In this document: piece after piece, positions 1-64,000 of the stretch
How the letters are laid out: every line of letters begins with the position of its first letter
Numbering within the stretch: the stretch's first letter is position 1
Assembly: GCA_036339585.1 (NCBI GenBank)
Contig: JAYZAS010000001.1
Location: 248,001-312,000, forward strand
Direction of reading: 5' to 3'
Source: Pseudomonadota bacterium
GTDB lineage: Bacteria; Pseudomonadota; Alphaproteobacteria; UBA8366
Length of the DNA: 64,000 nucleotides
The notes under the pieces: model-generated
Told to the model about the DNA's origin: nothing
The model's database searches: none
What the model saw: only the letters and a program-made list of their open reading frames with translations
Translations under genes and position numbers: made by a program

Positions 1-10
1 ACCAGCAAAG

Positions 11-982
11 CTAACCCCATAACAATTCACTGGGTGGCGATACCGAGCTTCCTAAGAATTCAAGGCCATGTATACGATCCTCCGCCAAAAGTAATGGACC
101 GTCAATATCAACGTAATCAGCACCGTGTGCGACTACGTAAGCGGGGGCCATGGCGAGCGATGTAGATATCATACAACCAACCATAATTTTAAAACCTTTT
201 GCCATAGCATTTTTCTTCAAGCGAAGAGCCTCGGTTAATCCCCCGGCCTTATCCAATTTTATATTCACAACATCGTAAAGCCCCAATAGATGCTCCAAGT
301 CTTGGCTGGTATGACAGGACTCATCGGCACAAAACGGAATTGTATGCGGAATGTTTGCCAGCGAACCATCTGCATCTTTTGGAAGCGGCTGTTCGATCAT
401 TTCAACACCAAGACTCTTGAGCTGTTTAGACAGTGGTTCGACCATATCCTCAGTCCATGCCTCGTTCGCATCAACAATTAAACGGGCATTTGGAGCTCCG
501 TATCGAACAGCTTTCACGCGATCAACATCCCCATCGCCACTTATCTTCAATTTTAATAACGGCCTTGCTGAATTTCGGTGGGCAGCAGCAGCCATTTTAT
601 CAGGCGTATCTGCACTTATCGTAAAAGCAGTTGTTACAGTTCTACTCTTATCAAGCCCAACTAATTCCATGACTCTTTTCCCAGCCCGTTTAGCTTCGAG
701 GTCCCAAAGTGCACAGTCAATGGCATTTCTAGCAGCGCATGCGGGAAGAAGGGTTTGCAGTTTCTGCCTGTCAATATGATCATCAATATCGATTTTCTTT
801 ATGCATGCGAGCACACTTTCTTGAGTTTCATTGTATCGAGGATTGGCCATGCATTCCCCACGTCCCTCAAAAGTTCCATCATCCAGTGTGACTGTTACGA
901 GCTCGGTCTCGGTTCGGCTTCCACGAGAGATTGTAAAAACCTCTGCGAGTTTCCATTTCTCTGCTTTGGCTACAAGCTTCAT
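11..982 (-). CDS. dgcA: Enolase-superfamily dipeptide epimerase, DgcA-like (N-acetyl-D-glutamate racemase)
   Basis: A 323-residue member of the mandelate racemase/muconate lactonizing branch of the enolase superfamily, closest in layout to L-Ala-D/L-Glu epimerases. The catalytic set is visible: KLK at 144-146, metal ligands D171 (VDAN), E197 (MIEQP) and D220 (ADES), and the second-face lysine near 242 (NIKLDK). Its start overlaps the end of the DUF1611 gene by 4 bp, so the two are translationally coupled. From established knowledge, that pairing is the D-glutamate catabolic pair in which DgcN acetylates D-Glu and DgcA racemises N-acetyl-D-Glu. The specific substrate is inferred from the neighbour; by sequence alone a cell-wall dipeptide epimerase remains possible. 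Confidence 0.85.
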   Translation of the reverse strand: MKLVAKAEKWKLAEVFTISRGSRTETELVTVTLDDGTFEGRGECMANPRYNETQESVLACIKKIDIDDHIDRQKLQTLLPACAARNAIDCALWDLEAKRAGKRVMELVGLDKSRTVTTAFTISADTPDKMAAAAHRNSARPLLKLKISGDGDVDRVKAVRYGAPNARLIVDANEAWTEDMVEPLSKQLKSLGVEMIEQPLPKDADGSLANIPHTIPFCADESCHTSQDLEHLLGLYDVVNIKLDKAGGLTEALRLKKNAMAKGFKIMVGCMISTSLAMAPAYVVAHGADYVDIDGPLLLAEDRIHGLEFLGSSVSPPSELLWG

Positions 983-1980
983 GAAATGATTTTATCCACA
1001 AAGGAAGCAACTCCTTCACGCAAGGGATCAACCGCAGGGAGCCCCGTCTCTGCAGTTGCTTCTGCAAGCTCTTGTAGGCGCTCTGTGTCTGACATTCTCG
1101 AAGTATTTATCGCAACGCCGATTGTCTTAACATTCTTATTTGTTAAGCGAGCCGCTTTTTCACAAGCTTCAATAGTTTCACTCAGACTGTGAATAGGAAT
1201 ACTTGGAGTGCCCCTCATATGCGGGCGACCGGGGTCATGGCATAAAACCAAAACATCGGGCTGTGCACCATGAATAAGGCCAAGGGTAACTCCGGCATAT
1301 GCCGCGTGGTGGATAGAGCCCTGACCCTCAATCAAGTCCCAATGTCCAGGGTCATTAGCCGGGGAGAGAGATTCAGTGGCCCCAGATATAAAATCTGCTA
1401 CTACTGCATCCACGGAAACACCATCACCAGCAATAAAAATTCCCGTCTGACCAGTAGCACGAAAGCTGCAGTCAACACCGCGCGCAGACATTTCTTTTTC
1501 AATAGCAAGCGTAGTAAACATTTTACCCACCGAGGTATCTGTTCCTACAGTTAATAATCGTTTACCCGACCGCTTGTGGCCACGTCCGACATCAAATATT
1601 TTGTCAGGTTGACGGACATCAAAAAGCTGACATCCCTTTTTCTCCGCAGCTTCTTCAAGGCCGGGCACGGTGCGTAAACTGACATGAAGTCCACTAGCTA
1701 TATCCAACCCTAGATCAACTGCTTTGTGCAAAGTTTGCGACCATTCATCACTTATGTAGCCACCTTGATTAGCAACCCCAATGACAAGCGTTTTTGCTCC
1801 ATTCTGCATAGCGTCCTCTAGCCCCATATCAGGCAATCCAACATCTGCCATACACCCCTTGAGCCGTACCTGCCCCAAGCACCAATCTGGGCGCCAGAAC
1901 GCTACACCATTTGCGGTTTTTGCTGCAAGCTGATCACCCGCATCTCCAAGAAACATCAAATATGGTGGCTTAATTTTCAT
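979..1980 (-). CDS. dgcN: DUF1611 protein, DgcN-like N-acyltransferase
   Basis: A 333-residue DUF1611 family protein with a P-loop-like GTDTSVGK at 146-153 and a conserved-looking HDPGRPHMRG segment in the C-terminal half, in the same domain arrangement as the rest of the family. DgcN has been described as the D-glutamate N-acetyltransferase that works with the dgcA epimerase, and the downstream gene here overlaps by 4 bp in exactly that order. No signal peptide is visible, so the protein should be cytosolic. The function is transferred from the pair. Older annotations call the family a NAD-dependent epimerase or ATP-binding protein. Confidence 0.8.
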   Translation of the reverse strand: MKIKPPYLMFLGDAGDQLAAKTANGVAFWRPDWCLGQVRLKGCMADVGLPDMGLEDAMQNGAKTLVIGVANQGGYISDEWSQTLHKAVDLGLDIASGLHVSLRTVPGLEEAAEKKGCQLFDVRQPDKIFDVGRGHKRSGKRLLTVGTDTSVGKMFTTLAIEKEMSARGVDCSFRATGQTGIFIAGDGVSVDAVVADFISGATESLSPANDPGHWDLIEGQGSIHHAAYAGVTLGLIHGAQPDVLVLCHDPGRPHMRGTPSIPIHSLSETIEACEKAARLTNKNVKTIGVAINTSRMSDTERLQELAEATAETGLPAVDPLREGVASFVDKIIS

Positions 1981-2151
1981 TGTTTTATTCCTAAATCACC
2001 ATTTTTACCCAAAATACATATTTGTTATTAGCCCTAGATAGCAATATAGCTCGCAAAAAGGCAACTTAGCCCGTTTTTCGCCTCCGATTTACCTCGGGTC
2101 CAGACTATCGAAAAACCATATTTATTGGTTGCCTTGGGTTCCGAAACTCAA

Positions 2152-3105
2152 TTAATCCGCTACGAGCGCACTGCCATTCTTAAGATACCAATCATAGGTT
2201 TGTGCTAGCCCATCACGAAGTTTAATTTTCGGCTTCCAGCCAAGGTTGAACAATCGAGAGACATCAAGAACTTTTTTAGGTGTCCCGTCAGGACGCCCAT
2301 GATCGTATTCAAACTGTCCTTTGAAGCCAACCACGTCAGCTATAGTCATGGCCAAGCCTTGGATGCTTATATCTTCGCCACAGCCAACATTTATTGGGGT
2401 TGATGAAGAATAAACATCCATTAAAAAAATACAGGCATGAGCTAAATCGTCGACATGAAGTAATTCACGCATTGGAGTGCCTGTTCCCCAAACTGAAAGT
2501 CTTTTCAACCCACATACTTTTGCTTCATGTGCTTTCCGTATCAATGCAGGAACAACGTGGCTAGTTTCGAGATCAAAGTTGTCACCTGGCCCGTAGAGGT
2601 TGGTCGGCATTATCGAAATAGCATTGAAGCCATACTGTTGTTTATAGGCTTCACAAAGCTTCACTCCAGCAATCTTCGCTATAGCATAAGCCTCATTGGT
2701 TGGCTCCAATGGCCCAGTTAACAAACTATTCTCTAGAATGGGCTGCTTCGCTAATTTTGGATAAATGCAGGATGACCCTAGAAAAGCGAGCTTTTTAACT
2801 CCGTGACGGTAAGCAGAGTCAATTACATGATTTTGTATAGTTAAATTCTGATAAAGAAATTCTGCTGGAAACGTATTATTAGCATGAATTCCACCAACGC
2901 GAGCAGCCGCCAAATAAACGTAATCCAAACGCTCCACATCAAAAAAACTATCTACGGCTTTTTGATTAGTAAGCTCTAATTCGTTCCGAGATCTAAGGAT
3001 AAGATTTCCAAACCCTGCTCTCTCTAGGGCCCTTACAATTGCGCTTCCCACCAAACCTGAATGACCAGCAACAAAAATACGAGCGGTGCGATCAATTTTA
3101 GCCAT
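2152..3105 (-). CDS. fcl: GDP-L-fucose synthase
   Basis: A 317-residue extended short-chain dehydrogenase that converts GDP-4-keto-6-deoxymannose to GDP-L-fucose by epimerisation and NADPH reduction. The Rossmann motif GHSGLVG is at 14-20 (the family form, in place of GxxGxxG with smaller residues). The catalytic serine is in GSSCIYP near 111 and the YxxxK pair is Y140/K144. It follows gmd with an 8-bp overlap, giving the standard two-step GDP-fucose route. It belongs to a leftward run that starts with a flippase-like gene near 7.3 kb, which points to surface glycan or glycolipid decoration. Confidence 0.93.
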
Positions 3106-4144
3106 TTGGCAAACCTAAAGGGCCGACTGAATGACCAGCATCGACAAGAAGCTTTTCACGTTCAGCGTGAATCATATCGTGATCAACCATCATTTCCACG
3201 AGCTCCTTAAAACCTACCTTCGGCTTCCAATTTAAGACTTGAGACGCTTTTGAAGCATCACCCAACAAATGATCCACTTCAGTCGGACGAAAATACCGTT
3301 GATCAATCACAACATGGCTTTTCCAATCAAGGCCTGCGTGTTCGAAAGATGACTCCAAAAATTCTCGCACCGAGTGAGCTTCACCGGTAGCAATAACAAA
3401 ATCATCCGGCTTATCATGCTGTAACATTTTCCACATCACCTTAACGTAGTCACCCGCAAACCCCCAATCTCGTTTGGCATCCAAGTTACCGAGATATAAT
3501 TTATCCTGTAATCCCAACTTGATGCGTCCAACCGCACGGGTAATTTTACGGGTTACAAATGTTTCTCCTCGCAACGGACTTTCGTGGTTGAATAAAATGC
3601 CATTGGCAATAAACATGCCGTAAGCCTCACGATAATTTTTTGCAAACCAATAGCCCGCAACTTTGCTTACAGCATATGGGCTTCGAGGTTCAAAGGCCGT
3701 AGTTTCCGACTGTGGTGGTAAAGCGCTGCCGAACATTTCCGAGGATCCGGCCTGATAGATACGCACAGATGCTCTATCCTCCTGACAGTAATCGCGAACT
3801 GCATCGAATAGTCGAAGGGTTCCTGTTGCTACAACATCTGCTGTATACTCAGGCTGCTCAAATGAAACTTTTACGTGGCTTTGTGCGGCCAGATTGTAGA
3901 CCTCGGATGGCCGGACCTCCTCCAGTATTCTGCGTAATCCCGTGCCATCAGACATGTCGCCATAGTGCAAAAACAAGCGAGAGTCAGGGTCGTGGGGATC
4001 ACGATATAAAGAATCAATCCGTTGTGTATTGAATATGCTAGCCCGGCGGATGATCCCATGCACCTGATAGCCTTTCTTCAATAGCAAATCCGCAAGGTAA
4101 GCCCCATCTTGCCCAGTGATGCCAGTAATTAATGCTTTCTTCAT
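3098..4144 (-). CDS. gmd: GDP-mannose 4,6-dehydratase
   Basis: Catalyses the first step from GDP-mannose to GDP-fucose or related deoxyhexoses. The frame is open back to 4315, but the family N-terminus [14 protein letters not shown] starts at 4144, giving 348 residues, the usual length. GITGQDG (8-14) binds NADP, SSEMF (134-138) contains catalytic residues, and the YxxxK pair is Y157/K161. It overlaps fcl by 8 bp. The open reading upstream of 4144 lacks family character and would only extend towards the preceding methyltransferase gene. Confidence 0.94.
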
Positions 4145-4194
4145 AAATTTTCCCGTTACCTTTTTCTCTCTGCTAAAGGCTAAAACCGCCGCGG

Positions 4195-4932
4195 TCAAGC
4201 GAGACGCTCCAAGGCGATTAAGAGCCTGAACCCTCCTTGCCGGCCAAAAAGCGGCTCCAGCGCACGTTCCAATGTCAAAAGCATCCCTACAGCAAAACCT
4301 GGTACGAGACACCAATTCCGAAACCCACCAGTCATCGGGTATGTCGCAAGCCCAAAGTATTCACGCTTCACTAGTTTTAAAGATGGATATTTTGCCTCAA
4401 ATGCAGTGGTGCGCGCTGGCGTCCCGAACATAAGTGTGAGCAACGCCTGGTTCGAATCAAACGGATCAGAGCCCGATTGCGAACGGTCCGGGAGAAGCGG
4501 GTCAACCGACATATTTACTGGTTCAGGATGAAAGTATTTGTATATCAATCCACTTAGCGGAGTTATTGCTGGATCAAGTATCACTAACCGGCCTCCCGGT
4601 CGCAGAACTCTTGACACCTCAGAAAAAAAGTTGAGAGGCCTCGATATATGATGCAATACATCAAGCATAACTATATTAGTGAGTGAAGCTGATGCAAATG
4701 GTAAAGATTCGGCATCTGTAGCAAGATCCAGCCATGGAGCCGGCAAAATATCGGCCATGTAAATTTCTCTTACATGATCCCGCACATGCCCCGAGCCAGA
4801 GCCTATTTCCAACGTAGGACCATCTATTAAAAATTTAGCCATGCGCCGGTAGTAATCAGCGTAAATCATCCGCAGCGCAGGTTTTTTATTCCATATTTTA
4901 CGATGGGCGACGAGACGCGGGTCGACCAGCAT
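4195..4932 (-). CDS. SAM-dependent methyltransferase (Methyltransf_11 type)
   Basis: A class I methyltransferase of about 245 residues. It has the glycine-rich SAM loop [12 protein letters not shown], an acidic post-motif and a [22 protein letters not shown] stretch typical of Methyltransf_11. The frame opens at 4968, but the ATG at 4932 follows the preceding stop as TGATATG with an AAGG about 10 nt upstream, so I prefer it. It sits between the methyltransferase-glycosyltransferase fusion and gmd on the same strand, so a sugar or lipid-linked intermediate is a plausible acceptor. The acceptor cannot be read from sequence. Confidence 0.82.
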
Positions 4933-4933
4933 A

Positions 4934-6373
4934 TCAAAAAGCCTTGAGTTTGTGCCAAGCAAAAACAATCATCTTGATAAGTTCCCAACCATCCCGAAAA
5001 CGTGAAATTTGTGTTTCACCGTAGGTCCTATCAGCATAGCGAATCGGTATTTCCGTAATTTTCATGTTTAATTTGGCTGCGCCGAATATTAGATCGAAGT
5101 CTCCAAACGGATCGAAGTCACCAAAGTAAGACCGATTCTTTGCGATGCGTTGATAATCTACCTTCCTAAGTACTTTAGTGCCGCACAGAGTATCCGTAAA
5201 ACGTTGGTTGAGCAAAAATGAAAAGATCTGAGCAAAAAGACGGTTCGCGATTAAGTTTAGAAATCGCATGGCGCCACGTTCCATAGGGTATACAAGTCTC
5301 GTTCCGTTAATAAACTCGCCTTTTCCATTGGATATAGCATTGTAAAATTTCGGGAGTTCTTCAGGTGGAACTGTCAAATCTGCATCAAGGATCATCAAGA
5401 CATCACACCTTGCTAAATCAAAAGCCTTCCATACCGCATCACCTTTACCCTTACCGTCTTGGGTGATTACCTTTATGTCCATATCGGTATAAGCTTTTTG
5501 CACCCTTTCACACTCTTCAAGCGTCCCATCGGAACTATGGCCTTCGACATAGATAACCTCCATATCATCGGCAAAGCGCTTGATACGCTGTATGGCAGGC
5601 TCTATGTTCCCTTTCTCATTACGACAGGGGATTATAATACTCACTGATAAATCTGGTTTTTCTGATCCTTTGAGCGGGCGAGCTACAACATACGTTTTAA
5701 GACAAAATCGTCTTATCAACGGCAATGTACCTACGAATCTATTGACCAGTTTACCAATACCAAAGAGCGCTTTCGGAACAAGTTGACGCCACTCAACTTT
5801 AATCACCTCAAAATCTGATAGATGTAATAGGTTTGCAATATCCACTGTCGAGAGATAATTCACCTCCGGTTGTGGCATTCGGAGACCAAGCTTATCTCCA
5901 AGACGGAGTAACGGTTCCCAATAAGGGGAATAATAGGACACAATTAACCGGGTATCGGGCGTAGAGACGGAATGCAGTAGCCTTAAACTAGCTTCACAAT
6001 CATCAAGTAGTCCAATGGTATCAGACAAGACGATAATATCAAACGGCCCATCCAATTCATCAATAAATTTCGGATCTTCGATATCACCGGCACTGAAATG
6101 TAATTCTGGATATTTACCTCTGGCAATATTAATCATGTGCTCGCTGAAATCTACGCCAACTCCCTTCGATGGTTTAAGGTTGGCGAGCAAGTCACCTGTC
6201 CCACAACCAAGGTCCAGAACACGCAAACCTGGAGGGGTAAGGAATCTCATGTATTCAGCATCTTGTTGATAGTAAAAAAAGTTACGCGCTATCCAGCCAT
6301 CGCGCTGACTTGCTATTCTGTCGGAAGCAGCGCGTATGGTAGTTTTGCGGTCTCTTATTCTTGCTTCCTTCAT
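4934..6373 (-). CDS. Methyltransferase-glycosyltransferase family 2 fusion protein
   Basis: Two domains in one chain. Residues about 30-220 form a class I SAM methyltransferase with LDLGCGTGD at about 54-61. Residues about 243-479 form a GT2 glycosyltransferase of the dolichol-phosphate-mannose-synthase kind, with SIIIPCRNE, the DAD metal triad at about 330-332 and a C-terminal YADRTYGETQ segment. There are no obvious C-terminal membrane helices. A start at 6406 is possible; I prefer 6373, which follows the upstream stop as TGACATG. The adjacent flippase-like gene suggests transfer of a sugar to a polyprenyl carrier and methylation of the product. That role is inference. Confidence 0.85.
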   Translation of the reverse strand: MKEARIRDRKTTIRAASDRIASQRDGWIARNFFYYQQDAEYMRFLTPPGLRVLDLGCGTGDLLANLKPSKGVGVDFSEHMINIARGKYPELHFSAGDIEDPKFIDELDGPFDIIVLSDTIGLLDDCEASLRLLHSVSTPDTRLIVSYYSPYWEPLLRLGDKLGLRMPQPEVNYLSTVDIANLLHLSDFEVIKVEWRQLVPKALFGIGKLVNRFVGTLPLIRRFCLKTYVVARPLKGSEKPDLSVSIIIPCRNEKGNIEPAIQRIKRFADDMEVIYVEGHSSDGTLEECERVQKAYTDMDIKVITQDGKGKGDAVWKAFDLARCDVLMILDADLTVPPEELPKFYNAISNGKGEFINGTRLVYPMERGAMRFLNLIANRLFAQIFSFLLNQRFTDTLCGTKVLRKVDYQRIAKNRSYFGDFDPFGDFDLIFGAAKLNMKITEIPIRYADRTYGETQISRFRDGWELIKMIVFAWHKLKAF

Positions 6374-6374
6374 G

Positions 6375-7349
6375 TCAAGAATCTCGACCCTGCAAGCTCG
6401 CTGCATCGGAAATATGATGGTCTGAATTCAAAAACCATAGTATTCCCCCGGGTAAGCTTACTCCAATGAAACAAAAACCAAATGCCACAGAAAGTGCAGC
6501 AACTTCAGCAGCGGGCGCCCCTAGTAATCCAAATGCAGTCACCATAGCACCTTCACGTAACCCCCAACCACCAATTGATATCGGAACTGTTGCCACAAGC
6601 ATAACCGAGGGTACGATAATGATACAGTCAATGATGCTAACGCTTATTCCAATATCGACAGCAATAAGAAAGGCTGCTGACACCATTAACAGATGACCGA
6701 TCAAAGAATATCCAAGAACAGGTATTGACCGACTTGGTGTTTTGAGTAACTGACGTGCTCCAAAAGATAACTTTACCAAACCACGAATAGCCCGCCAACG
6801 ACTTAATGTTGATGGAAGAGATCCCATCGCTAATAACATTATAATCGCAAAAAGCCCGAAAGCTGTTATTAGCCAAAATGCAATTAGTGCTTGGGGTTCC
6901 TGAATTTTCCGGAACAGAATTGGTTGGGCTACCACTACCAGAATTATTAGGCTGATAAAACCGGCTACTCGGTCAAGCAATACGCCATTAAACGCTGCTC
7001 CAAATGGCAGACCAAGCTTGAATACGCGGTATATTCTAATGCCATCACCACCAACAGTGGAAGGCAACGCTTGGTTAAAAAACAAGCCCTCAAAATAGAT
7101 CCTAACCGTCAGAGCCAATGATAATACTCTATCAAAAAGCGCCATAACGATTCGCCAACGGATGCCTGCTAATAACGACTGGACACAAAGTAATGCCAGA
7201 ACGTAAATGATCGTTATACCTTTTATATTACTGAAGTGTTGTTTAAGCTCGACAAAATTGACCTCCGTAAAAACCAACCAGATTAAGAAACCGGTAACCG
7301 CAGCCTTTGAGGCGAACAGCAGATATTTTTTCGGTGACGTTTTTTTCAT
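6375..7349 (-). CDS. UPF0104/AglD-like integral membrane protein (lysylphosphatidylglycerol synthase TM family)
   Basis: A 324-residue polytopic membrane protein with about eight hydrophobic segments and the family landmarks GIRWRIVM, FFNQALPSTVGGDGIR (near 95) and GGWGLREGAM near 270. This is the LPG_synthase_TM (PF03706) fold, which occurs beside GT2 enzymes in glycan assembly loci and is suspected of lipid-linked substrate translocation. It is the first gene of the leftward run into the methyltransferase-glycosyltransferase fusion and GDP-fucose genes. It lacks the LPG synthase catalytic domain, so aminoacyl-lipid synthesis is unlikely. Confidence 0.82.
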   Translation of the reverse strand: MKKTSPKKYLLFASKAAVTGFLIWLVFTEVNFVELKQHFSNIKGITIIYVLALLCVQSLLAGIRWRIVMALFDRVLSLALTVRIYFEGLFFNQALPSTVGGDGIRIYRVFKLGLPFGAAFNGVLLDRVAGFISLIILVVVAQPILFRKIQEPQALIAFWLITAFGLFAIIMLLAMGSLPSTLSRWRAIRGLVKLSFGARQLLKTPSRSIPVLGYSLIGHLLMVSAAFLIAVDIGISVSIIDCIIIVPSVMLVATVPISIGGWGLREGAMVTAFGLLGAPAAEVAALSVAFGFCFIGVSLPGGILWFLNSDHHISDAASLQGRDS

Positions 7350-7456
7350 TGGTTGCAGATCAAAACTAGTTTATTTCGCCGCGTAGGATGACCGGGCTGA
7401 AAATGGCGAACGAGTTCTATGGGTAGACCGAGGCCTTGGTAAGAGAGAAAAAAAAT

Positions 7457-7642
7457 TCAAACGACGATATCGACAAGTTTGCTGCCGCCACCTTCTCCAA
7501 TAGCAGCCGTTTCCGAAACTGACTGAACGGCCTCCTCAACGATTGTCGCGGTTCCAGACTCCTGTTGCAATTGAAGACGCAACGTCGATATGCCCGCCTG
7601 TAACCTGCCGGCCAATGAAGATGCAGCTGCTATATCATCCAT
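7457..7642 (-). CDS. Small YjfB-like putative motility protein
   Basis: A 61-residue protein that starts MDDIAAASSLAG, has a glutamine-rich amphipathic middle (LRLQLQQESG) and ends in GGSKLVDIVV. A short alpha-helical protein ending in a G-x-x-(I/V)D-x-V motif resembles the YjfB putative motility family, but similarity over so few residues is weak. It stands alone, with more than 100 bp on each side and no flagellar genes in the window. A different small helical protein is possible. Confidence 0.45.
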   Translation of the reverse strand: MDDIAAASSLAGRLQAGISTLRLQLQQESGTATIVEEAVQSVSETAAIGEGGGSKLVDIVV

Positions 7643-7761
7643 ATTTTATTTCCCGCTAATAACTCGTTCTTATGCCTAGATTATTCTCATTTGGTGGTAA
7701 CATAAACTGTTTATCTGCGCTAATCGAACGCGACTGTGGTTTATATCAGGTTTTAGGTTAA

Positions 7762-8337
7762 CTATTTCGAGTCTTTTTCTAAGTCAGCTGCAACGCGCAT
7801 TTGTACAATGCTGTCCGGGTTATCAACTGATCCGTTCCGATCACTATCGCCCTTTTTAATTCCATGAACATATTCCATACCCTCTATAACTTTCCCCCAA
7901 GCTGTATATTGCCCATCAAGATGTGGTGCTGGCTGAAAAACAATGAAAAACTGGCTATTAGCGCTATCTGGATTCCCCGAGCGAGCCATAGATACAGTAC
8001 CCTCCACATGAAATGCACTGTTAAATTCTGCTGGTAAATCCGGAAAGCTGGACCCACCAGTGCCTGTCCCCGTCGGGTCGCCGGTTTGTGCCATAAATCC
8101 ATCTATTACCCGATGAAATACTACGCCATCATAAAATTTTTGACGTGCCAATGTTTTGATTCGATCCACATGTTTCGGCGCTAAATCAGGCCATAACTCG
8201 ATAACCACGCGTCCATCCTTCAAGTCCATGTAAATGATGTTTTCCAAACTAACCGTCCGTCCTGTTGAGGGTTGAATAATGAGCAAAATTGCCACACACC
8301 ATGCAGACACCCAAATTTGCCACTTAATTGTACTCAT
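7762..8337 (-). CDS. ppiA: Exported cyclophilin-type peptidyl-prolyl cis-trans isomerase
   Basis: A 191-residue cyclophilin that speeds proline isomerisation during folding. Residues 1-27 form a hydrophobic signal sequence or anchor, so the protein should act in the periplasm. Core motifs are VVFHRVIDGFMAQTGDP, the FxxEF region (LPAEF), SMARSGNPDSANSQFFI and the C-terminal LDGQYTAWGKVIEGM. The active-site Arg, Phe, Met and Gln of cyclophilins are all present. Its start overlaps the mtnA stop by 4 bp, so the two genes are co-translated, although the functions are unrelated. Confidence 0.9.
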   Translation of the reverse strand: MSTIKWQIWVSAWCVAILLIIQPSTGRTVSLENIIYMDLKDGRVVIELWPDLAPKHVDRIKTLARQKFYDGVVFHRVIDGFMAQTGDPTGTGTGGSSFPDLPAEFNSAFHVEGTVSMARSGNPDSANSQFFIVFQPAPHLDGQYTAWGKVIEGMEYVHGIKKGDSDRNGSVDNPDSIVQMRVAADLEKDSK

Positions 8338-9452
8338 TGCCTTTTATACTCCGGAAATAATGCTGTTAACCCGGCATAACTCGCTTCAGTGATACCTCGC
8401 TCCGTAATGAGCCCCGTTACAAATTTAGCCGGCGTAACATCAAATGCATAATTCTCGACTGGCGTTCCTTCAGGGACAATACAAACGCGCTCCATTTTTC
8501 CTGACTTAGTTTTTCCACTTATCCATGCCACTTCCTCTGATTGGCGCTTTTCAATTGGAATATCTTTTACACCGTCAGTGATCTTACAATCAATCGTTGA
8601 GGACGGAAGTGCCACAAAGAATGGTATTCCATTGTCGTGCGCCGCAAGAGCTTTCAGATACGTGCCAATTTTATTTGCCACATCTCCATTTAAAGCTGTT
8701 CGATCGCTGCCAGTAATGCAAACGTCGACTTTACCATTTTGCATCAAATGGCCACCGGCATTATCGGAAATAACAGTATGTGGCACGTTATTGCGACTGA
8801 GCTCCCATGCGGTAAGGCTGGCACCTTGGTTGCGTGGCCGCGTTTCATCAACCCACACATGTAAATTTAAACCTTTTTGATGGGCAAGGTATATTGGTGC
8901 TGTCGCCGTTCCCCACCCCACAGTAGCAAGAGCTCCAGCATTGCAATGAGTGAGCACATTGATTGGTTCAGATTCTTCTTTCTTTTTCTTTTTGATATCC
9001 TTCAAAATAGGTAGGCCATGCTCGCCTATCGCCAAATTAGTTGCAACATCTTTGCCTGCCATCTCATTAGCTCGCTGATAGGCTGCTTTACACCTCGCAC
9101 TATGTTCTAATGGTAGCAGTAGCTTTAGCATTTGATCGACTGACCACGCTAAATTGATAGCTGTTGGGCGGCTATTCAGCAATATTTCTGCAGTACCTCG
9201 TAGATTTTTATTTCCCGCATCCTCGTTCATTGCAAGAGCCATTGTGTAAGCCGCTGTTACGCCTATCAAAGGAGCTCCACGCACTCGCATAGCGGATATG
9301 GCTTCCCCACCCTCCGTAGCTTTCGTCAGCCGTTTTATAACGTGATCATGAGGTAGGAATGTCTGGTCAAGGATGTCTATAGCCCAGCCATTCTCAGCGA
9401 CCGCGATGGTGTCGAATGCCACCGCGTCATGCGTTTCTGTAATCATGCTCAT
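8334..9452 (-). CDS. mtnA: S-methyl-5-thioribose-1-phosphate isomerase
   Basis: Isomerises methylthioribose-1-phosphate to methylthioribulose-1-phosphate in methionine salvage. At 372 residues it is slightly longer than typical family members because of a lysine-rich insert (KKKKK at about 154). The family signatures are RGAP at 58-61, catalytic C170 in THCNAGALAT, and catalytic D250 in TGSDRTALNGDVANKIGT. An alternative start two codons in (MITETHD) exists. Other salvage genes are not in the window. The start lies at the edge of a 232-bp divergent intergenic region shared with the dioxygenase operon. Confidence 0.93.
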   Translation of the reverse strand: MSMITETHDAVAFDTIAVAENGWAIDILDQTFLPHDHVIKRLTKATEGGEAISAMRVRGAPLIGVTAAYTMALAMNEDAGNKNLRGTAEILLNSRPTAINLAWSVDQMLKLLLPLEHSARCKAAYQRANEMAGKDVATNLAIGEHGLPILKDIKKKKKEESEPINVLTHCNAGALATVGWGTATAPIYLAHQKGLNLHVWVDETRPRNQGASLTAWELSRNNVPHTVISDNAGGHLMQNGKVDVCITGSDRTALNGDVANKIGTYLKALAAHDNGIPFFVALPSSTIDCKITDGVKDIPIEKRQSEEVAWISGKTKSGKMERVCIVPEGTPVENYAFDVTPAKFVTGLITERGITEASYAGLTALFPEYKRQ

Positions 9453-9684
9453 AGAATGTAACCCCTCATCTAAAAGAAAAAACCCCGTTGCTCCTATACC
9501 TTTTCCTCTTTGTGTTATTTAGAACCCAAAGTCAAAAAATCCCCACGAGCGTGGTTCACTATGTAAAATACAATTGCTTCTGATAAGATATCTTCCCGTG
9601 TTGAGAACTTTTGGTTATTTTCGCGTTGGTTTCTTAAGAGGAAGTGTACCTCGCATTTTTAAAAGATTTCCAATAGGTTTATTT

Positions 9685-10536
9685 ATGACGACAATTAATC
9701 CAATGCAAAATGACTTTATTGCGCAAATTATTGGCGTTGACCTTGCTGGGCCGATCGAAGAGAAAACATTTGCCAAAATTCAAACGGCATTGCATGAATT
9801 TGGAGTGATCCATTTTCCGAAGCAAGAATTAACACCATCAGCACTATCCTCATTTACCAAACTCTGGGGGAAGCCTGACGTTCACCACCTTGCTGAGCAT
9901 ACATTCCCCGAACACCCCGAGGTACGGGTACTTTCTAACGTAAAGAAAGACGGCAAGCTGGTTGGCGCATTCAGGGGTGGTAACTATTGGCATTCAGATC
10001 TTTCCTATTTGAAGAAGACCGGCTACGTAACGCTGCTTTATGGAATTGAGTGTCCATCCGAAGGGGGCGATACTCTTTTTGCCGACATGTGTCGCTTATA
10101 CGAAAACCTCCCCACCGCTATCCGAGTACAGATTGAGGGTAAAATGGCAGTGCACGATCGAAATTACCGCTATTCAGCTCTATACCCCGAGCGCCCCCCG
10201 TTAACCGAATCTCAATTGGCAAGCGTACCACCGGTGGAACATCCAGCGGTAATTACGCACCCAGTAACGAAGAAAAAATCAGTATTTCTTTATAAAGAAA
10301 TAATTCGAACCATTGGCGACTTAGATCAGGAAACCACATGGGCACTGATGGAAAAGATTGAGGGCCTTTTAGACAATGACGATTTCGTTTATCGCCACGA
10401 ATGGGAACCTGGCGACCTCGTAATATGGGACAATAGGTGCACTCTTCATTCAGCCACGCCCTACGATTCAGAAAAATTTCGCCGCGTCCTTTACCGAACA
10501 CAAGTCAGTGGCGAATTACCGGCTTACGTTGCTTAA
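9685..10536 (+). CDS. TauD/TfdA-family Fe(II)/2-oxoglutarate dioxygenase
   Basis: A 283-residue non-haem iron dioxygenase. The facial triad starts with H103 and D105 in WHSDLSY, and the distal His is in CTLHSATPYD. The 2-oxoglutarate arginine follows in the RRVLYRTQ region. The frame is open from a TTG at 9574, but the ATG at 9685 has an AATAGG upstream and matches the family start. It is the first gene of a plus-strand run with two cupin proteins and a crotonase. The substrate is unknown; taurine is not implied. A homologous gene is at 21865-22746 and a decayed one is at 34555-35417. Confidence 0.87.
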   Translation: MTTINPMQNDFIAQIIGVDLAGPIEEKTFAKIQTALHEFGVIHFPKQELTPSALSSFTKLWGKPDVHHLAEHTFPEHPEVRVLSNVKKDGKLVGAFRGGNYWHSDLSYLKKTGYVTLLYGIECPSEGGDTLFADMCRLYENLPTAIRVQIEGKMAVHDRNYRYSALYPERPPLTESQLASVPPVEHPAVITHPVTKKKSVFLYKEIIRTIGDLDQETTWALMEKIEGLLDNDDFVYRHEWEPGDLVIWDNRCTLHSATPYDSEKFRRVLYRTQVSGELPAYVA

Positions 10537-10577
10537 AGCAACTAATGTAAATAAAAGTTTCAAAAGGAGGGAATTCA

Positions 10578-11072
10578 TTGTCAAATAAACATTCGACTTA
10601 TAACGAAGGCAAAATCCAGTATGTCTACAAGATGGATGCGCTCGACACGCAACCAGACAATACAACAAGCGCAAATATACAACCTAAAAAACGGTTATCT
10701 GGAAAATCTTCCTCGTTTGGTGGAGCGCTATTCGGCGAAAAAGTGATTGTTGGATATATTCACAAGGCTGCCGGGACCGGGTCTAAACGTCACACCCATC
10801 CCAACGAACAGTATAATTTTGTACTTCAGGGCACACTTCAGTGTGACATTGACGACCAAACAGTACTCTGCCCTAAAGGCCATTGCGTCCACATTCCAGC
10901 GGGGACTGAGCATAGCTGCGTGGCTACCCCTGAAGAAGACGTGATATTCTTTGTGGCTAAAGACACCCGCCACGGCATTTCTGGGCCAGCGGTAGATGGA
11001 ATTGAAGATGGTCCGCGCATGCATCCCGATGCTAAAGACGGTCAAGAGAAACTCAGTGAGAAACCAATCTAA
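10578..11072 (+). CDS. Single-domain cupin protein
   Basis: A 164-residue cupin with a complete metal site: H72 and H74 in RHTHPNE, E77, and H112 in GTEHS. The gene starts with TTG at 10578, chosen because AGGAGG lies at 10565-10570 and no better start exists. About the first 45 residues precede the barrel, and the C-terminus ends in an acidic, lysine-containing tail. Cupins of this size are often ring-cleavage or auxiliary enzymes or metal-dependent isomerases. Its place between a dioxygenase and a bicupin suggests a shared catabolic pathway, but I cannot name the reaction. Confidence 0.8.
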   Translation: MSNKHSTYNEGKIQYVYKMDALDTQPDNTTSANIQPKKRLSGKSSSFGGALFGEKVIVGYIHKAAGTGSKRHTHPNEQYNFVLQGTLQCDIDDQTVLCPKGHCVHIPAGTEHSCVATPEEDVIFFVAKDTRHGISGPAVDGIEDGPRMHPDAKDGQEKLSEKPI

Positions 11073-11098
11073 AGAGGGGTAAGTGCAAGGAAACCGAG

Positions 11099-11896
11099 AT
11101 GCCTTATTATCGTTTCGAGAATATGGAGCAACTTCGAACCAATCCACACCTGTCATCAGGTAAGGGAGCAGTGGTAAAAGGCAAGTTCCTGACGCTACGT
11201 AATAATAACAAAGATGCGGGCACTGGATCGCAACTACATTACCACCCTAATGAATTAATGATCTATCCGATCTCGGGTAAAATCAACTCAGTGGTTGGGA
11301 AAGACCACCGTATTGTTGAACCAGGCACATTCGTTCATGTACCGCCAAATGCTCGCCACTCGATGAAAGCTTGCGAGGACGGGCCAATTAGCTACCTTTA
11401 TTGTAAGGATAACACTTGGACGTTGGCTGGAATTGCCGCAGATGAGGCCCCGCCTGATGAGGCGCCGAGCATTGATGAGCTTACAGCAAAACACGATGCG
11501 GGTATTTATCCCGGTAAAGAGAAAATGCCCGAAGCGTCGGAAGCCTTGGTAGAGGGGCTCAATAACTGTTTTTATCACCTCAGTGAAGGCCCAGACGCAC
11601 CAACCCAATCGACCCGTGCTATCAAAATAATCGAAGGCCACCGCATCAACTTTGTGCTTGTCGATTCTCCTGATGGAAAGTTGGAAAAAATGAGTGCCGC
11701 TCCTCATGAGCGTTTCTTGTATATTATGAGTGGTGCAGCGAATTCAGAAATAGAAGGTGAAAAGAAATCTGTTGGAAGTGGAGACCTTCTGCATATTCCA
11801 AAAGGTTCGTCATACAGTCTCATGACCAAAGTTGAGCCAACGCGTTATTGCTATTTTGAGTCCACAGACTTCCTTGAGGTTCAGATCCAAGACTAA
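11099..11896 (+). CDS. Bicupin protein
   Basis: A 265-residue protein with two cupin barrels. The N-terminal one has a full site (H47 and H49 in LHYHPNE, E52, H87 in NARHS). The C-terminal one keeps an APHERFLY motif, but its second motif reads HIPKGSSYS, without the usual last histidine, so only the first barrel is likely to bind metal normally. An AAGGA precedes the ATG. It lies 26 bp after the single cupin and 29 bp before the crotonase. Gentisate-type dioxygenases are bicupins, but this protein is shorter and I do not claim that activity. Confidence 0.78.
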   Translation: MPYYRFENMEQLRTNPHLSSGKGAVVKGKFLTLRNNNKDAGTGSQLHYHPNELMIYPISGKINSVVGKDHRIVEPGTFVHVPPNARHSMKACEDGPISYLYCKDNTWTLAGIAADEAPPDEAPSIDELTAKHDAGIYPGKEKMPEASEALVEGLNNCFYHLSEGPDAPTQSTRAIKIIEGHRINFVLVDSPDGKLEKMSAAPHERFLYIMSGAANSEIEGEKKSVGSGDLLHIPKGSSYSLMTKVEPTRYCYFESTDFLEVQIQD

Positions 11897-11925
11897 ATAT
11901 ATATAAAAATTTAACGGAGGAAAAA

Positions 11926-12723
11926 ATGGATTTTAAAGATATAAAGTATGAGGTGAAACGTCCCCATGTTGCAACAATAACTCTCAACAAACCAGAGATC
12001 AATAATGCAACTACCGGCGATAGTTTTGTGGAGATCATGACCGCATTTCATGAAGCAGATTCAGACACATCAATCGGTGTTGTTGTGTTAACGGGAGCAG
12101 GGGATACCCATTTCAATGAGGGGGGCCAAGTTAAGCAGCATTTGACCAAGCGTCCAGGGACACATCGCACACATTTTCGGAAATTACTCGGAGCGGCGCA
12201 GGCCATTCGCGGGTGTGGTAAGCCAGTCATTGCTGCGGTTAATGGGCGTGCTATCGGTAGTGGCAACCAATTACAGATGCTTTGTGATCTCGCCATAGCT
12301 TCCGACCGAGCAATCCTGGGACAACACGGATCAAAACGCGCCGGAGCTCCAATGTTTTGGGGAACCACATTGATGTCACATTTTGTTGGTGAAAGGAAAG
12401 CACGTGAAATAATATTCTTATCACGTGAATACTCGGCACAAGAGGCATTGGAAATGGGCCTAGTGAATAAAGTTGTACCTCATAATGAACTTTACGATGA
12501 AGTGGACCGTTGGTGCGATGAGGTGCTCGATCAAAGCCCTACTTCCCTTCGCATTCTTAAAACTTCTATGAACTTGAAGCATGACATGCAATATCCTGCG
12601 TTATTTCATGCTCGCGACATGATCGACCTCTTTTCTGACGCACCAGAACGGATGGAGGGCACAGCAGCATGGGTCGAAGGACGCAAACCTGACTTTAACA
12701 AATTTCGGACGAAATCAGATTGA
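11926..12723 (+). CDS. Enoyl-CoA hydratase/isomerase family protein, BadI/MenB-like
   Basis: A 265-residue crotonase. The oxyanion-hole region reads FNEGGQVKQ and the second one reads NGRAIGSGNQLQMLCDLAIAS. The C-terminal half (GQHGSKRAGAP, VGERKAREI, QSPTSLRILKTSMN) resembles 2-ketocyclohexanecarboxyl-CoA hydrolase (BadI) and naphthoyl-CoA synthase (MenB) more than FadB-type hydratases. That would suggest carbon-carbon bond hydrolysis or a Claisen-type reaction on a ring or keto-acyl-CoA. GGAGG lies just before the ATG. It is the last gene of the dioxygenase-cupin-bicupin run, where a ring-opening or keto-acyl-CoA step would fit. Confidence 0.82.
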   Translation: MDFKDIKYEVKRPHVATITLNKPEINNATTGDSFVEIMTAFHEADSDTSIGVVVLTGAGDTHFNEGGQVKQHLTKRPGTHRTHFRKLLGAAQAIRGCGKPVIAAVNGRAIGSGNQLQMLCDLAIASDRAILGQHGSKRAGAPMFWGTTLMSHFVGERKAREIIFLSREYSAQEALEMGLVNKVVPHNELYDEVDRWCDEVLDQSPTSLRILKTSMNLKHDMQYPALFHARDMIDLFSDAPERMEGTAAWVEGRKPDFNKFRTKSD

Positions 12724-12736
12724 TTTAAAAAAATGC

Positions 12737-12828
12737 TATAGTACTTCCAAGAGTTGGAGACTTCTCTCTAAGGTTGGGCAGTAGCTCAATCCCTATAACC
12801 TGTCACTCAATACTTTCGGGCATTATCT
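12737..12828 (+). promoter_or_regulatory. Leader of the TerC/YjbE gene; possible yybP-ykoY manganese riboswitch
   Basis: A TATAGT box (12737-12742) is followed by about 80 nt of leader before the ATG. The leader contains GGGCAGTAGCT, one base away from the GGGGAGTAGC core of the yybP-ykoY Mn2+ riboswitch, inside a GGTT...AACC stem. Genes of this TerC/YjbE type are often controlled by that riboswitch. The rest of the consensus is not convincingly visible, so this is only a candidate. Confidence 0.3.
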
Positions 12829-13443
12829 ATGGAAACGGTTTTCAGTCCAGCAGTCATTGCTTTTTTCCAAGTTATCGCTATCGATCTCGTACTTTCTGGT
12901 GACAATGCGGTTGTTATCGGGCTAGCCGTGGCTGGTTTGCCGTCAGATTTGCGGCGAAGAGCTATTGTATTTGGTATCGTTACTGCCACTATTCTCCGTA
13001 TTATTTTTGCAGCACTTACAGTGTATCTTCTTAAAATCCCAGGTCTCCTTTTGGTTGGCGGTTTACTATTGGCTTGGGTGTGCTGGAGCATGTGGAAGGA
13101 GATTCGTCCGGGCCGGCAGGATGAAGGATCTCAGATTCCTCAGGATGGGATGGGCCAAAGCATAAGTATGCGTAAGGCCCTACTAAATATCATAATAGCG
13201 GATGTTTCGATGTCGCTTGATAATGTCCTTGCGGTAGCTGGAGCAGCAAGAGATCATATTGAAATTCTTATTTTCGGGTTGGTGCTTTCAATCGCTTTAA
13301 TGGCGTTTGCAGCTAACTTTATTGCGTCCTTACTTGATCGTTTCCGTTGGATCGCTTACGCCGGCTTAGCTATTATAGTGTGGGTTGCAGGGGATATGAT
13401 TTATCGCGGAGGCATTGAAGTTTATACAAAATTCATGGTTTGA
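12829..13443 (+). CDS. TerC/YjbE-family integral membrane protein, putative metal exporter
   Basis: A 204-residue membrane protein of the TerC superfamily, YjbE type, implicated in manganese efflux or metal loading of exported proteins. The paired family motifs are VLSGDNAVVIGLA in helix 1 and SMSLDNVLAVAG in the second half, each carrying membrane aspartates. About six hydrophobic segments are separated by a hydrophilic loop (GRQDEGSQIPQDG). The following glycerophosphodiesterase frame starts before this gene ends. Metal specificity cannot be told from sequence; the leader suggests manganese at most weakly. Confidence 0.85.
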   Translation: METVFSPAVIAFFQVIAIDLVLSGDNAVVIGLAVAGLPSDLRRRAIVFGIVTATILRIIFAALTVYLLKIPGLLLVGGLLLAWVCWSMWKEIRPGRQDEGSQIPQDGMGQSISMRKALLNIIIADVSMSLDNVLAVAGAARDHIEILIFGLVLSIALMAFAANFIASLLDRFRWIAYAGLAIIVWVAGDMIYRGGIEVYTKFMV

Positions 13444-13456
13444 CAGTGAGAAGAAA

Positions 13457-14197
13457 TTGGCTTTCAGCCTTCCAAAATTTATAGGACATCGAGGAGCGGC
13501 GGGTTATGCCCCGGAGAATACACTAGCAAGCATCCATCAAGCCGCTCACCTCGGCACAAGCTGGGTAGAGTTTGATGTCCGACTAACCTGCGACAGTGAG
13601 TTGGTTCTTTTTCACGATAGCTCTTTGGAACGCACAACAAATGGCAGAGGACTCTTAGCCGATCGTTGTCTCAAATCCCTGAAAGATCTTGACGCTGGAA
13701 GCTGGTTCGGATCCGATTTCACGGGTGAGGGTATTCCTACACTTAATCAGGCTTTAAGTGCTGCCAGAGAATTGGATCTTGGCTGCAACATAGAAATCAA
13801 GTCATCTTTTGGCAGGGAACGTGAAACTGTGTGTGCAGTCACCCGAACAGTAGCCAATTTTCCCAAATCACCACCGATGTTGGTTTCAAGCTTCTGCCAC
13901 AAAACTCTTCAAATGTTAAAATATAATTTGCCCGAGGTGCCTCGGGCATTAATTGTCCATGAAATTCCCGCAAACTGGCATTTGTTGATTAAGCAGTTGC
14001 AGTGCTCATCACTACATGTCAGTGAAGAAAGCTTAGATCAGCGCCAAGTCCGAATGGTGCAATCAACTGGAATAAAGCTTCTGGCATTCACGATAAATGA
14101 CAGAAAAAGAGCCGAGAGCCTATTTGCGATGGGCGTTCCAAGTATTTTTACTGATGTCCCAGGGACAATATTTGCGCCCATGAGTATGGCTGATTGA
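13457..14197 (+). CDS. ugpQ: Glycerophosphodiester phosphodiesterase
   Basis: A GDPD-family TIM-barrel enzyme that hydrolyses glycerophosphodiesters to glycerol-3-phosphate and an alcohol. Hallmarks are FIGHRGAAGYAPENT (catalytic His, metal Glu), WVEFDVRLTCD and NIEIKS. No ATG start fits. TTG at 13457 gives 246 residues, while TTG at 13415 gives 260 and overlaps the TerC gene by 29 bp. There is no signal peptide, so it acts in the cytosol, as UgpQ does. The C-terminal part (LLAFTINDRKRAESLFAMGV) is the standard GDPD ending. Confidence 0.87.
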   Translation: MAFSLPKFIGHRGAAGYAPENTLASIHQAAHLGTSWVEFDVRLTCDSELVLFHDSSLERTTNGRGLLADRCLKSLKDLDAGSWFGSDFTGEGIPTLNQALSAARELDLGCNIEIKSSFGRERETVCAVTRTVANFPKSPPMLVSSFCHKTLQMLKYNLPEVPRALIVHEIPANWHLLIKQLQCSSLHVSEESLDQRQVRMVQSTGIKLLAFTINDRKRAESLFAMGVPSIFTDVPGTIFAPMSMAD

Positions 14198-14271
14198 AAA
14201 CAACAGCATCAAACTACAACAACTAAGTTTGTACAGATTATTCGAAATATTGAAAAGTAGGGACTGAAAAG

Positions 14272-16260
14272 GTGACAAACAAATATAGAAACACACTGTT
14301 TCGTTTTGCCGTCATTGCTGATACTCACATTACAGAAAAAGATGCGCCCGCGATTGATGGTTTAGATCAAGAGACCGTGCCATTGAGCGTTAAACGATTA
14401 GCACATATCGTTCGCAAGCTTAAGCGACTTTCCCCCGACTTTGTTATTCATCTTCGCAATACAACGCATCCGAGACCAGACCACCCTGCCTATAATAGGT
14501 CCGCTAAGGCATTTTATGAGGTTTTTAAGAATGTAGGTTGTCCTTTTTATCTCGTTGTCGGCAATCATGATATTGGACAAAAACATTATTTAGGCGTCCC
14601 CATCCATCCTGAGATGTCACAAGGCTTCGTTAATAATAAAATGATCGCCGCCTATGAAGAACAATTCCAGAAGCATTTCCTTCATTTGAACATGAAGGCT
14701 GGTTGTTTGTAGTCATCAATGGCATGGTTAGTAATTCAGGGTTGGATTGCGAAAAAGAGCAACGTGAGTGGCTTGAAACTATGCTGGCCACGAATTCAGG
14801 AAAGCGCATATTCGTATTTTCACACTACCCACTATACCTCTCCGAGGCAGATGAGGATGTTAACTTCGACAACACCGTTTTGCCTGAGCGTAAGTGGCTT
14901 CTCGATCTATTTTCTGGATATAAGGTAGAGGCTTTTTTTCCGGCCATATTCACAATTGCTTCTTTAACTACTTCGACGAAACTAGCCTCTATGTCTTACC
15001 TTCAACTTGTTTTTTGCGTCACAATTACCACGAATTGTTCCGAGCAGCACCTATAGACCTCAAACAAGGACGGCATGACACAGCAAAGCTAGGTTTTGCC
15101 TAAGTAGATTTTAATAAGGTGGGACATCTTACGCATATCGTGCGGTCTAAGAGCCAAACTTCGGAACCCTTTGAGAATGAGATCTTGCTACCACCTGCAC
15201 ATGGTCTGTCACCAGCTTACGGAGCTCTAGGCATATCGCTACATCAACCGTGGTGTGAAAAAGCCAATATCACCACACCATGGGGCCTAGATTCTTTCAG
15301 CGCAAAATAGATCCGTAATGATTATCCTCTTTTAGCACTGTGGGAAATAGGCATAAGCGAATTACGGAAACCTCTTGACGACCTAATGAAAAGAGATACG
15401 TGTAGGCGCGTGCGAGAATTGGCGGCTCGGGGCCATCGGTTTACTGTTTTCTCTTACAGATTACCGAAAAACGAAGGCAGGAATGTCTTAAACGAGTTTG
15501 GTGAAATTCTAAATGCGTGGGAGCTCATTATGCCAACTTGCTGCGTTGGCGATTTGATGTCGGAAATTGAAAAACTGGTGAGCAAGGTAACGATTTTCTC
15601 AAACTCTTATCGTCAAAACAGAGAAACTCTAAGCCTCAGCCATGGGTTTAACGTAGATGATTTTAATTTGGTAAACGAGCTGATGGCTCTTGACGGTGCA
15701 AAAGAAGTCTTCAGCGGCGTTGTATTTGGCGTAGGCCCAAAAGAATGCCCCATAAAAACTTTAAGTGAAATTCAAAAATATTCTACCAATTTTAACATTC
15801 GAACAGCAGCCCATGTGCAATTTGCCCGGCGCCAACCATTGAACTCGAAGAAACTTGAGGAGTCGCACCATAAACGCATCGTTGAAGCAACGATCGGGGC
15901 CTTAGGTCATACAAAAGTAAGTGTCTTTGTCGATAATTTCATTGGAATAGACCGCGGATATTTTTTTGCGAAGGCTTAGTCGACCGCCTTTATAACCCAC
16001 AAACAGGGGCTCGCATAATCAAAACGCTCCATAGCGTAATTCCAAAAGGCTGTCGGATTGGAGAAGAATTCATCGAAGGAAAAACAAGGTTAATCCAGTT
16101 TCATGAGCCAGATGGTGTGGTTGTATTGTCAACAACTGGCACCTATCCATTGGAAATACCCGCCAAAGTATTTCCACTTAAACGAGGAATGTGGATTGAT
16201 CTGCCAACGGGACATAAAGCGGGAAGCCTACTGCTTGGCCCAACACTAATCGTTGAATGA
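14272..16260 (+). pseudogene. Broken calcineurin-like metallophosphoesterase gene
   Basis: One ancestral gene of about 660 codons can be followed through three frames from a GTG at 14272. The metallophosphoesterase motifs remain: ADTH (start), GNHD (near 14565), FSHYPLY (near 14820) and GHIHN (14942). Frame changes occur near 14680, 14935 and 15965, each fitting the loss of one T from a T run. In-frame TAA (15101-15103) and TAG (15308-15310) also interrupt it. The downstream part contains GHLTHIVRS, the usual continuation of such enzymes, then a C-terminal domain with LYNPQTGARI that I do not recognise. The product cannot be made intact. Confidence 0.85.
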
Positions 16261-16281
16261 AACACATCTGTAAGATAAAGA

Positions 16282-16354
16282 AATCCCCCTGTACCGTGCA
16301 CATCAACTAGTCCCGTTTTCTTGCACTGCAAAAAATAGATGTCCGTGGGGGATT
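16282..16354. repeat. Nested inverted repeat between the pseudogene and mmsA
   Basis: AATCCCCC (16282-16289) is exactly complementary to GGGGGATT (16347-16354). Inside it, ACATC (16300-16304) pairs with GATGT (16338-16342), and TTGCACTGCAA (16321-16331) forms a small palindrome. Read on the minus strand, the outer stem is followed by TCTTT, so it could act as an mmsA terminator. The loop is large for that role. The function is unproven. Confidence 0.4.
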
Positions 16355-16394
16355 AGACGTATATTACTAATCCTGCGATTTTAATAAATCAGCT

Positions 16395-17894
16395 TCACCG
16401 GTTTGTTGGCATTGTAAATTGTGCACCACCCTCTATACCGCTTGGCCAGCGAGCAGACACAGTTTTCAGTTTTGTAAAAAAGTGAATGGATTGAGGACCA
16501 TGCATTTGAGTATCACCGAATTTCGAGCGTTTGGAACCACCAAAGTGGTGGAACGCCATAGGCACCGGGATCGGAACGTTGACACCAATCATTCCGACAT
16601 CAACTTGTTTTGAAAATGACCGCGCAACGTCACCACTTTGAGTGAAAACTGCGACACCGTTACCATATTCGTGTCCATTCACCATTTCTATAGCCGAGTC
16701 AAAATCTTGCGCCCGAGCAATACTAAGAACAGGGCCAAAAATTTCCTGCTTGTATAGGTCCATATCCGTTGTTACTCGGTCAAACAACGAACCGTTAAGG
16801 AAAAATCCGTTTTCATATCCTTGTAGACTAACGTTCCGTCCATCAACAATAAGTTCTGCCCCCTCGTCCTCACCTTTAGCAATTAATTTTTCAATGCGGT
16901 CTTTTGCCTGGCTCGTTATGACCGGCCCCATATCAGCTTCCATGTCAGTATATGGGCCGACTTTGAGTGCCTGAACTCTCGGCTTCAAGCGCTTGACCAG
17001 CTCATCCGCCGTGCTTTTTCCAACGGGAACCGCTACGGAAATCGCCATACAGCGCTCACCAGCGGAGCCATAGCCTGCACCCATTAATGCATCAACGGCT
17101 TGATCCATATCAGCATCAGGCATTACCACCATATGGTTCTTTGCACCACAAAAAGCCTGAACACGTTTATTTTGCGCTGTGCCGGTTTGGTACACGTATT
17201 CCCCAATCGCCGTTGAACCAACAAAACTTATTGCCGGCACATCGGAATGCATCAGCAATCCATCAACAGCTATTTTATCGCCATTTAATACATTCCAAAC
17301 ACCATCCGGCAAACCAGCTTCCGTCCATAGTTCCCCCATCATAAGAGGTGCTGATGGATTGCGTTCCGACGGCTTGCATATAAAAGAGTTTCCGCAGGCA
17401 ACCGCCATCACTCCCATCCAACAAGGCACCATGACTGGAAAATTAAATGGTGTTATTCCTCCAACCACACCAAGTGGCTCGCGAATGGAAAAAGTATCTA
17501 TTCCACCCCCTACATCATTTGAAAGCTCACCTTTTAAAAGATGTGGTATGCCGCAGGCAAACTCAATCACGTCAACTCCTCGCTGCACTTCACCGAGAGC
17601 GTCATCAATAGTCTTTCCATGCTCTGAGCTAATAACTGTGGCAAGCGCTTCGCGCCTCTGGCTCATGATTTCCCGCATTGCGAACATTACTGCTGCACGC
17701 TTGGGGGAAGGTGTTTCTGCCCAATCAGAAAATGCAGCCTGAGCATTTTCAATGGTTTGCTGTACTTCTCCAATTCCTGCCAGTGGCACTTTACTCGCCA
17801 CTTCGCCTGTAGCTGGATTGAAAACCTCGAGAAAGCGTCCGCTCTCACCCTTGATATGTTGGCCACCCACATAATGGGTCAATTCTTTCACCAT
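16395..17894 (-). CDS. mmsA: CoA-acylating methylmalonate-semialdehyde dehydrogenase
   Basis: A 499-residue aldehyde dehydrogenase that oxidises methylmalonate or malonate semialdehyde to propionyl-CoA or acetyl-CoA in valine, thymine and inositol catabolism. Diagnostic segments are ITPFNFPVMVP, VGSTAIGEYVY, the catalytic Cys in GSAGERCMAIS, and the C-terminal FGGSKRSKFGDTQMHG, which separates MmsA from ordinary ALDHs. The length is typical. Upstream (17949-17974) lies an inverted repeat that may be an operator. A 3-hydroxyisobutyrate-dehydrogenase-like gene is 1.2 kb away on the other strand, so both ends of the valine route are close by. Confidence 0.94.
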   Translation of the reverse strand: MVKELTHYVGGQHIKGESGRFLEVFNPATGEVASKVPLAGIGEVQQTIENAQAAFSDWAETPSPKRAAVMFAMREIMSQRREALATVISSEHGKTIDDALGEVQRGVDVIEFACGIPHLLKGELSNDVGGGIDTFSIREPLGVVGGITPFNFPVMVPCWMGVMAVACGNSFICKPSERNPSAPLMMGELWTEAGLPDGVWNVLNGDKIAVDGLLMHSDVPAISFVGSTAIGEYVYQTGTAQNKRVQAFCGAKNHMVVMPDADMDQAVDALMGAGYGSAGERCMAISVAVPVGKSTADELVKRLKPRVQALKVGPYTDMEADMGPVITSQAKDRIEKLIAKGEDEGAELIVDGRNVSLQGYENGFFLNGSLFDRVTTDMDLYKQEIFGPVLSIARAQDFDSAIEMVNGHEYGNGVAVFTQSGDVARSFSKQVDVGMIGVNVPIPVPMAFHHFGGSKRSKFGDTQMHGPQSIHFFTKLKTVSARWPSGIEGGAQFTMPTNR

Positions 17895-17948
17895 TCCTAA
17901 TCCCTTTCAGCGATATAGTACAAGTTACTATAATTTGGACAAACCCGA

Positions 17949-17974
17949 GTGATATGAGATAACAATCTCATCAC
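17949..17974. promoter_or_regulatory. Inverted repeat upstream of mmsA, possible operator
   Basis: ATGAGAT-AACA-ATCTCAT forms a perfect 7-bp dyad, extended by GTG and CAC on either side across a 2-nt bulge. It lies 55-80 bp upstream of the mmsA ATG and 21 bp from the DUF1491 stop. There is no T run on either side, so it looks more like a repressor site than a terminator. No regulator gene is adjacent. Confidence 0.4.
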
Positions 17975-17994
17975 ATGTAATTAGCAAAAAGATT

Positions 17995-18333
17995 TCACAT
18001 CTCTAAAATTTCTAAAAGACTATGATCCTCACGATCCTCAATCTCAACAATCCAAATATCGGGGTCATATTTAGCCTGGCGGTCAGTGAAAGAATCAGCT
18101 TCAGGATCTTGCACACGACGTCCGTCAAGTGCGGGTTGCCAAATAAAGTTTCCTGATAAATCACGTTCCTGCATGAAAATATCGACACCGGTCTCAACCC
18201 GATTTATTTTCAAGATTATAACACCACTATTTTTATCTCCCCGCTTGAGCACTACAGCCGGAACCCCTTTTCTTGACAAGCGAGCAAGGTGGGCTTGTAT
18301 CCAAATGTTGGTCGGCATGCGAACATCAGACAT
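17995..18333 (-). CDS. DUF1491 family protein
   Basis: A 112-residue protein matching the DUF1491 pattern: R-P-T-x-I-W at the start (MPTNIWIQAHL), GVPAVVLKRGD, a VILKINR strand, and DPDIWIVEIEDR at the end. The family is found almost only in Alphaproteobacteria and has no established function, so it is mainly useful as a taxonomic marker. No signal peptide or membrane segment is visible. It sits on the same strand as the bactofilin gene upstream, 36 bp away, and could be co-transcribed with it. Confidence 0.8.
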   Translation of the reverse strand: MSDVRMPTNIWIQAHLARLSRKGVPAVVLKRGDKNSGVIILKINRVETGVDIFMQERDLSGNFIWQPALDGRRVQDPEADSFTDRQAKYDPDIWIVEIEDREDHSLLEILEM

Positions 18334-18369
18334 TTTTATTTAGAGTACCGCGGTACGCAGCTTTTTGCC

Positions 18370-18912
18370 TCAATGAACAGTTCGCTTACTGTAGCCATTG
18401 GCCTTTCCGGTTGAAGTGCTTAAGGGGTTATCAATAGATTTTTTAAGTCTTTTCTGCTTTGGACGGCCCGTTCTAACCCTGCCAAGTACCTCCCCAGCAG
18501 AGGACTTTGTAGTGGTGCCTTTACTCGAGACATTTAGATCATATTGCCTGCAAAAGCCGTCAATTACAGCGCCAGGCTGAATACTGAGCGTTTTATGGCT
18601 TACATCGCCAATTACCTTTGCAGTTTTAGCCAATACAACATCGGTTGCCGATATGGCACCAACGACTTTCCCATGTATCTCAGCCTCTTTGCACTTAACT
18701 TTCCCGTTGATATAGCCATCACGGCCAATTATCAACTGCTCGCAGCTAACATTGCCGTTGATGCCTCCATCAAGATAAATTTCACCATCGCCAAAGATAT
18801 CCCCTTGGAGAACTAAATCTTTGGATAACACAGAAGTTCTTTCCTGGGTGATGCGACGACTTCCCAGCTTATTCGCGCGAAGAAGACATTTTAATTTTTC
18901 CGAAATCGCCAT
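18370..18912 (-). CDS. Bactofilin (polymer-forming cytoskeletal protein)
   Basis: A 180-residue bactofilin of the DUF583 beta-helix family, which polymerises without nucleotide and scaffolds cell-envelope processes. Residues about 28-130 show the repetitive short-strand pattern (GDIFGDGEIYLDGGINGNV, then KCKEAEIHGKV and successive hydrophobic turns). The tails are basic and disordered-looking. The frame is open to 18978, but MAISEKL at 18912 has AGGGG upstream and avoids an implausible N-terminus. No M23 peptidase partner, common beside bactofilins, is in view. Confidence 0.85.
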   Translation of the reverse strand: MAISEKLKCLLRANKLGSRRITQERTSVLSKDLVLQGDIFGDGEIYLDGGINGNVSCEQLIIGRDGYINGKVKCKEAEIHGKVVGAISATDVVLAKTAKVIGDVSHKTLSIQPGAVIDGFCRQYDLNVSSKGTTTKSSAGEVLGRVRTGRPKQKRLKKSIDNPLSTSTGKANGYSKRTVH

Positions 18913-19096
18913 AAAGGTGCCCCTACTATGTTTATTTTTATGAATTTTTATAATACTAAATAACTTGCACAAGAACAAGGAAGTCGATAATTCAAAAATT
19001 CAAGCTTTTAGGAAAATAACATTCATATATTATTTTATTAATATTTGATATATTTAAGATATCATCTAATAATAATTGAGTAATAGGAATAATTAC

Positions 19097-19993
19097 ATGA
19101 AAATAGGATACGTCGGTCTCGGAAATATGGGGCGCCCGATAGCCGCAAATCTCGCACGCGCTGGCAATGAAATGATTGTTTTTGATTTGAACCGAGAAGC
19201 AGTTGATAGCTTTGTCGATGAGTTTGGTGCGCGCGCCGCCAACAGCCTCCATAGCCTTGCACAAAGCTCCGATGTAGTTATTGCCATTGTTCCGACAGGC
19301 AAGGATGTCAATCGAATATTGCTAGGGGACGTCAATTGCGAGGACGGACTTATTGGTGGGCTCGATAGCAGTAAGCTATTCATTGACATGAGCTCATCAG
19401 AGCCGGAGGGAACGCTGGAAATCGGTAAAATCATGAAAGATAAAAATATTCCCTTTTTAGATGCTCCTGTTTCTGGTGGAGTGAAACGGGCAGTTTCAGG
19501 CACCATCTCTATCATGGTGGGCGGAGAGAGCGCCACAATAGCTCGGGCAAAGCCTATTTTTGAAGCAGTAAGCAGTGATATTTTTGAATGCGGGCCACTT
19601 GGTGCCGGCCATGCAACCAAGGCAATGAATAATATGCTTTCAGCTCTAAGCGTCCTAGCAACTACGGAAGCACTCTTGATAGGTCGACGTTTCGGCCTGG
19701 ATCCGTCAACACTAACTAACGTCATAAACAAGTCATCAGGCCGAAACAATGCAACCGAACTGAAAATGCATCAGTTTGTTTTAAAAGAGAATTGGGAATC
19801 GGGGTTTACGAGCGGCTTAATGCTTAAGGATCTAACTATTGCTCAAAATTTAGCGCGTAATGTCGGCTTGAGTGCACCGTGCACGGCACTAGTGCGAGAT
19901 GCATTTGCAGAAACGGTTGACCATTACGGGCCTTCGTCTGATCACACTATGGTAGCAAAGCTTCTTCAGGAAACACGAAAAACCAAGCTTTAA
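19097..19993 (+). CDS. NAD(P)-dependent beta-hydroxyacid dehydrogenase (3-hydroxyisobutyrate dehydrogenase family)
   Basis: A 298-residue enzyme. It has GLGNMG at the dinucleotide-binding N-terminus, the substrate-binding DAPVSGGV and the catalytic-lysine region GHATKAMNN. Members oxidise 3-hydroxyisobutyrate (MmsB) or reduce tartronate semialdehyde (GarR). The nearby mmsA favours the former, and the hydroxypyruvate isomerase at 33 kb keeps the latter possible. The ATG at 19097 starts the Rossmann strand directly, so the upstream in-frame codons are discounted. Its promoter lies in the very AT-rich stretch 19000-19096 opposite the bactofilin gene. Confidence 0.88.
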   Translation: MKIGYVGLGNMGRPIAANLARAGNEMIVFDLNREAVDSFVDEFGARAANSLHSLAQSSDVVIAIVPTGKDVNRILLGDVNCEDGLIGGLDSSKLFIDMSSSEPEGTLEIGKIMKDKNIPFLDAPVSGGVKRAVSGTISIMVGGESATIARAKPIFEAVSSDIFECGPLGAGHATKAMNNMLSALSVLATTEALLIGRRFGLDPSTLTNVINKSSGRNNATELKMHQFVLKENWESGFTSGLMLKDLTIAQNLARNVGLSAPCTALVRDAFAETVDHYGPSSDHTMVAKLLQETRKTKL

Positions 19994-20023
19994 GGTAAAT
20001 AAATGGATCTGATTCAGACGGGT

Positions 20024-20989
20024 CTATTCCGCTGCCGTGGGCATCTCGTGCTCGGCAAGGAACTTCTCAGCTTCTAAAGCAGCCATGCAACCCATCCCAG
20101 CAGCCGTAACTGCTTGCCGGTAGGTCTTATCTTTTACATCACCGGCAGCGAAGATACCGGGTATGCTGGTTACCGTACTATCGGGCTTGGTTAGGATATA
20201 ACCTTCATCATCCATATCAATTTTATTCTTGAAGACCCCGGTTGCTGGGTCATGCCCAATAGCTATGAAAACACCCTGTAATTCAATATCCATTTTTTGT
20301 TCGGATTTCACATTTTTAATACGAGCCCCAGTGACCTTAAGTGGATCACCACCCCCTAGCACCTCATCGACGACACTGTTCCAAATCACTTCAATTTTTT
20401 CGTTCTGAAGTAATCGCTCCTGTAGTATTTTTTCCGCTCGGAACGAATCTCGCCTGTGTATGACTGTGACTTTTGCGGCATGGTTTGTTAGATATAATGC
20501 CTCTTCGACAGCAGTATTACCTCCTCCAACCACCGCAACGCTTTGATCCTTGAAAAAGAAACCATCGCATGTAGCGCATGCGGAAACACCAAAACCCTGA
20601 AATTTTTGTTCTGATTCGAGGCCAAGCCAGCGTGCTTGGGCACCAGTGGCAATAATAACAGTTTCACCACTGTACGTATCTCCCATATCGCCAGTCATTT
20701 GAAAAGTATCCTGATTAAAATCAACATCGTTAATCATGTCATAAATTATCTGGGTTCCGACACCCTCAGCCTGCTTTTGCATCTGCTCCATTAACCATGG
20801 ACCCTGTATTACCTGCTCAAACCCCGGGTAATTCTCAACATCCGTAGTTATGGTCATCTGCCCGCCAGGCTGCATTCCAGCAACAATAAGTGGCTTGAGA
20901 TTGGCGCGCGCCGCGTAAATTGCGGCAGTATAGCCCGCAGGACCAGATCCAATGATCAAGACTTTACTGTGATGATGACCCATTTTCAT
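20024..20989 (-). CDS. trxB: Thioredoxin reductase
   Basis: A 321-residue FAD/NADPH flavoprotein that reduces thioredoxin. The FAD motif is GSGPAGYTAAIYAARA (14-29), the redox-active pair is C138/C141 in ACATCDG, the NADPH motif is VVGGGNTAVEEA, and the C-terminal GIFAAGDV motif is present. Length and order match bacterial low-molecular-weight TrxB. It is single-copy in the window and monocistronic as far as can be seen, with trailing sequence MPTAAE. Confidence 0.96.
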   Translation of the reverse strand: MKMGHHHSKVLIIGSGPAGYTAAIYAARANLKPLIVAGMQPGGQMTITTDVENYPGFEQVIQGPWLMEQMQKQAEGVGTQIIYDMINDVDFNQDTFQMTGDMGDTYSGETVIIATGAQARWLGLESEQKFQGFGVSACATCDGFFFKDQSVAVVGGGNTAVEEALYLTNHAAKVTVIHRRDSFRAEKILQERLLQNEKIEVIWNSVVDEVLGGGDPLKVTGARIKNVKSEQKMDIELQGVFIAIGHDPATGVFKNKIDMDDEGYILTKPDSTVTSIPGIFAAGDVKDKTYRQAVTAAGMGCMAALEAEKFLAEHEMPTAAE

Positions 20990-21051
20990 AACCCTCTCTA
21001 TAAGTGCGCCATAGTGTCGACGTAGCGTTTCAGCGATTATCTTTCAAGTAA

Positions 21052-21852
21052 TCAATTCCAATGGTTCGGAACAAGATCAGCCCGAACCGCAAATTCCTCT
21101 GCACCAGGAACTTTCGGAAATCTATTTAAAACCAGTGGATCGTGACCAGGGATAATATGTTCCGGTGAGTCTGCCAATTTGGCAATGGTACTATACCCAT
21201 TCAACATGTCAGCAACGTTTAAAACCAATGGAAAAGGATTTTTTTCTTCGATATTGGCATACAGATGGATTGCATCAACTGCAAGCACTACCCAACCACG
21301 CTGAGTATTAACACGCACCACCTGCAGTCCATCGGTATGCCCACCAACATGGTGTAGCGTTATTCCAGGTGCTAATTCCTTGAAGCCGTGGACAAACTCG
21401 ACCCTGTCACCGAAAAGTGCGCGAACCATATCAACCACATAATCAACAGCAAAAATATCACGGAAAACCGGATGTTGCATATTAGGCCCTGTAGCAAAAG
21501 CCATCTCACGTTCTTGTATGTGAAATGTCGCTTTGGGAAACTCATGTGCATTGCCGCAATGATCGTAATGCATGTGGCTGACGACGAGGTCCTCGACTTC
21601 GCCAGCGTCGATCCTAATCTTCGCGAGCGCCTCCGCCGGCGTGCGAAGCAATCGCCGCCCCCGCTTTTTTGCCTCTTTTTCTTCAAACCCCATATCCACT
21701 ATAATCACACGGCCTTCTTCATTCTTAAGTGCCCAAATAAAATAGTCCATTGGCATCGGACCATTGTGCACATCCGTAAATAAAAAATGTTCGTGCTTTA
21801 GCGCATCAGTGCGCTCCGCATATTTGAGCACATAAATTTCCCACGTATTCAT
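21052..21852 (-). CDS. Metallo-beta-lactamase-fold hydrolase, N-acyl-homoserine-lactonase-like
   Basis: A 266-residue MBL-fold enzyme with the dinuclear zinc motif HMHYDH (H93, H95, D97, H98), then HHVGGHTDG and the late IPGHDPL. The arrangement, including the early GPMPMDYFIWAL region, resembles AttM/AiiA-type lactonases. Lactonase activity towards quorum signals is one possibility. Placement at the end of an operon with a dioxygenase, aconitase X and gamma-glutamyltransferase makes a metabolic lactone at least as likely. The start lies 12 bp after the dioxygenase gene ends. Confidence 0.8.
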   Translation of the reverse strand: MNTWEIYVLKYAERTDALKHEHFLFTDVHNGPMPMDYFIWALKNEEGRVIIVDMGFEEKEAKKRGRRLLRTPAEALAKIRIDAGEVEDLVVSHMHYDHCGNAHEFPKATFHIQEREMAFATGPNMQHPVFRDIFAVDYVVDMVRALFGDRVEFVHGFKELAPGITLHHVGGHTDGLQVVRVNTQRGWVVLAVDAIHLYANIEEKNPFPLVLNVADMLNGYSTIAKLADSPEHIIPGHDPLVLNRFPKVPGAEEFAVRADLVPNHWN

Positions 21853-21864
21853 TTTGGCTATTCT

Positions 21865-22746
21865 CTAAACAGCTAGTGTGGGCCGAGAACCACGAACCGT
21901 GGTGCGATGCATCCGACGACGGGCATTTTTCTCATCAAATGGAAGAGCTTTATGCAACACGCTTCGATTATCCCATATGATGACATCACCTGGCGTCCAC
22001 CGATGTACATATTCAAATTTAGCCTGACTCGCAAACTCCATCAGCTCATGGATTATTTTTTGGCTTTCCACATCTTCCATGCCTTCGAAACGGCGAACAA
22101 AAACAGCTGACAAATAGAGTGCCTTACGGCCCGTTTCGGGATGACTAATCACTGCAGGATGCGATTGAGGCGGTGTGGATGTCTTTTGCTCATCGGTTAG
22201 AGGAGGTCGGTCCTTGTGATGATTCTCAAAATTCCATACATAGTCGTGCACTCCCATTCTTTTAAGAAGCCATTGTTTGCGCTCCTCAGGCAACGCTTCA
22301 TAAACTGCAAACATACTTGTAAAGCAAGTTTCGCCTTCACCCTCGGGACATTCAAGGCAATGGAAAATAGAACCTAGACTTGGCTCTTTCATATATGACA
22401 GGTCAGAGTGGTACCGTTTCGAACCCCCGAATGCACCAACATGCTTTCCGTTTTCTATTATATTTGAAACGACAAATATTTCTGGGTGTCCTGGCAGACA
22501 ATAATTGCTTAAAACATGGTTTTCCAATAGACCGAACCGCTTGGAAAACTCAATGTGTTCGTCTGGTGACCAATTTTGGTCATGAAATATGAGAACGCTG
22601 CGATCGTGCAACTCTCTCTGGATTTGTTGAAAAACTGAATCAGGCAATGGGTTGGCCAGATCAATCCCTGACACCTCAGATCCTATATGCTCCGTAGCAG
22701 GCGCGAATGCGACCTCTTCATTAAAAACCTTTTTAGCAACTCCCAT
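21865..22746 (-). CDS. TauD/TfdA-family Fe(II)/2-oxoglutarate dioxygenase
   Basis: A 293-residue dioxygenase. H113 and D115 in YHSDLSY begin the facial triad, the distal His is in SVLHKALPFD, and the 2-oxoglutarate arginine is in RRRMHRTTVRG. It sits 17 bp after the small aconitase X subunit gene and 12 bp before the lactonase-like gene. It shares the HSDLSY region and general layout with the dioxygenase at 9685-10536, so the two are paralogues. A hydroxylase that prepares a substrate for aconitase X dehydration is an attractive but unproven role. Confidence 0.87.
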   Translation of the reverse strand: MGVAKKVFNEEVAFAPATEHIGSEVSGIDLANPLPDSVFQQIQRELHDRSVLIFHDQNWSPDEHIEFSKRFGLLENHVLSNYCLPGHPEIFVVSNIIENGKHVGAFGGSKRYHSDLSYMKEPSLGSIFHCLECPEGEGETCFTSMFAVYEALPEERKQWLLKRMGVHDYVWNFENHHKDRPPLTDEQKTSTPPQSHPAVISHPETGRKALYLSAVFVRRFEGMEDVESQKIIHELMEFASQAKFEYVHRWTPGDVIIWDNRSVLHKALPFDEKNARRRMHRTTVRGSRPTLAV

Positions 22747-22763
22747 GAATTCCTCCCTTAGTC

Positions 22764-23186
22764 CTAAGTCTTAATCCTTGAAAGGATTCTAACAATTCCT
22801 CGTGCTGGAACAATCTCAATCTCATCACCGGTGGATATGGCGGTTGTAATGTCCACATCGAAGCGATCCATAAACGGCATTTTTGCAAATGCCGCCCCCT
22901 GCGCCATAACAGGATTGCCATCATTGAGGAGAAGGCCAAGAGGAGCTTTTTCTTTTTTGACCATCTCACGCAGCATCCATGCTGATGCTACACCCCCTTT
23001 TGCTGCGTTAAGCACCAAAATACGACCGACAAATTCTTCCCCATACAGTTCATGGCTTGGGCGTGAAAATATGCCGCGATCACGATCTAAGTCGTAACGC
23101 GTGCTGAAATCATCAGGTGCTGATAGAGCAATACCATGTACTGTTGGACCTATCCCTGAATGGCCTTTAATTTCCAATAAACTCAT
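22764..23186 (-). CDS. Aconitase X swivel (small) subunit, DUF126
   Basis: A 140-residue protein of the aconitase X swivel-domain family, the partner of the DUF521 catalytic subunit. Family features are the early GHSGIGPTVHGIAL, HELYGEEFVGRILVL and the C-terminal GDEIEIVPARGIVRIL. The loop after GRILVL reads NAAKGGVASAWML; as I recall the family, this normally carries a serine-rich catalytic signature, so it is divergent. The start overlaps the large-subunit stop by 4 bp, consistent with a stoichiometric complex. Confidence 0.83.
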   Translation of the reverse strand: MSLLEIKGHSGIGPTVHGIALSAPDDFSTRYDLDRDRGIFSRPSHELYGEEFVGRILVLNAAKGGVASAWMLREMVKKEKAPLGLLLNDGNPVMAQGAAFAKMPFMDRFDVDITTAISTGDEIEIVPARGIVRILSRIKT

Positions 23187-24430
23187 CCAAGGACCTTTCC
23201 CTCAATAGCCGATTGTATGCAACGCTGAATGGATGCTGGGGTCGGTCGATAGCCATATCCTGCACAAATATTTACCATTTTTACTGAATGAGTCATTAAC
23301 CGCTCCCATTTATGTGCCAAGCGTATTTCTTTCGCAAAGGTCGCAAAAAAATCATGACCGTGCACCAACCTCGCACCTGCCTTTTCGATTATCTGAGTAA
23401 GACCGATACGAGCGCATGCTTGTTTAATTTCTTTGGGAGTGTATATCAGCAAAGTGGTTCGTTCATGAACCCTTTTGCCATCAAGCAACGCGGCAATTTC
23501 GATGATTTCAGTTACATTCATCTGTGGTGTGGATAGAGCAACCACATCTAGTTCATCACCGATACCACCCCACTCCTGATAAAACGTTCTTACATCGTCG
23601 AAATTAATGGTTTTTACATCAAGTTTTTTCCCTCCTGCCGCAGCTCCCCAATCGGGAGCTTCAGGTGTAACATTCACAACGTGAAACATTGCGATCGAGC
23701 CATAACTCGCCATTGCCAATGCCATATGATTTAGCTCCAATACCGTGGGTGGTGGCCCAGTTAGCTCAAGAGCTGGCACGCACCAATATGAGTTTAGCTC
23801 TCTGCCGATAAGTGCGCCGACAACCCCCCAATCGACTATGTTTGCTGGGGAAAAATCAAGCTTAAAGCCATGAGTGGCAAACCGTTTAGAATCCAAGTGA
23901 AAACCATATCGAGGAACACGACCAGTAAAGAAAGCTGCTAAACTTGATGGGCCCGCCTCAAAATTACAACGCGCTCCAACGATACTGTTCATATATATAA
24001 CCGAGGGTGTGCCACTATAACCGCAAGCTTCGCCGAAACCAGGAGCAGTGACAGAGTGGTCATTGACATAGGCGTGGTTGGTGACAACCCCAAGTTTGCC
24101 GAGGGCGTCAACTGCCTGCCTACCCTCTACCTCCAAGTTTCGTCCCGGCAGAAGAAAATTAAAGTTTTCCTTATCAAAACCTCGAAAATCAGCGGCGGCA
24201 TACGCTCGCGGATAACGTTCGCTCGGCCTAAGACTGCCCAGCTCTTCTATGAAGGCAATACCACTGTCACCCATCGTCTCTCTATCAGTGCTAATATGAA
24301 CGAGCCTTATGGGAACAAAATCTTCGGCATCAAAGAAAGTGCCGACATCTTTTTGAAACCCTATCGCCCAAGCGGCGGCCCTGCCGTGTTTTCCATCGAG
24401 CATAGCCTTTTCTACGTCATCAAGTTTCAT
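23183..24430 (-). CDS. Aconitase X catalytic (large) subunit, DUF521, divergent
   Basis: A 415-residue aconitase X large subunit. Family enzymes dehydrate substrates such as cis-3-hydroxy-L-proline (bacteria) or mevalonate-5-phosphate (archaea) with an iron centre. Support comes from the SVTAPGFGEACGYSGTP region, YMNSIVGARCNFE, FTGRVPRYGFHL and the C-terminal cysteine region NICAGYGYRPTP. Where I expect a GCPH-type motif, this protein has STPQMN. The start overlaps the GTPase stop by 4 bp. Substrate and cofactor state are open. Confidence 0.82.
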   Translation of the reverse strand: MKLDDVEKAMLDGKHGRAAAWAIGFQKDVGTFFDAEDFVPIRLVHISTDRETMGDSGIAFIEELGSLRPSERYPRAYAAADFRGFDKENFNFLLPGRNLEVEGRQAVDALGKLGVVTNHAYVNDHSVTAPGFGEACGYSGTPSVIYMNSIVGARCNFEAGPSSLAAFFTGRVPRYGFHLDSKRFATHGFKLDFSPANIVDWGVVGALIGRELNSYWCVPALELTGPPPTVLELNHMALAMASYGSIAMFHVVNVTPEAPDWGAAAGGKKLDVKTINFDDVRTFYQEWGGIGDELDVVALSTPQMNVTEIIEIAALLDGKRVHERTTLLIYTPKEIKQACARIGLTQIIEKAGARLVHGHDFFATFAKEIRLAHKWERLMTHSVKMVNICAGYGYRPTPASIQRCIQSAIEGKVLG

Positions 24431-25434
24431 ATTTTTTTCATATCACGAAGTCGCAAACATGCAAGGAGACTCGTCCCAACATCTTCCCAGTCTGGCATGT
24501 TCTCTTTTTTGGCTATAATTTCAACTCGACTATCTCGGCGGTAGGCGATAGTGGCCTTTCCCATTTCATCGTCGGATCGGTTGATCAACATCCAATGGCG
24601 TCCTGTCCGAAAAACGCCCTTCAAACGTGAGATGCCATTTATATGCTCAGCCCATGCGATCAAACTGCGTCGATTAAATATATCTGACGGTGAGAATAAC
24701 CAACCACATGACACGTACCCATCTCCCTCAGTTTTGAAGTGCAGAGGTCGATTTGGAGCCAAATCAGATTCTTTCTTTGTTTTGTGCCGATGATTTGCCG
24801 AATGAGCTTCTGGAAAAAGAGGGGCTCGAGTAGGATCAAGATCGAGATCGAGAAGCTCCAAATCAATAGACCCATTACTAGCCGAGGTAAAGTGAACTTT
24901 GGAGGGGAACAACCCTGACGCCCATTCCTGAAATGTTTTTTTATTCACATCATTTGATAGATCCCATTTATGTCCAATGAGAACATCTGCCATATGGATT
25001 TGATCTTGAAATACCTCCGATCCACTATGACTCAGCTCTTTAATCCTCCGCGGATCTACAAGACACAGCGTTGCACGCAAGTCAATTTGACCAGATTGTT
25101 CGGAGTTACGTAAAAGGTCTAGTACACCAGCGGGGTGACCAAGACCCGTGGGCTCAATGAGAACTCGGTCGGGCCGCTGACGTCGTATAAGATCTGTAAG
25201 GGCCACTCCCATCGCAACATTAGATACACAACAAATACATCCACCCGGCACCATACGGACATGCTCAGATTCTCCATCCAACATAATACCATCTATGCCA
25301 ACTTCTCCAAATTCATTTACCACCACTGCCCATTTCTCATAGTGTGGTTTGCGCCCTAAAATAGAGCGAATGGCCGTTGTCTTCCCAACACCAAGAAATC
25401 CAGTTATTAGATTGGTTGGTACCGAAGTCAGCAT
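24427..25434 (-). CDS. G3E-family GTPase (CobW/YjiA-like metallochaperone)
   Basis: A 335-residue G3E GTPase. Walker A is GFLGVGKT (12-19), the metal-binding CxCC is C66-x-C68-C69 in GGCICC, and Walker B is in IEPTGLGHP. The base-specifying NKxD appears as HKWD. The C-terminal CobW_C domain is present with GVFRTGRHW. It lacks the histidine-rich linker of the CobW at 50629-51666. It begins 9 bp after the gamma-glutamyltransferase gene and overlaps the aconitase X large subunit, so a dedicated role in loading metal into that enzyme is the simplest inference. Confidence 0.85.
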   Translation of the reverse strand: MLTSVPTNLITGFLGVGKTTAIRSILGRKPHYEKWAVVVNEFGEVGIDGIMLDGESEHVRMVPGGCICCVSNVAMGVALTDLIRRQRPDRVLIEPTGLGHPAGVLDLLRNSEQSGQIDLRATLCLVDPRRIKELSHSGSEVFQDQIHMADVLIGHKWDLSNDVNKKTFQEWASGLFPSKVHFTSASNGSIDLELLDLDLDPTRAPLFPEAHSANHRHKTKKESDLAPNRPLHFKTEGDGYVSCGWLFSPSDIFNRRSLIAWAEHINGISRLKGVFRTGRHWMLINRSDDEMGKATIAYRRDSRVEIIAKKENMPDWEDVGTSLLACLRLRDMKKI

Positions 25435-25443
25435 AAAAGCGCC

Positions 25444-27228
25444 CTACCGACCCACAGCATAGCCTTGCATCCCACGTGGATTAGCAGCAGCTTTCAAGAC
25501 GCCTCCATCAGTCGCTACAGCGCACATTCGACCTTCAGACCAATCACCTGCAATTTCAAGATCGTGACCACGATTTTTTAGATCGTTTTGAGTATTCTCC
25601 GAAAATCTTCCCTCAATCACAAGGCGCCCAGGCGAGGCCTGCCGTGGGTAAAACGAGCTTGGATGGTGTTCGTTATGAAAGGAGGGCGCATCAATTGATT
25701 CTTGCAAATTAAGACCATGCGTCACATGCCTGATCAAAAAATTCGTCTGCCATTGATCCTGTTGATCTCCTCCTGGCGTACCGTACGCCATGTACGGCTT
25801 TCCGTCACGGTATGCCATCGAGGGGGTGAGGGTTGTCCTAGGACGTTTCCCAGGCATTAAACTCGCCGGCTTGTCGTCCTCGAGCCAAAACATCTGCATA
25901 CGTGAACCAAGGCAAAAGCCGAGCGCTGGGATAATCGGAGAGCTTTGCAACCAGCCGCCGGAGGGCGTCGCCGCAATCATATTACCATCCTTGTCAATTA
26001 CGTCGATGTGGCAGGTATCGCCATTTGATGGTCGGCCAACAGTAGGCTCGCCAATTCCAGCCAGGTTTGACCTCGCAATGGCTGCACTATTTATGGCAGC
26101 TTGATAATTTACAGAACCCCCGTATCCATCTACCTGACCAGGCCGGAACTCCAGTGAGGCGCTTTCACCAATCAGTTTACGTCTTTTATCGTTATAAGAA
26201 TCAGACAGTAATATCTCCATTGGCACATCTACGAACTTTGGGTCGCCGTAGAACGTCTCCCGGTCAGCAAACGCAAGCTTTGCGCACTCCGTTACAGCAT
26301 GAATAAATTCGCTACCCTCAGTATCCATGTCCTCAATCCCGAGCCCTTTCAGCAGAGCTAGTTGCTGGAGTTGAACGGGCCCTTGGCTCCAAGGACCTAT
26401 TTTAAAAATGGTGTGATCACAGAAGTCGTACGCTAACGGAATATCATATGATGCCCGCCATTTTGCCATATCATCACCGGTAAGCACGCCACGATGAGGC
26501 TTCCCTGAGGCATCCATTACTTCATTTTCCCGGCAGAACTTATCGATTTCTTCAGCAATAAAACCGTTGCCCCAAGCATCTCTTGCTGCCTCGATCTGCG
26601 CCTGCCGATCACCCCCCGCTGACTTAGCCTCAGTGATCAATCGCCTCCACGTCTTGGCAATCCCCTCATTCCCTAGAAGAGACCCAGGCTTCGGCACCTC
26701 TCCATTTGGCATATATACTGGCTGTGAGGTAGGCCAATGATTACGGAATATCTCTTCCACGCCACTTATGGTTTTGTAAATATTAGGCACGATAGGTGCG
26801 CCATGCTCTGCGTAGTAGATCGCTGGAGCAAGAACATCCTCAAGATCGAGAACACCATAATCCCTCAAAATCAACAAGTAACCATCAACTGCACCCGGCA
26901 CTGCTGTTGCCAAAAGGCCGGTGCCTGGCACGAGTTCTAGACCTAGTTTATCGCGATAATACGCCATTGTAGCACCCGCCGGAGCAGGCCCCTGACCACA
27001 AACAACCTTAGGCTCCCGCTCACCTGCAACATGAATTATCGCCGGCATATCACCTCCGGGACCATTCAGGTGAGGTTCAGCAATATGTAGAACAAATCCT
27101 GCACAAACTGCAGCATCAAAAGCATTTCCACCCCTCTCTAGCATCGATATTCCAGCAGCCGAAGCGAGCCAATGAGTGGTAGACACCATGCCAAATGTGC
27201 CTAGTAGTTCAGGACGCGTTGTAAACAT
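25444..27228 (-). CDS. ggt: Gamma-glutamyltransferase family protein
   Basis: A 594-residue Ntn-hydrolase of the Ggt family that cleaves or transfers gamma-glutamyl groups. The autoprocessing nucleophile is T405 in SNGDTCHIDVID, preceded by the large-subunit region (GGNAFDAA, NGPGGDMPAIIH). The small subunit carries TPSGGWLQSSPI and RTTLTPSM. There is no clear signal peptide, unlike periplasmic Ggt of Escherichia coli, so a cytosolic role on a gamma-glutamylated intermediate is plausible. It is the first gene of a six-gene leftward operon. Confidence 0.9.
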   Translation of the reverse strand: MFTTRPELLGTFGMVSTTHWLASAAGISMLERGGNAFDAAVCAGFVLHIAEPHLNGPGGDMPAIIHVAGEREPKVVCGQGPAPAGATMAYYRDKLGLELVPGTGLLATAVPGAVDGYLLILRDYGVLDLEDVLAPAIYYAEHGAPIVPNIYKTISGVEEIFRNHWPTSQPVYMPNGEVPKPGSLLGNEGIAKTWRRLITEAKSAGGDRQAQIEAARDAWGNGFIAEEIDKFCRENEVMDASGKPHRGVLTGDDMAKWRASYDIPLAYDFCDHTIFKIGPWSQGPVQLQQLALLKGLGIEDMDTEGSEFIHAVTECAKLAFADRETFYGDPKFVDVPMEILLSDSYNDKRRKLIGESASLEFRPGQVDGYGGSVNYQAAINSAAIARSNLAGIGEPTVGRPSNGDTCHIDVIDKDGNMIAATPSGGWLQSSPIIPALGFCLGSRMQMFWLEDDKPASLMPGKRPRTTLTPSMAYRDGKPYMAYGTPGGDQQDQWQTNFLIRHVTHGLNLQESIDAPSFHNEHHPSSFYPRQASPGRLVIEGRFSENTQNDLKNRGHDLEIAGDWSEGRMCAVATDGGVLKAAANPRGMQGYAVGR

Positions 27229-27375
27229 TAAATATGCCTCTTATTTGAAATGGAATATTAAATTTAGCCTTATCTGACTATCCCCACAATCCAAACTACA
27301 TATAACTTAGTCGATACCCTTGACAGGGACAATTGATGAAGCCTAATGCAAACAATAATAACGAGGGCTTTGTAT

Positions 27376-28290
27376 ATGGGACAACGAGTAATAATTCCCC
27401 ACAAACGGGATTTTAAATTCGAATATGGCGTGCCAGATGTGCTATCACCCTTAATCCGCAGGGTGATTGCCGAAAACCCCAGCCCATTTACCTTCCGTGG
27501 TACCGGCACCTTCATCGTTGGTCATGGTGACGTAGCGGTGATTGACCCAGGACCACTCGACGAAAAACATATCGATGCAATACTGGCTGCCACAAAAGGC
27601 GAGAATATTACTCATATTTTCATTACACATACCCATTCCGACCATTCCCCTAACACCCAACTACTTAAACCTGCTACCGGAGCAACTACTTATGGCTACG
27701 GACAGCACGGCAAAGATCGAGGGCTTCAAATTGGCGACGGAAACGGTGATTACGACTTTCAACCGGATATCCTTTTGAAGGACGGAGATATTATCCGCGG
27801 CAAAACCTGGTCTCTTGAAGCAGTGCATACACCCGGTCATGCTTCGAATCATCTTTGCTATGCTCTGAAAGAAAATAAAGTGCTGTTCAGTGGGGATCAC
27901 GTAATGGGATGGTCAACCACAGTGGTCTCAGCGCCCGACGGTGATATGGGCTCTTATATCCGTTCACTTGAGAAATTACTGAAGCGAGATGAGACACGAT
28001 ATTGGCCAAACCATGGGACTTTTATCGACAAACCTCATGCATACGTCAATAAGCTTATTGCTCATCGCCGTGACCGTGAAAAACAAATTAGTGCCCATCT
28101 TGAAAAAGGGATTGAGAGTGTAGAGATGCTGGTTGCTGAAATGTACAAGGGTTTAGACCCGCGGCTCTACCGAGGCGCTTGTCGAGCTGTACATGCCCAC
28201 TTAGTGCACATGGTCGAAACCAAGCGAGCTCTCTGTCACGGCAAACTCGAGGAAACAGACCGCTTCACCCCACCGGGCGGAATGAAATGA
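27376..28290 (+). CDS. Metallo-beta-lactamase-fold hydrolase (LACTB2-like)
   Basis: A 304-residue MBL hydrolase with THTHSDHSP (H85, H87, D89, H90), then HTPGHASNHL and SGDHVMGW, which is the glyoxalase II/LACTB2-like pattern. The C-terminal helical part (LDPRLYRGACRAVHAHL) matches the winged-helix-like tail of that group. I prefer the ATG at 27376, which has GAGGG 8 nt upstream, over the in-frame ATG at 27346. Its stop overlaps the pepN start as ATGA. The substrate is unknown. Confidence 0.83.
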   Translation: MGQRVIIPHKRDFKFEYGVPDVLSPLIRRVIAENPSPFTFRGTGTFIVGHGDVAVIDPGPLDEKHIDAILAATKGENITHIFITHTHSDHSPNTQLLKPATGATTYGYGQHGKDRGLQIGDGNGDYDFQPDILLKDGDIIRGKTWSLEAVHTPGHASNHLCYALKENKVLFSGDHVMGWSTTVVSAPDGDMGSYIRSLEKLLKRDETRYWPNHGTFIDKPHAYVNKLIAHRRDREKQISAHLEKGIESVEMLVAEMYKGLDPRLYRGACRAVHAHLVHMVETKRALCHGKLEETDRFTPPGGMK

Positions 28291-30929
28291 AGACCGAGCT
28301 CCCAATTCCTATTTTACTCGCCGATTATCAGCAGCCGAACTTTCTAATAGATGACGTGTTTCTTGATATTAAGCTTGGGGAAACATCTACTGAAGTAGTA
28401 GCCAAACTTCACATACACCGGAATCCAAATGCCGCTCACCCACATGCGGCGCTAGTGCTTAATGGTGAACAACTTAAAACTCAGTGGGTTGCACTTGACG
28501 GCCATAAGTTGGATCGCAAAAAATATACGGTCACAAAAAATGAACTTTTTGTCCGTGAACTGCCAGAGAATTTTGTCCTCGAGACTTCTGTAGTAATAAA
28601 ACCACAAAAAAATACCCAGCTTGAGGGAATTTATAAATCAAATGGGATCTTCTGTAGCCAGTGTGAAGCCGAGGGCTTCCGTCGCATCACGTGGTACTTG
28701 GATCGACCGGATATTCTTGCGCGATACAGAACACAAATAACTGGAAGCAAAAAAAAGTACCCAGTACTTCTCTCAAATGGAAATTGTACCAACACCAAGA
28801 CTTTCAGGGATGGGACGCACTCAGCATTATGGGAAGATCCATACCCAAAACCATCGTATCTTTTCGCATTGGTTGCAGGGAATCTTGGCTGCTTGCAAGA
28901 CGAGTTTATAACCGCGTCAGGACGTAAAGTAGCACTCAAAATATTTGTTGACCTTGGGAAAGAGGCCCAGGCTTGTCATGCTATGAAGTGCCTTATAAGG
29001 GCGATGAGGTGGGATGAGGAAGTTTTTGGTCTCGAGTATGATTTAGATGTTTACATGATCGTAGCCGTAAGCGCATTTAATATGGGGGCCATGGAGAATA
29101 AAGGTCTTAACCTCTTCAATGACAAATATGTTCTCGCCGACCCTGAAACCGCGACTGACATGGATTATGCTCTGATTGAGTCAATAATTGCACATGAGTA
29201 TTTTCACAACTGGACTGGCAATAGAGTAACCTGCCGTGATTGGTTCCAACTCAGCCTCAAAGAAGGACTAACGGTTTTTCGTGACCAAGCATTTTCTGCT
29301 GACATGTCGTCGGTAGCCGCAGAGCGCATCAAGGCAGTCAAGACACTGCGTGCTCGGCAGTTTCCAGAGGATGCGAGTCCACTCGCCCACCCTATCCGAC
29401 CCGACTCATACATAGAAATAAATAATTTCTATACCGCAACGGTTTACGAAAAAGGCGCTGAAGTTATCCGAATGATGCACACATTACTAGGCGCAAACGG
29501 TTTTCGGGCAGGAATGGACCTGTATTTTGAACGCCATGATGGCCATGCGGTTACTTGTGATGATTTCATTTCTGCAATGGAAGATGCCAGCAATTTCGAT
29601 CTGAGCCAATTCCGTATTTGGTATTCACAGTCTGGGACCCCTTCGCTTTTCGTTGGTGAAACCTTTAACGAGGATAAGCAGTCTTACACCATCACTATTC
29701 GTCAGCACACAGAACCAACGCAGGGGCAGACCAAAAAAAAGCCTCTTCACATTCCTATTCGCGTTGCGCTGCTAGACGCTGATGGGGATCGAATGCAACT
29801 CACTGCAGACGGCACAACGGAAAAAATCCTCGAATTAAAAAAAAGTAAGCAGTCTTTCACATTTAAAAATATAAATAATCCGCCTAAACTATCTCTACTC
29901 CGTAACTTTTCAGCTCCAGTTAAGATAGAGTGGATATCAAAAGAAGACCCTTCATCAGAAAAATTAGCTTTTCTGATGAGAAATGATGACGACCCTTTTA
30001 ACCGATGGGAAGCATCGCAGATGCTTGCAAAACGTTTAATTTTTAGAACAATTGATGATGGGGCACCGAAAGAAAAAACTATTAGGATATATACTGACTC
30101 CTTAAGGGAATTGCTTGAGGATGAAGAGACTGACCCGGCGCTGCTTGCCGAAATTCTAGGATTGCCGCTGGAAACTGAGCTTGCCGACATGCAAAAGCCA
30201 GTTAACATTGATGGCATCCATATGGCTCGCGAAACTATTCTTAAACAAGTCGCCAATAGACTTGAAAAACAGCTATTTAGTCTTTATCAGCGCCACGCCA
30301 CGCAAGAAACTTACCGTTACACTGCTATCCAAGTTGCTCAAAGGCGTCTAAGGAATGTAGCTCTTTACTACCTTGCTGCGCTTGATCGGCACGACACTGT
30401 AAAAATTGCCAAAACACAATTCGATAACTCGTCCAATATGACAGACTGTATGGGTTCGCTTATTGCATTGAACAATTGTGGTGCGGCCGAACGAGACGAA
30501 GCGCTGAAGATATTTCATAGGAAATGGCAAGGTAATTCTTTAGTTATAGATAAATGGTTTACGTTACACGCTACATCCTTCAAACATGGTACGCTGACCC
30601 GAATAAAAGAATTAATGCAAAATGATAGCTTCTCAATTGAATCGCCTAACAGGGTTCGCGCCCTTGTCGGTGCATTCAGCAATTCCAATCAAATTCAATT
30701 CCATGCCAAGAGTGGTGCAGGGTATGCATTTCTTACCGAGCAAATTATCAAGCTGAACACTATTAACCCTCAAATCGCAGCCAGGCTCTTGATGCCCTTA
30801 TCACGCTGGCGGCATTTGGATAAAGAAAGACAATTTCTCGTCAAAACTTGCTTGAAAAATATTCTTAATACCAAAGAGATATCTCGCAATGTCTTTGAAA
30901 TAACTTCTAAGATGCTAGGAGATGACTAA
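28287..30929 (+). CDS. pepN: Aminopeptidase N
   Basis: An 880-residue M1 metallopeptidase that removes N-terminal amino acids from peptides. The exopeptidase motif GAMEN is at 267-271, and the zinc site HEYFH at 303-307 is followed by E326. The length and C-terminal helical domain match the gammaproteobacterial/alphaproteobacterial PepN type. The true start is the ATG at 28287 inside the ATGA overlap with the MBL gene, although the frame is open further upstream. There is no signal peptide, so the enzyme is cytosolic. Confidence 0.95.
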   Translation: MKTELPIPILLADYQQPNFLIDDVFLDIKLGETSTEVVAKLHIHRNPNAAHPHAALVLNGEQLKTQWVALDGHKLDRKKYTVTKNELFVRELPENFVLETSVVIKPQKNTQLEGIYKSNGIFCSQCEAEGFRRITWYLDRPDILARYRTQITGSKKKYPVLLSNGNCTNTKTFRDGTHSALWEDPYPKPSYLFALVAGNLGCLQDEFITASGRKVALKIFVDLGKEAQACHAMKCLIRAMRWDEEVFGLEYDLDVYMIVAVSAFNMGAMENKGLNLFNDKYVLADPETATDMDYALIESIIAHEYFHNWTGNRVTCRDWFQLSLKEGLTVFRDQAFSADMSSVAAERIKAVKTLRARQFPEDASPLAHPIRPDSYIEINNFYTATVYEKGAEVIRMMHTLLGANGFRAGMDLYFERHDGHAVTCDDFISAMEDASNFDLSQFRIWYSQSGTPSLFVGETFNEDKQSYTITIRQHTEPTQGQTKKKPLHIPIRVALLDADGDRMQLTADGTTEKILELKKSKQSFTFKNINNPPKLSLLRNFSAPVKIEWISKEDPSSEKLAFLMRNDDDPFNRWEASQMLAKRLIFRTIDDGAPKEKTIRIYTDSLRELLEDEETDPALLAEILGLPLETELADMQKPVNIDGIHMARETILKQVANRLEKQLFSLYQRHATQETYRYTAIQVAQRRLRNVALYYLAALDRHDTVKIAKTQFDNSSNMTDCMGSLIALNNCGAAERDEALKIFHRKWQGNSLVIDKWFTLHATSFKHGTLTRIKELMQNDSFSIESPNRVRALVGAFSNSNQIQFHAKSGAGYAFLTEQIIKLNTINPQIAARLLMPLSRWRHLDKERQFLVKTCLKNILNTKEISRNVFEITSKMLGDD

Positions 30930-31043
30930 ACCCGATTGCAATCGTTTCGTATAATTACAAGCAAATCCATAAGCAGCAGAAATCAGTATTTATTGAGCAA
31001 AAAATATGTCCATTCAAACCTGATAACCGCGGAAACTTTATCA

Positions 31044-32474
31044 ATGGCTGAATTACTCACACCTGACATTTGCATTATTGGTGCTGGATCAGGCGGTCTT
31101 CTGGTTGCAGCAGGCGCGTCGCAGTTAGGTGCAAACGTGGTCCTTTTGGAACGTAACAAGATGGGTGGAGACTGTCTTAATTATGGCTGCATTCCTTCAA
31201 AAGCAATCATCGCGGCAGGCAAGGCTGCACAAACGGCACGCAAAGCATCACGATTTGGTATCGTAGGATTATCGCCTAGGATTGAGTTTCAATCAGTCCA
31301 CGACCACGTACATGATGTAATAGCCAACATCGCTCCTAATGACTCCATCCAGCGGTATGAAGGTCTAGGCGTACATGTAATTCGGGAGGAGGGACACTTC
31401 GTTGATTCCCGCGAAGTAAAGGCCGGCAATATTCGAATCCGAGCGAAAAAATTTGTTGTTGCGAGCGGTTCATCGCCGAGAATCCCTGCTATAGATGGTA
31501 TTAACGATGTTTCCTTCCTTACTAACGAAAATATCTTTGAATTAAAAGAGGCTCCATCACACCTAATTGTTGTCGGTGGCGGTCCACTTGGGTGTGAGCT
31601 TGCACAAGCCTATCGAAGGCTCGGTGCTGAAGTCACAGTCTTAGATGAACGGGCGATTCTGAGCAAAGAGGATCCAGAGGTTGCCACGGTGGTCAAGAAA
31701 CAACTATTGGAAGAAGGGATAGAGATCAAAGAACATGCAAAAATTCAGGCGGTTAAAAAGAAAAATAATGCCGTAACAATTATATCAAGCTGCTCCAGCC
31801 AAAAAGAGGAGGTAGAAGGGTCGCATTTATTAATTGCAGCAGGTCGCGTGCCTAATCTCGCTGGTTTGGACCTTGAGGCTGGAAGAATAGAGTATGCCCA
31901 AAATGGCATATTGACTAATAAGAGGCTCTTAACTTCCAATAACCGAGTATATGCACTTGGCGATGTTATTGACGGCCCGCGGTATACGCATGCTGCAAGT
32001 TACCAAGCAGGTGTTGTCATTCGTAACATACTTTTCAAGCTTTATGCACGGGTCAATTATACTGCTTTGCCACGTGTCACCTACACAGACCCGGAAATAG
32101 CACAAGTTGGTATGAGCCAATCTGAGGCACTTAAACAAAAAGGTAGTAGTATTCGTATCCTTAGACTAAGCCTTGCGGATAATGACCGTGCTGTCGCTGA
32201 ACGCACACCAGAAGGAATCATTAAAGTACTAAGCGACAAACGAGGTAAAATTCTGGGTTGCTCAATCGCCGGTGCGGGAGCAGGGGAGTTAATAATGCCA
32301 TGGGCTCTTGCAATTTCCCAGAAGCTGAAAGTAAGCGCCATGGCTTCAACAATTGCACCATATCCCTCCTTAAGTGAAATATCAAAAAGAGCGGCTAGTT
32401 CATTTTATATACCCACTTTATTCAGTGAAAAAACTAAGAAAATTGTCCGCGCCCTTCTCAAGTTCTCTCCTTGA
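31044..32474 (+). CDS. FAD-dependent pyridine nucleotide-disulfide oxidoreductase (MerA/Lpd-like)
   Basis: A 476-residue flavoprotein with GAGSGGLLVAAGA at the N-terminus, the redox disulfide in GGDCLNYGCIPSKA, an NAD motif VVGGGPLGCELAQ and ALGDVI. The C-terminal dimer interface reads APYPSLSE. True dihydrolipoamide dehydrogenases have a histidine there (HxxPTxSE-like), so the catalytic His is replaced and this is not a standard Lpd. Mercuric-reductase-like proteins without the extra cysteines look like this. Its ATG at 31044 is preferred over the in-frame TTG at 30936. Substrate unknown. Confidence 0.82.
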   Translation: MAELLTPDICIIGAGSGGLLVAAGASQLGANVVLLERNKMGGDCLNYGCIPSKAIIAAGKAAQTARKASRFGIVGLSPRIEFQSVHDHVHDVIANIAPNDSIQRYEGLGVHVIREEGHFVDSREVKAGNIRIRAKKFVVASGSSPRIPAIDGINDVSFLTNENIFELKEAPSHLIVVGGGPLGCELAQAYRRLGAEVTVLDERAILSKEDPEVATVVKKQLLEEGIEIKEHAKIQAVKKKNNAVTIISSCSSQKEEVEGSHLLIAAGRVPNLAGLDLEAGRIEYAQNGILTNKRLLTSNNRVYALGDVIDGPRYTHAASYQAGVVIRNILFKLYARVNYTALPRVTYTDPEIAQVGMSQSEALKQKGSSIRILRLSLADNDRAVAERTPEGIIKVLSDKRGKILGCSIAGAGAGELIMPWALAISQKLKVSAMASTIAPYPSLSEISKRAASSFYIPTLFSEKTKKIVRALLKFSP

Positions 32475-32483
32475 ACCTGAATT

Positions 32484-32915
32484 TCATAAATCTCTCAGTA
32501 CCACTTCATGACTTATATTTGCTGCCTTGCCAAGCATGATAGAAGCAGAACAATATTTCTCTGCCGACAAGTTCACCGCCCGCTGAACCTTATCGCGTGA
32601 CAAATTTTTGCCGCTAACGATGTAACGTATTTTTATTTGCGTGAATACCTTGGGGTCTTCTTTCGCACGATCAGCTTCGATCTCCAACTCACAATCAATG
32701 ACGGTTTCTCGGGCTTTCTCTAAAATATGGACAACATCAAATGCCGTGCACCCACCCATTCCTAGTAGCAGTGTCTCCATAGGACGTACGCCAAGATCTC
32801 GGCCGCCAGCATCTGGCGCGCCATCCATCACTACGCTATGCCCGCTGCCAGACTCCCCCAAAAAAGTTCGCTTCTCTACCCACTTCACCCGTGCTTTCAT
32901 CGTATTTGACATCAT
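32484..32915 (-). CDS. OsmC-family protein (YhfA-like)
   Basis: A 143-residue OsmC/Ohr-fold protein with the two family cysteines, C56 in MGGCTAFDV and C122 in KYCSASI. OsmC and Ohr reduce organic hydroperoxides through that cysteine pair; the YhfA branch, which this resembles, is uncharacterised. The start is at 32915, forming TAATGATG with the hydroxypyruvate isomerase stop, so the two are coupled. The upstream open frame to 32966 lies inside the isomerase gene. It ends 10 bp from the convergent flavoprotein gene. Confidence 0.85.
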   Translation of the reverse strand: MMSNTMKARVKWVEKRTFLGESGSGHSVVMDGAPDAGGRDLGVRPMETLLLGMGGCTAFDVVHILEKARETVIDCELEIEADRAKEDPKVFTQIKIRYIVSGKNLSRDKVQRAVNLSAEKYCSASIMLGKAANISHEVVLRDL

Positions 32916-33703
32916 TACCGCTCCGCATTTAACCCATAGGGTATGGCCCAGCTCAATCCCTCCCAACTATCGCCTTTAGGGCCGTATTCGCAGCCCACCC
33001 AACCGTTATATCCCACGCTATCAAGGTGTTCGAACAAAAATCCAAGATTGACTTCACCATATTGCGGTTCATGACGGCCCGGCAAGCTCGAAAATTGTAC
33101 ATGCCGTATGATGTCAAGATTTGCTTCAAGATTTGCTGCGAGTGAGCCCTGCATAATTTGCATATGATAATAGTCGTATTGTAATGCGATATTAGGCGCA
33201 TTAGTGGCCCCGATTAGTTTTCGAGTGTGGTCTGTCGTTGTGTGTAAATATCCAGGCACATCTATAGTGTTGAGTGGTTCTAAAAGTAGGGTAATGCCCT
33301 CAGCTTCGGCTACGGGGGCCACCACCATTAAGTTTCTTATAAAAGTTTCTTCACATGCCTCCACAGCTATGCCGGTTGGAACACGCCCTGCCGTAACATG
33401 AATGAACTGTCCTTCAAGATGGGTGACATACTCTAATGCCAAATCAAAAGCCTTTCTAAATTCCGCCTCACGTCCCGGCAGAGTTCCAAAACCACGATCA
33501 GCATCACCCTCACCCGGCTGAGTATTCAAAAGTAGAAATTCAAGCCCGTTTTCGTCGAGCCATGATTTAACCACTGTCTTTTTAAATTCATAGGGCCGCA
33601 GAAATTCGACTGCCTTAAACCCTGCCTTAGCAGCGGCTCCAAAACGACCTCTCGGCTCCAGTTCGGGAAACATCGTTGTCAAATTAGCTGCAAATTTTGG
33701 CAT
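32915..33703 (-). CDS. hyi: Hydroxypyruvate isomerase family TIM-barrel protein
   Basis: A 262-residue xylose-isomerase-like barrel. Hyi interconverts hydroxypyruvate and tartronate semialdehyde; relatives (OtnI) act on 2-oxo-tetronate. Catalytic glutamates are E142 in LLEPLNTIDVPGY and E239 in GCEYGPKG, with SLPGRHEP between them. The start at 33703 is fixed by AGGAGGT five bases upstream. A GarR/MmsB-type reductase is encoded at 19097, so a glyoxylate/tartronate route is possible but not adjacent. Confidence 0.87.
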   Translation of the reverse strand: MPKFAANLTTMFPELEPRGRFGAAAKAGFKAVEFLRPYEFKKTVVKSWLDENGLEFLLLNTQPGEGDADRGFGTLPGREAEFRKAFDLALEYVTHLEGQFIHVTAGRVPTGIAVEACEETFIRNLMVVAPVAEAEGITLLLEPLNTIDVPGYLHTTTDHTRKLIGATNAPNIALQYDYYHMQIMQGSLAANLEANLDIIRHVQFSSLPGRHEPQYGEVNLGFLFEHLDSVGYNGWVGCEYGPKGDSWEGLSWAIPYGLNAER

Positions 33704-33796
33704 CTTACCTCCTGACACTTACCAGCGCCCAACGTAGGCTTATAAGTCTAGAGAATTTTCACGATTACGTGTTACATCATAATCACTTTTTTAAAT

Positions 33797-34561
33797 GTGA
33801 ACACCGGACAATTTATGCAATTTGAACAACCATGGATTTTAGTTGGTGTTGCAATTGCAATGATGGTTGGTGGATTTTGCAAGGGAGCCTCCGGAATTAG
33901 TCTAGCTCTGGTTTCGGTTTCTCTAGCAGCAATTTTTGTTGATATCACAACAGCAGTAGCACTAATGACAGTTCCGATATTGATTGCCAATATATGGCAG
34001 GTAAGCAGCAATAAATTTGTAGTTGAGACCTAGCGAGAATATAAGTCCCTATATTTAGCTATACTTCCTGGGGTTGCTTTTGGAGCTAAGGTGCTGACCT
34101 CAGTGGATCCTACCCATATTTCCGGTATTGTCGGAGCGTTGGTGGTAGCCTTCGCGTTTCTTATCTACAACCAGCCGGATTGGCACCTTAATCCGGGGAC
34201 CGCTCGACGCATTAGAATACCAGTGGGGCTCACCGGAGGCGTCATCGCCGGAATATCCAGACTTGTGCCGCCTGTTCTTATTTACATGGTAGCACTCAAG
34301 TTGCCTAAGGAGCGCTTCATCTGCGCTATTGGTATTGGCTATTTAACAGCTGTTTTGGCTTTGATCTTTTTCCTCTCTAGTTACAAATTTTTTACATCGC
34401 AATTGTTATTTTGGTCGGCTGTTGTGTCGATTCCAATGTTTGTAGGCCAACTTGTGGGCCAAGGAATTCGACGTTACATAGACGATACACTTTTCCGTGC
34501 CATCATAGTTATTTTAATGATTTTCAGTGGCGCAAACCTTATTCGAAAAGCATTCTATTGA
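33797..34561 (+). pseudogene. TauE/SafE-family anion permease, interrupted by a stop codon
   Basis: A membrane protein of about 254 codons (TauE/SafE, sulfite/organosulfonate export or uptake family). It starts at GTG 33797 or ATG 33815 and reads VGGFCKGASGISLAL in the first repeat and VGLTGGVIAGISRLVPPVLIYM in the second. One in-frame TAG at 34031-34033 follows VVET and precedes REYKSLYL in the same frame; a single change from TGG would explain it. Everything else is intact, so the loss looks recent. It could be a suppressor-read or mis-sequenced base. Confidence 0.8.
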
Positions 34562-35417
34562 ATCAGCCGATGGTCTTTAATCTGGGTCCGGTGCATTATA
34601 CGCCGCTTAGTTGCGTCGAAGCTATCAAGCCTGTGCATGACACAACGGTTTTCCCACATTATCACGTCACCTTCTCGCCATTGATGGTGCCAAGAATATT
34701 TTGGCTGTGTAGCGTGAGCTCACAGATCGTCAAGCAATGCTTCCGAATTTACTAAAGGAAGACCCATAATATATGCATTCCGACGCCGACCGAGGTAGAG
34801 CGCCTGACGTCCAGTTTCCGGATGGGTGCGGACGACAGGATGGATGGCGCCGGGGCAAGCCGTAACATCGGTCACTAAATCTGCCCCCTTGCGAAGGAGG
34901 TCGGCACTATTGGTAGAGCTATCGTGCTTGATTTGAAGGCCATCAATCTGCCGACGGAGCAAATCCGGCAACTCTTCCAAAGCAACATACATATTGCAAA
35001 ATCCAGTATTACCGCCCTGATCGGGGACCTCAACACCAAACAAGACACTTCCTAAGGGGGCTGATTGATATAATTCGTATCTGTATGCCACTACGCCTCG
35101 CCGTTGCCGAGCGCACCGATAGGCCGGCCGTTTTCTTTGATATTTTACAGCACGAGCACTTCTGGAAAACCGTCTACACCTACCTGCCCGTTTTCGTTTG
35201 GTGGTGCGATATCAAGATCGCCGAAGTGCTTACTGAATATAACCAACTCTCTAGGAGTAATTTGCTGACCGCGAAACAACAAAACCCAATGGGAAATCCA
35301 CGATTGGTGAATTTGGTCAAGAGTATTCGTATCTATGTAGCCAAGGTTAACACCGCGTATTTCAGCACCTATAGCTTCCGAAACTGGCACTACATCAATC
35401 ATAATTTGATATCTCAA
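34555..35417 (-). pseudogene. Decayed TauD/TfdA dioxygenase gene
   Basis: A third dioxygenase gene of the window, broken. The N-terminal part runs from about 35417 (GAEIRGVNL, VLLFRGQQITPREL) to a TAA at 35145-35147. The frame then continues as NIKENGRPIGALGNGE, a TAG (35091-35093) and WHTDTNY (the metal HxD). A frameshift near 35055 in a C run leads into GSVLFGVEVPDQGGN. A TGA at 34720-34722 follows LLDDL, and the distal His region CVMHRLDSFD and RRIMHRTQ still reads through to 34555. Three stops and one frameshift make this a real pseudogene. Confidence 0.88.
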
Positions 35418-35778
35418 CTAAATTGCCGTCCGGATCGCGAAAATAAATCGAAGTGATTGATCCGATGGCTCCAGAACGCTTATCAGGGCCTAGCTCAATG
35501 CATACACCTTCAGACTTTAAATGTTTGGCTACATCTGCCATTGAATCTTTGGTTATAAGACAAAAATCCGAGCCACCAATTGCTGGTTTGCCGGCGCGAT
35601 GACTGGGGCCAGTACCGACAGGCGGATGCACGTTAATCTTCTGACTACCAAAATAGAGTGCTTTCCGCCCTTCGCCAAATGTCTTCACCGTCATACCTAG
35701 CACGCGCTCGTAAAATTCACAGATAGTGTCTACATCTCTTGCGGTAAGAACGAAATGATCTATACGATGTATTTCCAT
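35395..35778 (-). CDS. VOC-family (glyoxalase/bleomycin-resistance fold) protein
   Basis: A 127-residue vicinal-oxygen-chelate protein. The two beta-alpha-beta-beta-beta halves show the usual metal residues: HRIDHFVL (His), KINVHPPV (His) and the terminal FRDPDGNLVEIS (Glu). It could be a glyoxalase, ring-cleaving dioxygenase or resistance protein; residues do not decide. Its 3' end overlaps the start of the decayed dioxygenase gene by 8-23 bp depending on start, so they were once co-transcribed. It appears intact. Confidence 0.85.
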   Translation of the reverse strand: MEIHRIDHFVLTARDVDTICEFYERVLGMTVKTFGEGRKALYFGSQKINVHPPVGTGPSHRAGKPAIGGSDFCLITKDSMADVAKHLKSEGVCIELGPDKRSGAIGSITSIYFRDPDGNLVEISNYD

Positions 35779-35795
35779 CTATCCTTCATTTCCTG

Positions 35796-36848
35796 CTATT
35801 GCCCTAGGCCCCGTCTGCGCCCATCGTAACGTTTTTGGATCAATTGCCACCAATGTCGATTCTCCAGATACCAACTTATAGTCTGACTCAGGCCTTCTTC
35901 AAAACTTCTGCTCGGGGTCCAACCAAGTTCATTTTTTAGCTTATCGCAGGAGACCGAATAACGGTAATCATGCCCGGGTCGATCAGGAACAAAATGAATA
36001 AGGTCACGATAGGAGGCAAAACTGCCGCGTGGAATTAAAGAGTCGAGCACCTCGCAAATACTCTCGACCACTTCTATATTCTGCCTCTCGGCCTCCCCAC
36101 CTATGTTATAAACTTCACCTGGCACACCCTTTGTTAAAATGCAGTGTAGCGCCGCAGCGTGATCCTCCACGTGCAGCCAATCCCTTATATTTTTCCCATC
36201 CCCGTAGACTGGTAATTGTTGACCTTCAAGAGCAGCTAAGATCATGGTAGGGATCATCTTTTCAGGAAACTGGAATGGCCCGTAATTATTTGAACAATTG
36301 GTAACAATGACGGGTAATTCGTACGTATGATACCAAGCACGGGCAAAATGATCTGCCGCTGCTTTTGAGGCAGCATAGGGCGAGTTAGGCCTGTATTGGC
36401 TATTCTCGGTAAATTGCCCCTCTGCCCCGAGTGCCCCATATACCTCATCAGTCGAGACATGGAGAAACCGGAATTTGTCTCGTGTTGAAACTGGCAAACC
36501 ACACCAATACGAACGAGCACATTCTAATAAAGTAAAGGTACCTCTCACATTTGTCTCTAAAAATGGTGCCGGCCCATCGATCGAACGGTCAACATGAGAC
36601 TCCGCAGCTAAATGTATTACTGCATCTGGTGTATGGGCTCTGAAGATCCTGTCAACTGCTGCTTTATCACAAATATCGTGATGTTCGAAAATATAGTTTG
36701 GGAGGTTTGACACTGACCCTACAGAAGACAAATTACCGGCATAAGTAAGCTTGTCTAGGTTGATAACTCCGAAACCACAGTCTCGGGAAAAATGGCGCAC
36801 CACTGCTGAGCCAATAAACCCTGCTCCTCCTGTAATAAGAATTTTCAT
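35796..36848 (-). CDS. rfbB: dTDP-glucose 4,6-dehydratase
   Basis: A 350-residue extended SDR that makes dTDP-4-keto-6-deoxyglucose for rhamnose or other deoxysugars. GGAGFIG at 7-13 binds NAD, the active-site TDE is 133-135 and the YxxxK pair is Y158/K162. The ATG at 36848 gives the family N-terminus MKILITGG; the frame opens at 36896 but those residues look unrelated. No rfbA, rfbC or rfbD lies in the window, so the gene is isolated from its pathway. Confidence 0.93.
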
Positions 36849-36958
36849 TCCTATTGATTGGGACAAATGAACTCGTTGGTCAAGGGCTATTGCCATTGAG
36901 CAAATAGCGGGGCAGGATTACATTGATCTTGAAAAATAACCCCTTGGAGGTCTTCGCT

Positions 36959-37876
36959 ATGCTCAGCAACACTAATTTTACTCCCGTGTGGCGTTCTTTA
37001 ATGTTCGTGCCAGTAAACGTAGAACGCTATGTCTCCAAAGCCCATACCCGTGGCGCAGATGCGATCCAACTCGACGTTGAAGATAGTGTAGCTATCGCCG
37101 ACAAGCCAGCGGCAAGGAAGTTAATTCAGGAAGCTGCGGAGTCTGTCAGCCAGGCGGGTGCTGATGTAGTTGTCCGAATTAATCAGCCTCTTCGTATGGC
37201 GATACCTGACCTCGAGGAGTCCATCTCCCCTCGGGTAAAAGCAATAGCGGTTACAAAAGTTGATGGTCCCGGCCATATTCGTCTGCTTTCTGAGGCAATT
37301 GATGAACTCGAGAGTGAGAGGGGTATGGATGTTGGTCATACCAAGCTGATCGCAATGGTTGAAACAGCAGCAGGTTTCCTTCGAATTGAAAATATTGCGA
37401 AGGCACATCCACGCGTAGTTGCCATGAGTTTAGGAAGCGAAGATTTTGCAACTTCTATTGGTACTGACCCAATAGCAGAAGTTCTTACCTATCCTAAACA
37501 ACAGGGAATTATTGCAGCCCGGGCAGCAGGAATTATCCCTTTGGGACTTATCGGAACGGTTGCAGACTATCAAGATATCGATGCTATGCGCGAGACAATA
37601 CGTCGTTCTCGTCGATTCGGTTTTCAGGGGGCGTCTTGCGTTCACCCCAAAATTGTAGGGCTTCTAAACGAAGAGTTCAGGCCAACTCCTCAAGAAGTTA
37701 AAAATGCAAAAAAAATTATCACCGCGTTTGAGGAGGCTGTTGCCGCAGGCCGCGCATCTTTAGAAGTAGATGGAAAAATGGTCGATTATCCAGTGGTTTA
37801 CCGAGCAGAAAATCTCCTTGCAGCAGATAAAAATATTAAAGAGCGTGAAAAAATGATGAAGAATACTGCATCCTAA
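36959..37876 (+). CDS. CitE-like CoA ester lyase (HpcH/HpaI family)
   Basis: A 305-residue TIM-barrel lyase of the CitE/Mcl group. It has RSLMFVPVN at the start, DVEDSV for metal and substrate, VVVRINQP with the conserved Arg, AMVETAAGFL with the metal Glu, and GSEDFATSIG with the Asp. Family members cleave malyl-CoA, methylmalyl-CoA, citramalyl-CoA or citryl-CoA. GGAGG at 36946-36950 sits 8 nt before the ATG at 36959, fixing the start. It is transcribed away from rfbB and is followed by the metZ riboswitch. The substrate is not decidable. Confidence 0.85.
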   Translation: MLSNTNFTPVWRSLMFVPVNVERYVSKAHTRGADAIQLDVEDSVAIADKPAARKLIQEAAESVSQAGADVVVRINQPLRMAIPDLEESISPRVKAIAVTKVDGPGHIRLLSEAIDELESERGMDVGHTKLIAMVETAAGFLRIENIAKAHPRVVAMSLGSEDFATSIGTDPIAEVLTYPKQQGIIAARAAGIIPLGLIGTVADYQDIDAMRETIRRSRRFGFQGASCVHPKIVGLLNEEFRPTPQEVKNAKKIITAFEEAVAAGRASLEVDGKMVDYPVVYRAENLLAADKNIKEREKMMKNTAS

Positions 37877-37894
37877 GAACATGAATAATCCTAG

Positions 37895-37930
37895 TTGACA
37901 CAGGAGGGCGTCCGCCATACCGTTATGGTT
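37895..37930 (+). promoter_or_regulatory. Candidate metZ promoter
   Basis: TTGACA at 37895-37900 matches a -35 box. A poor -10 candidate (TACCGT) lies 17 nt downstream at 37918-37923, which would put the transcript start at about 37930, right where the riboswitch core begins. The -10 is weak, so the assignment rests mainly on the -35 and the position. Confidence 0.35.
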
Positions 37931-37985
37931 CGTGGTGATTTGGCCCGGCCGGCTTGCGACCACGGAAATAATTCAGCTAAAAGGT
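37931..37985 (+). promoter_or_regulatory. SAM-II riboswitch (metA motif)
   Basis: The aptamer reads CGTGGTGATTTGG, then GGCTTGC, CCACG and finally GCTAAAAGG. CGTGG (37931-37935) pairs with CCACG (37960-37964) as P1. The conserved loop GTGATTTG and the 3' GCTAAA (37976-37981) are the diagnostic parts of SAM-II, which forms a pseudoknot around S-adenosylmethionine. SAM-II is known mainly from Alphaproteobacteria upstream of metA, metX and metZ, and metZ follows here. Binding should turn off expression when SAM is plentiful. Confidence 0.88.
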
Positions 37986-38041
37986 CGGCGTGTCTTCTTG
38001 AAAAGGCTCCGACCCTATAGTAGGGCATCATTTTTAGGGTC
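37983..38041 (+). promoter_or_regulatory. Expression platform of the SAM-II riboswitch
   Basis: GGTCGG (37983-37988), at the edge of the aptamer, can pair with CCGACC (38009-38014). The second strand overlaps GACCCTA (38011-38017), which can instead pair with TAGGGTC (38035-38041). The two stems exclude each other, as expected for a switch. There is no clear U run, so control may act on translation or on a weak terminator. The metZ ribosome-binding site (GAAGGAG) lies further downstream. Confidence 0.5.
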
Positions 38042-38079
38042 TCCTGCGTTTAAGTGAGTTCCCTCTGAAGGAGTATGAC

Positions 38080-39276
38080 ATGGCGGGTGACGGTAAAAAG
38101 ATTGATCCCACTTGGCGAACTCAAACAAAGTTAGTCCGAGGCGGACTGGGGCGGAGCGAATACCGCGAAACTGCCGAGGCAATATATATGACCTCGGGTT
38201 TCGTGTACGATTCTGCGGAAGATGCAGAAGACGCATTTAATGGCAGTGCTGACCGTTACATCTATACACGCTATGGCAATCCAACAGTAGCATCTTTCCA
38301 AAAACGAATGTGTTTGCTCGAAGGAGCAGAAAACTGCACGGCAACATCAAGCGGCATGTCGGCAGTTTTCTATTCACTCCTGGCGCTTTTAAGAGCAGGC
38401 GACCGTTTAGTTGCTTCAAAAGCCTTATTCGGATCATGTGATTATATCGTTTCAGAATTGCTCCCCCGCTATGGAGTGGAAACAGAGTTGGTCTCCGGGA
38501 CAAATATAGAACAATGGGAAAGGGCACTCTCTAAACCAACTCAGGCTGTGTTTGTTGAGACACCCTCAAACCCGACGCTCGAGATCATCGACTTACCAAA
38601 AGTAGCCGAGTTGGCACACACGGCCGGGGCAAAACTCGTAGTTGATAATGTGGTTGCAACACCAATTTTGCAGAAGCCACTCAAACTTGGTGCCGATGTT
38701 GTTATATATTCAGCGACAAAACACATTGATGGTCAGGGACGTGCCTTGGCAGGGGCTATTCTCGGCACTCAAGAGTATTATGAGGAATGTCTACAGCCAT
38801 TCATTCGTCATACCGGGCCGTCCTGCAGTCCGTTCAACGCGTGGCTAATGTTAAAGGGGCTTGAAACGTTAGAACTTCGCGTAGAACGCCATTGTAGAAA
38901 TACAACTGACGTAGCACACTGGCTAGAGAAACAGCATGGAATAGATAATGTCATATATCCTGGTCTTCAAAGTCACCCACAATATGATATAGCCAAGAAA
39001 CAAATGAGCGGCTCTGGGTCGGTTTTATCATTTCAACTGGAAGGCGGCAAAAAGCGCGCTTTCTCAGTGCTCAATGCTCTTAAAATGATAGACATATCAA
39101 ACAACTTGGGTGACACAAAAAGTATCGTTACACACCCGGCGACCACTACCCACCAAAGATTAACACCCGAGGGACGGGGCGAACTCGGCATTACTGATGG
39201 GCTAGTAAGACTTTCAGTGGGGCTCGAAGATCCGCAGGACATCAAGGACGATTTAGCCCAAGCATTGGCTCGATAG
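38080..39276 (+). CDS. metZ: O-succinylhomoserine sulfhydrylase
   Basis: A 398-residue PLP enzyme of the Cys/Met metabolism family that makes homocysteine directly from O-succinylhomoserine and sulfide. PLP-binding K214 is in YSATKHIDGQGR; that extended HIDGQGR and the early TQTKLVRGGLGRSEYRETAEAI are typical of MetZ rather than MetB or MetY. The SAM-II riboswitch in its leader supports a methionine role. GAAGGAG before the ATG is a good ribosome-binding site. It ends 5 bp from the convergent acyl-CoA synthetase gene. Confidence 0.94.
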   Translation: MAGDGKKIDPTWRTQTKLVRGGLGRSEYRETAEAIYMTSGFVYDSAEDAEDAFNGSADRYIYTRYGNPTVASFQKRMCLLEGAENCTATSSGMSAVFYSLLALLRAGDRLVASKALFGSCDYIVSELLPRYGVETELVSGTNIEQWERALSKPTQAVFVETPSNPTLEIIDLPKVAELAHTAGAKLVVDNVVATPILQKPLKLGADVVIYSATKHIDGQGRALAGAILGTQEYYEECLQPFIRHTGPSCSPFNAWLMLKGLETLELRVERHCRNTTDVAHWLEKQHGIDNVIYPGLQSHPQYDIAKKQMSGSGSVLSFQLEGGKKRAFSVLNALKMIDISNNLGDTKSIVTHPATTTHQRLTPEGRGELGITDGLVRLSVGLEDPQDIKDDLAQALAR

Positions 39277-39281
39277 TTACT

Positions 39282-41474
39282 TTAGGCAACTTGCGCTCCA
39301 GCAAGATGTGTAACCTGAAACTGCTCTACGTGTTTAAGTGCTTTCAGAGCTATTGCAATGTTGCTAAGCTCGGCAAAAACAGGAATGCCGACACCCAAGG
39401 CCATCTCCGTGTATTTTGTCTTGCTCGCCTCCACATCAGGGTTTCCGTCAGAACGGAGGGCCAAAAGAAAATGGGATTGCCCGGGGTATTTCTTCTGGAT
39501 TCGAAGTGCTGCGCCGATTAGATTTTCAAGCGGGTCAATCGGCCCACGCCCTACAAAAGCAGCCAGATTCAGATGCATCGCGACCGCATCCGGCTTAAAA
39601 TTTGTATAAACGGCGTCCAGAACTTTTTCTGCAATAAGACCATCGTCCTGTTGCAACGTACCAACCGGCGCATCCACAGGGTTTGCAATTGAGGTGCCTG
39701 GCGGCATTTGTAAATCTGCCAGTGCCTTGATCGTATCCGCCTCAAATGGCTCTACCGATAAACTATGCCGAGCAAAATAATCGGTAGCCAGAACGCTGGT
39801 GCCGCCGCCATTGCCAAACATCGCGATACGATTAGTTGGACGTTCACTTCGTGGAGAAAGTACCTGTAATGCCATTAAACAATCAAGGAAGTCATCTAAT
39901 GTTTCAGCAAGTACACACCCGGTTTGTCGTTCCAAAGCTTCCCATACCTGTTCATTGCCAGCGAGTGAACCAGTATGTGAAGCCGCAGCTTTACGGCCCT
40001 CCTCGGTTCGTCCACCCTTTAGAACCACAATCGGCTTTTTACCTTTTGCCCGATTAAGCAGTTCAAAAAAACGACGTCCATCCTGCACACCCTCTAAGTA
40101 GAGGCCAATCACCCTCGTTTGTTCATCGGCAAGGTAAAACTCTAATATATCATTTGGATTAATGTCAGCGCAATTTCCAACAGTTACGAGTCCACTGTAA
40201 GAAATTCCGCGCATTTGACCACGTTTAACTATATCAGTCCCAAGACCTCCCGACTGACTTATTACCCCAACATTCCCGAGGGTGCGCGGCGCGTTTTCAG
40301 GGAAAGTAAGACCTCCTCGCGGCGAATAGGTACCTAGACAATTTGGCCCAATTGCCCGACATCCACCAGAGCGCGCTGACTCAACTAGTTCCGTTTGTAA
40401 CGCTACACCCTCTTCAACTTCACCAAATCCGCTAGATATTACCTGTGCATAGGCAACTCGCCCATTTGCAGCCTCTATCAATGGTGGCACAGCGCCAGAA
40501 CTTATTGCGATATATGCATAGTCAACGGGGTCCGGTGTCTCGCCGAGTGATGGATATGCTTTCAAACCGTCAACCTCCGAAGCTTTTGGATGAATGGGAT
40601 AGATACTTCCCTTGTAACCAAACTCCGTGACCCGTCGGATAAAAGTGTTGGCTATTGTATGTCCGGTGGCCGATGCGCCAATGACCGCGATAGTCTTCGG
40701 GTTAAAAAGCGGCTCGAACCTTTTTAGGACGCTCTTATCGGGAAGTGGCTCCTGTGCGGGCCTGGCTGCAGGTGTGTCAGCAAGAATAAATCTGGCATCT
40801 ACGGCAACGGCACCACTGTTAGAAACTATTAACGGGTTGATATCTGCCTCAGCTATATCATCCGCCAATTCAACTAACAAGCCGCCAGCTCCACCCATTT
40901 TCATCATCACATCAATAATAGCATCTCGATCTGCTGGCGATCGACCACGCGCACCATCTAAAAGGGCTCTGCCTTTCAATTCGTTAAGCATTTCTGTCGC
41001 ATCGGATCGATTGATCGGACACACCCGAAATGTTACATCGGACAACACTTCAACGAAAATACCGCCGAGACCAACCATAATCAGCGGGCCAAACTGGGGG
41101 TCTCGCACTCCGCCTACAACCACCTCTTGTCCGGTAGGCGCCATCTCTTCAACAAGATAGCCTTCCACCGTAGCTTGAGCTATCGAAGGCTTCTGCGCCA
41201 TTTCAGTAATTGCAGCTTTAACTTCTTCCGAGTCCTGCAGCCCAACCGCAACCCCCCCAGCGTCGCTCTTATGCAAAATATCAGGGGACACCACTTTTGC
41301 CACAAGCGGAAACTTGAAACCCTTTAATGCATCTGTGACTTTCCCAACATCACTGACCACAGTACTCTTCGGCACTGAAATACCATATTCTGAAAGCAAC
41401 TTCTTGCCGTTCCCTTCGTCCAGCGCCGCTTGGCCGGTATCCCTTGCTTTCTTAATTATTTCTGTATTTTTCAT
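39282..41474 (-). CDS. Acyl-CoA synthetase (NDP-forming), fused ATP-grasp and CoA-binding domains
   Basis: A 730-residue enzyme of the acetyl-CoA synthetase (ADP-forming) superfamily, in which acyl-CoA and NDP + Pi interconvert with acid, CoA and NTP. The ATP-grasp domain is N-terminal (residues about 15-230, HKSDAGGVAVG, EADINPLIV). It is followed by the CoA-binding domain (TIAVIGASATG) and the succinyl-CoA-ligase-like domains with the phospho-His motif SHTGSLAG. It is followed on the same strand by nothing and preceded 7 bp away by the carboxyltransferase, so the two form an operon. Acid specificity is unknown. Confidence 0.88.
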   Translation of the reverse strand: MKNTEIIKKARDTGQAALDEGNGKKLLSEYGISVPKSTVVSDVGKVTDALKGFKFPLVAKVVSPDILHKSDAGGVAVGLQDSEEVKAAITEMAQKPSIAQATVEGYLVEEMAPTGQEVVVGGVRDPQFGPLIMVGLGGIFVEVLSDVTFRVCPINRSDATEMLNELKGRALLDGARGRSPADRDAIIDVMMKMGGAGGLLVELADDIAEADINPLIVSNSGAVAVDARFILADTPAARPAQEPLPDKSVLKRFEPLFNPKTIAVIGASATGHTIANTFIRRVTEFGYKGSIYPIHPKASEVDGLKAYPSLGETPDPVDYAYIAISSGAVPPLIEAANGRVAYAQVISSGFGEVEEGVALQTELVESARSGGCRAIGPNCLGTYSPRGGLTFPENAPRTLGNVGVISQSGGLGTDIVKRGQMRGISYSGLVTVGNCADINPNDILEFYLADEQTRVIGLYLEGVQDGRRFFELLNRAKGKKPIVVLKGGRTEEGRKAAASHTGSLAGNEQVWEALERQTGCVLAETLDDFLDCLMALQVLSPRSERPTNRIAMFGNGGGTSVLATDYFARHSLSVEPFEADTIKALADLQMPPGTSIANPVDAPVGTLQQDDGLIAEKVLDAVYTNFKPDAVAMHLNLAAFVGRGPIDPLENLIGAALRIQKKYPGQSHFLLALRSDGNPDVEASKTKYTEMALGVGIPVFAELSNIAIALKALKHVEQFQVTHLAGAQVA

Positions 41475-41481
41475 TTTTTCC

Positions 41482-43032
41482 TCAGTAACTAGTTGGCCAG
41501 GTGCGCATCAGATGCTCTCCGACCCCATTAGTCTTACGCAATTGGTATACATCAAGCATTCTTATCAAATAGTCCCTAGTCTCCTCAGGTTTGATAATAT
41601 CCTGCACAGCAAAGATTGATGCCATATCCCATGGTTCTATATCCTGCTGAATTTCCGACAGTGCCTCGTTGTAACCATCATCACCATCCTCAACCCCATG
41701 CACTATTCGCGTTGCGAAACGAGGGTCCATGAAACTTACCTCAGCACTTGGCCATGCGACGAGGTCATCAGAATGCCGGCCGCCGCCCATAGCCACATAA
41801 GCACGACCATAACTCTTGCGCATGATGACAGTCAGAGTAGGCACAGTAAGGAGACATGTAGAGTTCATAAAATTCATTATTCTTCCAGGTGCTCGCTTCT
41901 TTTCTGCCTCAACACCGATAATGAAACCTGGCGTATCTACTAATTTAATGATTGGAATGTTAAAGCTGTCACACATAACTTGGAAATCAGTACACTTCTC
42001 GCATGCATCTGTATCCATTGCACCGCCACGATGCAGAGGGTTGTTCGCAATCACACCAACAGTTTGGCCTCCTAAACGAGCTAAGCACGTAACGACGGCC
42101 TTACCAAAGCGGCGTTTCATCTCGAAAACACTATCTTTGTCTACGATGGCATCAATAATCTTATGGACATCATACACTTGGCTCCGCTTATCCGGTATAA
42201 TATCCGCGATATTTTTCATTTCTGACCCTGAGCCTTTGGTCACAGCTTCTTTTGGTGGTGCCTCCATGTTGTGTGCGGGCATGTAACTCAGGAATTTTTT
42301 TATAGAATCTAATGCTTCCTCATCTGTATCCACCACCAGATCAATAAGTCCAGTTGTATCAGCGTGAAGTCTCCAACCACCAAGCTCTTCGAGATCAACC
42401 TCGGCGTGTATAGCCATCGATATTAACCGTGGACTTGAAACAGCCATAGTCGAGCCCTTACGCATAACCGCAAAATCAGAACAACATGAAAGCCATGCGG
42501 AAGAACCAAACGAATAACCTAGTGCTGCAGCACACCATGGCGTATCTCTCATTCGCTGAAATTGTGTGATGTCGTTACCGAGTAGGGCTCCCATACCCTT
42601 CGAACCCATAGCATCGGGTAACCGCGCGCCAGTCGATTCGCCAATAAAAATGACTGGCATACCACATTCAGTGGCATATTTGCGGACATGACCTACTTTT
42701 TTTGAGTTTGTGGCGCTGGTAGATGAGCCCTTAACCGTAAAATCATTAACACTCACTGCAACTTCACGGCCGTCGACTTTTCCAAACCCCGTTACTTTTC
42801 CATCTGCCGGGGTTTTCCCTTTATCAGAGGGGTTTACGCTTGCTTCACCTAACAGGCCAGTTTCAATAAAGGTTCCGTCGTCCAGCAAATATTCCATTCG
42901 CTCACGCGCGTGCATGACACCTTGTTGTTTACGTTTAGCAAGCTTTTCAGGCCCTCCCATACCCAATGCTTTTTTTCTTCGGCTCACCAAGTCCTTTGTC
43001 AGCTCACCTAAGCTTTTTTCTGAAACGCCCAT
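41482..43032 (-). CDS. Acyl-CoA carboxylase carboxyltransferase (beta) subunit
   Basis: A 516-residue carboxyltransferase of the propionyl/methylmalonyl/methylcrotonyl-CoA type with two crotonase-like halves. The N half has RERMEYLLDDGTF and FIGESTGARLPDAMG, and the C half has NNPLHRGGAMDTDACEK, LVDTPGFIIG and RKSYGRAYVAMGG. The family works with biotin carboxylase and BCCP, neither of which is in the window. It could be a stand-alone decarboxylase-type subunit or use partners elsewhere. It is 7 bp upstream of the NDP-forming acyl-CoA synthetase gene. Confidence 0.88.
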   Translation of the reverse strand: MGVSEKSLGELTKDLVSRRKKALGMGGPEKLAKRKQQGVMHARERMEYLLDDGTFIETGLLGEASVNPSDKGKTPADGKVTGFGKVDGREVAVSVNDFTVKGSSTSATNSKKVGHVRKYATECGMPVIFIGESTGARLPDAMGSKGMGALLGNDITQFQRMRDTPWCAAALGYSFGSSAWLSCCSDFAVMRKGSTMAVSSPRLISMAIHAEVDLEELGGWRLHADTTGLIDLVVDTDEEALDSIKKFLSYMPAHNMEAPPKEAVTKGSGSEMKNIADIIPDKRSQVYDVHKIIDAIVDKDSVFEMKRRFGKAVVTCLARLGGQTVGVIANNPLHRGGAMDTDACEKCTDFQVMCDSFNIPIIKLVDTPGFIIGVEAEKKRAPGRIMNFMNSTCLLTVPTLTVIMRKSYGRAYVAMGGGRHSDDLVAWPSAEVSFMDPRFATRIVHGVEDGDDGYNEALSEIQQDIEPWDMASIFAVQDIIKPEETRDYLIRMLDVYQLRKTNGVGEHLMRTWPTSY

Positions 43033-43117
43033 TTTATACCCCCCAATTCCGCACTTTTTTAGTTACCGATAGATAATGCAATGGATTGAAAACCGCCACC
43101 GTGTACTTTGAACATTT

Positions 43118-43876
43118 TTACGGAAGATAAAGCCCGCCATTTACATGAATCGTTTGTCCGGTTATGTAAGATGCCTCCGGTGTACAAAGATAGCGTATCA
43201 TACTCGCTGGCTCTTTTGGACTACCCTCGCGTCCCCATAAGGGCGTGCTTCCTGAGGGATGTTGAATGCGGGTATCGCGAGAAGTACCCTGCTTCGTGTT
43301 TATATTACCCGGAACCACACAGTTAACGCGAATGCCAAAGGGTGCAAGTTCTACCGCAAGTCCTTTAGAAAAGCCAATCACACCTGCCTTTGCTGCTGTT
43401 ACATGACAGCGTTCAACATGCCCTTGATGTGCCGAAACACCACCCATATTAATTATAGCTCCGCCCCCAGCCGCTTTTATGTGCGGGACCGCTGCATGAG
43501 TGCAAAGAAAAGCCCCCTCTAATATAACTTTATGTGCATCTCTCCATCTTTCTAATGTCATGTCCTGAAACGCAAAATGCCGCCGTACTGCGGCACTATT
43601 TACAAGACAATCGAGACGCCCTAGGTTTTTTACAGTGTCTGCTACAAATTTACGAACTTGCTTTTCGTCTCGTACATCCATCAAACGATGGAAACAACGA
43701 GACCCACAAATGTCGACCAGTTGGGCAGTCTCGTCTAGCCCATCCTTATTTTGTAATGTGCAGATAGAAACATCTGCACCTTCCTCAGCCATCATTACGG
43801 CTGCTTCCCGGGCGATATTGTTAGCCGCGCCCGTTATCATCACTACTTTTCCTCGGAGTTTTCCCTCTTTCTTCAT
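43118..43876 (-). CDS. Short-chain dehydrogenase/reductase with an altered catalytic site
   Basis: A 252-residue SDR-fold protein with TGAANNIAREAA at the cofactor loop, NSAAV, and a C-terminal ITGQTIHVNGG typical of classical SDRs. The catalytic YxxxK region reads HVTAAKAGVIGFSKGLA, so valine occupies the tyrosine position before the lysine. The serine region NMGGVSAHQG remains. A subgroup of SDRs has this change; whether it is still a reductase is uncertain. It shares strand with the carboxyltransferase gene 85 bp downstream. Confidence 0.82.
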   Translation of the reverse strand: MKKEGKLRGKVVMITGAANNIAREAAVMMAEEGADVSICTLQNKDGLDETAQLVDICGSRCFHRLMDVRDEKQVRKFVADTVKNLGRLDCLVNSAAVRRHFAFQDMTLERWRDAHKVILEGAFLCTHAAVPHIKAAGGGAIINMGGVSAHQGHVERCHVTAAKAGVIGFSKGLAVELAPFGIRVNCVVPGNINTKQGTSRDTRIQHPSGSTPLWGREGSPKEPASMIRYLCTPEASYITGQTIHVNGGLYLP

Positions 43877-43888
43877 AATCGTTATTAC

Positions 43889-44725
43889 CTATTCGAGTTC
43901 ATAACCATGTTTCCTCAAAAATTTTGAGAATTCAGGTCGCTCGGGCAACGAGAGTTGACGAGTTACATTCTCCGACCATGAACAAAAATCACTAACTCCA
44001 TAAATATCCACATGTCGTTGTTTTTCAGCTGCTATCGGTTCTCTTTTATGTCGACGCTTATCATACGTGCTCACCAGCTTGGCTAGATCCTCATCAGAAT
44101 ATTTGTCCCAATGAACAACCACATCTTGAGGTAACCGCATCGAAATACGTGGCTTCGGATATTTTGGCCAACCCAACGCCAGACCTGCGATTGGAAAAAC
44201 GCCTGAAGGAATTGAAAGAATTTTTGTTACGGAACTCAAATCATTTCTTATTTGACTGATTGGACAACAGCCGAGCCCTACACCCTCAGCAGCACATATG
44301 AAGCACTGCATTGCTAAAGCCGCATCAACAACTCCATTCATAAAAGTATCAAGATTATTATTCTGATGTTTGTGCCCACGCAATTTAGCCAATTTCTGAT
44401 TGCGCCTCATGTCTGCACACCAAGCCATAAAGACCGTTGCATTCGTCGGCCAAGTAAGGCCGCTATTCAATTTTCCTAATTTTACAAGCCGATTTTTTTC
44501 TGTAACGACAATGACGGAATATTGCTGGAGGTCTGATTTGGTCGGCGCTGATTGCGCGCATGCCATTAGAGTTTTCAGCATACTGACATTTACCGGTTTA
44601 TCGGTAAAATGTCGTTGAGATCCTCTTCCCAAAATTTTTCTCAAAATATCTGAGGACTCTATTTCGATGCCAAAGTCGACCTCAATCCCGTATCTGTCGG
44701 CTAGCAATTGGTTTGTAGACTTCAT
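43889..44725 (-). CDS. Nitroreductase family protein (NfsA-like)
   Basis: A 278-residue FMN-dependent nitroreductase. RGSQRHFTDKPVNVSML is the phosphate-binding start of the fold, QSAPTKSDLQQYSVIVV follows, and the tail (RLPQDVVVHWDKYSD and STYDKRR) matches the NfsA-type group. The frame opens at 44779 inside cobQ; MKSTNQLLADRYG at 44725 is the family-like start. It lies directly after cobQ on the same strand, where BluB often sits in related operons, but the sequence reads as NfsA rather than BluB. The substrate is unknown. Confidence 0.8.
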   Translation of the reverse strand: MKSTNQLLADRYGIEVDFGIEIESSDILRKILGRGSQRHFTDKPVNVSMLKTLMACAQSAPTKSDLQQYSVIVVTEKNRLVKLGKLNSGLTWPTNATVFMAWCADMRRNQKLAKLRGHKHQNNNLDTFMNGVVDAALAMQCFICAAEGVGLGCCPISQIRNDLSSVTKILSIPSGVFPIAGLALGWPKYPKPRISMRLPQDVVVHWDKYSDEDLAKLVSTYDKRRHKREPIAAEKQRHVDIYGVSDFCSWSENVTRQLSLPERPEFSKFLRKHGYELE

Positions 44726-44765
44726 TGTTCGTTGATTACCTTTTAACTGTAGAGTGTTCTTTGGA

Positions 44766-46259
44766 TTAAACAGTTTCATTTATATCAAGGCTGGCTAAAT
44801 CTGCGATGGCAGGGATGTCCAGGTGTTTTTCCAAGTGCTCAGCCAATCCATCTAACGTTGCCTCCACCACATTTTCAAAATTAACATTCCCACGATCCTG
44901 TCCAGTAATTTGCGATAAAAGATGGCTTCGGTAGATATCATTATTGAATAAGCCATGTAGGTAGCAACCCATAACTCGCCCTAGTGAGCATATAGAACCT
45001 CCATCTAGCTGCTCACCGGGTAGAGCTAACAACATTGGGTGAGAAGTGCCTGGTCCATTTGTTTGTCCCATATGCATCTCATACCCAGAGATTATGTGAT
45101 TGCCGTCTGCAGTGGTTCCCTTTGCTGGTAGTAGTGTCTTATCGCCTGCGATAATCGTTTCAACATCGAGATAACCAAGCCCCTTGCTTGTTCCAGCTGG
45201 GCCCTCCACGCCATCAGGGTCAACGATCTTTTTTCCTAGCATCTGATATCCGCCACAAATGCCAATAACCCAACCTCCTCTACGAACATGGGCATCAATA
45301 TCGACGTCCCAGCGCTCCTTGTATACGAGTTCGAGATCGGAACGGGTTGATTTTGAACCCGGCAGTACGATTAGGTCTGCGTCGCCGGGCAGCGCATCTC
45401 CTGGGCTTACAAATTCCACAGAAACTCTTGGTTCTATGCAAAATGGGTCTAAATCATCAAAATTAGCAATCCGCGAAAATACAGGCACCGCAATTTTAAC
45501 CACATACTCGGCCGCTGTCCGCGCAGGCTGTTGAAGTCGAACGGCATCCTCAGCGGGCAATTTTCCCGCTTCCTTCAAATAAGGCACAACACCAAGACAT
45601 GACCATCCTGTTCGATTTTCAATCTCAATCGCGCCCTTGTCAAATAGACTCTTATCCCCACGGAATTTGTTGATGATAAATCCTACAACACGCTTACGTT
45701 CGCTATCGCTAAGAACTTCGTAAGTACCAACTAAGTTTGCGATAACCCCCCCACGCTCAATATCAGCAATTAAGATGACAGGGGTGTCAGATGCCTCAGC
45801 AAAACCCATGTTTGCAATATCGCCATCTCGCAAATTTATTTCGGCTGGGCTGCCTGCCCCCTCCACAACCACAACGTCTGCTTGATCTGATAACAAAGAG
45901 AAACTTTCCAAAACCGGCCCCAAAAGAGTTGGTTTTATTGACGCATAATCACGTGCTTCAAAATTCCCAATAACATGCCCTTGAACCACTAACTGAGCCC
46001 CGATTTCAGTTTGAGGCTTGAGCAAAACCGGGTTCATATGCAAAGATGGTGAAACCCCACATGCGCGAGCTTGCAATGCCTGAGCCCGCCCAATCTCACC
46101 GCCATCCAAAGTTACGGCCGCGTTATTTGACATATTTTGAGGTTTGAAGGGACGTACGGTGTATCCTCTCCGCATGAGAACACGGCATAACCCCGCCGTA
46201 ATAATGGATTTACCAACCTCAGAGCCTGTGCCCTGTACCATGAATGCAGGTGCACTCAA
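44766..46259 (-). CDS. cobQ: Cobyric acid synthase
   Basis: A 497-residue glutamine-dependent amidotransferase that amidates adenosylcobyrinic acid diamide at four positions. The N-terminal ATPase has VQGTGSEVGKS; the glutaminase domain has the nucleophile Cys in VIGICGGYQMLG and the catalytic His in YLHGLFNND. It overlaps cobO by 4 bp. It is the last clear cobalamin gene of the leftward operon. Confidence 0.95.
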   Translation of the reverse strand: MSAPAFMVQGTGSEVGKSIITAGLCRVLMRRGYTVRPFKPQNMSNNAAVTLDGGEIGRAQALQARACGVSPSLHMNPVLLKPQTEIGAQLVVQGHVIGNFEARDYASIKPTLLGPVLESFSLLSDQADVVVVEGAGSPAEINLRDGDIANMGFAEASDTPVILIADIERGGVIANLVGTYEVLSDSERKRVVGFIINKFRGDKSLFDKGAIEIENRTGWSCLGVVPYLKEAGKLPAEDAVRLQQPARTAAEYVVKIAVPVFSRIANFDDLDPFCIEPRVSVEFVSPGDALPGDADLIVLPGSKSTRSDLELVYKERWDVDIDAHVRRGGWVIGICGGYQMLGKKIVDPDGVEGPAGTSKGLGYLDVETIIAGDKTLLPAKGTTADGNHIISGYEMHMGQTNGPGTSHPMLLALPGEQLDGGSICSLGRVMGCYLHGLFNNDIYRSHLLSQITGQDRGNVNFENVVEATLDGLAEHLEKHLDIPAIADLASLDINETV

Positions 46260-46894
46260 AATTCTATGCCTTTCTGGGCCATCACATTTTGCTCACGAAA
46301 GGGATGCTTTATTTGCATCATTTCCGTTACAAGGTCAGCAATCTCTATCAATTCTGGCTTAGCATTACGACCAGTAACAATGAGATGCAGATCTTTTGGT
46401 TTTCGTTTGAGCTCTTTAATCACCTCTTCCAAGGGCAAATAGCTATAGCGCAAAACGATATTGAGCTCATCTAACAAGATCATGTCATACTTGGGAGAAG
46501 ACCCGCGCGCGTCATCTATCATTTTCTTGGAGACTTTCCATGCGGCCTCAGCAGCAGCAATATCGCGAGCCCGATCTTGCGTATCCCACGTAAAACCCTC
46601 GCCCATTGTGCGTATATCAACTTGCTCGGGAAATTTTTCCAACACATGCCTCTCTCCCGTTTCCCATTTCCCTTTCACAAATTGAACTACTCCCACACGC
46701 ATTTGGTTCCCAACGGCTCGCGCAACTAATCCAAATGCCGCAGTAGATTTTCCCTTTCCTTTCCCAGTGTGCACAATGAGAAGTCCTTTTTCGACAGTCT
46801 TTGTGGCGAGCATTTTGTCACGGACAGCCTTGCGCTTTTTAGACTTTTCATTAGCACGATTATTTAATTCCTCTTCACTCAGGTGCTTTGGCAT
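46256..46894 (-). CDS. cobO: Cob(I)yrinic acid a,c-diamide adenosyltransferase
   Basis: A 212-residue ATP:corrinoid adenosyltransferase of the CobO/BtuR type, which attaches the upper adenosyl ligand. The P-loop is HTGKGKGKSTAAFG; other landmarks are VGVVQFVKGKW, LDELNIVLRY and the terminal TEMMQIKHPF. Start chosen at 46894 (MPKHLSEEE) because GGGGA lies 9 nt upstream. It overlaps cobN by 20 bp and cobQ by 4 bp. Confidence 0.94.
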   Translation of the reverse strand: MPKHLSEEELNNRANEKSKKRKAVRDKMLATKTVEKGLLIVHTGKGKGKSTAAFGLVARAVGNQMRVGVVQFVKGKWETGERHVLEKFPEQVDIRTMGEGFTWDTQDRARDIAAAEAAWKVSKKMIDDARGSSPKYDMILLDELNIVLRYSYLPLEEVIKELKRKPKDLHLIVTGRNAKPELIEIADLVTEMMQIKHPFREQNVMAQKGIEF

Positions 46895-49800
46895 AATATT
46901 TATTCCCCTGCCCAACGGCTTTGCTATCGGTTAGAGCCATAAGTGTCGCAGGCGCAGAATTTAATTTTGGCTGCCATAGGCCCCGATCTAAGGCTTCTAA
47001 GAAGCGCTTCGCTATTTCCCCCAGCGCATCAGCGTTCGATCCTTTAAGAAATGTTAGCACTTTGTCATCCTCTATATACGCATCAAAAAGGAGATCAAAA
47101 TGTTTGTCCTTTACAGCGCCGGTGGTTGCAGCAAAAGCAAAAAGGTAGTCCACTGTTGCCGCTATTTCGAAAGCTCCTTTATATCCATGCCTCATTACCC
47201 CAGAAATCCATTTCGGATTTGCCCCTCGGGCACGAATAGTTCGAGCGATTTCCTCATCAAGGGTGCGTATTTTTAAGTTTTCAGGACGAGAATGATCATT
47301 ATGGTAAGCGACAGGCTTACTGCCAGAAGTATGCTCAACTGCTGTAATCATGCCTCCTTCGAATTGATAGTAATCGTCTGAGTCTAGTAAGTCGTGCTCG
47401 CGATTATCCTGGTTATGCAACACCGCCTCAATAGCTTTTAAACGACGTTCAAGCTGGCTCTTGGCTTTAACTCCGCTCGTTCCGCCGCCGTAGGCATAAC
47501 TACTCCATGCTATATATGCTTTTGCAAGATCATCCGATTTTTCCCAACCGCACTCGTCAATCAATGCTTGCAAGCCAGCGCCATATGCGCCGGGCTTGGA
47601 GCCAAAAATCCGATAGGCAGAATGTAGGTCAGCAGTCTTGGGGTCAATCCCTATCCGAGTCATTTCTCTTTTTTCTCTCTTCACGGCAGCCGCAATTGGG
47701 TTGTCTTCGGCGTTTTCTTCTAGTTTGGCCACCGCTCTTACCGCTGAGTCGAATAAGTCAATCTGCGCCGGAAATGCATCACGAAAAAACCCGGATATAC
47801 GTAAAGTGACATCAACCCGTGGCCGTCCCAAAACATCAAGCGGCATAATCTCAAAATTAGTCACTCGCCGGGATACTGGTTCCCAGACTGGCCGCACCCC
47901 TAACAAAGCTAAAGCTTGAGCTATGTCATCACCACCTGTCCTCATATTTGAAGTTCCCCAAACCGACAGCCCAACGTGCTTGAGCCATTCCCCATGGTTC
48001 TGAGCATGACGCTCCATAATTAGAGCGGCAGATTTCCAGCCCAAGGTCCAAGCTGCCGGCGTAGGAACAGCGCGCGTATCAACGGAATAAAAATTCCTCC
48101 CAGTAGGCAAAACTTCTGGCCTTCCCCTACTCGGCGCTCCCGAGGGGCCCGGCAAAACAAAGTTTCCCCTGAGTCCGGAAAGTAACCCATAAATTTCAGA
48201 ATTCCCTGAGGACAAAACTGCTGGCCGCAAAGAGGAATCAATCTCAGCTAGCACTTCCCCCGAAGATTTCCACTCTTTTGGTACTTGAGTATTGCCAGAA
48301 ACTAAACTTGAGGCCAAATCCTCTATGTGCTCTACAAGGTCTCCCTGAGTGCGAATATGTATGCCATCAATCTTATGCCCATCCCATACTTCACCCATGT
48401 TACAATCAAGAGGATCAAAACCCACTAGACCCAAATCATTCGCTAAAGCACGATGCAAAGACTGGCGTTTGGCGCCCGGAACGCGAGCTAAGGCAACTAG
48501 AAGATCGGTCAATTGACGGTCTGTTGGCGCCTTGCCAAAAACATGAAGGCCGTCCCGTATCTGTAATTCTTTAAGCTCACATAAATAAGCGTCGAGCTTC
48601 GAGAGGGCACTCGCCGGCTCCTCATCCAGAGATATTCCGCATTCCTCGGAAATACCAAGTTCTATACTTTTTTCAATTATTGACTCACCAAGAATATCGC
48701 AGCGCCCCGGATCAATGCCTGCTGCATCGAAGTATTCATCGATCAGCTGCTCTAGTTCGGCCAACGGCCCATATATTTCTGCACGAGTCAGAGGCGGAGT
48801 AAGATGATCAACTATCACAGCTTGCGCCCGACGTTTAGCCTGGGCACCCTCACCTGGATCATTAACTATAAATGGATAAAGATGCGGTATTGGTCCGAAA
48901 ACCGCTTCGGGAAAGCATTCATCGGAAAGTGCTGTGGCCTTTCCCGGAAGCCACTCGAGGTTTCCATGTTTACCAAAATGGATTACTGCATGCGCCCCGA
49001 AGTGCTCTCGGAGCCAAAAATAAAAAGCGAGATATCCATGTGGAGGTGGCAAATCAGGATCATGGTAGCTGGCTTTAGGGTCTATATTGTAACCGCGCGC
49101 TGGCTGCAACCCTATAACGAGTTTACCACAGTGAAAAACTGGAACAGCGAAACTTTTCTTTTGAGATAAAAAAAAGGAATCGTTGACTGGATTACCCCAT
49201 CGTTCTTCTATCTTACATTGCGTCACCGCCGGCAATCTCTCGAATGCTCGAATATAATCCTGCAATGGGAGCACAGCTTCTATGTTTCGTCCTAAAACTC
49301 CTACGTTTGTCGGTCCAGCTAGCAATTTTGCTATCAGTTGGCTTCCATCCAAATTAGGATCGGCTATATCATAACCCGCTTCAGCTAAAATATTGATGAC
49401 ATGGCTGACGCTTGCGGGAGTATCGAGGCCAACTCCATTGCCAATCCGTCCGTCACGGTTGGGATAATTAGCCAATACAATTGCGATGCGGCGCTCCTTT
49501 GTTGGCGTTTTAGAAAGGCGACACCAATTGGCTGCCAATTTAGCGACGAATTGAACACGATCACGCTTTGGCTCATAGTTGACGGTCGAATGCTCTGTCA
49601 GTGGATCGTGTTTAGCTTGATCTTTAAAGGAGATAGCCCTCGTGATTATACGTCCATCAACTTCAGGAAGAGCAACATTCATGGCGATATCGCGTGGTGA
49701 CAAACCTTGTGTATTTTTATGCCATGCCTCCTTGGAGCCACCCGAAAGAATAACCTGGAACACGGGGCAATTACAGCCTTCCAATGCGGACGACACGTGA

Positions 49801-50627
49801 GCAGTTCCAGGCGTAGAAGCGGAAAATCCTGTAGTATTGAGAATCACCTGCGGTGGCGCATCAGCAAAGATCTGCTGCAGGATCTTATCCGACAAAGGGT
49901 CTTTAAGACTCGAAATAAATAAAGGAAGAGGTGACAACTCCTCAGCCTCTAGCGCTTTAATAAGCTGTAGAATAGGCTTTAAGTTCCCTGATTGAAGGTG
50001 GGCACGATAGAAAACAATTGCAGCTACTTGGGCTTCCACTCTCCAATTATTCGCTATCGTAGCCAAGTCCACAGAATCTATACCTGGCCAATAGAGCCCC
50101 GCTCTCAAAAGAGGTCTTGGCTCACGCCATTGTTTAGAACCGTCGAGTATTGAGGAGGCAAAATTTAGAAATTCGCGCGCATTCTCTGATCCACCATGCA
50201 CAAGGTACTGCCAAAGCCGGTGGCAGCTTTCCGAAGGTAAATTTGAACGTGAGGTAAGACCTTCATCAGGTTGATCATCTCCGGGAAGAAATACAAGTGC
50301 CGAACCATTTGAAGCACACATACTAGAAATCTGTTCAACACCATATTGCCAATAGCTAACGCCACCTAAAAGTCGCACTATAATAAGTTCCGCTGCCTTC
50401 ACCATCTTTTCACAGTACAGATCAACTGACATATTGTGTGAGAGCTGCATTACGTTCGCAAGTCGGAGAGAGGGGAAGTTCGCTCCAAAACTCGCTCGCG
50501 CAGCTGAAACGACCGCGAGATCTGTATCTGCAGCGGACAGAAATAATATTTGTCCCGGCGACTGTCCTAGATCGATCGCTTCTGAACCATCAGCCATTAC
50601 GCCCGGCTGGGCATTTAGAAGATGCAT
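46875..50627 (-). CDS. cobN: Cobaltochelatase subunit CobN
   Basis: The 1250-residue large subunit of the aerobic ATP-dependent cobaltochelatase that inserts cobalt into hydrogenobyrinic acid diamide. Recognisable stretches include FGAHAVIHFGKHGNLEWLPGK and the long C-terminal region ending near KAIEAVLHNQDNREHDLLDSDD. The length agrees with other CobN proteins. The CobS and CobT AAA+ partners are not in the window. The ATG is one base after the cobW stop (TAGAATG), so translation is coupled. Confidence 0.96.
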   Translation of the reverse strand: MHLLNAQPGVMADGSEAIDLGQSPGQILFLSAADTDLAVVSAARASFGANFPSLRLANVMQLSHNMSVDLYCEKMVKAAELIIVRLLGGVSYWQYGVEQISSMCASNGSALVFLPGDDQPDEGLTSRSNLPSESCHRLWQYLVHGGSENAREFLNFASSILDGSKQWREPRPLLRAGLYWPGIDSVDLATIANNWRVEAQVAAIVFYRAHLQSGNLKPILQLIKALEAEELSPLPLFISSLKDPLSDKILQQIFADAPPQVILNTTGFSASTPGTAHVSSALEGCNCPVFQVILSGGSKEAWHKNTQGLSPRDIAMNVALPEVDGRIITRAISFKDQAKHDPLTEHSTVNYEPKRDRVQFVAKLAANWCRLSKTPTKERRIAIVLANYPNRDGRIGNGVGLDTPASVSHVINILAEAGYDIADPNLDGSQLIAKLLAGPTNVGVLGRNIEAVLPLQDYIRAFERLPAVTQCKIEERWGNPVNDSFFLSQKKSFAVPVFHCGKLVIGLQPARGYNIDPKASYHDPDLPPPHGYLAFYFWLREHFGAHAVIHFGKHGNLEWLPGKATALSDECFPEAVFGPIPHLYPFIVNDPGEGAQAKRRAQAVIVDHLTPPLTRAEIYGPLAELEQLIDEYFDAAGIDPGRCDILGESIIEKSIELGISEECGISLDEEPASALSKLDAYLCELKELQIRDGLHVFGKAPTDRQLTDLLVALARVPGAKRQSLHRALANDLGLVGFDPLDCNMGEVWDGHKIDGIHIRTQGDLVEHIEDLASSLVSGNTQVPKEWKSSGEVLAEIDSSLRPAVLSSGNSEIYGLLSGLRGNFVLPGPSGAPSRGRPEVLPTGRNFYSVDTRAVPTPAAWTLGWKSAALIMERHAQNHGEWLKHVGLSVWGTSNMRTGGDDIAQALALLGVRPVWEPVSRRVTNFEIMPLDVLGRPRVDVTLRISGFFRDAFPAQIDLFDSAVRAVAKLEENAEDNPIAAAVKREKREMTRIGIDPKTADLHSAYRIFGSKPGAYGAGLQALIDECGWEKSDDLAKAYIAWSSYAYGGGTSGVKAKSQLERRLKAIEAVLHNQDNREHDLLDSDDYYQFEGGMITAVEHTSGSKPVAYHNDHSRPENLKIRTLDEEIARTIRARGANPKWISGVMRHGYKGAFEIAATVDYLFAFAATTGAVKDKHFDLLFDAYIEDDKVLTFLKGSNADALGEIAKRFLEALDRGLWQPKLNSAPATLMALTDSKAVGQGNKYYAKAPE

Positions 50628-50628
50628 T

Positions 50629-51666
50629 CTAGCCCGCCAATTCAGTAAGAATTGCTGCCTTATCTAAACCACGTAATCCAATAACAACCAATTCAGTGTG
50701 GCAATCTTCGCCGGATTTCCAGAATCTATCGTAATAGAACGAGAGATTTGTCCCAACTCCTTGAATCACAAATCTAAGAGATTTCTTTTCAATGGCAGCA
50801 AAGCCTTTGACTCTAAGAATATCATGGTTCTTGACGAGTTGCTTGATGCGTTGCTCAAAAGCTTTGGCTGATGGCAGGACACCTAATCTTATTGAGAACG
50901 ATTCGAATTCATCGTGAGTATGGCTATGCTCCATCTCATCATGATGAGAAAGTCTCGTTTCTAAATGTTTTTCTGCAGTTGCTTCAAGTCCCAGAAGCAG
51001 TTGAGTGTCAACCCGACCGTATACCGTATTGATTATCTTAGCATTTGGCCTAGCAGTGCTTTCAACTATTTGCATAGCTTTGACCAACTCATGCTTGCCC
51101 ATAAGGTCTGTCTTGTTAATCAACACTATGTCAGCACTACCCAGCTGCTCTTCAAATAATTCCTCTATAGGGTTCTCATGATCTAGTTTGCCGTCACCAG
51201 ATAGACCTTCTTCAAAAGGCTTGTCGCTTTCTGTGAATGACCCTGCTGTTACTGCGGGTCCATCAACAAGGACCACAACCCCATCTACTGTGACTTTAGA
51301 CCGCACCTCAGGCCAATTGAAAGCTTTAACTAAGGGTTTTGGTAAGGCAAGACCTGATGTCTCGATTATTATATGATCAGGGGGATCTGAACGGGAAATT
51401 AACCCGTTCATAGCCGGGATGAAGTCATCTGCTACGGTGCAACAAATGCACCCATTGGCCAACTCGACAACATTTTCGTCTTGGCATTCGGAAATGCCGC
51501 AACCTTTTATAATTTCGCCATCAATGCCAAGATCGCCAAATTCGTTGATAATCAACGCCAACCGAGTTCCAGCAGAATTTTGCAAAATGTGCCGGATCGT
51601 ACTGGTTTTACCAGCCCCTAGAAACCCGGTTAAGACCGTTGCCGGTATTTTACTTTTTAAACGCAT
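50629..51666 (-). CDS. cobW: CobW, G3E GTPase of cobalamin synthesis
   Basis: A 345-residue G3E GTPase thought to deliver cobalt to CobN. Walker A is GFLGAGKT (14-21), the metal CxCC is C73-x-C75-C76 in NGCICCTV, and NKTD supplies base specificity. A histidine-rich linker at 241-251 (HHDEMEHSHTH) precedes the C-terminal domain and probably binds metal. It lies between cobU and cobN with spacings of 13 and 1 bp. It is a paralogue of the GTPase at 24427-25434, which lacks the His-rich linker. Confidence 0.94.
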   Translation of the reverse strand: MRLKSKIPATVLTGFLGAGKTSTIRHILQNSAGTRLALIINEFGDLGIDGEIIKGCGISECQDENVVELANGCICCTVADDFIPAMNGLISRSDPPDHIIIETSGLALPKPLVKAFNWPEVRSKVTVDGVVVLVDGPAVTAGSFTESDKPFEEGLSGDGKLDHENPIEELFEEQLGSADIVLINKTDLMGKHELVKAMQIVESTARPNAKIINTVYGRVDTQLLLGLEATAEKHLETRLSHHDEMEHSHTHDEFESFSIRLGVLPSAKAFEQRIKQLVKNHDILRVKGFAAIEKKSLRFVIQGVGTNLSFYYDRFWKSGEDCHTELVVIGLRGLDKAAILTELAG

Positions 51667-51679
51667 AAGTTCAAACCTC

Positions 51680-52207
51680 CTACGGAGCCTTAAGCAACTG
51701 AGGAATGCCGGCTGTCACCAGGACAACGGATGTAGCCTCCGATGCTAATAACTGGTTCATTTGACCAGCAGCGTCACAAAATTTTCGCGCTAATGCATTC
51801 TCGGGGATTATTCCTGATCCAACCTCATTTGAAACAAGGAAAACGTTACCTTCGGCCTGCCTTAGCTCTAATGCCAGCTTGGATACGGATCCTTCAACAT
51901 CGTGATCTGCAAGTATTAAATTAGTAAGCCATAGCGTGAGACAATCAATCAAAATAGCAGACTTTCTATGAGCCTTTAGCACACCAACTAGATCGATTGA
52001 CTCTTCCACTGTCTGCCATGTAGGTCCGCGTCGCTCTCGATGCCGTTTAATACGCTTAATCATCTCGGGATCACCGGGTTCAGCTGTAGCGATATAAACT
52101 GGTTGCTGCGATACATTTTCTATGCACCGCTCAGCATAACGGCTCTTACCCGAACGCGCACCACCCAACACCAACGTTATCGCCGGTAATGCTCTGTTTG
52201 TAGACAA
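51680..52207 (-). CDS. cobU: Adenosylcobinamide kinase/guanylyltransferase
   Basis: A 175-residue bifunctional enzyme (CobU, called CobP in the aerobic pathway) that phosphorylates adenosylcobinamide and transfers GMP to it. The P-loop is GGARSGKS (15-22). The guanylylated histidine is probably H56 in KRHRERRGPTW, which matches the HRxRR motif. It lies 17 bp after the HupE gene and 13 bp before cobW. Confidence 0.94.
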   Translation of the reverse strand: MSTNRALPAITLVLGGARSGKSRYAERCIENVSQQPVYIATAEPGDPEMIKRIKRHRERRGPTWQTVEESIDLVGVLKAHRKSAILIDCLTLWLTNLILADHDVEGSVSKLALELRQAEGNVFLVSNEVGSGIIPENALARKFCDAAGQMNQLLASEATSVVLVTAGIPQLLKAP

Positions 52208-52224
52208 CTTCTAAACAGACCCAG

Positions 52225-52866
52225 TTAGGAAATGACTTGCCCGAAAAGTGTAGCAGCACCAAATCCACCTATGGTCATGCCTGCCATTCGTACACCAAAG
52301 TCTGTTCGGCTAAACTTTGGCCCTAAGTATCGGAATCCACAGTACACCAACGCACCAATGCAAAACTGCACAAGACTAAAACCCATAAGGTATGCACCGA
52401 GCACCGAGCCCTCTGCTCCTATAATTGCCTCGCCATATGCATAACCGTGGAAAAGACCAAATATGCCAATTGCTGGTCCAAACACATATTTCGATAACGC
52501 ATAGCGATAGGCGATTATGACCCCCGCTAAGATAACAGACGATGCGATAATTGGTTCAACTAGGGGCAAATCGAGGGAATTAATATGCATAATGCATCCT
52601 ACCAAGCAGCCTACAATGAAAGAGCTCAAAGCGGCGAGACCGCTCGGGAACAGCGCACTTATAAAACCCAACCCAACAACAAAAGCTAAGTGATCTAAAC
52701 CAATAATAGGATGCCCAAACCCTGAAAGCAGTCCTTGAAGAACCGTTTGAGGTGTTTGAAAATCCATCGGATGGTGCGCCTCCGCTGGCCCGATGCCAAA
52801 CCCAAAAATACTGAAGACAAGAAATGCTAAGGCGAACTTTTGCAAAAATGACTTTGAAAAAAACAT
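52225..52866 (-). CDS. hupE: HupE/UreJ-family cobalt/nickel transporter
   Basis: A 213-residue membrane protein with a signal peptide (cleavage likely after GPAEA) followed by HHPMDF, GFGHPIIGLDHLAF, and FGLFHGYAYGEA. These histidine-containing membrane motifs define HupE/UreJ metal transporters. Control by a B12 riboswitch and location at the head of a cob operon indicate cobalt uptake. The frame is open to 53097, but that part is the riboswitch; the ATG at 52866 has GGGAG upstream. A small overlapping reading frame lies just upstream of this start. Confidence 0.9.
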   Translation of the reverse strand: MFFSKSFLQKFALAFLVFSIFGFGIGPAEAHHPMDFQTPQTVLQGLLSGFGHPIIGLDHLAFVVGLGFISALFPSGLAALSSFIVGCLVGCIMHINSLDLPLVEPIIASSVILAGVIIAYRYALSKYVFGPAIGIFGLFHGYAYGEAIIGAEGSVLGAYLMGFSLVQFCIGALVYCGFRYLGPKFSRTDFGVRMAGMTIGGFGAATLFGQVIS

Positions 52867-52984
52867 ATCAACACTCCCAACGAACGTTGTTTCACCGCTA
52901 ACGCCATTTTTCTCCTCCCGATTCGCCAAATTTGACCTCGTGGATTGTGCTCGTACACCCCGCCGAACAGATTTGCGATAGCGC

Positions 52985-53142
52985 GTCAACGGTAGGTATA
53001 CTGGCTCACGGGTCATCGCCCACATCCTGCCTTCCCAGGTTTCCCCAGTGGCGTATGTTGGATGGGGCTCTCCGCCTACAGTTGCGGGGGCAGCCACGGC
53101 TTTGATCTTCTAAAAGAGATTTAGAAGACCGCACCGTGTTCC
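52985..53142 (-). promoter_or_regulatory. Cobalamin (B12) riboswitch
   Basis: On the minus strand the leader carries GCCACTG (53046-53052), GGGAAGGCAGG, and the B12 box GAGCCAGTATACCTACC (the box itself at 52989-53004). These are the conserved core of the adenosylcobalamin riboswitch, with CGCAACTGT further 5'. It precedes hupE and the cobU-cobW-cobN-cobO-cobQ operon, so cobalamin should repress cobalt import and synthesis. Edges are approximate. Confidence 0.92.
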
Positions 53143-53202
53143 CTTGACACGTTCGATCATGGGAACCATTGACAACCAACTTGTATCGAAAGGGGAAGGC
53201 CT

Positions 53203-54273
53203 TTGTCAACGAATGGTGAAACGAAATCTACCTCGCCACCATTTCAATGTTTTACCGAAATGCCGGCTTCTACGTTACCAAGACATGGAGGTTCAATCGC
53301 ACTTGCTGAAAAAGTATTCGGGGTGCCCACTGAAGGTTGGTTGGATCTTTCAACAGGTATTAATCCCGATTCATATCCGTTCTCTGAAGTGCCTAATGAG
53401 CTATGGCAGAAACTTCCCGACACAACATTGACAGACGCTTGTATCGATATAGCAGCCAAATATTTTGGTTGCAATTCACGCGACTACATCGTGCCGGGTC
53501 CTGGGACGCAAGCCTTGATTCAATGGCTACCCTGGTTGCGGTCCCCTAGCAAGACGGGGATTATTGGGCCAACGTACACAGGGCATGCGAGTGCTTGGCA
53601 AGCTGCGGGCCACGAAGTAATAGAAATTACCGACCTTCCAAATTGGGGCGATTTTGCAACAGTAATAGTCACTAATCCAAATAATCCTGACGGCAAACAA
53701 TTTAAAGCCGAAGACTTGGCTTCACTATCAGAGAGACAAGCTTATGGCGGAGGGTTTTTAGTTGTTGACGAGTCATTTATTGACGCATCCCCAACCAACA
53801 GTGTTTCCGGGATTACAGGGAATAAAGGTCTGATCGTTCTGCGTTCTTTTGGCAAATTTTTTGGACTTGCTGGATTACGTTTAGGTTTTGCATTAGCAGA
53901 CATAGAAACTGCTGAAATCCTGCGTAATGCATTAGGGCCATGGCCGGTAAGTGGACCAGCCCTTGAGATTGGAAAACAAGCGATGGCTGATTTGAGCTGG
54001 CAAAAAAACATGCGCATATCGCTCAAAAAACGTTCTAAAAAGATGACAGAACTTCTAGATCTCCATAATTTTGAAATTTTAGGAGGCACTTCATTATTCC
54101 TTTTAGGTGGCCACCCTAATGCCCATAGTCTCTATCGCCACCTAGCGAAAAGTGGAGTGCTCACACGAGCCTTTGAAGACCAGCCTGATCGCCTTCGTTT
54201 TGGAATTCCAAGAGATGAGAATGATTTTATTAGAACCGAGCGCGCTCTCTCTCAATTTGAGAGGGAAAACTAG
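53203..54273 (+). CDS. cobD: L-threonine-O-3-phosphate decarboxylase
   Basis: A 356-residue class I PLP aminotransferase-fold enzyme (CobD, CobC in the aerobic pathway) that makes aminopropanol phosphate for the cobalamin loop. PLP lysine lies in SFGKFFGLAGLRLGF; the family N-terminus is HGGSIALAEKVFG and the substrate region VTNPNNPDG. It starts with TTG at 53203 preceded by AAGG; an in-frame ATG further in lacks a ribosome-binding site. It is divergent from the riboswitch-controlled operon. Confidence 0.9.
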   Translation: MSTNGETKSTSPPFQCFTEMPASTLPRHGGSIALAEKVFGVPTEGWLDLSTGINPDSYPFSEVPNELWQKLPDTTLTDACIDIAAKYFGCNSRDYIVPGPGTQALIQWLPWLRSPSKTGIIGPTYTGHASAWQAAGHEVIEITDLPNWGDFATVIVTNPNNPDGKQFKAEDLASLSERQAYGGGFLVVDESFIDASPTNSVSGITGNKGLIVLRSFGKFFGLAGLRLGFALADIETAEILRNALGPWPVSGPALEIGKQAMADLSWQKNMRISLKKRSKKMTELLDLHNFEILGGTSLFLLGGHPNAHSLYRHLAKSGVLTRAFEDQPDRLRFGIPRDENDFIRTERALSQFEREN

Positions 54274-54274
54274 C

Positions 54275-54293
54275 TTGGCGGATTTTCCGCCAA
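54275..54293. terminator. Hairpin between cobD and the aldo/keto reductase gene
   Basis: TTGGCGGA-TTT-TCCGCCAA is a perfect 8-bp stem with a 3-nt loop lying between two convergent genes. On the minus strand it is followed by GCTAGTTTT, giving a modest U run, so it fits a terminator for the reductase gene best. It could also stop cobD transcripts, though without a U run on the plus strand. Confidence 0.5.
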
Positions 54294-54307
54294 CATTCCA
54301 CCTACTC

Positions 54308-55294
54308 TCACTGCCCCATGAGATGCATTTGTTTGGCCGGGTAACGCGTGCCTGTCGCCGCACCCAAAGGAAAGGCTTCTTCGAGAGCAACAATTTCCTC
54401 GACACTTAGATCAGCAGTGCAAGCTTCAATATTTTCCCGCAGGTGCGCAGGGTTAAGGGTGCTAGGTATTGGCACAATATCGTCTCCTTTCGACAATAAC
54501 CATGCTAAAGCAACTTGGCTCTGCGTCAAACCACGCACTTTGGAGATTTGGTCGATCGTTCCAAGTAACTTTGCATTTTGTTTTAAATTCTTTTCTTCAA
54601 ACCGTGGATGATCGTTGCGCCGATCACCCTGAGCAATATCTTCAGAGTTACGAATACTGCCAGAGAGAAATCCGCGCCCTAAGGGTGCGTATGCGGTACA
54701 TGCAATCCCCAACTCACGACAGGTTGGCAAAATATCTTGTTCTATCTCACGCGTCCAAAGTGAATACTCAGTTTGTAACATTGTAATTTTTGCAACCTTT
54801 GCTGCACGCCTTATCGTTCCAGCTCCCGCCTCACAAAGCCCGATGTACCGAACTTTGCCCTGTTCAACCAAGCGGCTCATAGCACCCACTGTGTCTTCAA
54901 TGGGCGTCTCCGGGTCAACACGGTGTAGCGTATAAAGATCGATTATATCTACACCAAGACGCTCGAGGCTCGCCTCACATGCGCGCTGTACATAATCTGG
55001 CTTTCCGTTCGTTCCTCCCCGTTCACCATTGGGACCTCGAATATTGCCGAACTTTGTTCCAATTGTAACTCGATGTTTGTCTTCGCCCAAATTAATGCCC
55101 AGAAATTCCTCATTGTGCCCGTTACCATAGGCATCGGAAGAGTCAAAAAAACTAATCCCTGAATTAACGGCTAAAGACAAAATTTTGGCTGCACGTTCTT
55201 CATCTCTTGGGCGATACCCTCCAGATAGTGACGCACAGCCAAAACCTAGGGCAGAAACGTTCAGGTCTGTTCCCCCGACTTTCTTTGAGATCAT
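54308..55294 (-). CDS. Aldo/keto reductase
   Basis: A 328-residue (alpha/beta)8 NADPH-dependent reductase. The catalytic tetrad reads as D51 and Y56 in FFDSSDAYGNG, K81 in GTKFG and H124 in TLHRVDP. It belongs to the AKR class with a C-terminal NADPH site (PIPSTLNPAHLRENI), similar to plant-pathogen-type AKR13 proteins. Substrates of the family are broad. It begins 30 bp after the alpha/beta-hydrolase gene on the same strand, so the two may be co-transcribed. Confidence 0.9.
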   Translation of the reverse strand: MISKKVGGTDLNVSALGFGCASLSGGYRPRDEERAAKILSLAVNSGISFFDSSDAYGNGHNEEFLGINLGEDKHRVTIGTKFGNIRGPNGERGGTNGKPDYVQRACEASLERLGVDIIDLYTLHRVDPETPIEDTVGAMSRLVEQGKVRYIGLCEAGAGTIRRAAKVAKITMLQTEYSLWTREIEQDILPTCRELGIACTAYAPLGRGFLSGSIRNSEDIAQGDRRNDHPRFEEKNLKQNAKLLGTIDQISKVRGLTQSQVALAWLLSKGDDIVPIPSTLNPAHLRENIEACTADLSVEEIVALEEAFPLGAATGTRYPAKQMHLMGQ

Positions 55295-55324
55295 AAAAGC
55301 GTACCCCTTACCAGTAAGTTTGCA

Positions 55325-56257
55325 TTAGCCTTTAAGCGGGTCCTTGCGTTCTGGCATAGTAAAGAATCCGTGCAACACATGAACTGCGCGATGACGATTA
55401 TATCCAAGCCATGTTGAATGAGCCTGCCCCGCCATAGTAATAAGAACTTTATCTCTCGTTGGTAGCTTTTCATAAAAAGATATAAGATCCTCCGGTGAAG
55501 CTATCCCATCGTGCTCTCCACGAATGATCATTACAGGACAGGAGATTTTTTCTGGGTTACATACTGGTAAATTTGCACACATATCGAGATAAGTTCCCGT
55601 GGGCACGAAACCACCAAAACGACTTTCGGATTTTGCCATAGCCATGGCTACATCTTTATCTGCTAATCCATCGATATCTCGACTAAAGATGGTCTCAAAG
55701 AATTCTCGATTGACAGGGCGTTTATTCGATGATCTCCACTGATCGAGCTTCTTAGACCGCTCTGCCAAAGTTGGCGACCCTTTACCTGTCCACACCATGG
55801 CTCCGAGAGCTAATCGCGCGACCCGCTCTGGGTATGCTTCGGCGAATGCAGCTGCTCTCAGCGCTCCTGACGATTGCCCCGAAAATAAAAAAGACGAGAC
55901 GCCAGTCTCTGTCATGATAATATCGGTCGCTGCTTTCAAATCCTCAACTCCCGATGCGATGTCAGAATTTGCTCCCTCGCGTAGCCCTGAAAAACCATAA
56001 CCCTCGTGATCCATACTCCAAACGTCGTAGCCAAGCCTTGCAAACGTATTCATCAGTGAGTAGTCCTCACGGCCTGGCACCTCAAGATCGTGACCAGTGA
56101 TGCCAGCATAGGAGGATCCGTGCACAAAGAATGCTATTGGTTTGGGACTGCCATCCGCCGAAGTAGATGCTAGCTGTCGGCGAAATATATGTAGCTTAAT
56201 GCTATCTTTTTCTGCCCAGTATTCTTTCCGAATAAATTCATCACCCATTTCTTTCAT
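55325..56257 (-). CDS. Alpha/beta-hydrolase
   Basis: A 310-residue alpha/beta-hydrolase fold enzyme. The nucleophile elbow is GQSSG with S129, oxyanion region FFVHGSSYAG, acid in RGEHDGIAS, and the late histidine in MAGQAHSTWLG. Start MKEMGDEF at 56257; MGDEF is a possible alternative. There is no signal peptide. The type resembles lysophospholipase- or epoxide-hydrolase-like enzymes, but the substrate cannot be assigned. Confidence 0.85.
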   Translation of the reverse strand: MKEMGDEFIRKEYWAEKDSIKLHIFRRQLASTSADGSPKPIAFFVHGSSYAGITGHDLEVPGREDYSLMNTFARLGYDVWSMDHEGYGFSGLREGANSDIASGVEDLKAATDIIMTETGVSSFLFSGQSSGALRAAAFAEAYPERVARLALGAMVWTGKGSPTLAERSKKLDQWRSSNKRPVNREFFETIFSRDIDGLADKDVAMAMAKSESRFGGFVPTGTYLDMCANLPVCNPEKISCPVMIIRGEHDGIASPEDLISFYEKLPTRDKVLITMAGQAHSTWLGYNRHRAVHVLHGFFTMPERKDPLKG

Positions 56258-56417
56258 CCTTATATAACGCCTGCACTACAAGTTTTTTCAAATCTCAAAT
56301 CAAAATGAAGTCGAATGCACCTAAGAGCCTGCAACTATCAGCGCCGTATCACGCTCTGCACAGAAATGTGAATAGGATTCGATATTCCTTAAATGACACA
56401 CGACATCGGCTTTTGAA

Positions 56418-57335
56418 TTAATTCTTATTTGGGGAATTATTGAGAAATTCTATAATTACCTCAAAGCCCTCGCCTTCTATGCTATTAATCTCGATGTTAC
56501 CGCCGTGGCGTTCAACCACCTCCTCATGCACAAAAGCAAGACCCTGTCCTGTACCATCACCATATTCTTTTGTTGTAAAATAGCGTTCAAAAATTCGACC
56601 TTTGATATGTTCGGGAATGCCAATACCGTTGTCTTCAATTGTTAATTGAATGTTATCTCCAATCCGCTCCGTACGCAGTCTTATCCTGCCTGCTTCGGGT
56701 TTTCTCTCGCTAATGGCATGAGCAGCGTTGACCATTAAATTTAGCACTGCCTGGATGAGCGCGCGCTCATCCCCGATAATTTTTGGAAGGTTTTTGGCAA
56801 GGTCAAGCTCAATATTAGCAACATCTTTCCATTCGCCAACACCAATTGTACATGCGCGTTCAACTATACGATTTAGGTCAACGGGAATCATTGCTCTGTG
56901 GGTCGGGCATGAAAAATCCCGTATTGCCCTAACTAAAGTCAAAACTTGGTCAGTACCTTCAATTGCTTGATCCAATGCAGAAGGTAATTCCTTGCGTATG
57001 AAATCGATGTCCCTTTGTTTATATTCTGTTCGATATTTAGAGATTATATCATCCAACGATTTCTCACTCTTCATACGATCGACTAACTGGTCAATCACGT
57101 CAAAGATCATGAGAAGGTCTTTGGTTGCTTTGCGGCAATAACGGAGATTATCTCCTACATATTGGACGGGAGTGTTCATCTCGTGAGCAATCCCTCCAGC
57201 AAGCTTACCCAAATTTTCCATTATATAATGCTGTTTAATTCTATTTTCTCGTTGTGAATTTTCGCCTCCAACTTCGATATGTTCCTTAATTGGAGTTTGG
57301 TCCTTTCCATCAGCACTTTGTTTCTTTTCAGCCAT
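56418..57335 (-). CDS. Soluble sensor histidine kinase
   Basis: A 305-residue kinase with a short N-terminal segment and no membrane helix or sensor domain. H51 in LAGGIAHEMNTPVQYV is the phosphoacceptor of the HisKA domain, and the HATPase domain follows with an N box (LMVNAAHAISE), DNGIGIP, and FTTKEYGDGTGQGLAFV. Its start shares the stop of the upstream cysteine-containing protein as TAATG, so that protein is likely its input partner. No response regulator gene is adjacent. Confidence 0.88.
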   Translation of the reverse strand: MAEKKQSADGKDQTPIKEHIEVGGENSQRENRIKQHYIMENLGKLAGGIAHEMNTPVQYVGDNLRYCRKATKDLLMIFDVIDQLVDRMKSEKSLDDIISKYRTEYKQRDIDFIRKELPSALDQAIEGTDQVLTLVRAIRDFSCPTHRAMIPVDLNRIVERACTIGVGEWKDVANIELDLAKNLPKIIGDERALIQAVLNLMVNAAHAISERKPEAGRIRLRTERIGDNIQLTIEDNGIGIPEHIKGRIFERYFTTKEYGDGTGQGLAFVHEEVVERHGGNIEINSIEGEGFEVIIEFLNNSPNKN

Positions 57336-58060
57336 TATTTATTTCCACCAAATTCAAAGAGGGTCTGAATCTCATCGAGGCGATCTTCAATCTGAAGTGG
57401 GATAACCTGTGCGAACGTATCGAGAATCGTCAATGCGTTAAGTTCTGAAAACTCACCGGACGCACGCAACCTCTTGGCTATAGACGAATTCACAATCGAC
57501 ATTTCCGAGTAAAGAGACGCAAGATTTGACAAGTTTAAACCACTGGTATCGCCGCGTTTAACCTTGAAATATTGGTGTAAAAGAAAACCCCCGGTTATTC
57601 TGGTTAAAGTCTCCTCTGCTGTTGCAAGAGGCAAATGAAAGCGTGCCATGGGCTTCAAATAATCCGTGTGCGGGCAGGCACTGGTGGCTATTTTCAGACC
57701 CATTAATGAGCTAATCGCCTCTTGAGACGTTGTTTTTTTGCCAACCCATCGCTCCTCAGAAATTACCACCATTTCAACTTCAGAGTGCGAGACCACCTTG
57801 CCAACACGTCTAGCGATGTCGGCCAGGGCTACAGCAGTTGGACAGTTTTCTGATTCTTTCTTTTCTAGAGGACAATTTGGGCATTGTTCAAAATCGAGTT
57901 TAGCCCATTCTGGTATCACACTGGGCGGTGGCGCTGACGAACGCCCGGTAAGTCTATCAATTACAATATCAAATTTTTCTGTGTGTGAGCTATCAAACTG
58001 AAGAATGTACCTAATCTTGGTAGAGGCGGTTCCTGCAGAGCCCATCATAACCATCCTCAA
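57335..58060 (-). CDS. Cysteine-containing protein coupled to a histidine kinase (DUF6901-like)
   Basis: A 241-residue soluble protein with CPNCPL (C60, C63), C73 in NCPTAVAL, and C129/H131 in SACPHTDYLKPMARFHLP. I think this resembles the DUF6901 family, but from memory only. Four cysteines and a histidine arranged like this suggest a metal or redox site. Coupling to a kinase lacking its own sensor suggests it supplies the signal. The C-terminal half is helical with repeating leucines. Confidence 0.65.
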   Translation of the reverse strand: MRMVMMGSAGTASTKIRYILQFDSSHTEKFDIVIDRLTGRSSAPPPSVIPEWAKLDFEQCPNCPLEKKESENCPTAVALADIARRVGKVVSHSEVEMVVISEERWVGKKTTSQEAISSLMGLKIATSACPHTDYLKPMARFHLPLATAEETLTRITGGFLLHQYFKVKRGDTSGLNLSNLASLYSEMSIVNSSIAKRLRASGEFSELNALTILDTFAQVIPLQIEDRLDEIQTLFEFGGNK

Positions 58061-58123
58061 TCGTTAAGTCGCCATTTATCACTCAGGATAGGTAAACCCA
58101 CAATGACTGCTTGCTTTATGACT

Positions 58124-59311
58124 TTAATTTGCGGAGGTTGACTTTGAAATAGCATCTGCATCAGGTTCCGGCACCGAGATCAAATCACAAATAAAGTTGT
58201 AAAATTTTTCCATATTATCAGCTTTCGGCCTTGGATAATTTCCGTGGTTCGTCAGCGATTTCCATGCATTATTAACATGCCCAAAACTTCCAACGCACGT
58301 GCCCAATTGCTCAAAATGAACGGGAGCATTATTTAAAAAAGTGTGAAATGGTCTAGGGTCTTGGTGTCGAATCAGGTTCACATATGACTCATCATAATCT
58401 CTCATGATAGCGCAAGCCTTCTGATATGCGGTCCGAAGCACTGATTTTGCCCTTTTGCGCACATTAAGGATATCGGCAGCGTGGTTTGGGCCCATCAAGC
58501 CTATGTCGCTCGGGTAGGAGTTTTCACTTCCCAGCCAACTGAGCATATTGAGATAATCTGTTCTAAATTCATTAAGCATGTATTCATAATACGATATGCC
58601 CTTCCAAGCGAGGAGAATAGTATCTTCCTGATCCAATGGAATTCCCATCTCTTGGAATACTCTGCTAGTTCCCTCGTTTGTTTCTGTAAGCCAGATTGCA
58701 TCCTCCAGCTCAAGCGCCGTTGCATTGATCTTATCGCTTTTGATTCCGGAATTAGCCGCAAGTTGAACTAGTTGACGCGCCTTTACCGAAATTATTGCAC
58801 GCACCTCGCTAGCTGTGGATGCTGCAACAGCAAAATGCTTATCGCCAACAGACCGTATTTTTTGAATATACCCCCGCTGAGACATAAGCATAAAAGGGTC
58901 AAACGTTGGAGTTTTATTAAACACATCAAGCACGCAATTATCGTGGCTTGAAAGTTGCACCCGTTCTCCCCCATAGTAGTCTGTTAGATATTGGTCCAAT
59001 TTGCCTGAGATTTCAAAGGAGGCCCCACCTTCAAGAATATTTTCGTCATTAAAAGCCATTAGGAATCGAGTTGATGTGTACATCAAGCCGGTACGATGAT
59101 CCGTCGACACCTCTTTAAAAAATACCGAGTCTCTGAGAATTGGGGAGTCGAATAGATCCTCTACTTCAGCATCATCATCCGCAGCCACAGCTGCACCCCC
59201 AACCATTTCTTCTTCCTCTTCCTCACCCTCACCCTCCACTTCAATCTCTGTAGGGTTAAAGCAAAGGTACTTCCCTGAGCTTAGCAAATAAAATAGAGTT
59301 TCACGGTCCAT
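58124..59311 (-). CDS. Acidic protein of unknown function
   Basis: A 395-residue protein I do not recognise. Residues about 22-36 are a run rich in glutamate (EGEGEEEEEE), then DDD near 45. The remainder is folded-looking with aromatic-rich segments (WKGISYYEYMLNEF, GHVNNAWKSLTNHGNYPRP). It has no signal peptide or membrane segment. It shares strand with the downstream DUF6901-like/kinase pair, 63 bp away, and is preceded by an unusually AT-rich 164-bp gap. Start at 59311 is the first ATG after that gap. Confidence 0.6.
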   Translation of the reverse strand: MDRETLFYLLSSGKYLCFNPTEIEVEGEGEEEEEEMVGGAAVAADDDAEVEDLFDSPILRDSVFFKEVSTDHRTGLMYTSTRFLMAFNDENILEGGASFEISGKLDQYLTDYYGGERVQLSSHDNCVLDVFNKTPTFDPFMLMSQRGYIQKIRSVGDKHFAVAASTASEVRAIISVKARQLVQLAANSGIKSDKINATALELEDAIWLTETNEGTSRVFQEMGIPLDQEDTILLAWKGISYYEYMLNEFRTDYLNMLSWLGSENSYPSDIGLMGPNHAADILNVRKRAKSVLRTAYQKACAIMRDYDESYVNLIRHQDPRPFHTFLNNAPVHFEQLGTCVGSFGHVNNAWKSLTNHGNYPRPKADNMEKFYNFICDLISVPEPDADAISKSTSAN

Positions 59312-59475
59312 GTGTATTTCAAAAATGAAGTTGTTAAAATGTATTTATTATCGGCATAAATGCATAAATAACATATTTTATAGTATAGAAAAGTATTTTA
59401 TTTTCAAAATTCATGTAAATCTTTTATTCATTTTTATTTTCACTCTATCTAATCAAATTAGCAAGCCAACAAAAT
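59312..59475. other. AT-rich intergenic stretch
   Basis: About 160 bp of strongly AT-biased sequence between the acidic-protein gene and the crp-like gene stop. It has TATAGT and TATTTTAT-type boxes that could serve as promoter elements for the leftward acidic-protein gene. I see no gene, hairpin terminator or repeat in it. Confidence 0.45.
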
Positions 59476-60282
59476 CTACATACCGGTTTTTGTAATCAGA
59501 AAATCGACATTAGTGACTTGAATGTTGCGGCCAACTATCCGTATTGCGCCAGCCTTACGAAATTTATCTAACGTAACCGTTACCCATTGCCTAGTAGCCC
59601 CCACCATACTAGCAAGTTCCTCGTGAGTAAGGACGCGGCTAATTATAGGATTATCATTTTCCACAGGCCCCTCTGACTGGGATAGGATTAGCAGAAGTTG
59701 GGCAAGTCTCTCAACTACCGATCGCGTTCCCAACATTTGCAAGAGGGCCGAGTAACATTTACCCTTCTGAATTGATCCTTCTAAAAGGCAAACAGCTAAA
59801 ATATTCGACTTCTCTACCAAACTACGGAAAGCGTCACCTCCCAGTTTTAAAAGCTTACAATCATCAGCAGCAATACCAGACCAAATATGGTGCCCCCCAC
59901 CAAAAATTTCCGGGCCGCCTACAAAGTGGCCACGAGACCAATGGGCGAGGGTAATCTCTCGGCCGTTAGGACCGACATAGAAAGTTCGGACCACCCCCGT
60001 CTCAATCAAAAATATACCGTTATGCTGCTCCCCTTGACTGAAAACCGTATCGCCAGCCGACACCTGCAACTCTATGCCAATATCTTTAAGCTTTTTGTAT
60101 ACACCCGGCCCCATACGAGAAAATAAAGATGCGGACTTACCGTCTGCAGGTTCCTCAGCTAAGATTAGTGCTGAGGGCCCTTTTTCTCCTGAGTTATTCT
60201 CTCTGTTGATGTCTGTACCGTCGTCTTTAATCGAAAATGATGTTTTCTGTGCCATAATATTTTTTTCGCCGTATTTTATCAT
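59476..60282 (-). CDS. Crp/Fnr-family transcriptional regulator
   Basis: A 268-residue regulator with an extended N-terminus (about 55 residues, low complexity), a cyclic-nucleotide-binding-like barrel (VSAGDTVFSQGEQHNGIFLIETG), and a Crp-type helix-turn-helix in LTHEELASMVGATRQWVTVTLDKFRKAG. I see no N-terminal cysteine cluster of Fnr. The start at 60282 overlaps the cytochrome stop as ATGA; an inner ATG at 60255 is an alternative. It ends the ABC-copper-cytochrome operon and may control it. Confidence 0.88.
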   Translation of the reverse strand: MIKYGEKNIMAQKTSFSIKDDGTDINRENNSGEKGPSALILAEEPADGKSASLFSRMGPGVYKKLKDIGIELQVSAGDTVFSQGEQHNGIFLIETGVVRTFYVGPNGREITLAHWSRGHFVGGPEIFGGGHHIWSGIAADDCKLLKLGGDAFRSLVEKSNILAVCLLEGSIQKGKCYSALLQMLGTRSVVERLAQLLLILSQSEGPVENDNPIISRVLTHEELASMVGATRQWVTVTLDKFRKAGAIRIVGRNIQVTNVDFLITKTGM

Positions 60283-60923
60283 GGTGCAGACTTAAGAACG
60301 CGAGCCTGCCTTGCTATATATTGCGCCAAATTTTTTATCTCTTCCGTTGTTAACGCCTTCGCAATTTTTTGCATTACACCATTGTTATCATTCATGCGTC
60401 GACTTTTACGGAAATCACTGAGTTGCTTTTGCAAATAACCAGCATGCTGAGCTTTTAAGCGCGGAATGATAGGATCGACACCGTGGCATTGGCCGCAACC
60501 CGGAATCCCGCGACTGGGATCACCACGCTTAAAGAGATTTTTGGTAATCTTTGAAACCTTAGCGTTATTACTTGAAGGTTCTGGGGCTTGTAATTCACTA
60601 AAATATCGAGCCGCTTCTAGAAGTTCAGGCATTGATTTTGCCTCAGTCATTCCTGACATCATACCACCATCATTTCTACGGCGTTTCATTTTGAAATCTC
60701 GAAGCTGCTTTGCGAGGTAATCGTATGGCTGACCTGCTAGCTTTGGAAATTTTGCCATATGGCTATCACCATCGACACCATGGCACATTGCACAAGTTTC
60801 CCAAGCCTGCAAACTTCCAGTATCGATCATGTCTCCCCTCACCATACTATTAGCAAATCCAATCACCCCAAAAAACATGCCGAAGAGTACAGGTTTGTAT
60901 TTTATTATTTGTGAGTGGGTCAA
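60279..60923 (-). CDS. Dihaem cytochrome c (c553/c4-like)
   Basis: A 214-residue exported protein with two c-type haem sites, CAMCH (44-48) and CGQCH (143-147), and methionine-rich stretches that can supply axial ligands. An N-terminal hydrophobic segment (about 11-25) acts as a signal or anchor. The start is TTG directly after the PCu(A)C stop (TAATTG). Such dihaem proteins carry electrons to terminal oxidases. It sits in an operon of copper chaperones for oxidase assembly. Confidence 0.88.
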   Translation of the reverse strand: MTHSQIIKYKPVLFGMFFGVIGFANSMVRGDMIDTGSLQAWETCAMCHGVDGDSHMAKFPKLAGQPYDYLAKQLRDFKMKRRRNDGGMMSGMTEAKSMPELLEAARYFSELQAPEPSSNNAKVSKITKNLFKRGDPSRGIPGCGQCHGVDPIIPRLKAQHAGYLQKQLSDFRKSRRMNDNNGVMQKIAKALTTEEIKNLAQYIARQARVLKSAP

Positions 60924-61385
60924 TTAGTGGCCCATGTGGCTGTGCGATTTAGGAATGTCATTCGATCTCTTAACCACAGCTGAGAAGCTCTGGCTTGCGC
61001 CATCCAAAAAAACCAATATCATTTTTATTTTATCTCCCATTTTTATCCCAGTGACCGGATTTAGGAGCATCAGATGTAGGCTCCCTGGCATTAATTTAAT
61101 TTCTCCGCCTGCTGGAATCGTAAGGCTTTTTTTTTTCCTCATAGTAGCCACACCATTTTGTACTTCAGATTGATGAAGTTCTACTTTTTGATAATCTGGA
61201 CTTCTTACAGAAATAAATGTTACGGAATGTTTTGATTTATTTTTAAACACTCCATACCCTGCATGGGCTTTCGCGTTAGGAGGAGCCTCCCTCACCCAGG
61301 CGTCGCGCACTTCGAGTTTATCCGCCGCTAAAAGCGACGAATTAAAAAAGAAAATGCCTAATGTTATTGCCAAAATGTAGTGCAT
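60924..61385 (-). CDS. Periplasmic copper chaperone PCu(A)C
   Basis: A 153-residue DUF461/PCu(A)C protein with a signal peptide (cleavage near LLAAD). The copper motif H-x10-M-x21-H-x-M is exactly present as H71, M82, H104, M106. A histidine-rich C-terminus (HSHMGH) adds possible copper ligands. Family members deliver Cu(I) to the CuA/CuB centres of cytochrome c oxidase with SCO1, which is encoded next door. Confidence 0.94.
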   Translation of the reverse strand: MHYILAITLGIFFFNSSLLAADKLEVRDAWVREAPPNAKAHAGYGVFKNKSKHSVTFISVRSPDYQKVELHQSEVQNGVATMRKKKSLTIPAGGEIKLMPGSLHLMLLNPVTGIKMGDKIKMILVFLDGASQSFSAVVKRSNDIPKSHSHMGH

Positions 61386-61455
61386 ATTGCCGGCGCCCCT
61401 TAAGAAACTTGCCTATGTGACAATTCAGGTGAATATTTTTTTTGTAATAACATTA

Positions 61456-62139
61456 TTATAAAGGTGGCGCGTTAGTTTTCTGAAATAAAGAAATCATTTT
61501 TTGAAAACGCGCAGCAGTAACATGGGGTACAAGAGGCGGGTTAAGGCTCTCAACCACATGACCTAGCGGATCAACCACAAATACCTCTGCGCTGTGGTTT
61601 ACTCTGTAGGTATTATCATCCTTTTTTGGAACAAATTCATAGAAGCCCCCAATCCCCTTAACGAATTGATCAATCATTTTTTTTGTGCCGGTGGCTGCAC
61701 GAAACTTAGGATTAAAATGCCTTACATAATTCCTGAGATCTGCAATTTTATCTCGATTAGGGTCAACGGATATTAGCAATACAGTGGGTATGTCTTTTGG
61801 CACAGCATGTTCCGAAATTTTGTCATGAACGGCTGAAAGATTTGCTAGAGTAAATGGACAAACATCGGGACAGGAAGTGAATCCTAACAATACTAAATGC
61901 CACTTTCCTTGGAACGATGACGGGCTAAGTTGCCTACCCTCATCATCAACAAGATTTATAGAGGTGAGTTTCTTTACCTTTTTTGAACCGACACCGATCA
62001 CCTTCGGTGAAAGTCCAGCTTTAATAGCATTAGGTGAGGCCAAATATTGTCGTGCCAGGTTAACCGACACTCCAATTACTATTATGATTGCAGCGGACCA
62101 CAAAAATATTTTAAGTGAGACTAAATTTCGCCAATTCAT
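61456..62139 (-). CDS. SCO1/SenC-family copper chaperone
   Basis: A 227-residue thioredoxin-fold protein anchored by one N-terminal helix (about 9-27). The copper-binding pair is C90/C94 in SCPDVCPF, and the third ligand is H182 in VNHSAEVFVVDP. The family assembles the CuA site of cytochrome c oxidase. It sits 14 bp after the ABC ATPase gene and 70 bp before the PCu(A)C gene, in the same direction. Confidence 0.94.
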   Translation of the reverse strand: MNWRNLVSLKIFLWSAAIIIVIGVSVNLARQYLASPNAIKAGLSPKVIGVGSKKVKKLTSINLVDDEGRQLSPSSFQGKWHLVLLGFTSCPDVCPFTLANLSAVHDKISEHAVPKDIPTVLLISVDPNRDKIADLRNYVRHFNPKFRAATGTKKMIDQFVKGIGGFYEFVPKKDDNTYRVNHSAEVFVVDPLGHVVESLNPPLVPHVTAARFQKMISLFQKTNAPPL

Positions 62140-62153
62140 TCCAAACTGTTGCC

Positions 62154-63023
62154 TTACCTCTTTTTACTGCTCAATTCCGGATTCTGTTGTTCAAAAGCGC
62201 GCATGCTTTCTGCCTTTATAATTTCAATGCATTGTTTTTTTGAATCAATGAACTCATCTTTGGTTGTCATCTCCAACGTGCGGGGACGTGCCAGTTCAAT
62301 ATCGATATCAGCGATAATCCGACCAGGCGATGCACTCATTACCAGAACACGATCAGCGAGGAAAATGGCCTCATCGATGTCGTGAGTGATGAACATGACA
62401 GTAATGCGAAACTCCGACCAAATTTGCAGCAGGTTCTCCTGCATCATAACGCGCGTCTGGGCATCCAAAGCACCAAACGGTTCGTCCATCAACAAAACGC
62501 TTGGGTAGTTTGCCAGCGCTCTTGCAATACCAACCCTCTGCTTCATTCCGCCTGAAAGTTCCGCAGGATACCTGTCTGCATAGTCGTAGAGACCAACCAT
62601 TGACAAAAAGGTGTTAGCGGTTCCTTCGGCAGCAGCACGGCCTGAGCCAGTCTGCAACGGACCAAATGCAACATTTTCCCTGATTGTTTTCCATGGGAAC
62701 AAGGAATACTGCTGAAAAACCATTCCCCTGTCAGGGCCAGGTTTCTCAACTATGTTCCCGTCAACAGATACCGAACCCTGTGTAGGCGAAATGAAACCTG
62801 CTACCGCATTCAATAAAGTGGATTTGCCACACCCTGATGGGCCGAGTATGCACACAAACTCGCCAGGCATGATTTTGATGGAAGTGCTGTCGATTGCAAT
62901 ATTTTTCACCCCGTCACGCTCAAATATCACACTAACATCATCAATAATAATATTGCCCTGTTTCAGCTTCTTCATGACTTTATCGCACTGGATAGGACCT
63001 TCTTCCTTAATGAGCTGTAACAT
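62154..63023 (-). CDS. ABC transporter ATP-binding protein (NitT/TauT type)
   Basis: A 289-residue nucleotide-binding subunit. Walker A is GPSGCGKST (61-69), Q-loop in MVFQQYSLFPW, signature LSGGMKQR, Walker B LLMDEPFGALD, and H-loop FITHDIDEAIF. The FQQYSLFPW and MDEPFGALD pattern is that of nitrate/sulfonate/taurine importers (SsuB/TauB/NrtC). MKKLKQGN at 62975 is an alternative start. It works with the permease at 63708 onward. The substrate-binding protein is not in the window. Confidence 0.9.
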   Translation of the reverse strand: MLQLIKEEGPIQCDKVMKKLKQGNIIIDDVSVIFERDGVKNIAIDSTSIKIMPGEFVCILGPSGCGKSTLLNAVAGFISPTQGSVSVDGNIVEKPGPDRGMVFQQYSLFPWKTIRENVAFGPLQTGSGRAAAEGTANTFLSMVGLYDYADRYPAELSGGMKQRVGIARALANYPSVLLMDEPFGALDAQTRVMMQENLLQIWSEFRITVMFITHDIDEAIFLADRVLVMSASPGRIIADIDIELARPRTLEMTTKDEFIDSKKQCIEIIKAESMRAFEQQNPELSSKKR

Positions 63024-63048
63024 TTAACAAATTACCTTATTTTATTAT

Positions 63049-63711
63049 TCATTGCAAAATTGTTCGCCGAGAATTTTTTTGCTCACGTGTCAAATTAAAA
63101 ATACCGATAAACAATAAGGCAAATCCTGCCATTGATAAAATTAAGCCCGCGGGCTCTAGCCATAATGCAGTAGATGCACTCAACCCAAGCATAGCGAGGC
63201 TCACCACCCAAGTAGATGACGCACAACAAACTACCCAGCTTAAGGTTGCGCTAGTGAACCCCACAAGGAATGCCCCGCCACCAACAGCTGAGGCATCCCG
63301 AATTTTACATTTTGGAGAAAACTTTACCGCACCCAAATCAATCCAAAGCACAATCGCAGCACCGACCATCATGCCTGCCAAGCACTGCAATATTAAATAG
63401 GATGGAATTATGTTGAGACTCCACTCCGAAATGCCGTGACCGTAGTCATAATTCATAAATCCAATCTCGAGTAACCATTCATCGCGAATTATTGGCAGTG
63501 TATCTACGATATCGGGGGTTTCACGCAGAATGGTGAAAACGTTACTGATATAATCGTAAAACGTAACATAATTAGGAAAATTATCGAAACGTATGACCAG
63601 CATCGCCAGCAGGAAAAGATAATAAAGCAAGACAAAACCGGCTGTTGATGCAAGCCAGACAAGTTTTTGGTGGCGAATTACAGCAAAGACTGTTTTCAAA
63701 CCCGATATCAT
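63049..63711 (-). CDS. Membrane protein of unknown function between the ABC permease and ATPase
   Basis: A 220-residue polytopic membrane protein. About five hydrophobic segments are seen (about 17-40, 102-124, 142-165, 165-184, 187-206). A CCASSTW motif (C162-C163) sits in a membrane segment, and C135 is in KCKIRD. The start at 63711 overlaps the permease stop as ATGA, so it is translationally coupled to the transporter. I do not recognise the family. The unusual position between permease and ATPase suggests a part of the transport complex. Confidence 0.7.
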   Translation of the reverse strand: MISGLKTVFAVIRHQKLVWLASTAGFVLLYYLFLLAMLVIRFDNFPNYVTFYDYISNVFTILRETPDIVDTLPIIRDEWLLEIGFMNYDYGHGISEWSLNIIPSYLILQCLAGMMVGAAIVLWIDLGAVKFSPKCKIRDASAVGGGAFLVGFTSATLSWVVCCASSTWVVSLAMLGLSASTALWLEPAGLILSMAGFALLFIGIFNLTREQKNSRRTILQ

Positions 63712-64000
63712 CGGCCGGTCTCCAGTGCCTGCCAGCGCAGCAATGGGCGAGCCAATAATCGTATCAAATATGTAGACAATGTACCCAAGGCGCCGATTAT
63801 CAGCATGCCAACAACAATATCTGTGTATTTGATTAAGGAATAAGCGTTCCACGTAAAGTAGCCAATCCCATACTGGCCAGAGATTATTTCACCCGCTAAT
63901 AATGAAAACCATGAAACACCCATCCCGATCGCAAGCCCCGCAGCAATACTGGGCAAAGCTGCCGGGAACACAACGTGCCAGAAGATTTCGAAGTTCTTAG
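63708..64000 (-). CDS. ABC transporter permease (NitT/TauT type), partial
   Basis: The C-terminal 97 codons of a permease that runs off the right edge. It reads HVVFPAALPSIAAGLAIGMG with the EAA-loop, then VSWFSLLAGEII and a last helix TDIVVGMLIIGALGTLSTYLI, which is the usual ending of NitT/TauT-family permeases. It overlaps the membrane protein gene by 4 bp. The N-terminus and the substrate-binding protein gene should lie to the right. Confidence 0.88.
   Translation of the reverse strand, partial: KNFEIFWHVVFPAALPSIAAGLAIGMGVSWFSLLAGEIISGQYGIGYFTWNAYSLIKYTDIVVGMLIIGALGTLSTYLIRLLARPLLRWQALETGR

Follow-up and report, generated by a model that had tools for sequence, protein, structure and literature searches.

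A compact operon of marine Rhodospirillaceae encoding an aconitase X variant in which the iron-sulphur cluster ligands are replaced

The window (the whole stretch of 64,000 nucleotides from contig JAYZAS010000001.1 that was analysed) carries six minus-strand genes, all of them found at the places and in the order given by the initial annotation (Table 1). Junction lengths were re-measured and agreed with those claimed (9, -4, -4, 17 and 12 bp), and all six gene names were borne out by Pfam scores far over the cut-offs. The -4 and -4 bp junctions leave the G3E GTPase and the large (AcnXL) and small (AcnXS) subunits of aconitase X (AcnX) translationally coupled. A thioredoxin-disulfide reductase gene (TrxR) lies on the same strand 62 bp downstream of the MBL gene and is part of the same conserved block. 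Promoter-like sites were no commoner than in shuffles, and 12 terminator-like sites were counted (shuffle mean 7.5, sd 3.1), none of them clearly within an operon junction.

Table 1. Genes of the operon and its flanks, with positions in the window and the models that name them.
Gene product	Positions	Strand	Length	Model and score
Thioredoxin-disulfide reductase (TrxR), end of older block	20024..20989	-		TIGR01292, 418 bits (cut-off 343)
MBL-fold hydrolase, lactonase-like	21052..21852	-	266 aa	Pfam Lactamase_B, 47 bits
TauD/TfdA-family Fe(II)/2-oxoglutarate dioxygenase	21865..22746	-	293 aa	Pfam TauD, 214 bits
Aconitase X small (swivel) subunit (AcnXS)	22764..23186	-	140 aa	Pfam AcnX_swivel_put, 65 bits
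Aconitase X large subunit (AcnXL)	23183..24430	-	415 aa	Pfam AcnX, 262 bits
G3E (COG0523) GTPase	24427..25434	-	335 aa	Pfam cobW, 139 bits
GGT-family Ntn-hydrolase	25444..27228	-	594 aa	Pfam PF01019 G_glu_transpept, 378 bits
MBL2, divergent MBL-fold hydrolase with winged-helix domain	27346..28290	+		Lactamase_B, 77 bits, and BLACT_WH

The AcnX pair was assigned to the aconitase X family by its Pfam large domain, its swivel small subunit and its modelled fold. The predicted fold of AcnXL is intact (pLDDT 93; TM 0.90 to TkAcnX, PDB 7cnr), and the gene is under purifying selection (dN/dS 0.10-0.125). Two subunits and the fold are shared with the type IIb enzymes TkAcnX/TkPMDh (7cnr) and ApPMDh (TM 0.84/0.90), and the catalytic Lys is kept, Lys384 corresponding to Lys361 of TkAcnX and to Lys530 of AtAcnX. 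The remaining landmarks differ. In alignments to TkAcnX and AtAcnX, the positions of TkAcnX C110, C283 and C342 are occupied by Y121, T301 and D360, that of Glu129 by Gly140, and that of the small-subunit catalytic Ser62 by Gly65 (in KGGVA); assignment as a type IIb phosphomevalonate dehydratase was rejected on these grounds. Cys273, Cys508/510, Glu292 and Ser70 of AtAcnX are likewise not kept, although the fold is shared, and the AtAcnX-type NCBIfam model scored 128 bits against a cut-off of 700. Assignment as a hydroxyproline (C3LHyp) dehydratase was also rejected: Ser70, Cys71 and Glu292 become Gly, Val and Gly140, with only Lys530 retained. The action on hydroxyproline that the initial annotation wished to test is thus contradicted, since the residues that define C3LHyp dehydratases and all Fe-S cysteine ligands are missing.

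These replacements are a property of a clade. The AcnX of the window belongs to a small marine-bacterial group of 13 related genomes (support 100/100), which was compared with 70 other AcnX in a census of 83 AcnXL sequences. At the first cluster-Cys site (TkAcnX C110, AtAcnX C273) Tyr121 was present in 13/13 clade members and Cys in 70/70 others; at the second (TkAcnX C342, AtAcnX C508) Asp360 was present in 13/13 and Cys in 69/70 others. The cysteines of Fe-S aconitase X (types I, IIa and IIb) were therefore absent from both tested sites in all 13 members. At the catalytic Asp/Glu site the clade has Gly140, whereas an acid was kept in 70/70 others. Invariant residues gained by the clade are His119, His125, Cys136, Tyr330 and His357, and its only invariant cysteines are 136 and 404. 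The sister group, the canonical bacterial two-subunit AcnX (KGGVA/TCINYQ/GDTG type; 37-44% identity), shares the KGGVA small subunit and also lacks the third Tk cysteine, but it keeps Cys121, Cys360 and Asp140 in 42/42 sequences, none of which the clade has. As read from this comparison, loss of the small-subunit Ser is older than loss of the cluster ligands and the catalytic acid. The alignments show that the putative pocket of the clade has been rebuilt, with Tyr and Asp for the cluster cysteines, Gly for the acid and new invariant His, Cys and Tyr. Cysteine mutants of ApPMDh retain <4% activity (PMC10040528), so the cluster-Cys positions matter in the canonical enzymes; their replacement suggests that this AcnX probably uses a different metal centre, and the protein is probably an active enzyme whose metal site is not Fe-S and may be mononuclear. 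Loss of the ligands could alternatively mark a metal-free or non-catalytic AcnX protein.

The GGT-like protein retains the autocleavage site (Asp404-Thr405, in GDTCH, with Thr405 as nucleophile) and scored 249 bits against TIGR00066 (cut-off 358). The gamma-glutamyl-binding residues of E. coli GGT are Arg114 and Asp433. In alignment to that enzyme (2e0w), these sites hold Gln79 and Met, and on these residues the gamma-glutamyl release initially proposed was rejected. The best PDB match was 6j3a/6j3i, at ~50% identity over the full length. LmbA2991, a homologue of GGT, hydrolyses a C-C bond and has its cleavage site at D420-T421 (PMC5519988); from this numbering and from the T421A twin entry 6j3i, we infer that 6j3a is LmbA2991. 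A literature search for PDB 6J3A/6J3I and 8X78 found no papers. LmbA2991 and LmbA-type homologues share with the window's protein full-length similarity and the Asp-Thr site, and both lack the gamma-glutamyl-binding Arg. By sequence the protein is closest to the LmbA-like type of C-C-bond hydrolase. The TauD-family protein (HxD at 113; closest PDB relatives RdpA and TauD) falls within the TauD/TfdA superfamily and below the taurine-dioxygenase equivalog (176 bits, cut-off 313). The MBL hydrolase carries the HxHxDH metal motif (HMHYDH at 93) and scored <=57 bits against the AHL lactonase equivalogs, under all their cut-offs (325-475).

Recurrence of the six-gene order in related genomes was confirmed in part: the order returns in two related genera (g1 and g4) and is rare, being found in 5/44 genomes of the order, with G3E decayed in one; rarity of the order is what the initial annotation itself named as counting against a single pathway. 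The second genus has the same order and the same 4-bp overlap of G3E and AcnXL, with proteins 54-80% identical, so the arrangement is not due to chance. A GGT-MBL unit without AcnX is present in other genera; the divergent MBL2/GGT pair is found in g1, g2, g3, g4 and g5 (family f1), and the MBL-TrxR pair is kept in families f1 and f2, several f2 genomes having the pair and no AcnX. The AcnX phylogeny disagrees with the species tree (p-AU 1.2e-4), implying horizontal acquisition of AcnX, and is also incongruent with the GGT tree. Gene content and trees show a composite operon, in which the GGT-like and MBL genes derive from an older MBL2/GGT-MBL-TrxR block and the G3E-AcnXL-AcnXS-TauD cassette was inserted between GGT and MBL in the g1/g4 ancestor, within marine Rhodospirillaceae. 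The neighbours of the clade's f2/g2 AcnX orthologues (an enolase-superfamily and a Rid protein, an OsmC hydrolase, a cupin and a molybdenum hydroxylase) were searched for a shared pathway and point to no single one.

The G3E protein has Walker A (GFLGVGKT at 12) and CICC (at 66), which place it in COG0523 (Walker A and GCxCC); it is YjiA-like, lies under every equivalog cut-off, and shares Walker A and the GCICC motif with CobW, YjiA and ZigA. No described COG0523 member is known to be linked to AcnX; aconitase/DUF521 is unmentioned in Haas 2009 (PMC2770081). Within the order the gene occurs only in the g1 and g4 operon. It is missing from f2 genomes with the same AcnX clade, decayed in G002 and under relaxed constraint (dN/dS 0.31); the AcnX clade as a whole therefore needs no dedicated metal loader, and an obligate partnership was rejected. 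In a class-wide sample of 289 genomes only one further relative matched at 48% over ~213/335 residues, and the others were partial at <=40%. Metal loading by the GTPase, as initially proposed, is reasonable for the AcnX cassette given the translational coupling; an obligate role is contradicted by the f2 absence and the G002 decay.

The reading that we favour, with about even confidence, is a composite catabolic operon with a rebuilt-pocket AcnX that uses a mononuclear metal, aided by G3E, TauD and the hydrolases. A mononuclear Fe, Zn or Mn would sit in the vacated cluster pocket, and AcnX would still act on a small hydroxy acid, eliminating water or a comparable leaving group. The coupled G3E GTPase would help metal loading without being essential, and the TauD dioxygenase would make or prepare the hydroxylated substrate. 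The GGT-like and MBL hydrolases may act on neighbouring bonds (amide, C-C, lactone or thioester) in that compound or one related to it; as both predate the association with AcnX, their role in its pathway may be co-transcription only.

It is a serious possibility, if short of probable, that the cassette rides along as a passenger: the GGT promoter would drive it, but its pathway would be one in which GGT, MBL and TrxR have no part. Ancestrally, GGT, MBL and TrxR form a complete block with no AcnX in it, and the horizontal origin of AcnX is in keeping with this; however, order and tight junctions have been kept since the g1/g4 split despite saturated synonymous divergence, and g4 has a second TauD at the same place. 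This reading can hold whichever way the AcnX active site is interpreted. That the clade is instead a metal- or cofactor-free lyase, isomerase or substrate-binding protein, with His, Tyr and Asp as acid/base or substrate ligands, is rather unlikely. Loss of the cluster ligands, the catalytic Asp/Glu and (older) the small-subunit Ser, retention of Lys384 and the dispensable G3E would all fit, but the residues that have become invariant are typical of metal ligands and stand next to both lost cysteine positions, and in two genera AcnXL overlaps a gene of metallochaperone type. Quite improbable is the single pathway of the initial annotation (GGT releasing a gamma-glutamylated compound, TauD hydroxylating it, Fe-S AcnX dehydrating a hydroxyproline-like acid, MBL opening a lactone and the GTPase loading metal): the compact operon, its one order in five genomes and the adjacency of AcnX to GGT in two Hyphomicrobium species and G020, and to MBL in L084, L085 and L087, speak for it, but each genome has 7-22 GGT matches (a gene sometimes giving two), a number at which linkage by chance is not unusual, GGT and AcnX lack the residues required, and GGT-MBL is older and found without AcnX in other genera, which leaves GGT release of the AcnX substrate unsupported.

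To our knowledge, all functionally characterised aconitase-superfamily enzymes depend on an Fe-S cluster. We tentatively propose that this clade lacks one and would carry out elimination at a mononuclear His/Tyr/Asp metal site, with a dedicated, translationally coupled G3E loader in two genera. If true, a conserved natural clade would show an aconitase-fold catalyst rebuilt without its oxygen-sensitive cofactor, and the operon would offer a test case for a G3E metallochaperone and its client within one operon. The findings caution against annotating such operons as glutathione or hydroxyproline metabolism, and the clade narrows the question of what bacterial AcnX types IIc-IIf do (PMC8184944).

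The six open reading frames of the operon were recovered on the minus strand with the coordinates and junctions (9, -4, -4, 17 and 12 bp) claimed in the initial annotation, and every family was backed by Pfam: gamma-glutamyltransferase-like protein (GGT), G3E GTPase (G3E), aconitase X large and small subunits (AcnXL, AcnXS), TauD-family dioxygenase (TauD) and metallo-beta-lactamase-fold hydrolase (MBL). A thioredoxin reductase (TrxR) formed a seventh same-strand gene, 62 bp past MBL. AcnXL was present in one copy in the genome (2.8 Mb, 25 contigs; window at G000:C1:248001-312000), for which marine Rhodospirillaceae MAGs were the closest named records. Among 44 genomes of the order, the order GGT-G3E-AcnXL-AcnXS-TauD-MBL was found in the window's genus, g1 (window genome, G001 and G002), and in genus g4 (G005 and G009, with an additional second TauD). 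Two motifs of the window's AcnX clade, searched for in 84,980 species genomes of bacteria and archaea, picked out 28 AcnX loci, 12 of them in that clade and all 12 in alphaproteobacterial MAGs. The six-gene order is thus a narrow feature, and the operon puts known families into a new arrangement.

The operon has a composite make-up. Genus g2, from the same family, had GGT (a 68-69% match) followed directly by MBL (56%) and TrxR (77-78%) at loci L127 and L128, with no AcnX, G3E or TauD in between and a divergent MBL-fold gene (MBL2) on the other side. The MBL-TrxR pair was retained in several genomes of family f2; in G020, G023, G029 and G032, GGT shared its contig at a distance of 10-14 kb. 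GGT orthologues (E <= 1e-190) were present in 31/44 genomes of the order. G3E had no occurrence elsewhere in the 44 genomes and just one further relative (48% over part of the protein) in 289 sampled genomes of the class. The order also contained TauD relatives (~60%) at sites other than this operon. On the simplest reading, the ancestor shared by g1 and g4 gained a G3E-AcnXL-AcnXS-TauD cassette, which came to separate GGT from MBL. This arrival fits the AcnX tree, in which g1 and g4 sequences were placed among those of f2. Forcing the AcnX of three genera of the window's family (f1) together was rejected (lnL difference 32, p-AU 0.00012), and the same genera formed a single branch in the GGT tree; given this conflict, AcnX was probably acquired horizontally.

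Coordinates of the operon and of related features (G, genome; C, contig; L, locus)
Feature	Coordinates	Remarks
Six-gene operon	window 21052-27228	minus strand
MBL2	window 27346-28290	MBL fold and winged-helix domain; divergent GGT partner, conserved in all five GGT-bearing genera of the family
Second TauD-family dioxygenase in the window	window 9574-10536	37% identical to operon TauD
Decayed G3E GTPase gene	L069:9720-10001 (G002:C13 near 55780-56060)	internal deletion and frameshift
GGT genes at canonical AcnX	L088:11622-13205; L094:11700-12419; L047:10646-12328	two Hyphomicrobium species and G020; independent of the window operon
Window-MBL relatives (47-48%)	L084:7634-8419; L085:2098-2829; L087:9066-9854	divergently adjoin canonical AcnX in three alphaproteobacterial genomes
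Cysteine-less AcnX of g2	L078:7518-11646; L079:7671-11646	directly after molybdenum hydroxylase large subunit; the hydroxylase frame meets the AcnXL start
Clade AcnX of f2 (G029)	L070:2775-6836	
Sulfoacetaldehyde/AcnX operons of family f4	L045:5161-11480; L043:618-4206; L046:8752-11351; L060:6006-9190; L044:6392-9779	

The cluster ligands of TkAcnX (7cnr) are Cys110, Cys283 and Cys342, and the homologous AtAcnX cysteines are Cys273 and Cys508 (PMC8184944); mutating the three cysteines in ApPMDh left <4% activity (PMC10040528). Aligned to TkAcnX and AtAcnX, window AcnXL carried Tyr121, Thr301 and Asp360 at the three cluster-cysteine positions and Gly140 at the catalytic Glu129/Glu292 position. 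Large subunits were then compared across 83 distinct sequences, of which 13 belonged to the clade and 70 did not; the latter included AtAcnX, TkAcnX and a broad set of canonical bacterial proteins. The first cysteine position was Cys in 70/70 non-clade sequences and Tyr in 13/13 of the clade, the second Cys in 69/70 and Asp in 13/13, and the acid position Asp or Glu in 70/70 and Gly in 13/13. The alignment with the sister group was gap-free around the replaced positions, and the 13 members formed one branch (100/100 support) on a long stem. Because the small-subunit Ser and the third cysteine were missing from the canonical sister group too, the clade-specific losses are only the two remaining cysteines and the acid. 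Cys136 and Cys404, the only cysteines invariant within the clade, are too few and too distant in sequence for the usual three-cysteine site. Every clade member had His119, Tyr121, His125, Cys136, Tyr330, His357 and Asp360, residues that few or none of the other 70 sequences carried, and most of these gained residues fell at or next to the two vacated cysteine positions.

AcnXL dN/dS between congeners was 0.10-0.125, similar to the neighbouring genes except G3E, which had 0.31. The AlphaFold model (mean pLDDT 93) shared the TkAcnX fold (TM 0.84/0.90), and Lys384 was retained as the equivalent of the catalytic Lys361/Lys530. The protein is thus folded and under selection, and its pocket has been rebuilt. 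The clade possibly belongs to one of AcnX types IIc-IIf, described in PMC8184944 as uncharacterised and without the landmark residues of either known activity; the papers searched held no description of an AcnX without cluster ligands.

Window GGT resembled PDB 6j3a and 6j3i (~50% identity, full length). It shared the Thr nucleophile of E. coli GGT (2e0w) as Thr405, whereas Gln79 and a Met replaced the Arg and Asp that bind the gamma-glutamyl and amino groups, respectively. The 6j3a chain has its cleavage site at Asp420-Thr421 and 6j3i has Ala at 421; since this numbering matches Streptomyces lincolnensis LmbA2991 and its T421A variant (PMC5519988), we infer that 6j3a is LmbA2991. LmbA-type proteins are inactive on gamma-glutamyl compounds and cleave a pyrroline C-C bond (PMC5519988; PMC6085292). 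The GGT family is strongly expanded in the window's bacterial family (7-22 matches per genome in G000 to G010, the window genome having 10 and some genes being split over two matches), so that a GGT adjoining AcnX is only moderately improbable. A GGT also lay beside AcnX on the downstream side in two Hyphomicrobium species, and 22 bp upstream of it in G020.

AcnX would act on a hydroxy acid by eliminating a leaving group such as water, and a mononuclear metal may occupy its old cluster pocket, a metal-free pocket being less likely. In both g1 and g4, the G3E stop and the AcnXL start shared a 4-bp overlap, and G3E could plausibly load the metal. G3E is not essential, since it is absent from f2 and was lost in G002, where ~46 N-terminal residues are fused to the C-terminal part, followed by a frameshift, with the five remaining operon genes intact. 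TauD-family dioxygenases perform hydroxylation or oxidative cleavage at unactivated carbons, and TauD could therefore supply the hydroxy acid. Because the GGT-like and MBL hydrolases predate the association, they would be no more than possible participants, acting before or after AcnX.

The f2 clade AcnX of G029 sat behind an enolase-superfamily and a Rid-family protein, and threonine-dehydratase-like enzymes adjoined canonical AcnX in L052 and L058; these neighbours hint at hydroxy amino acids as substrates. A sulfoacetaldehyde operon of family f4, xsc-AcnXL-AcnXS-tauE-pta, contained a two-subunit AcnX of the canonical, Cys-bearing type; the operon comprised genes for a MocR-type regulator, Xsc (TIGR03457, 938 bits against a cut-off of 676), AcnXL, AcnXS, a TauE-type sulfite exporter and phosphate acetyltransferase. 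This location hints at sulfonates as substrates in the canonical sister group, and suggests a previously unrecognised AcnX step in organosulfonate catabolism.
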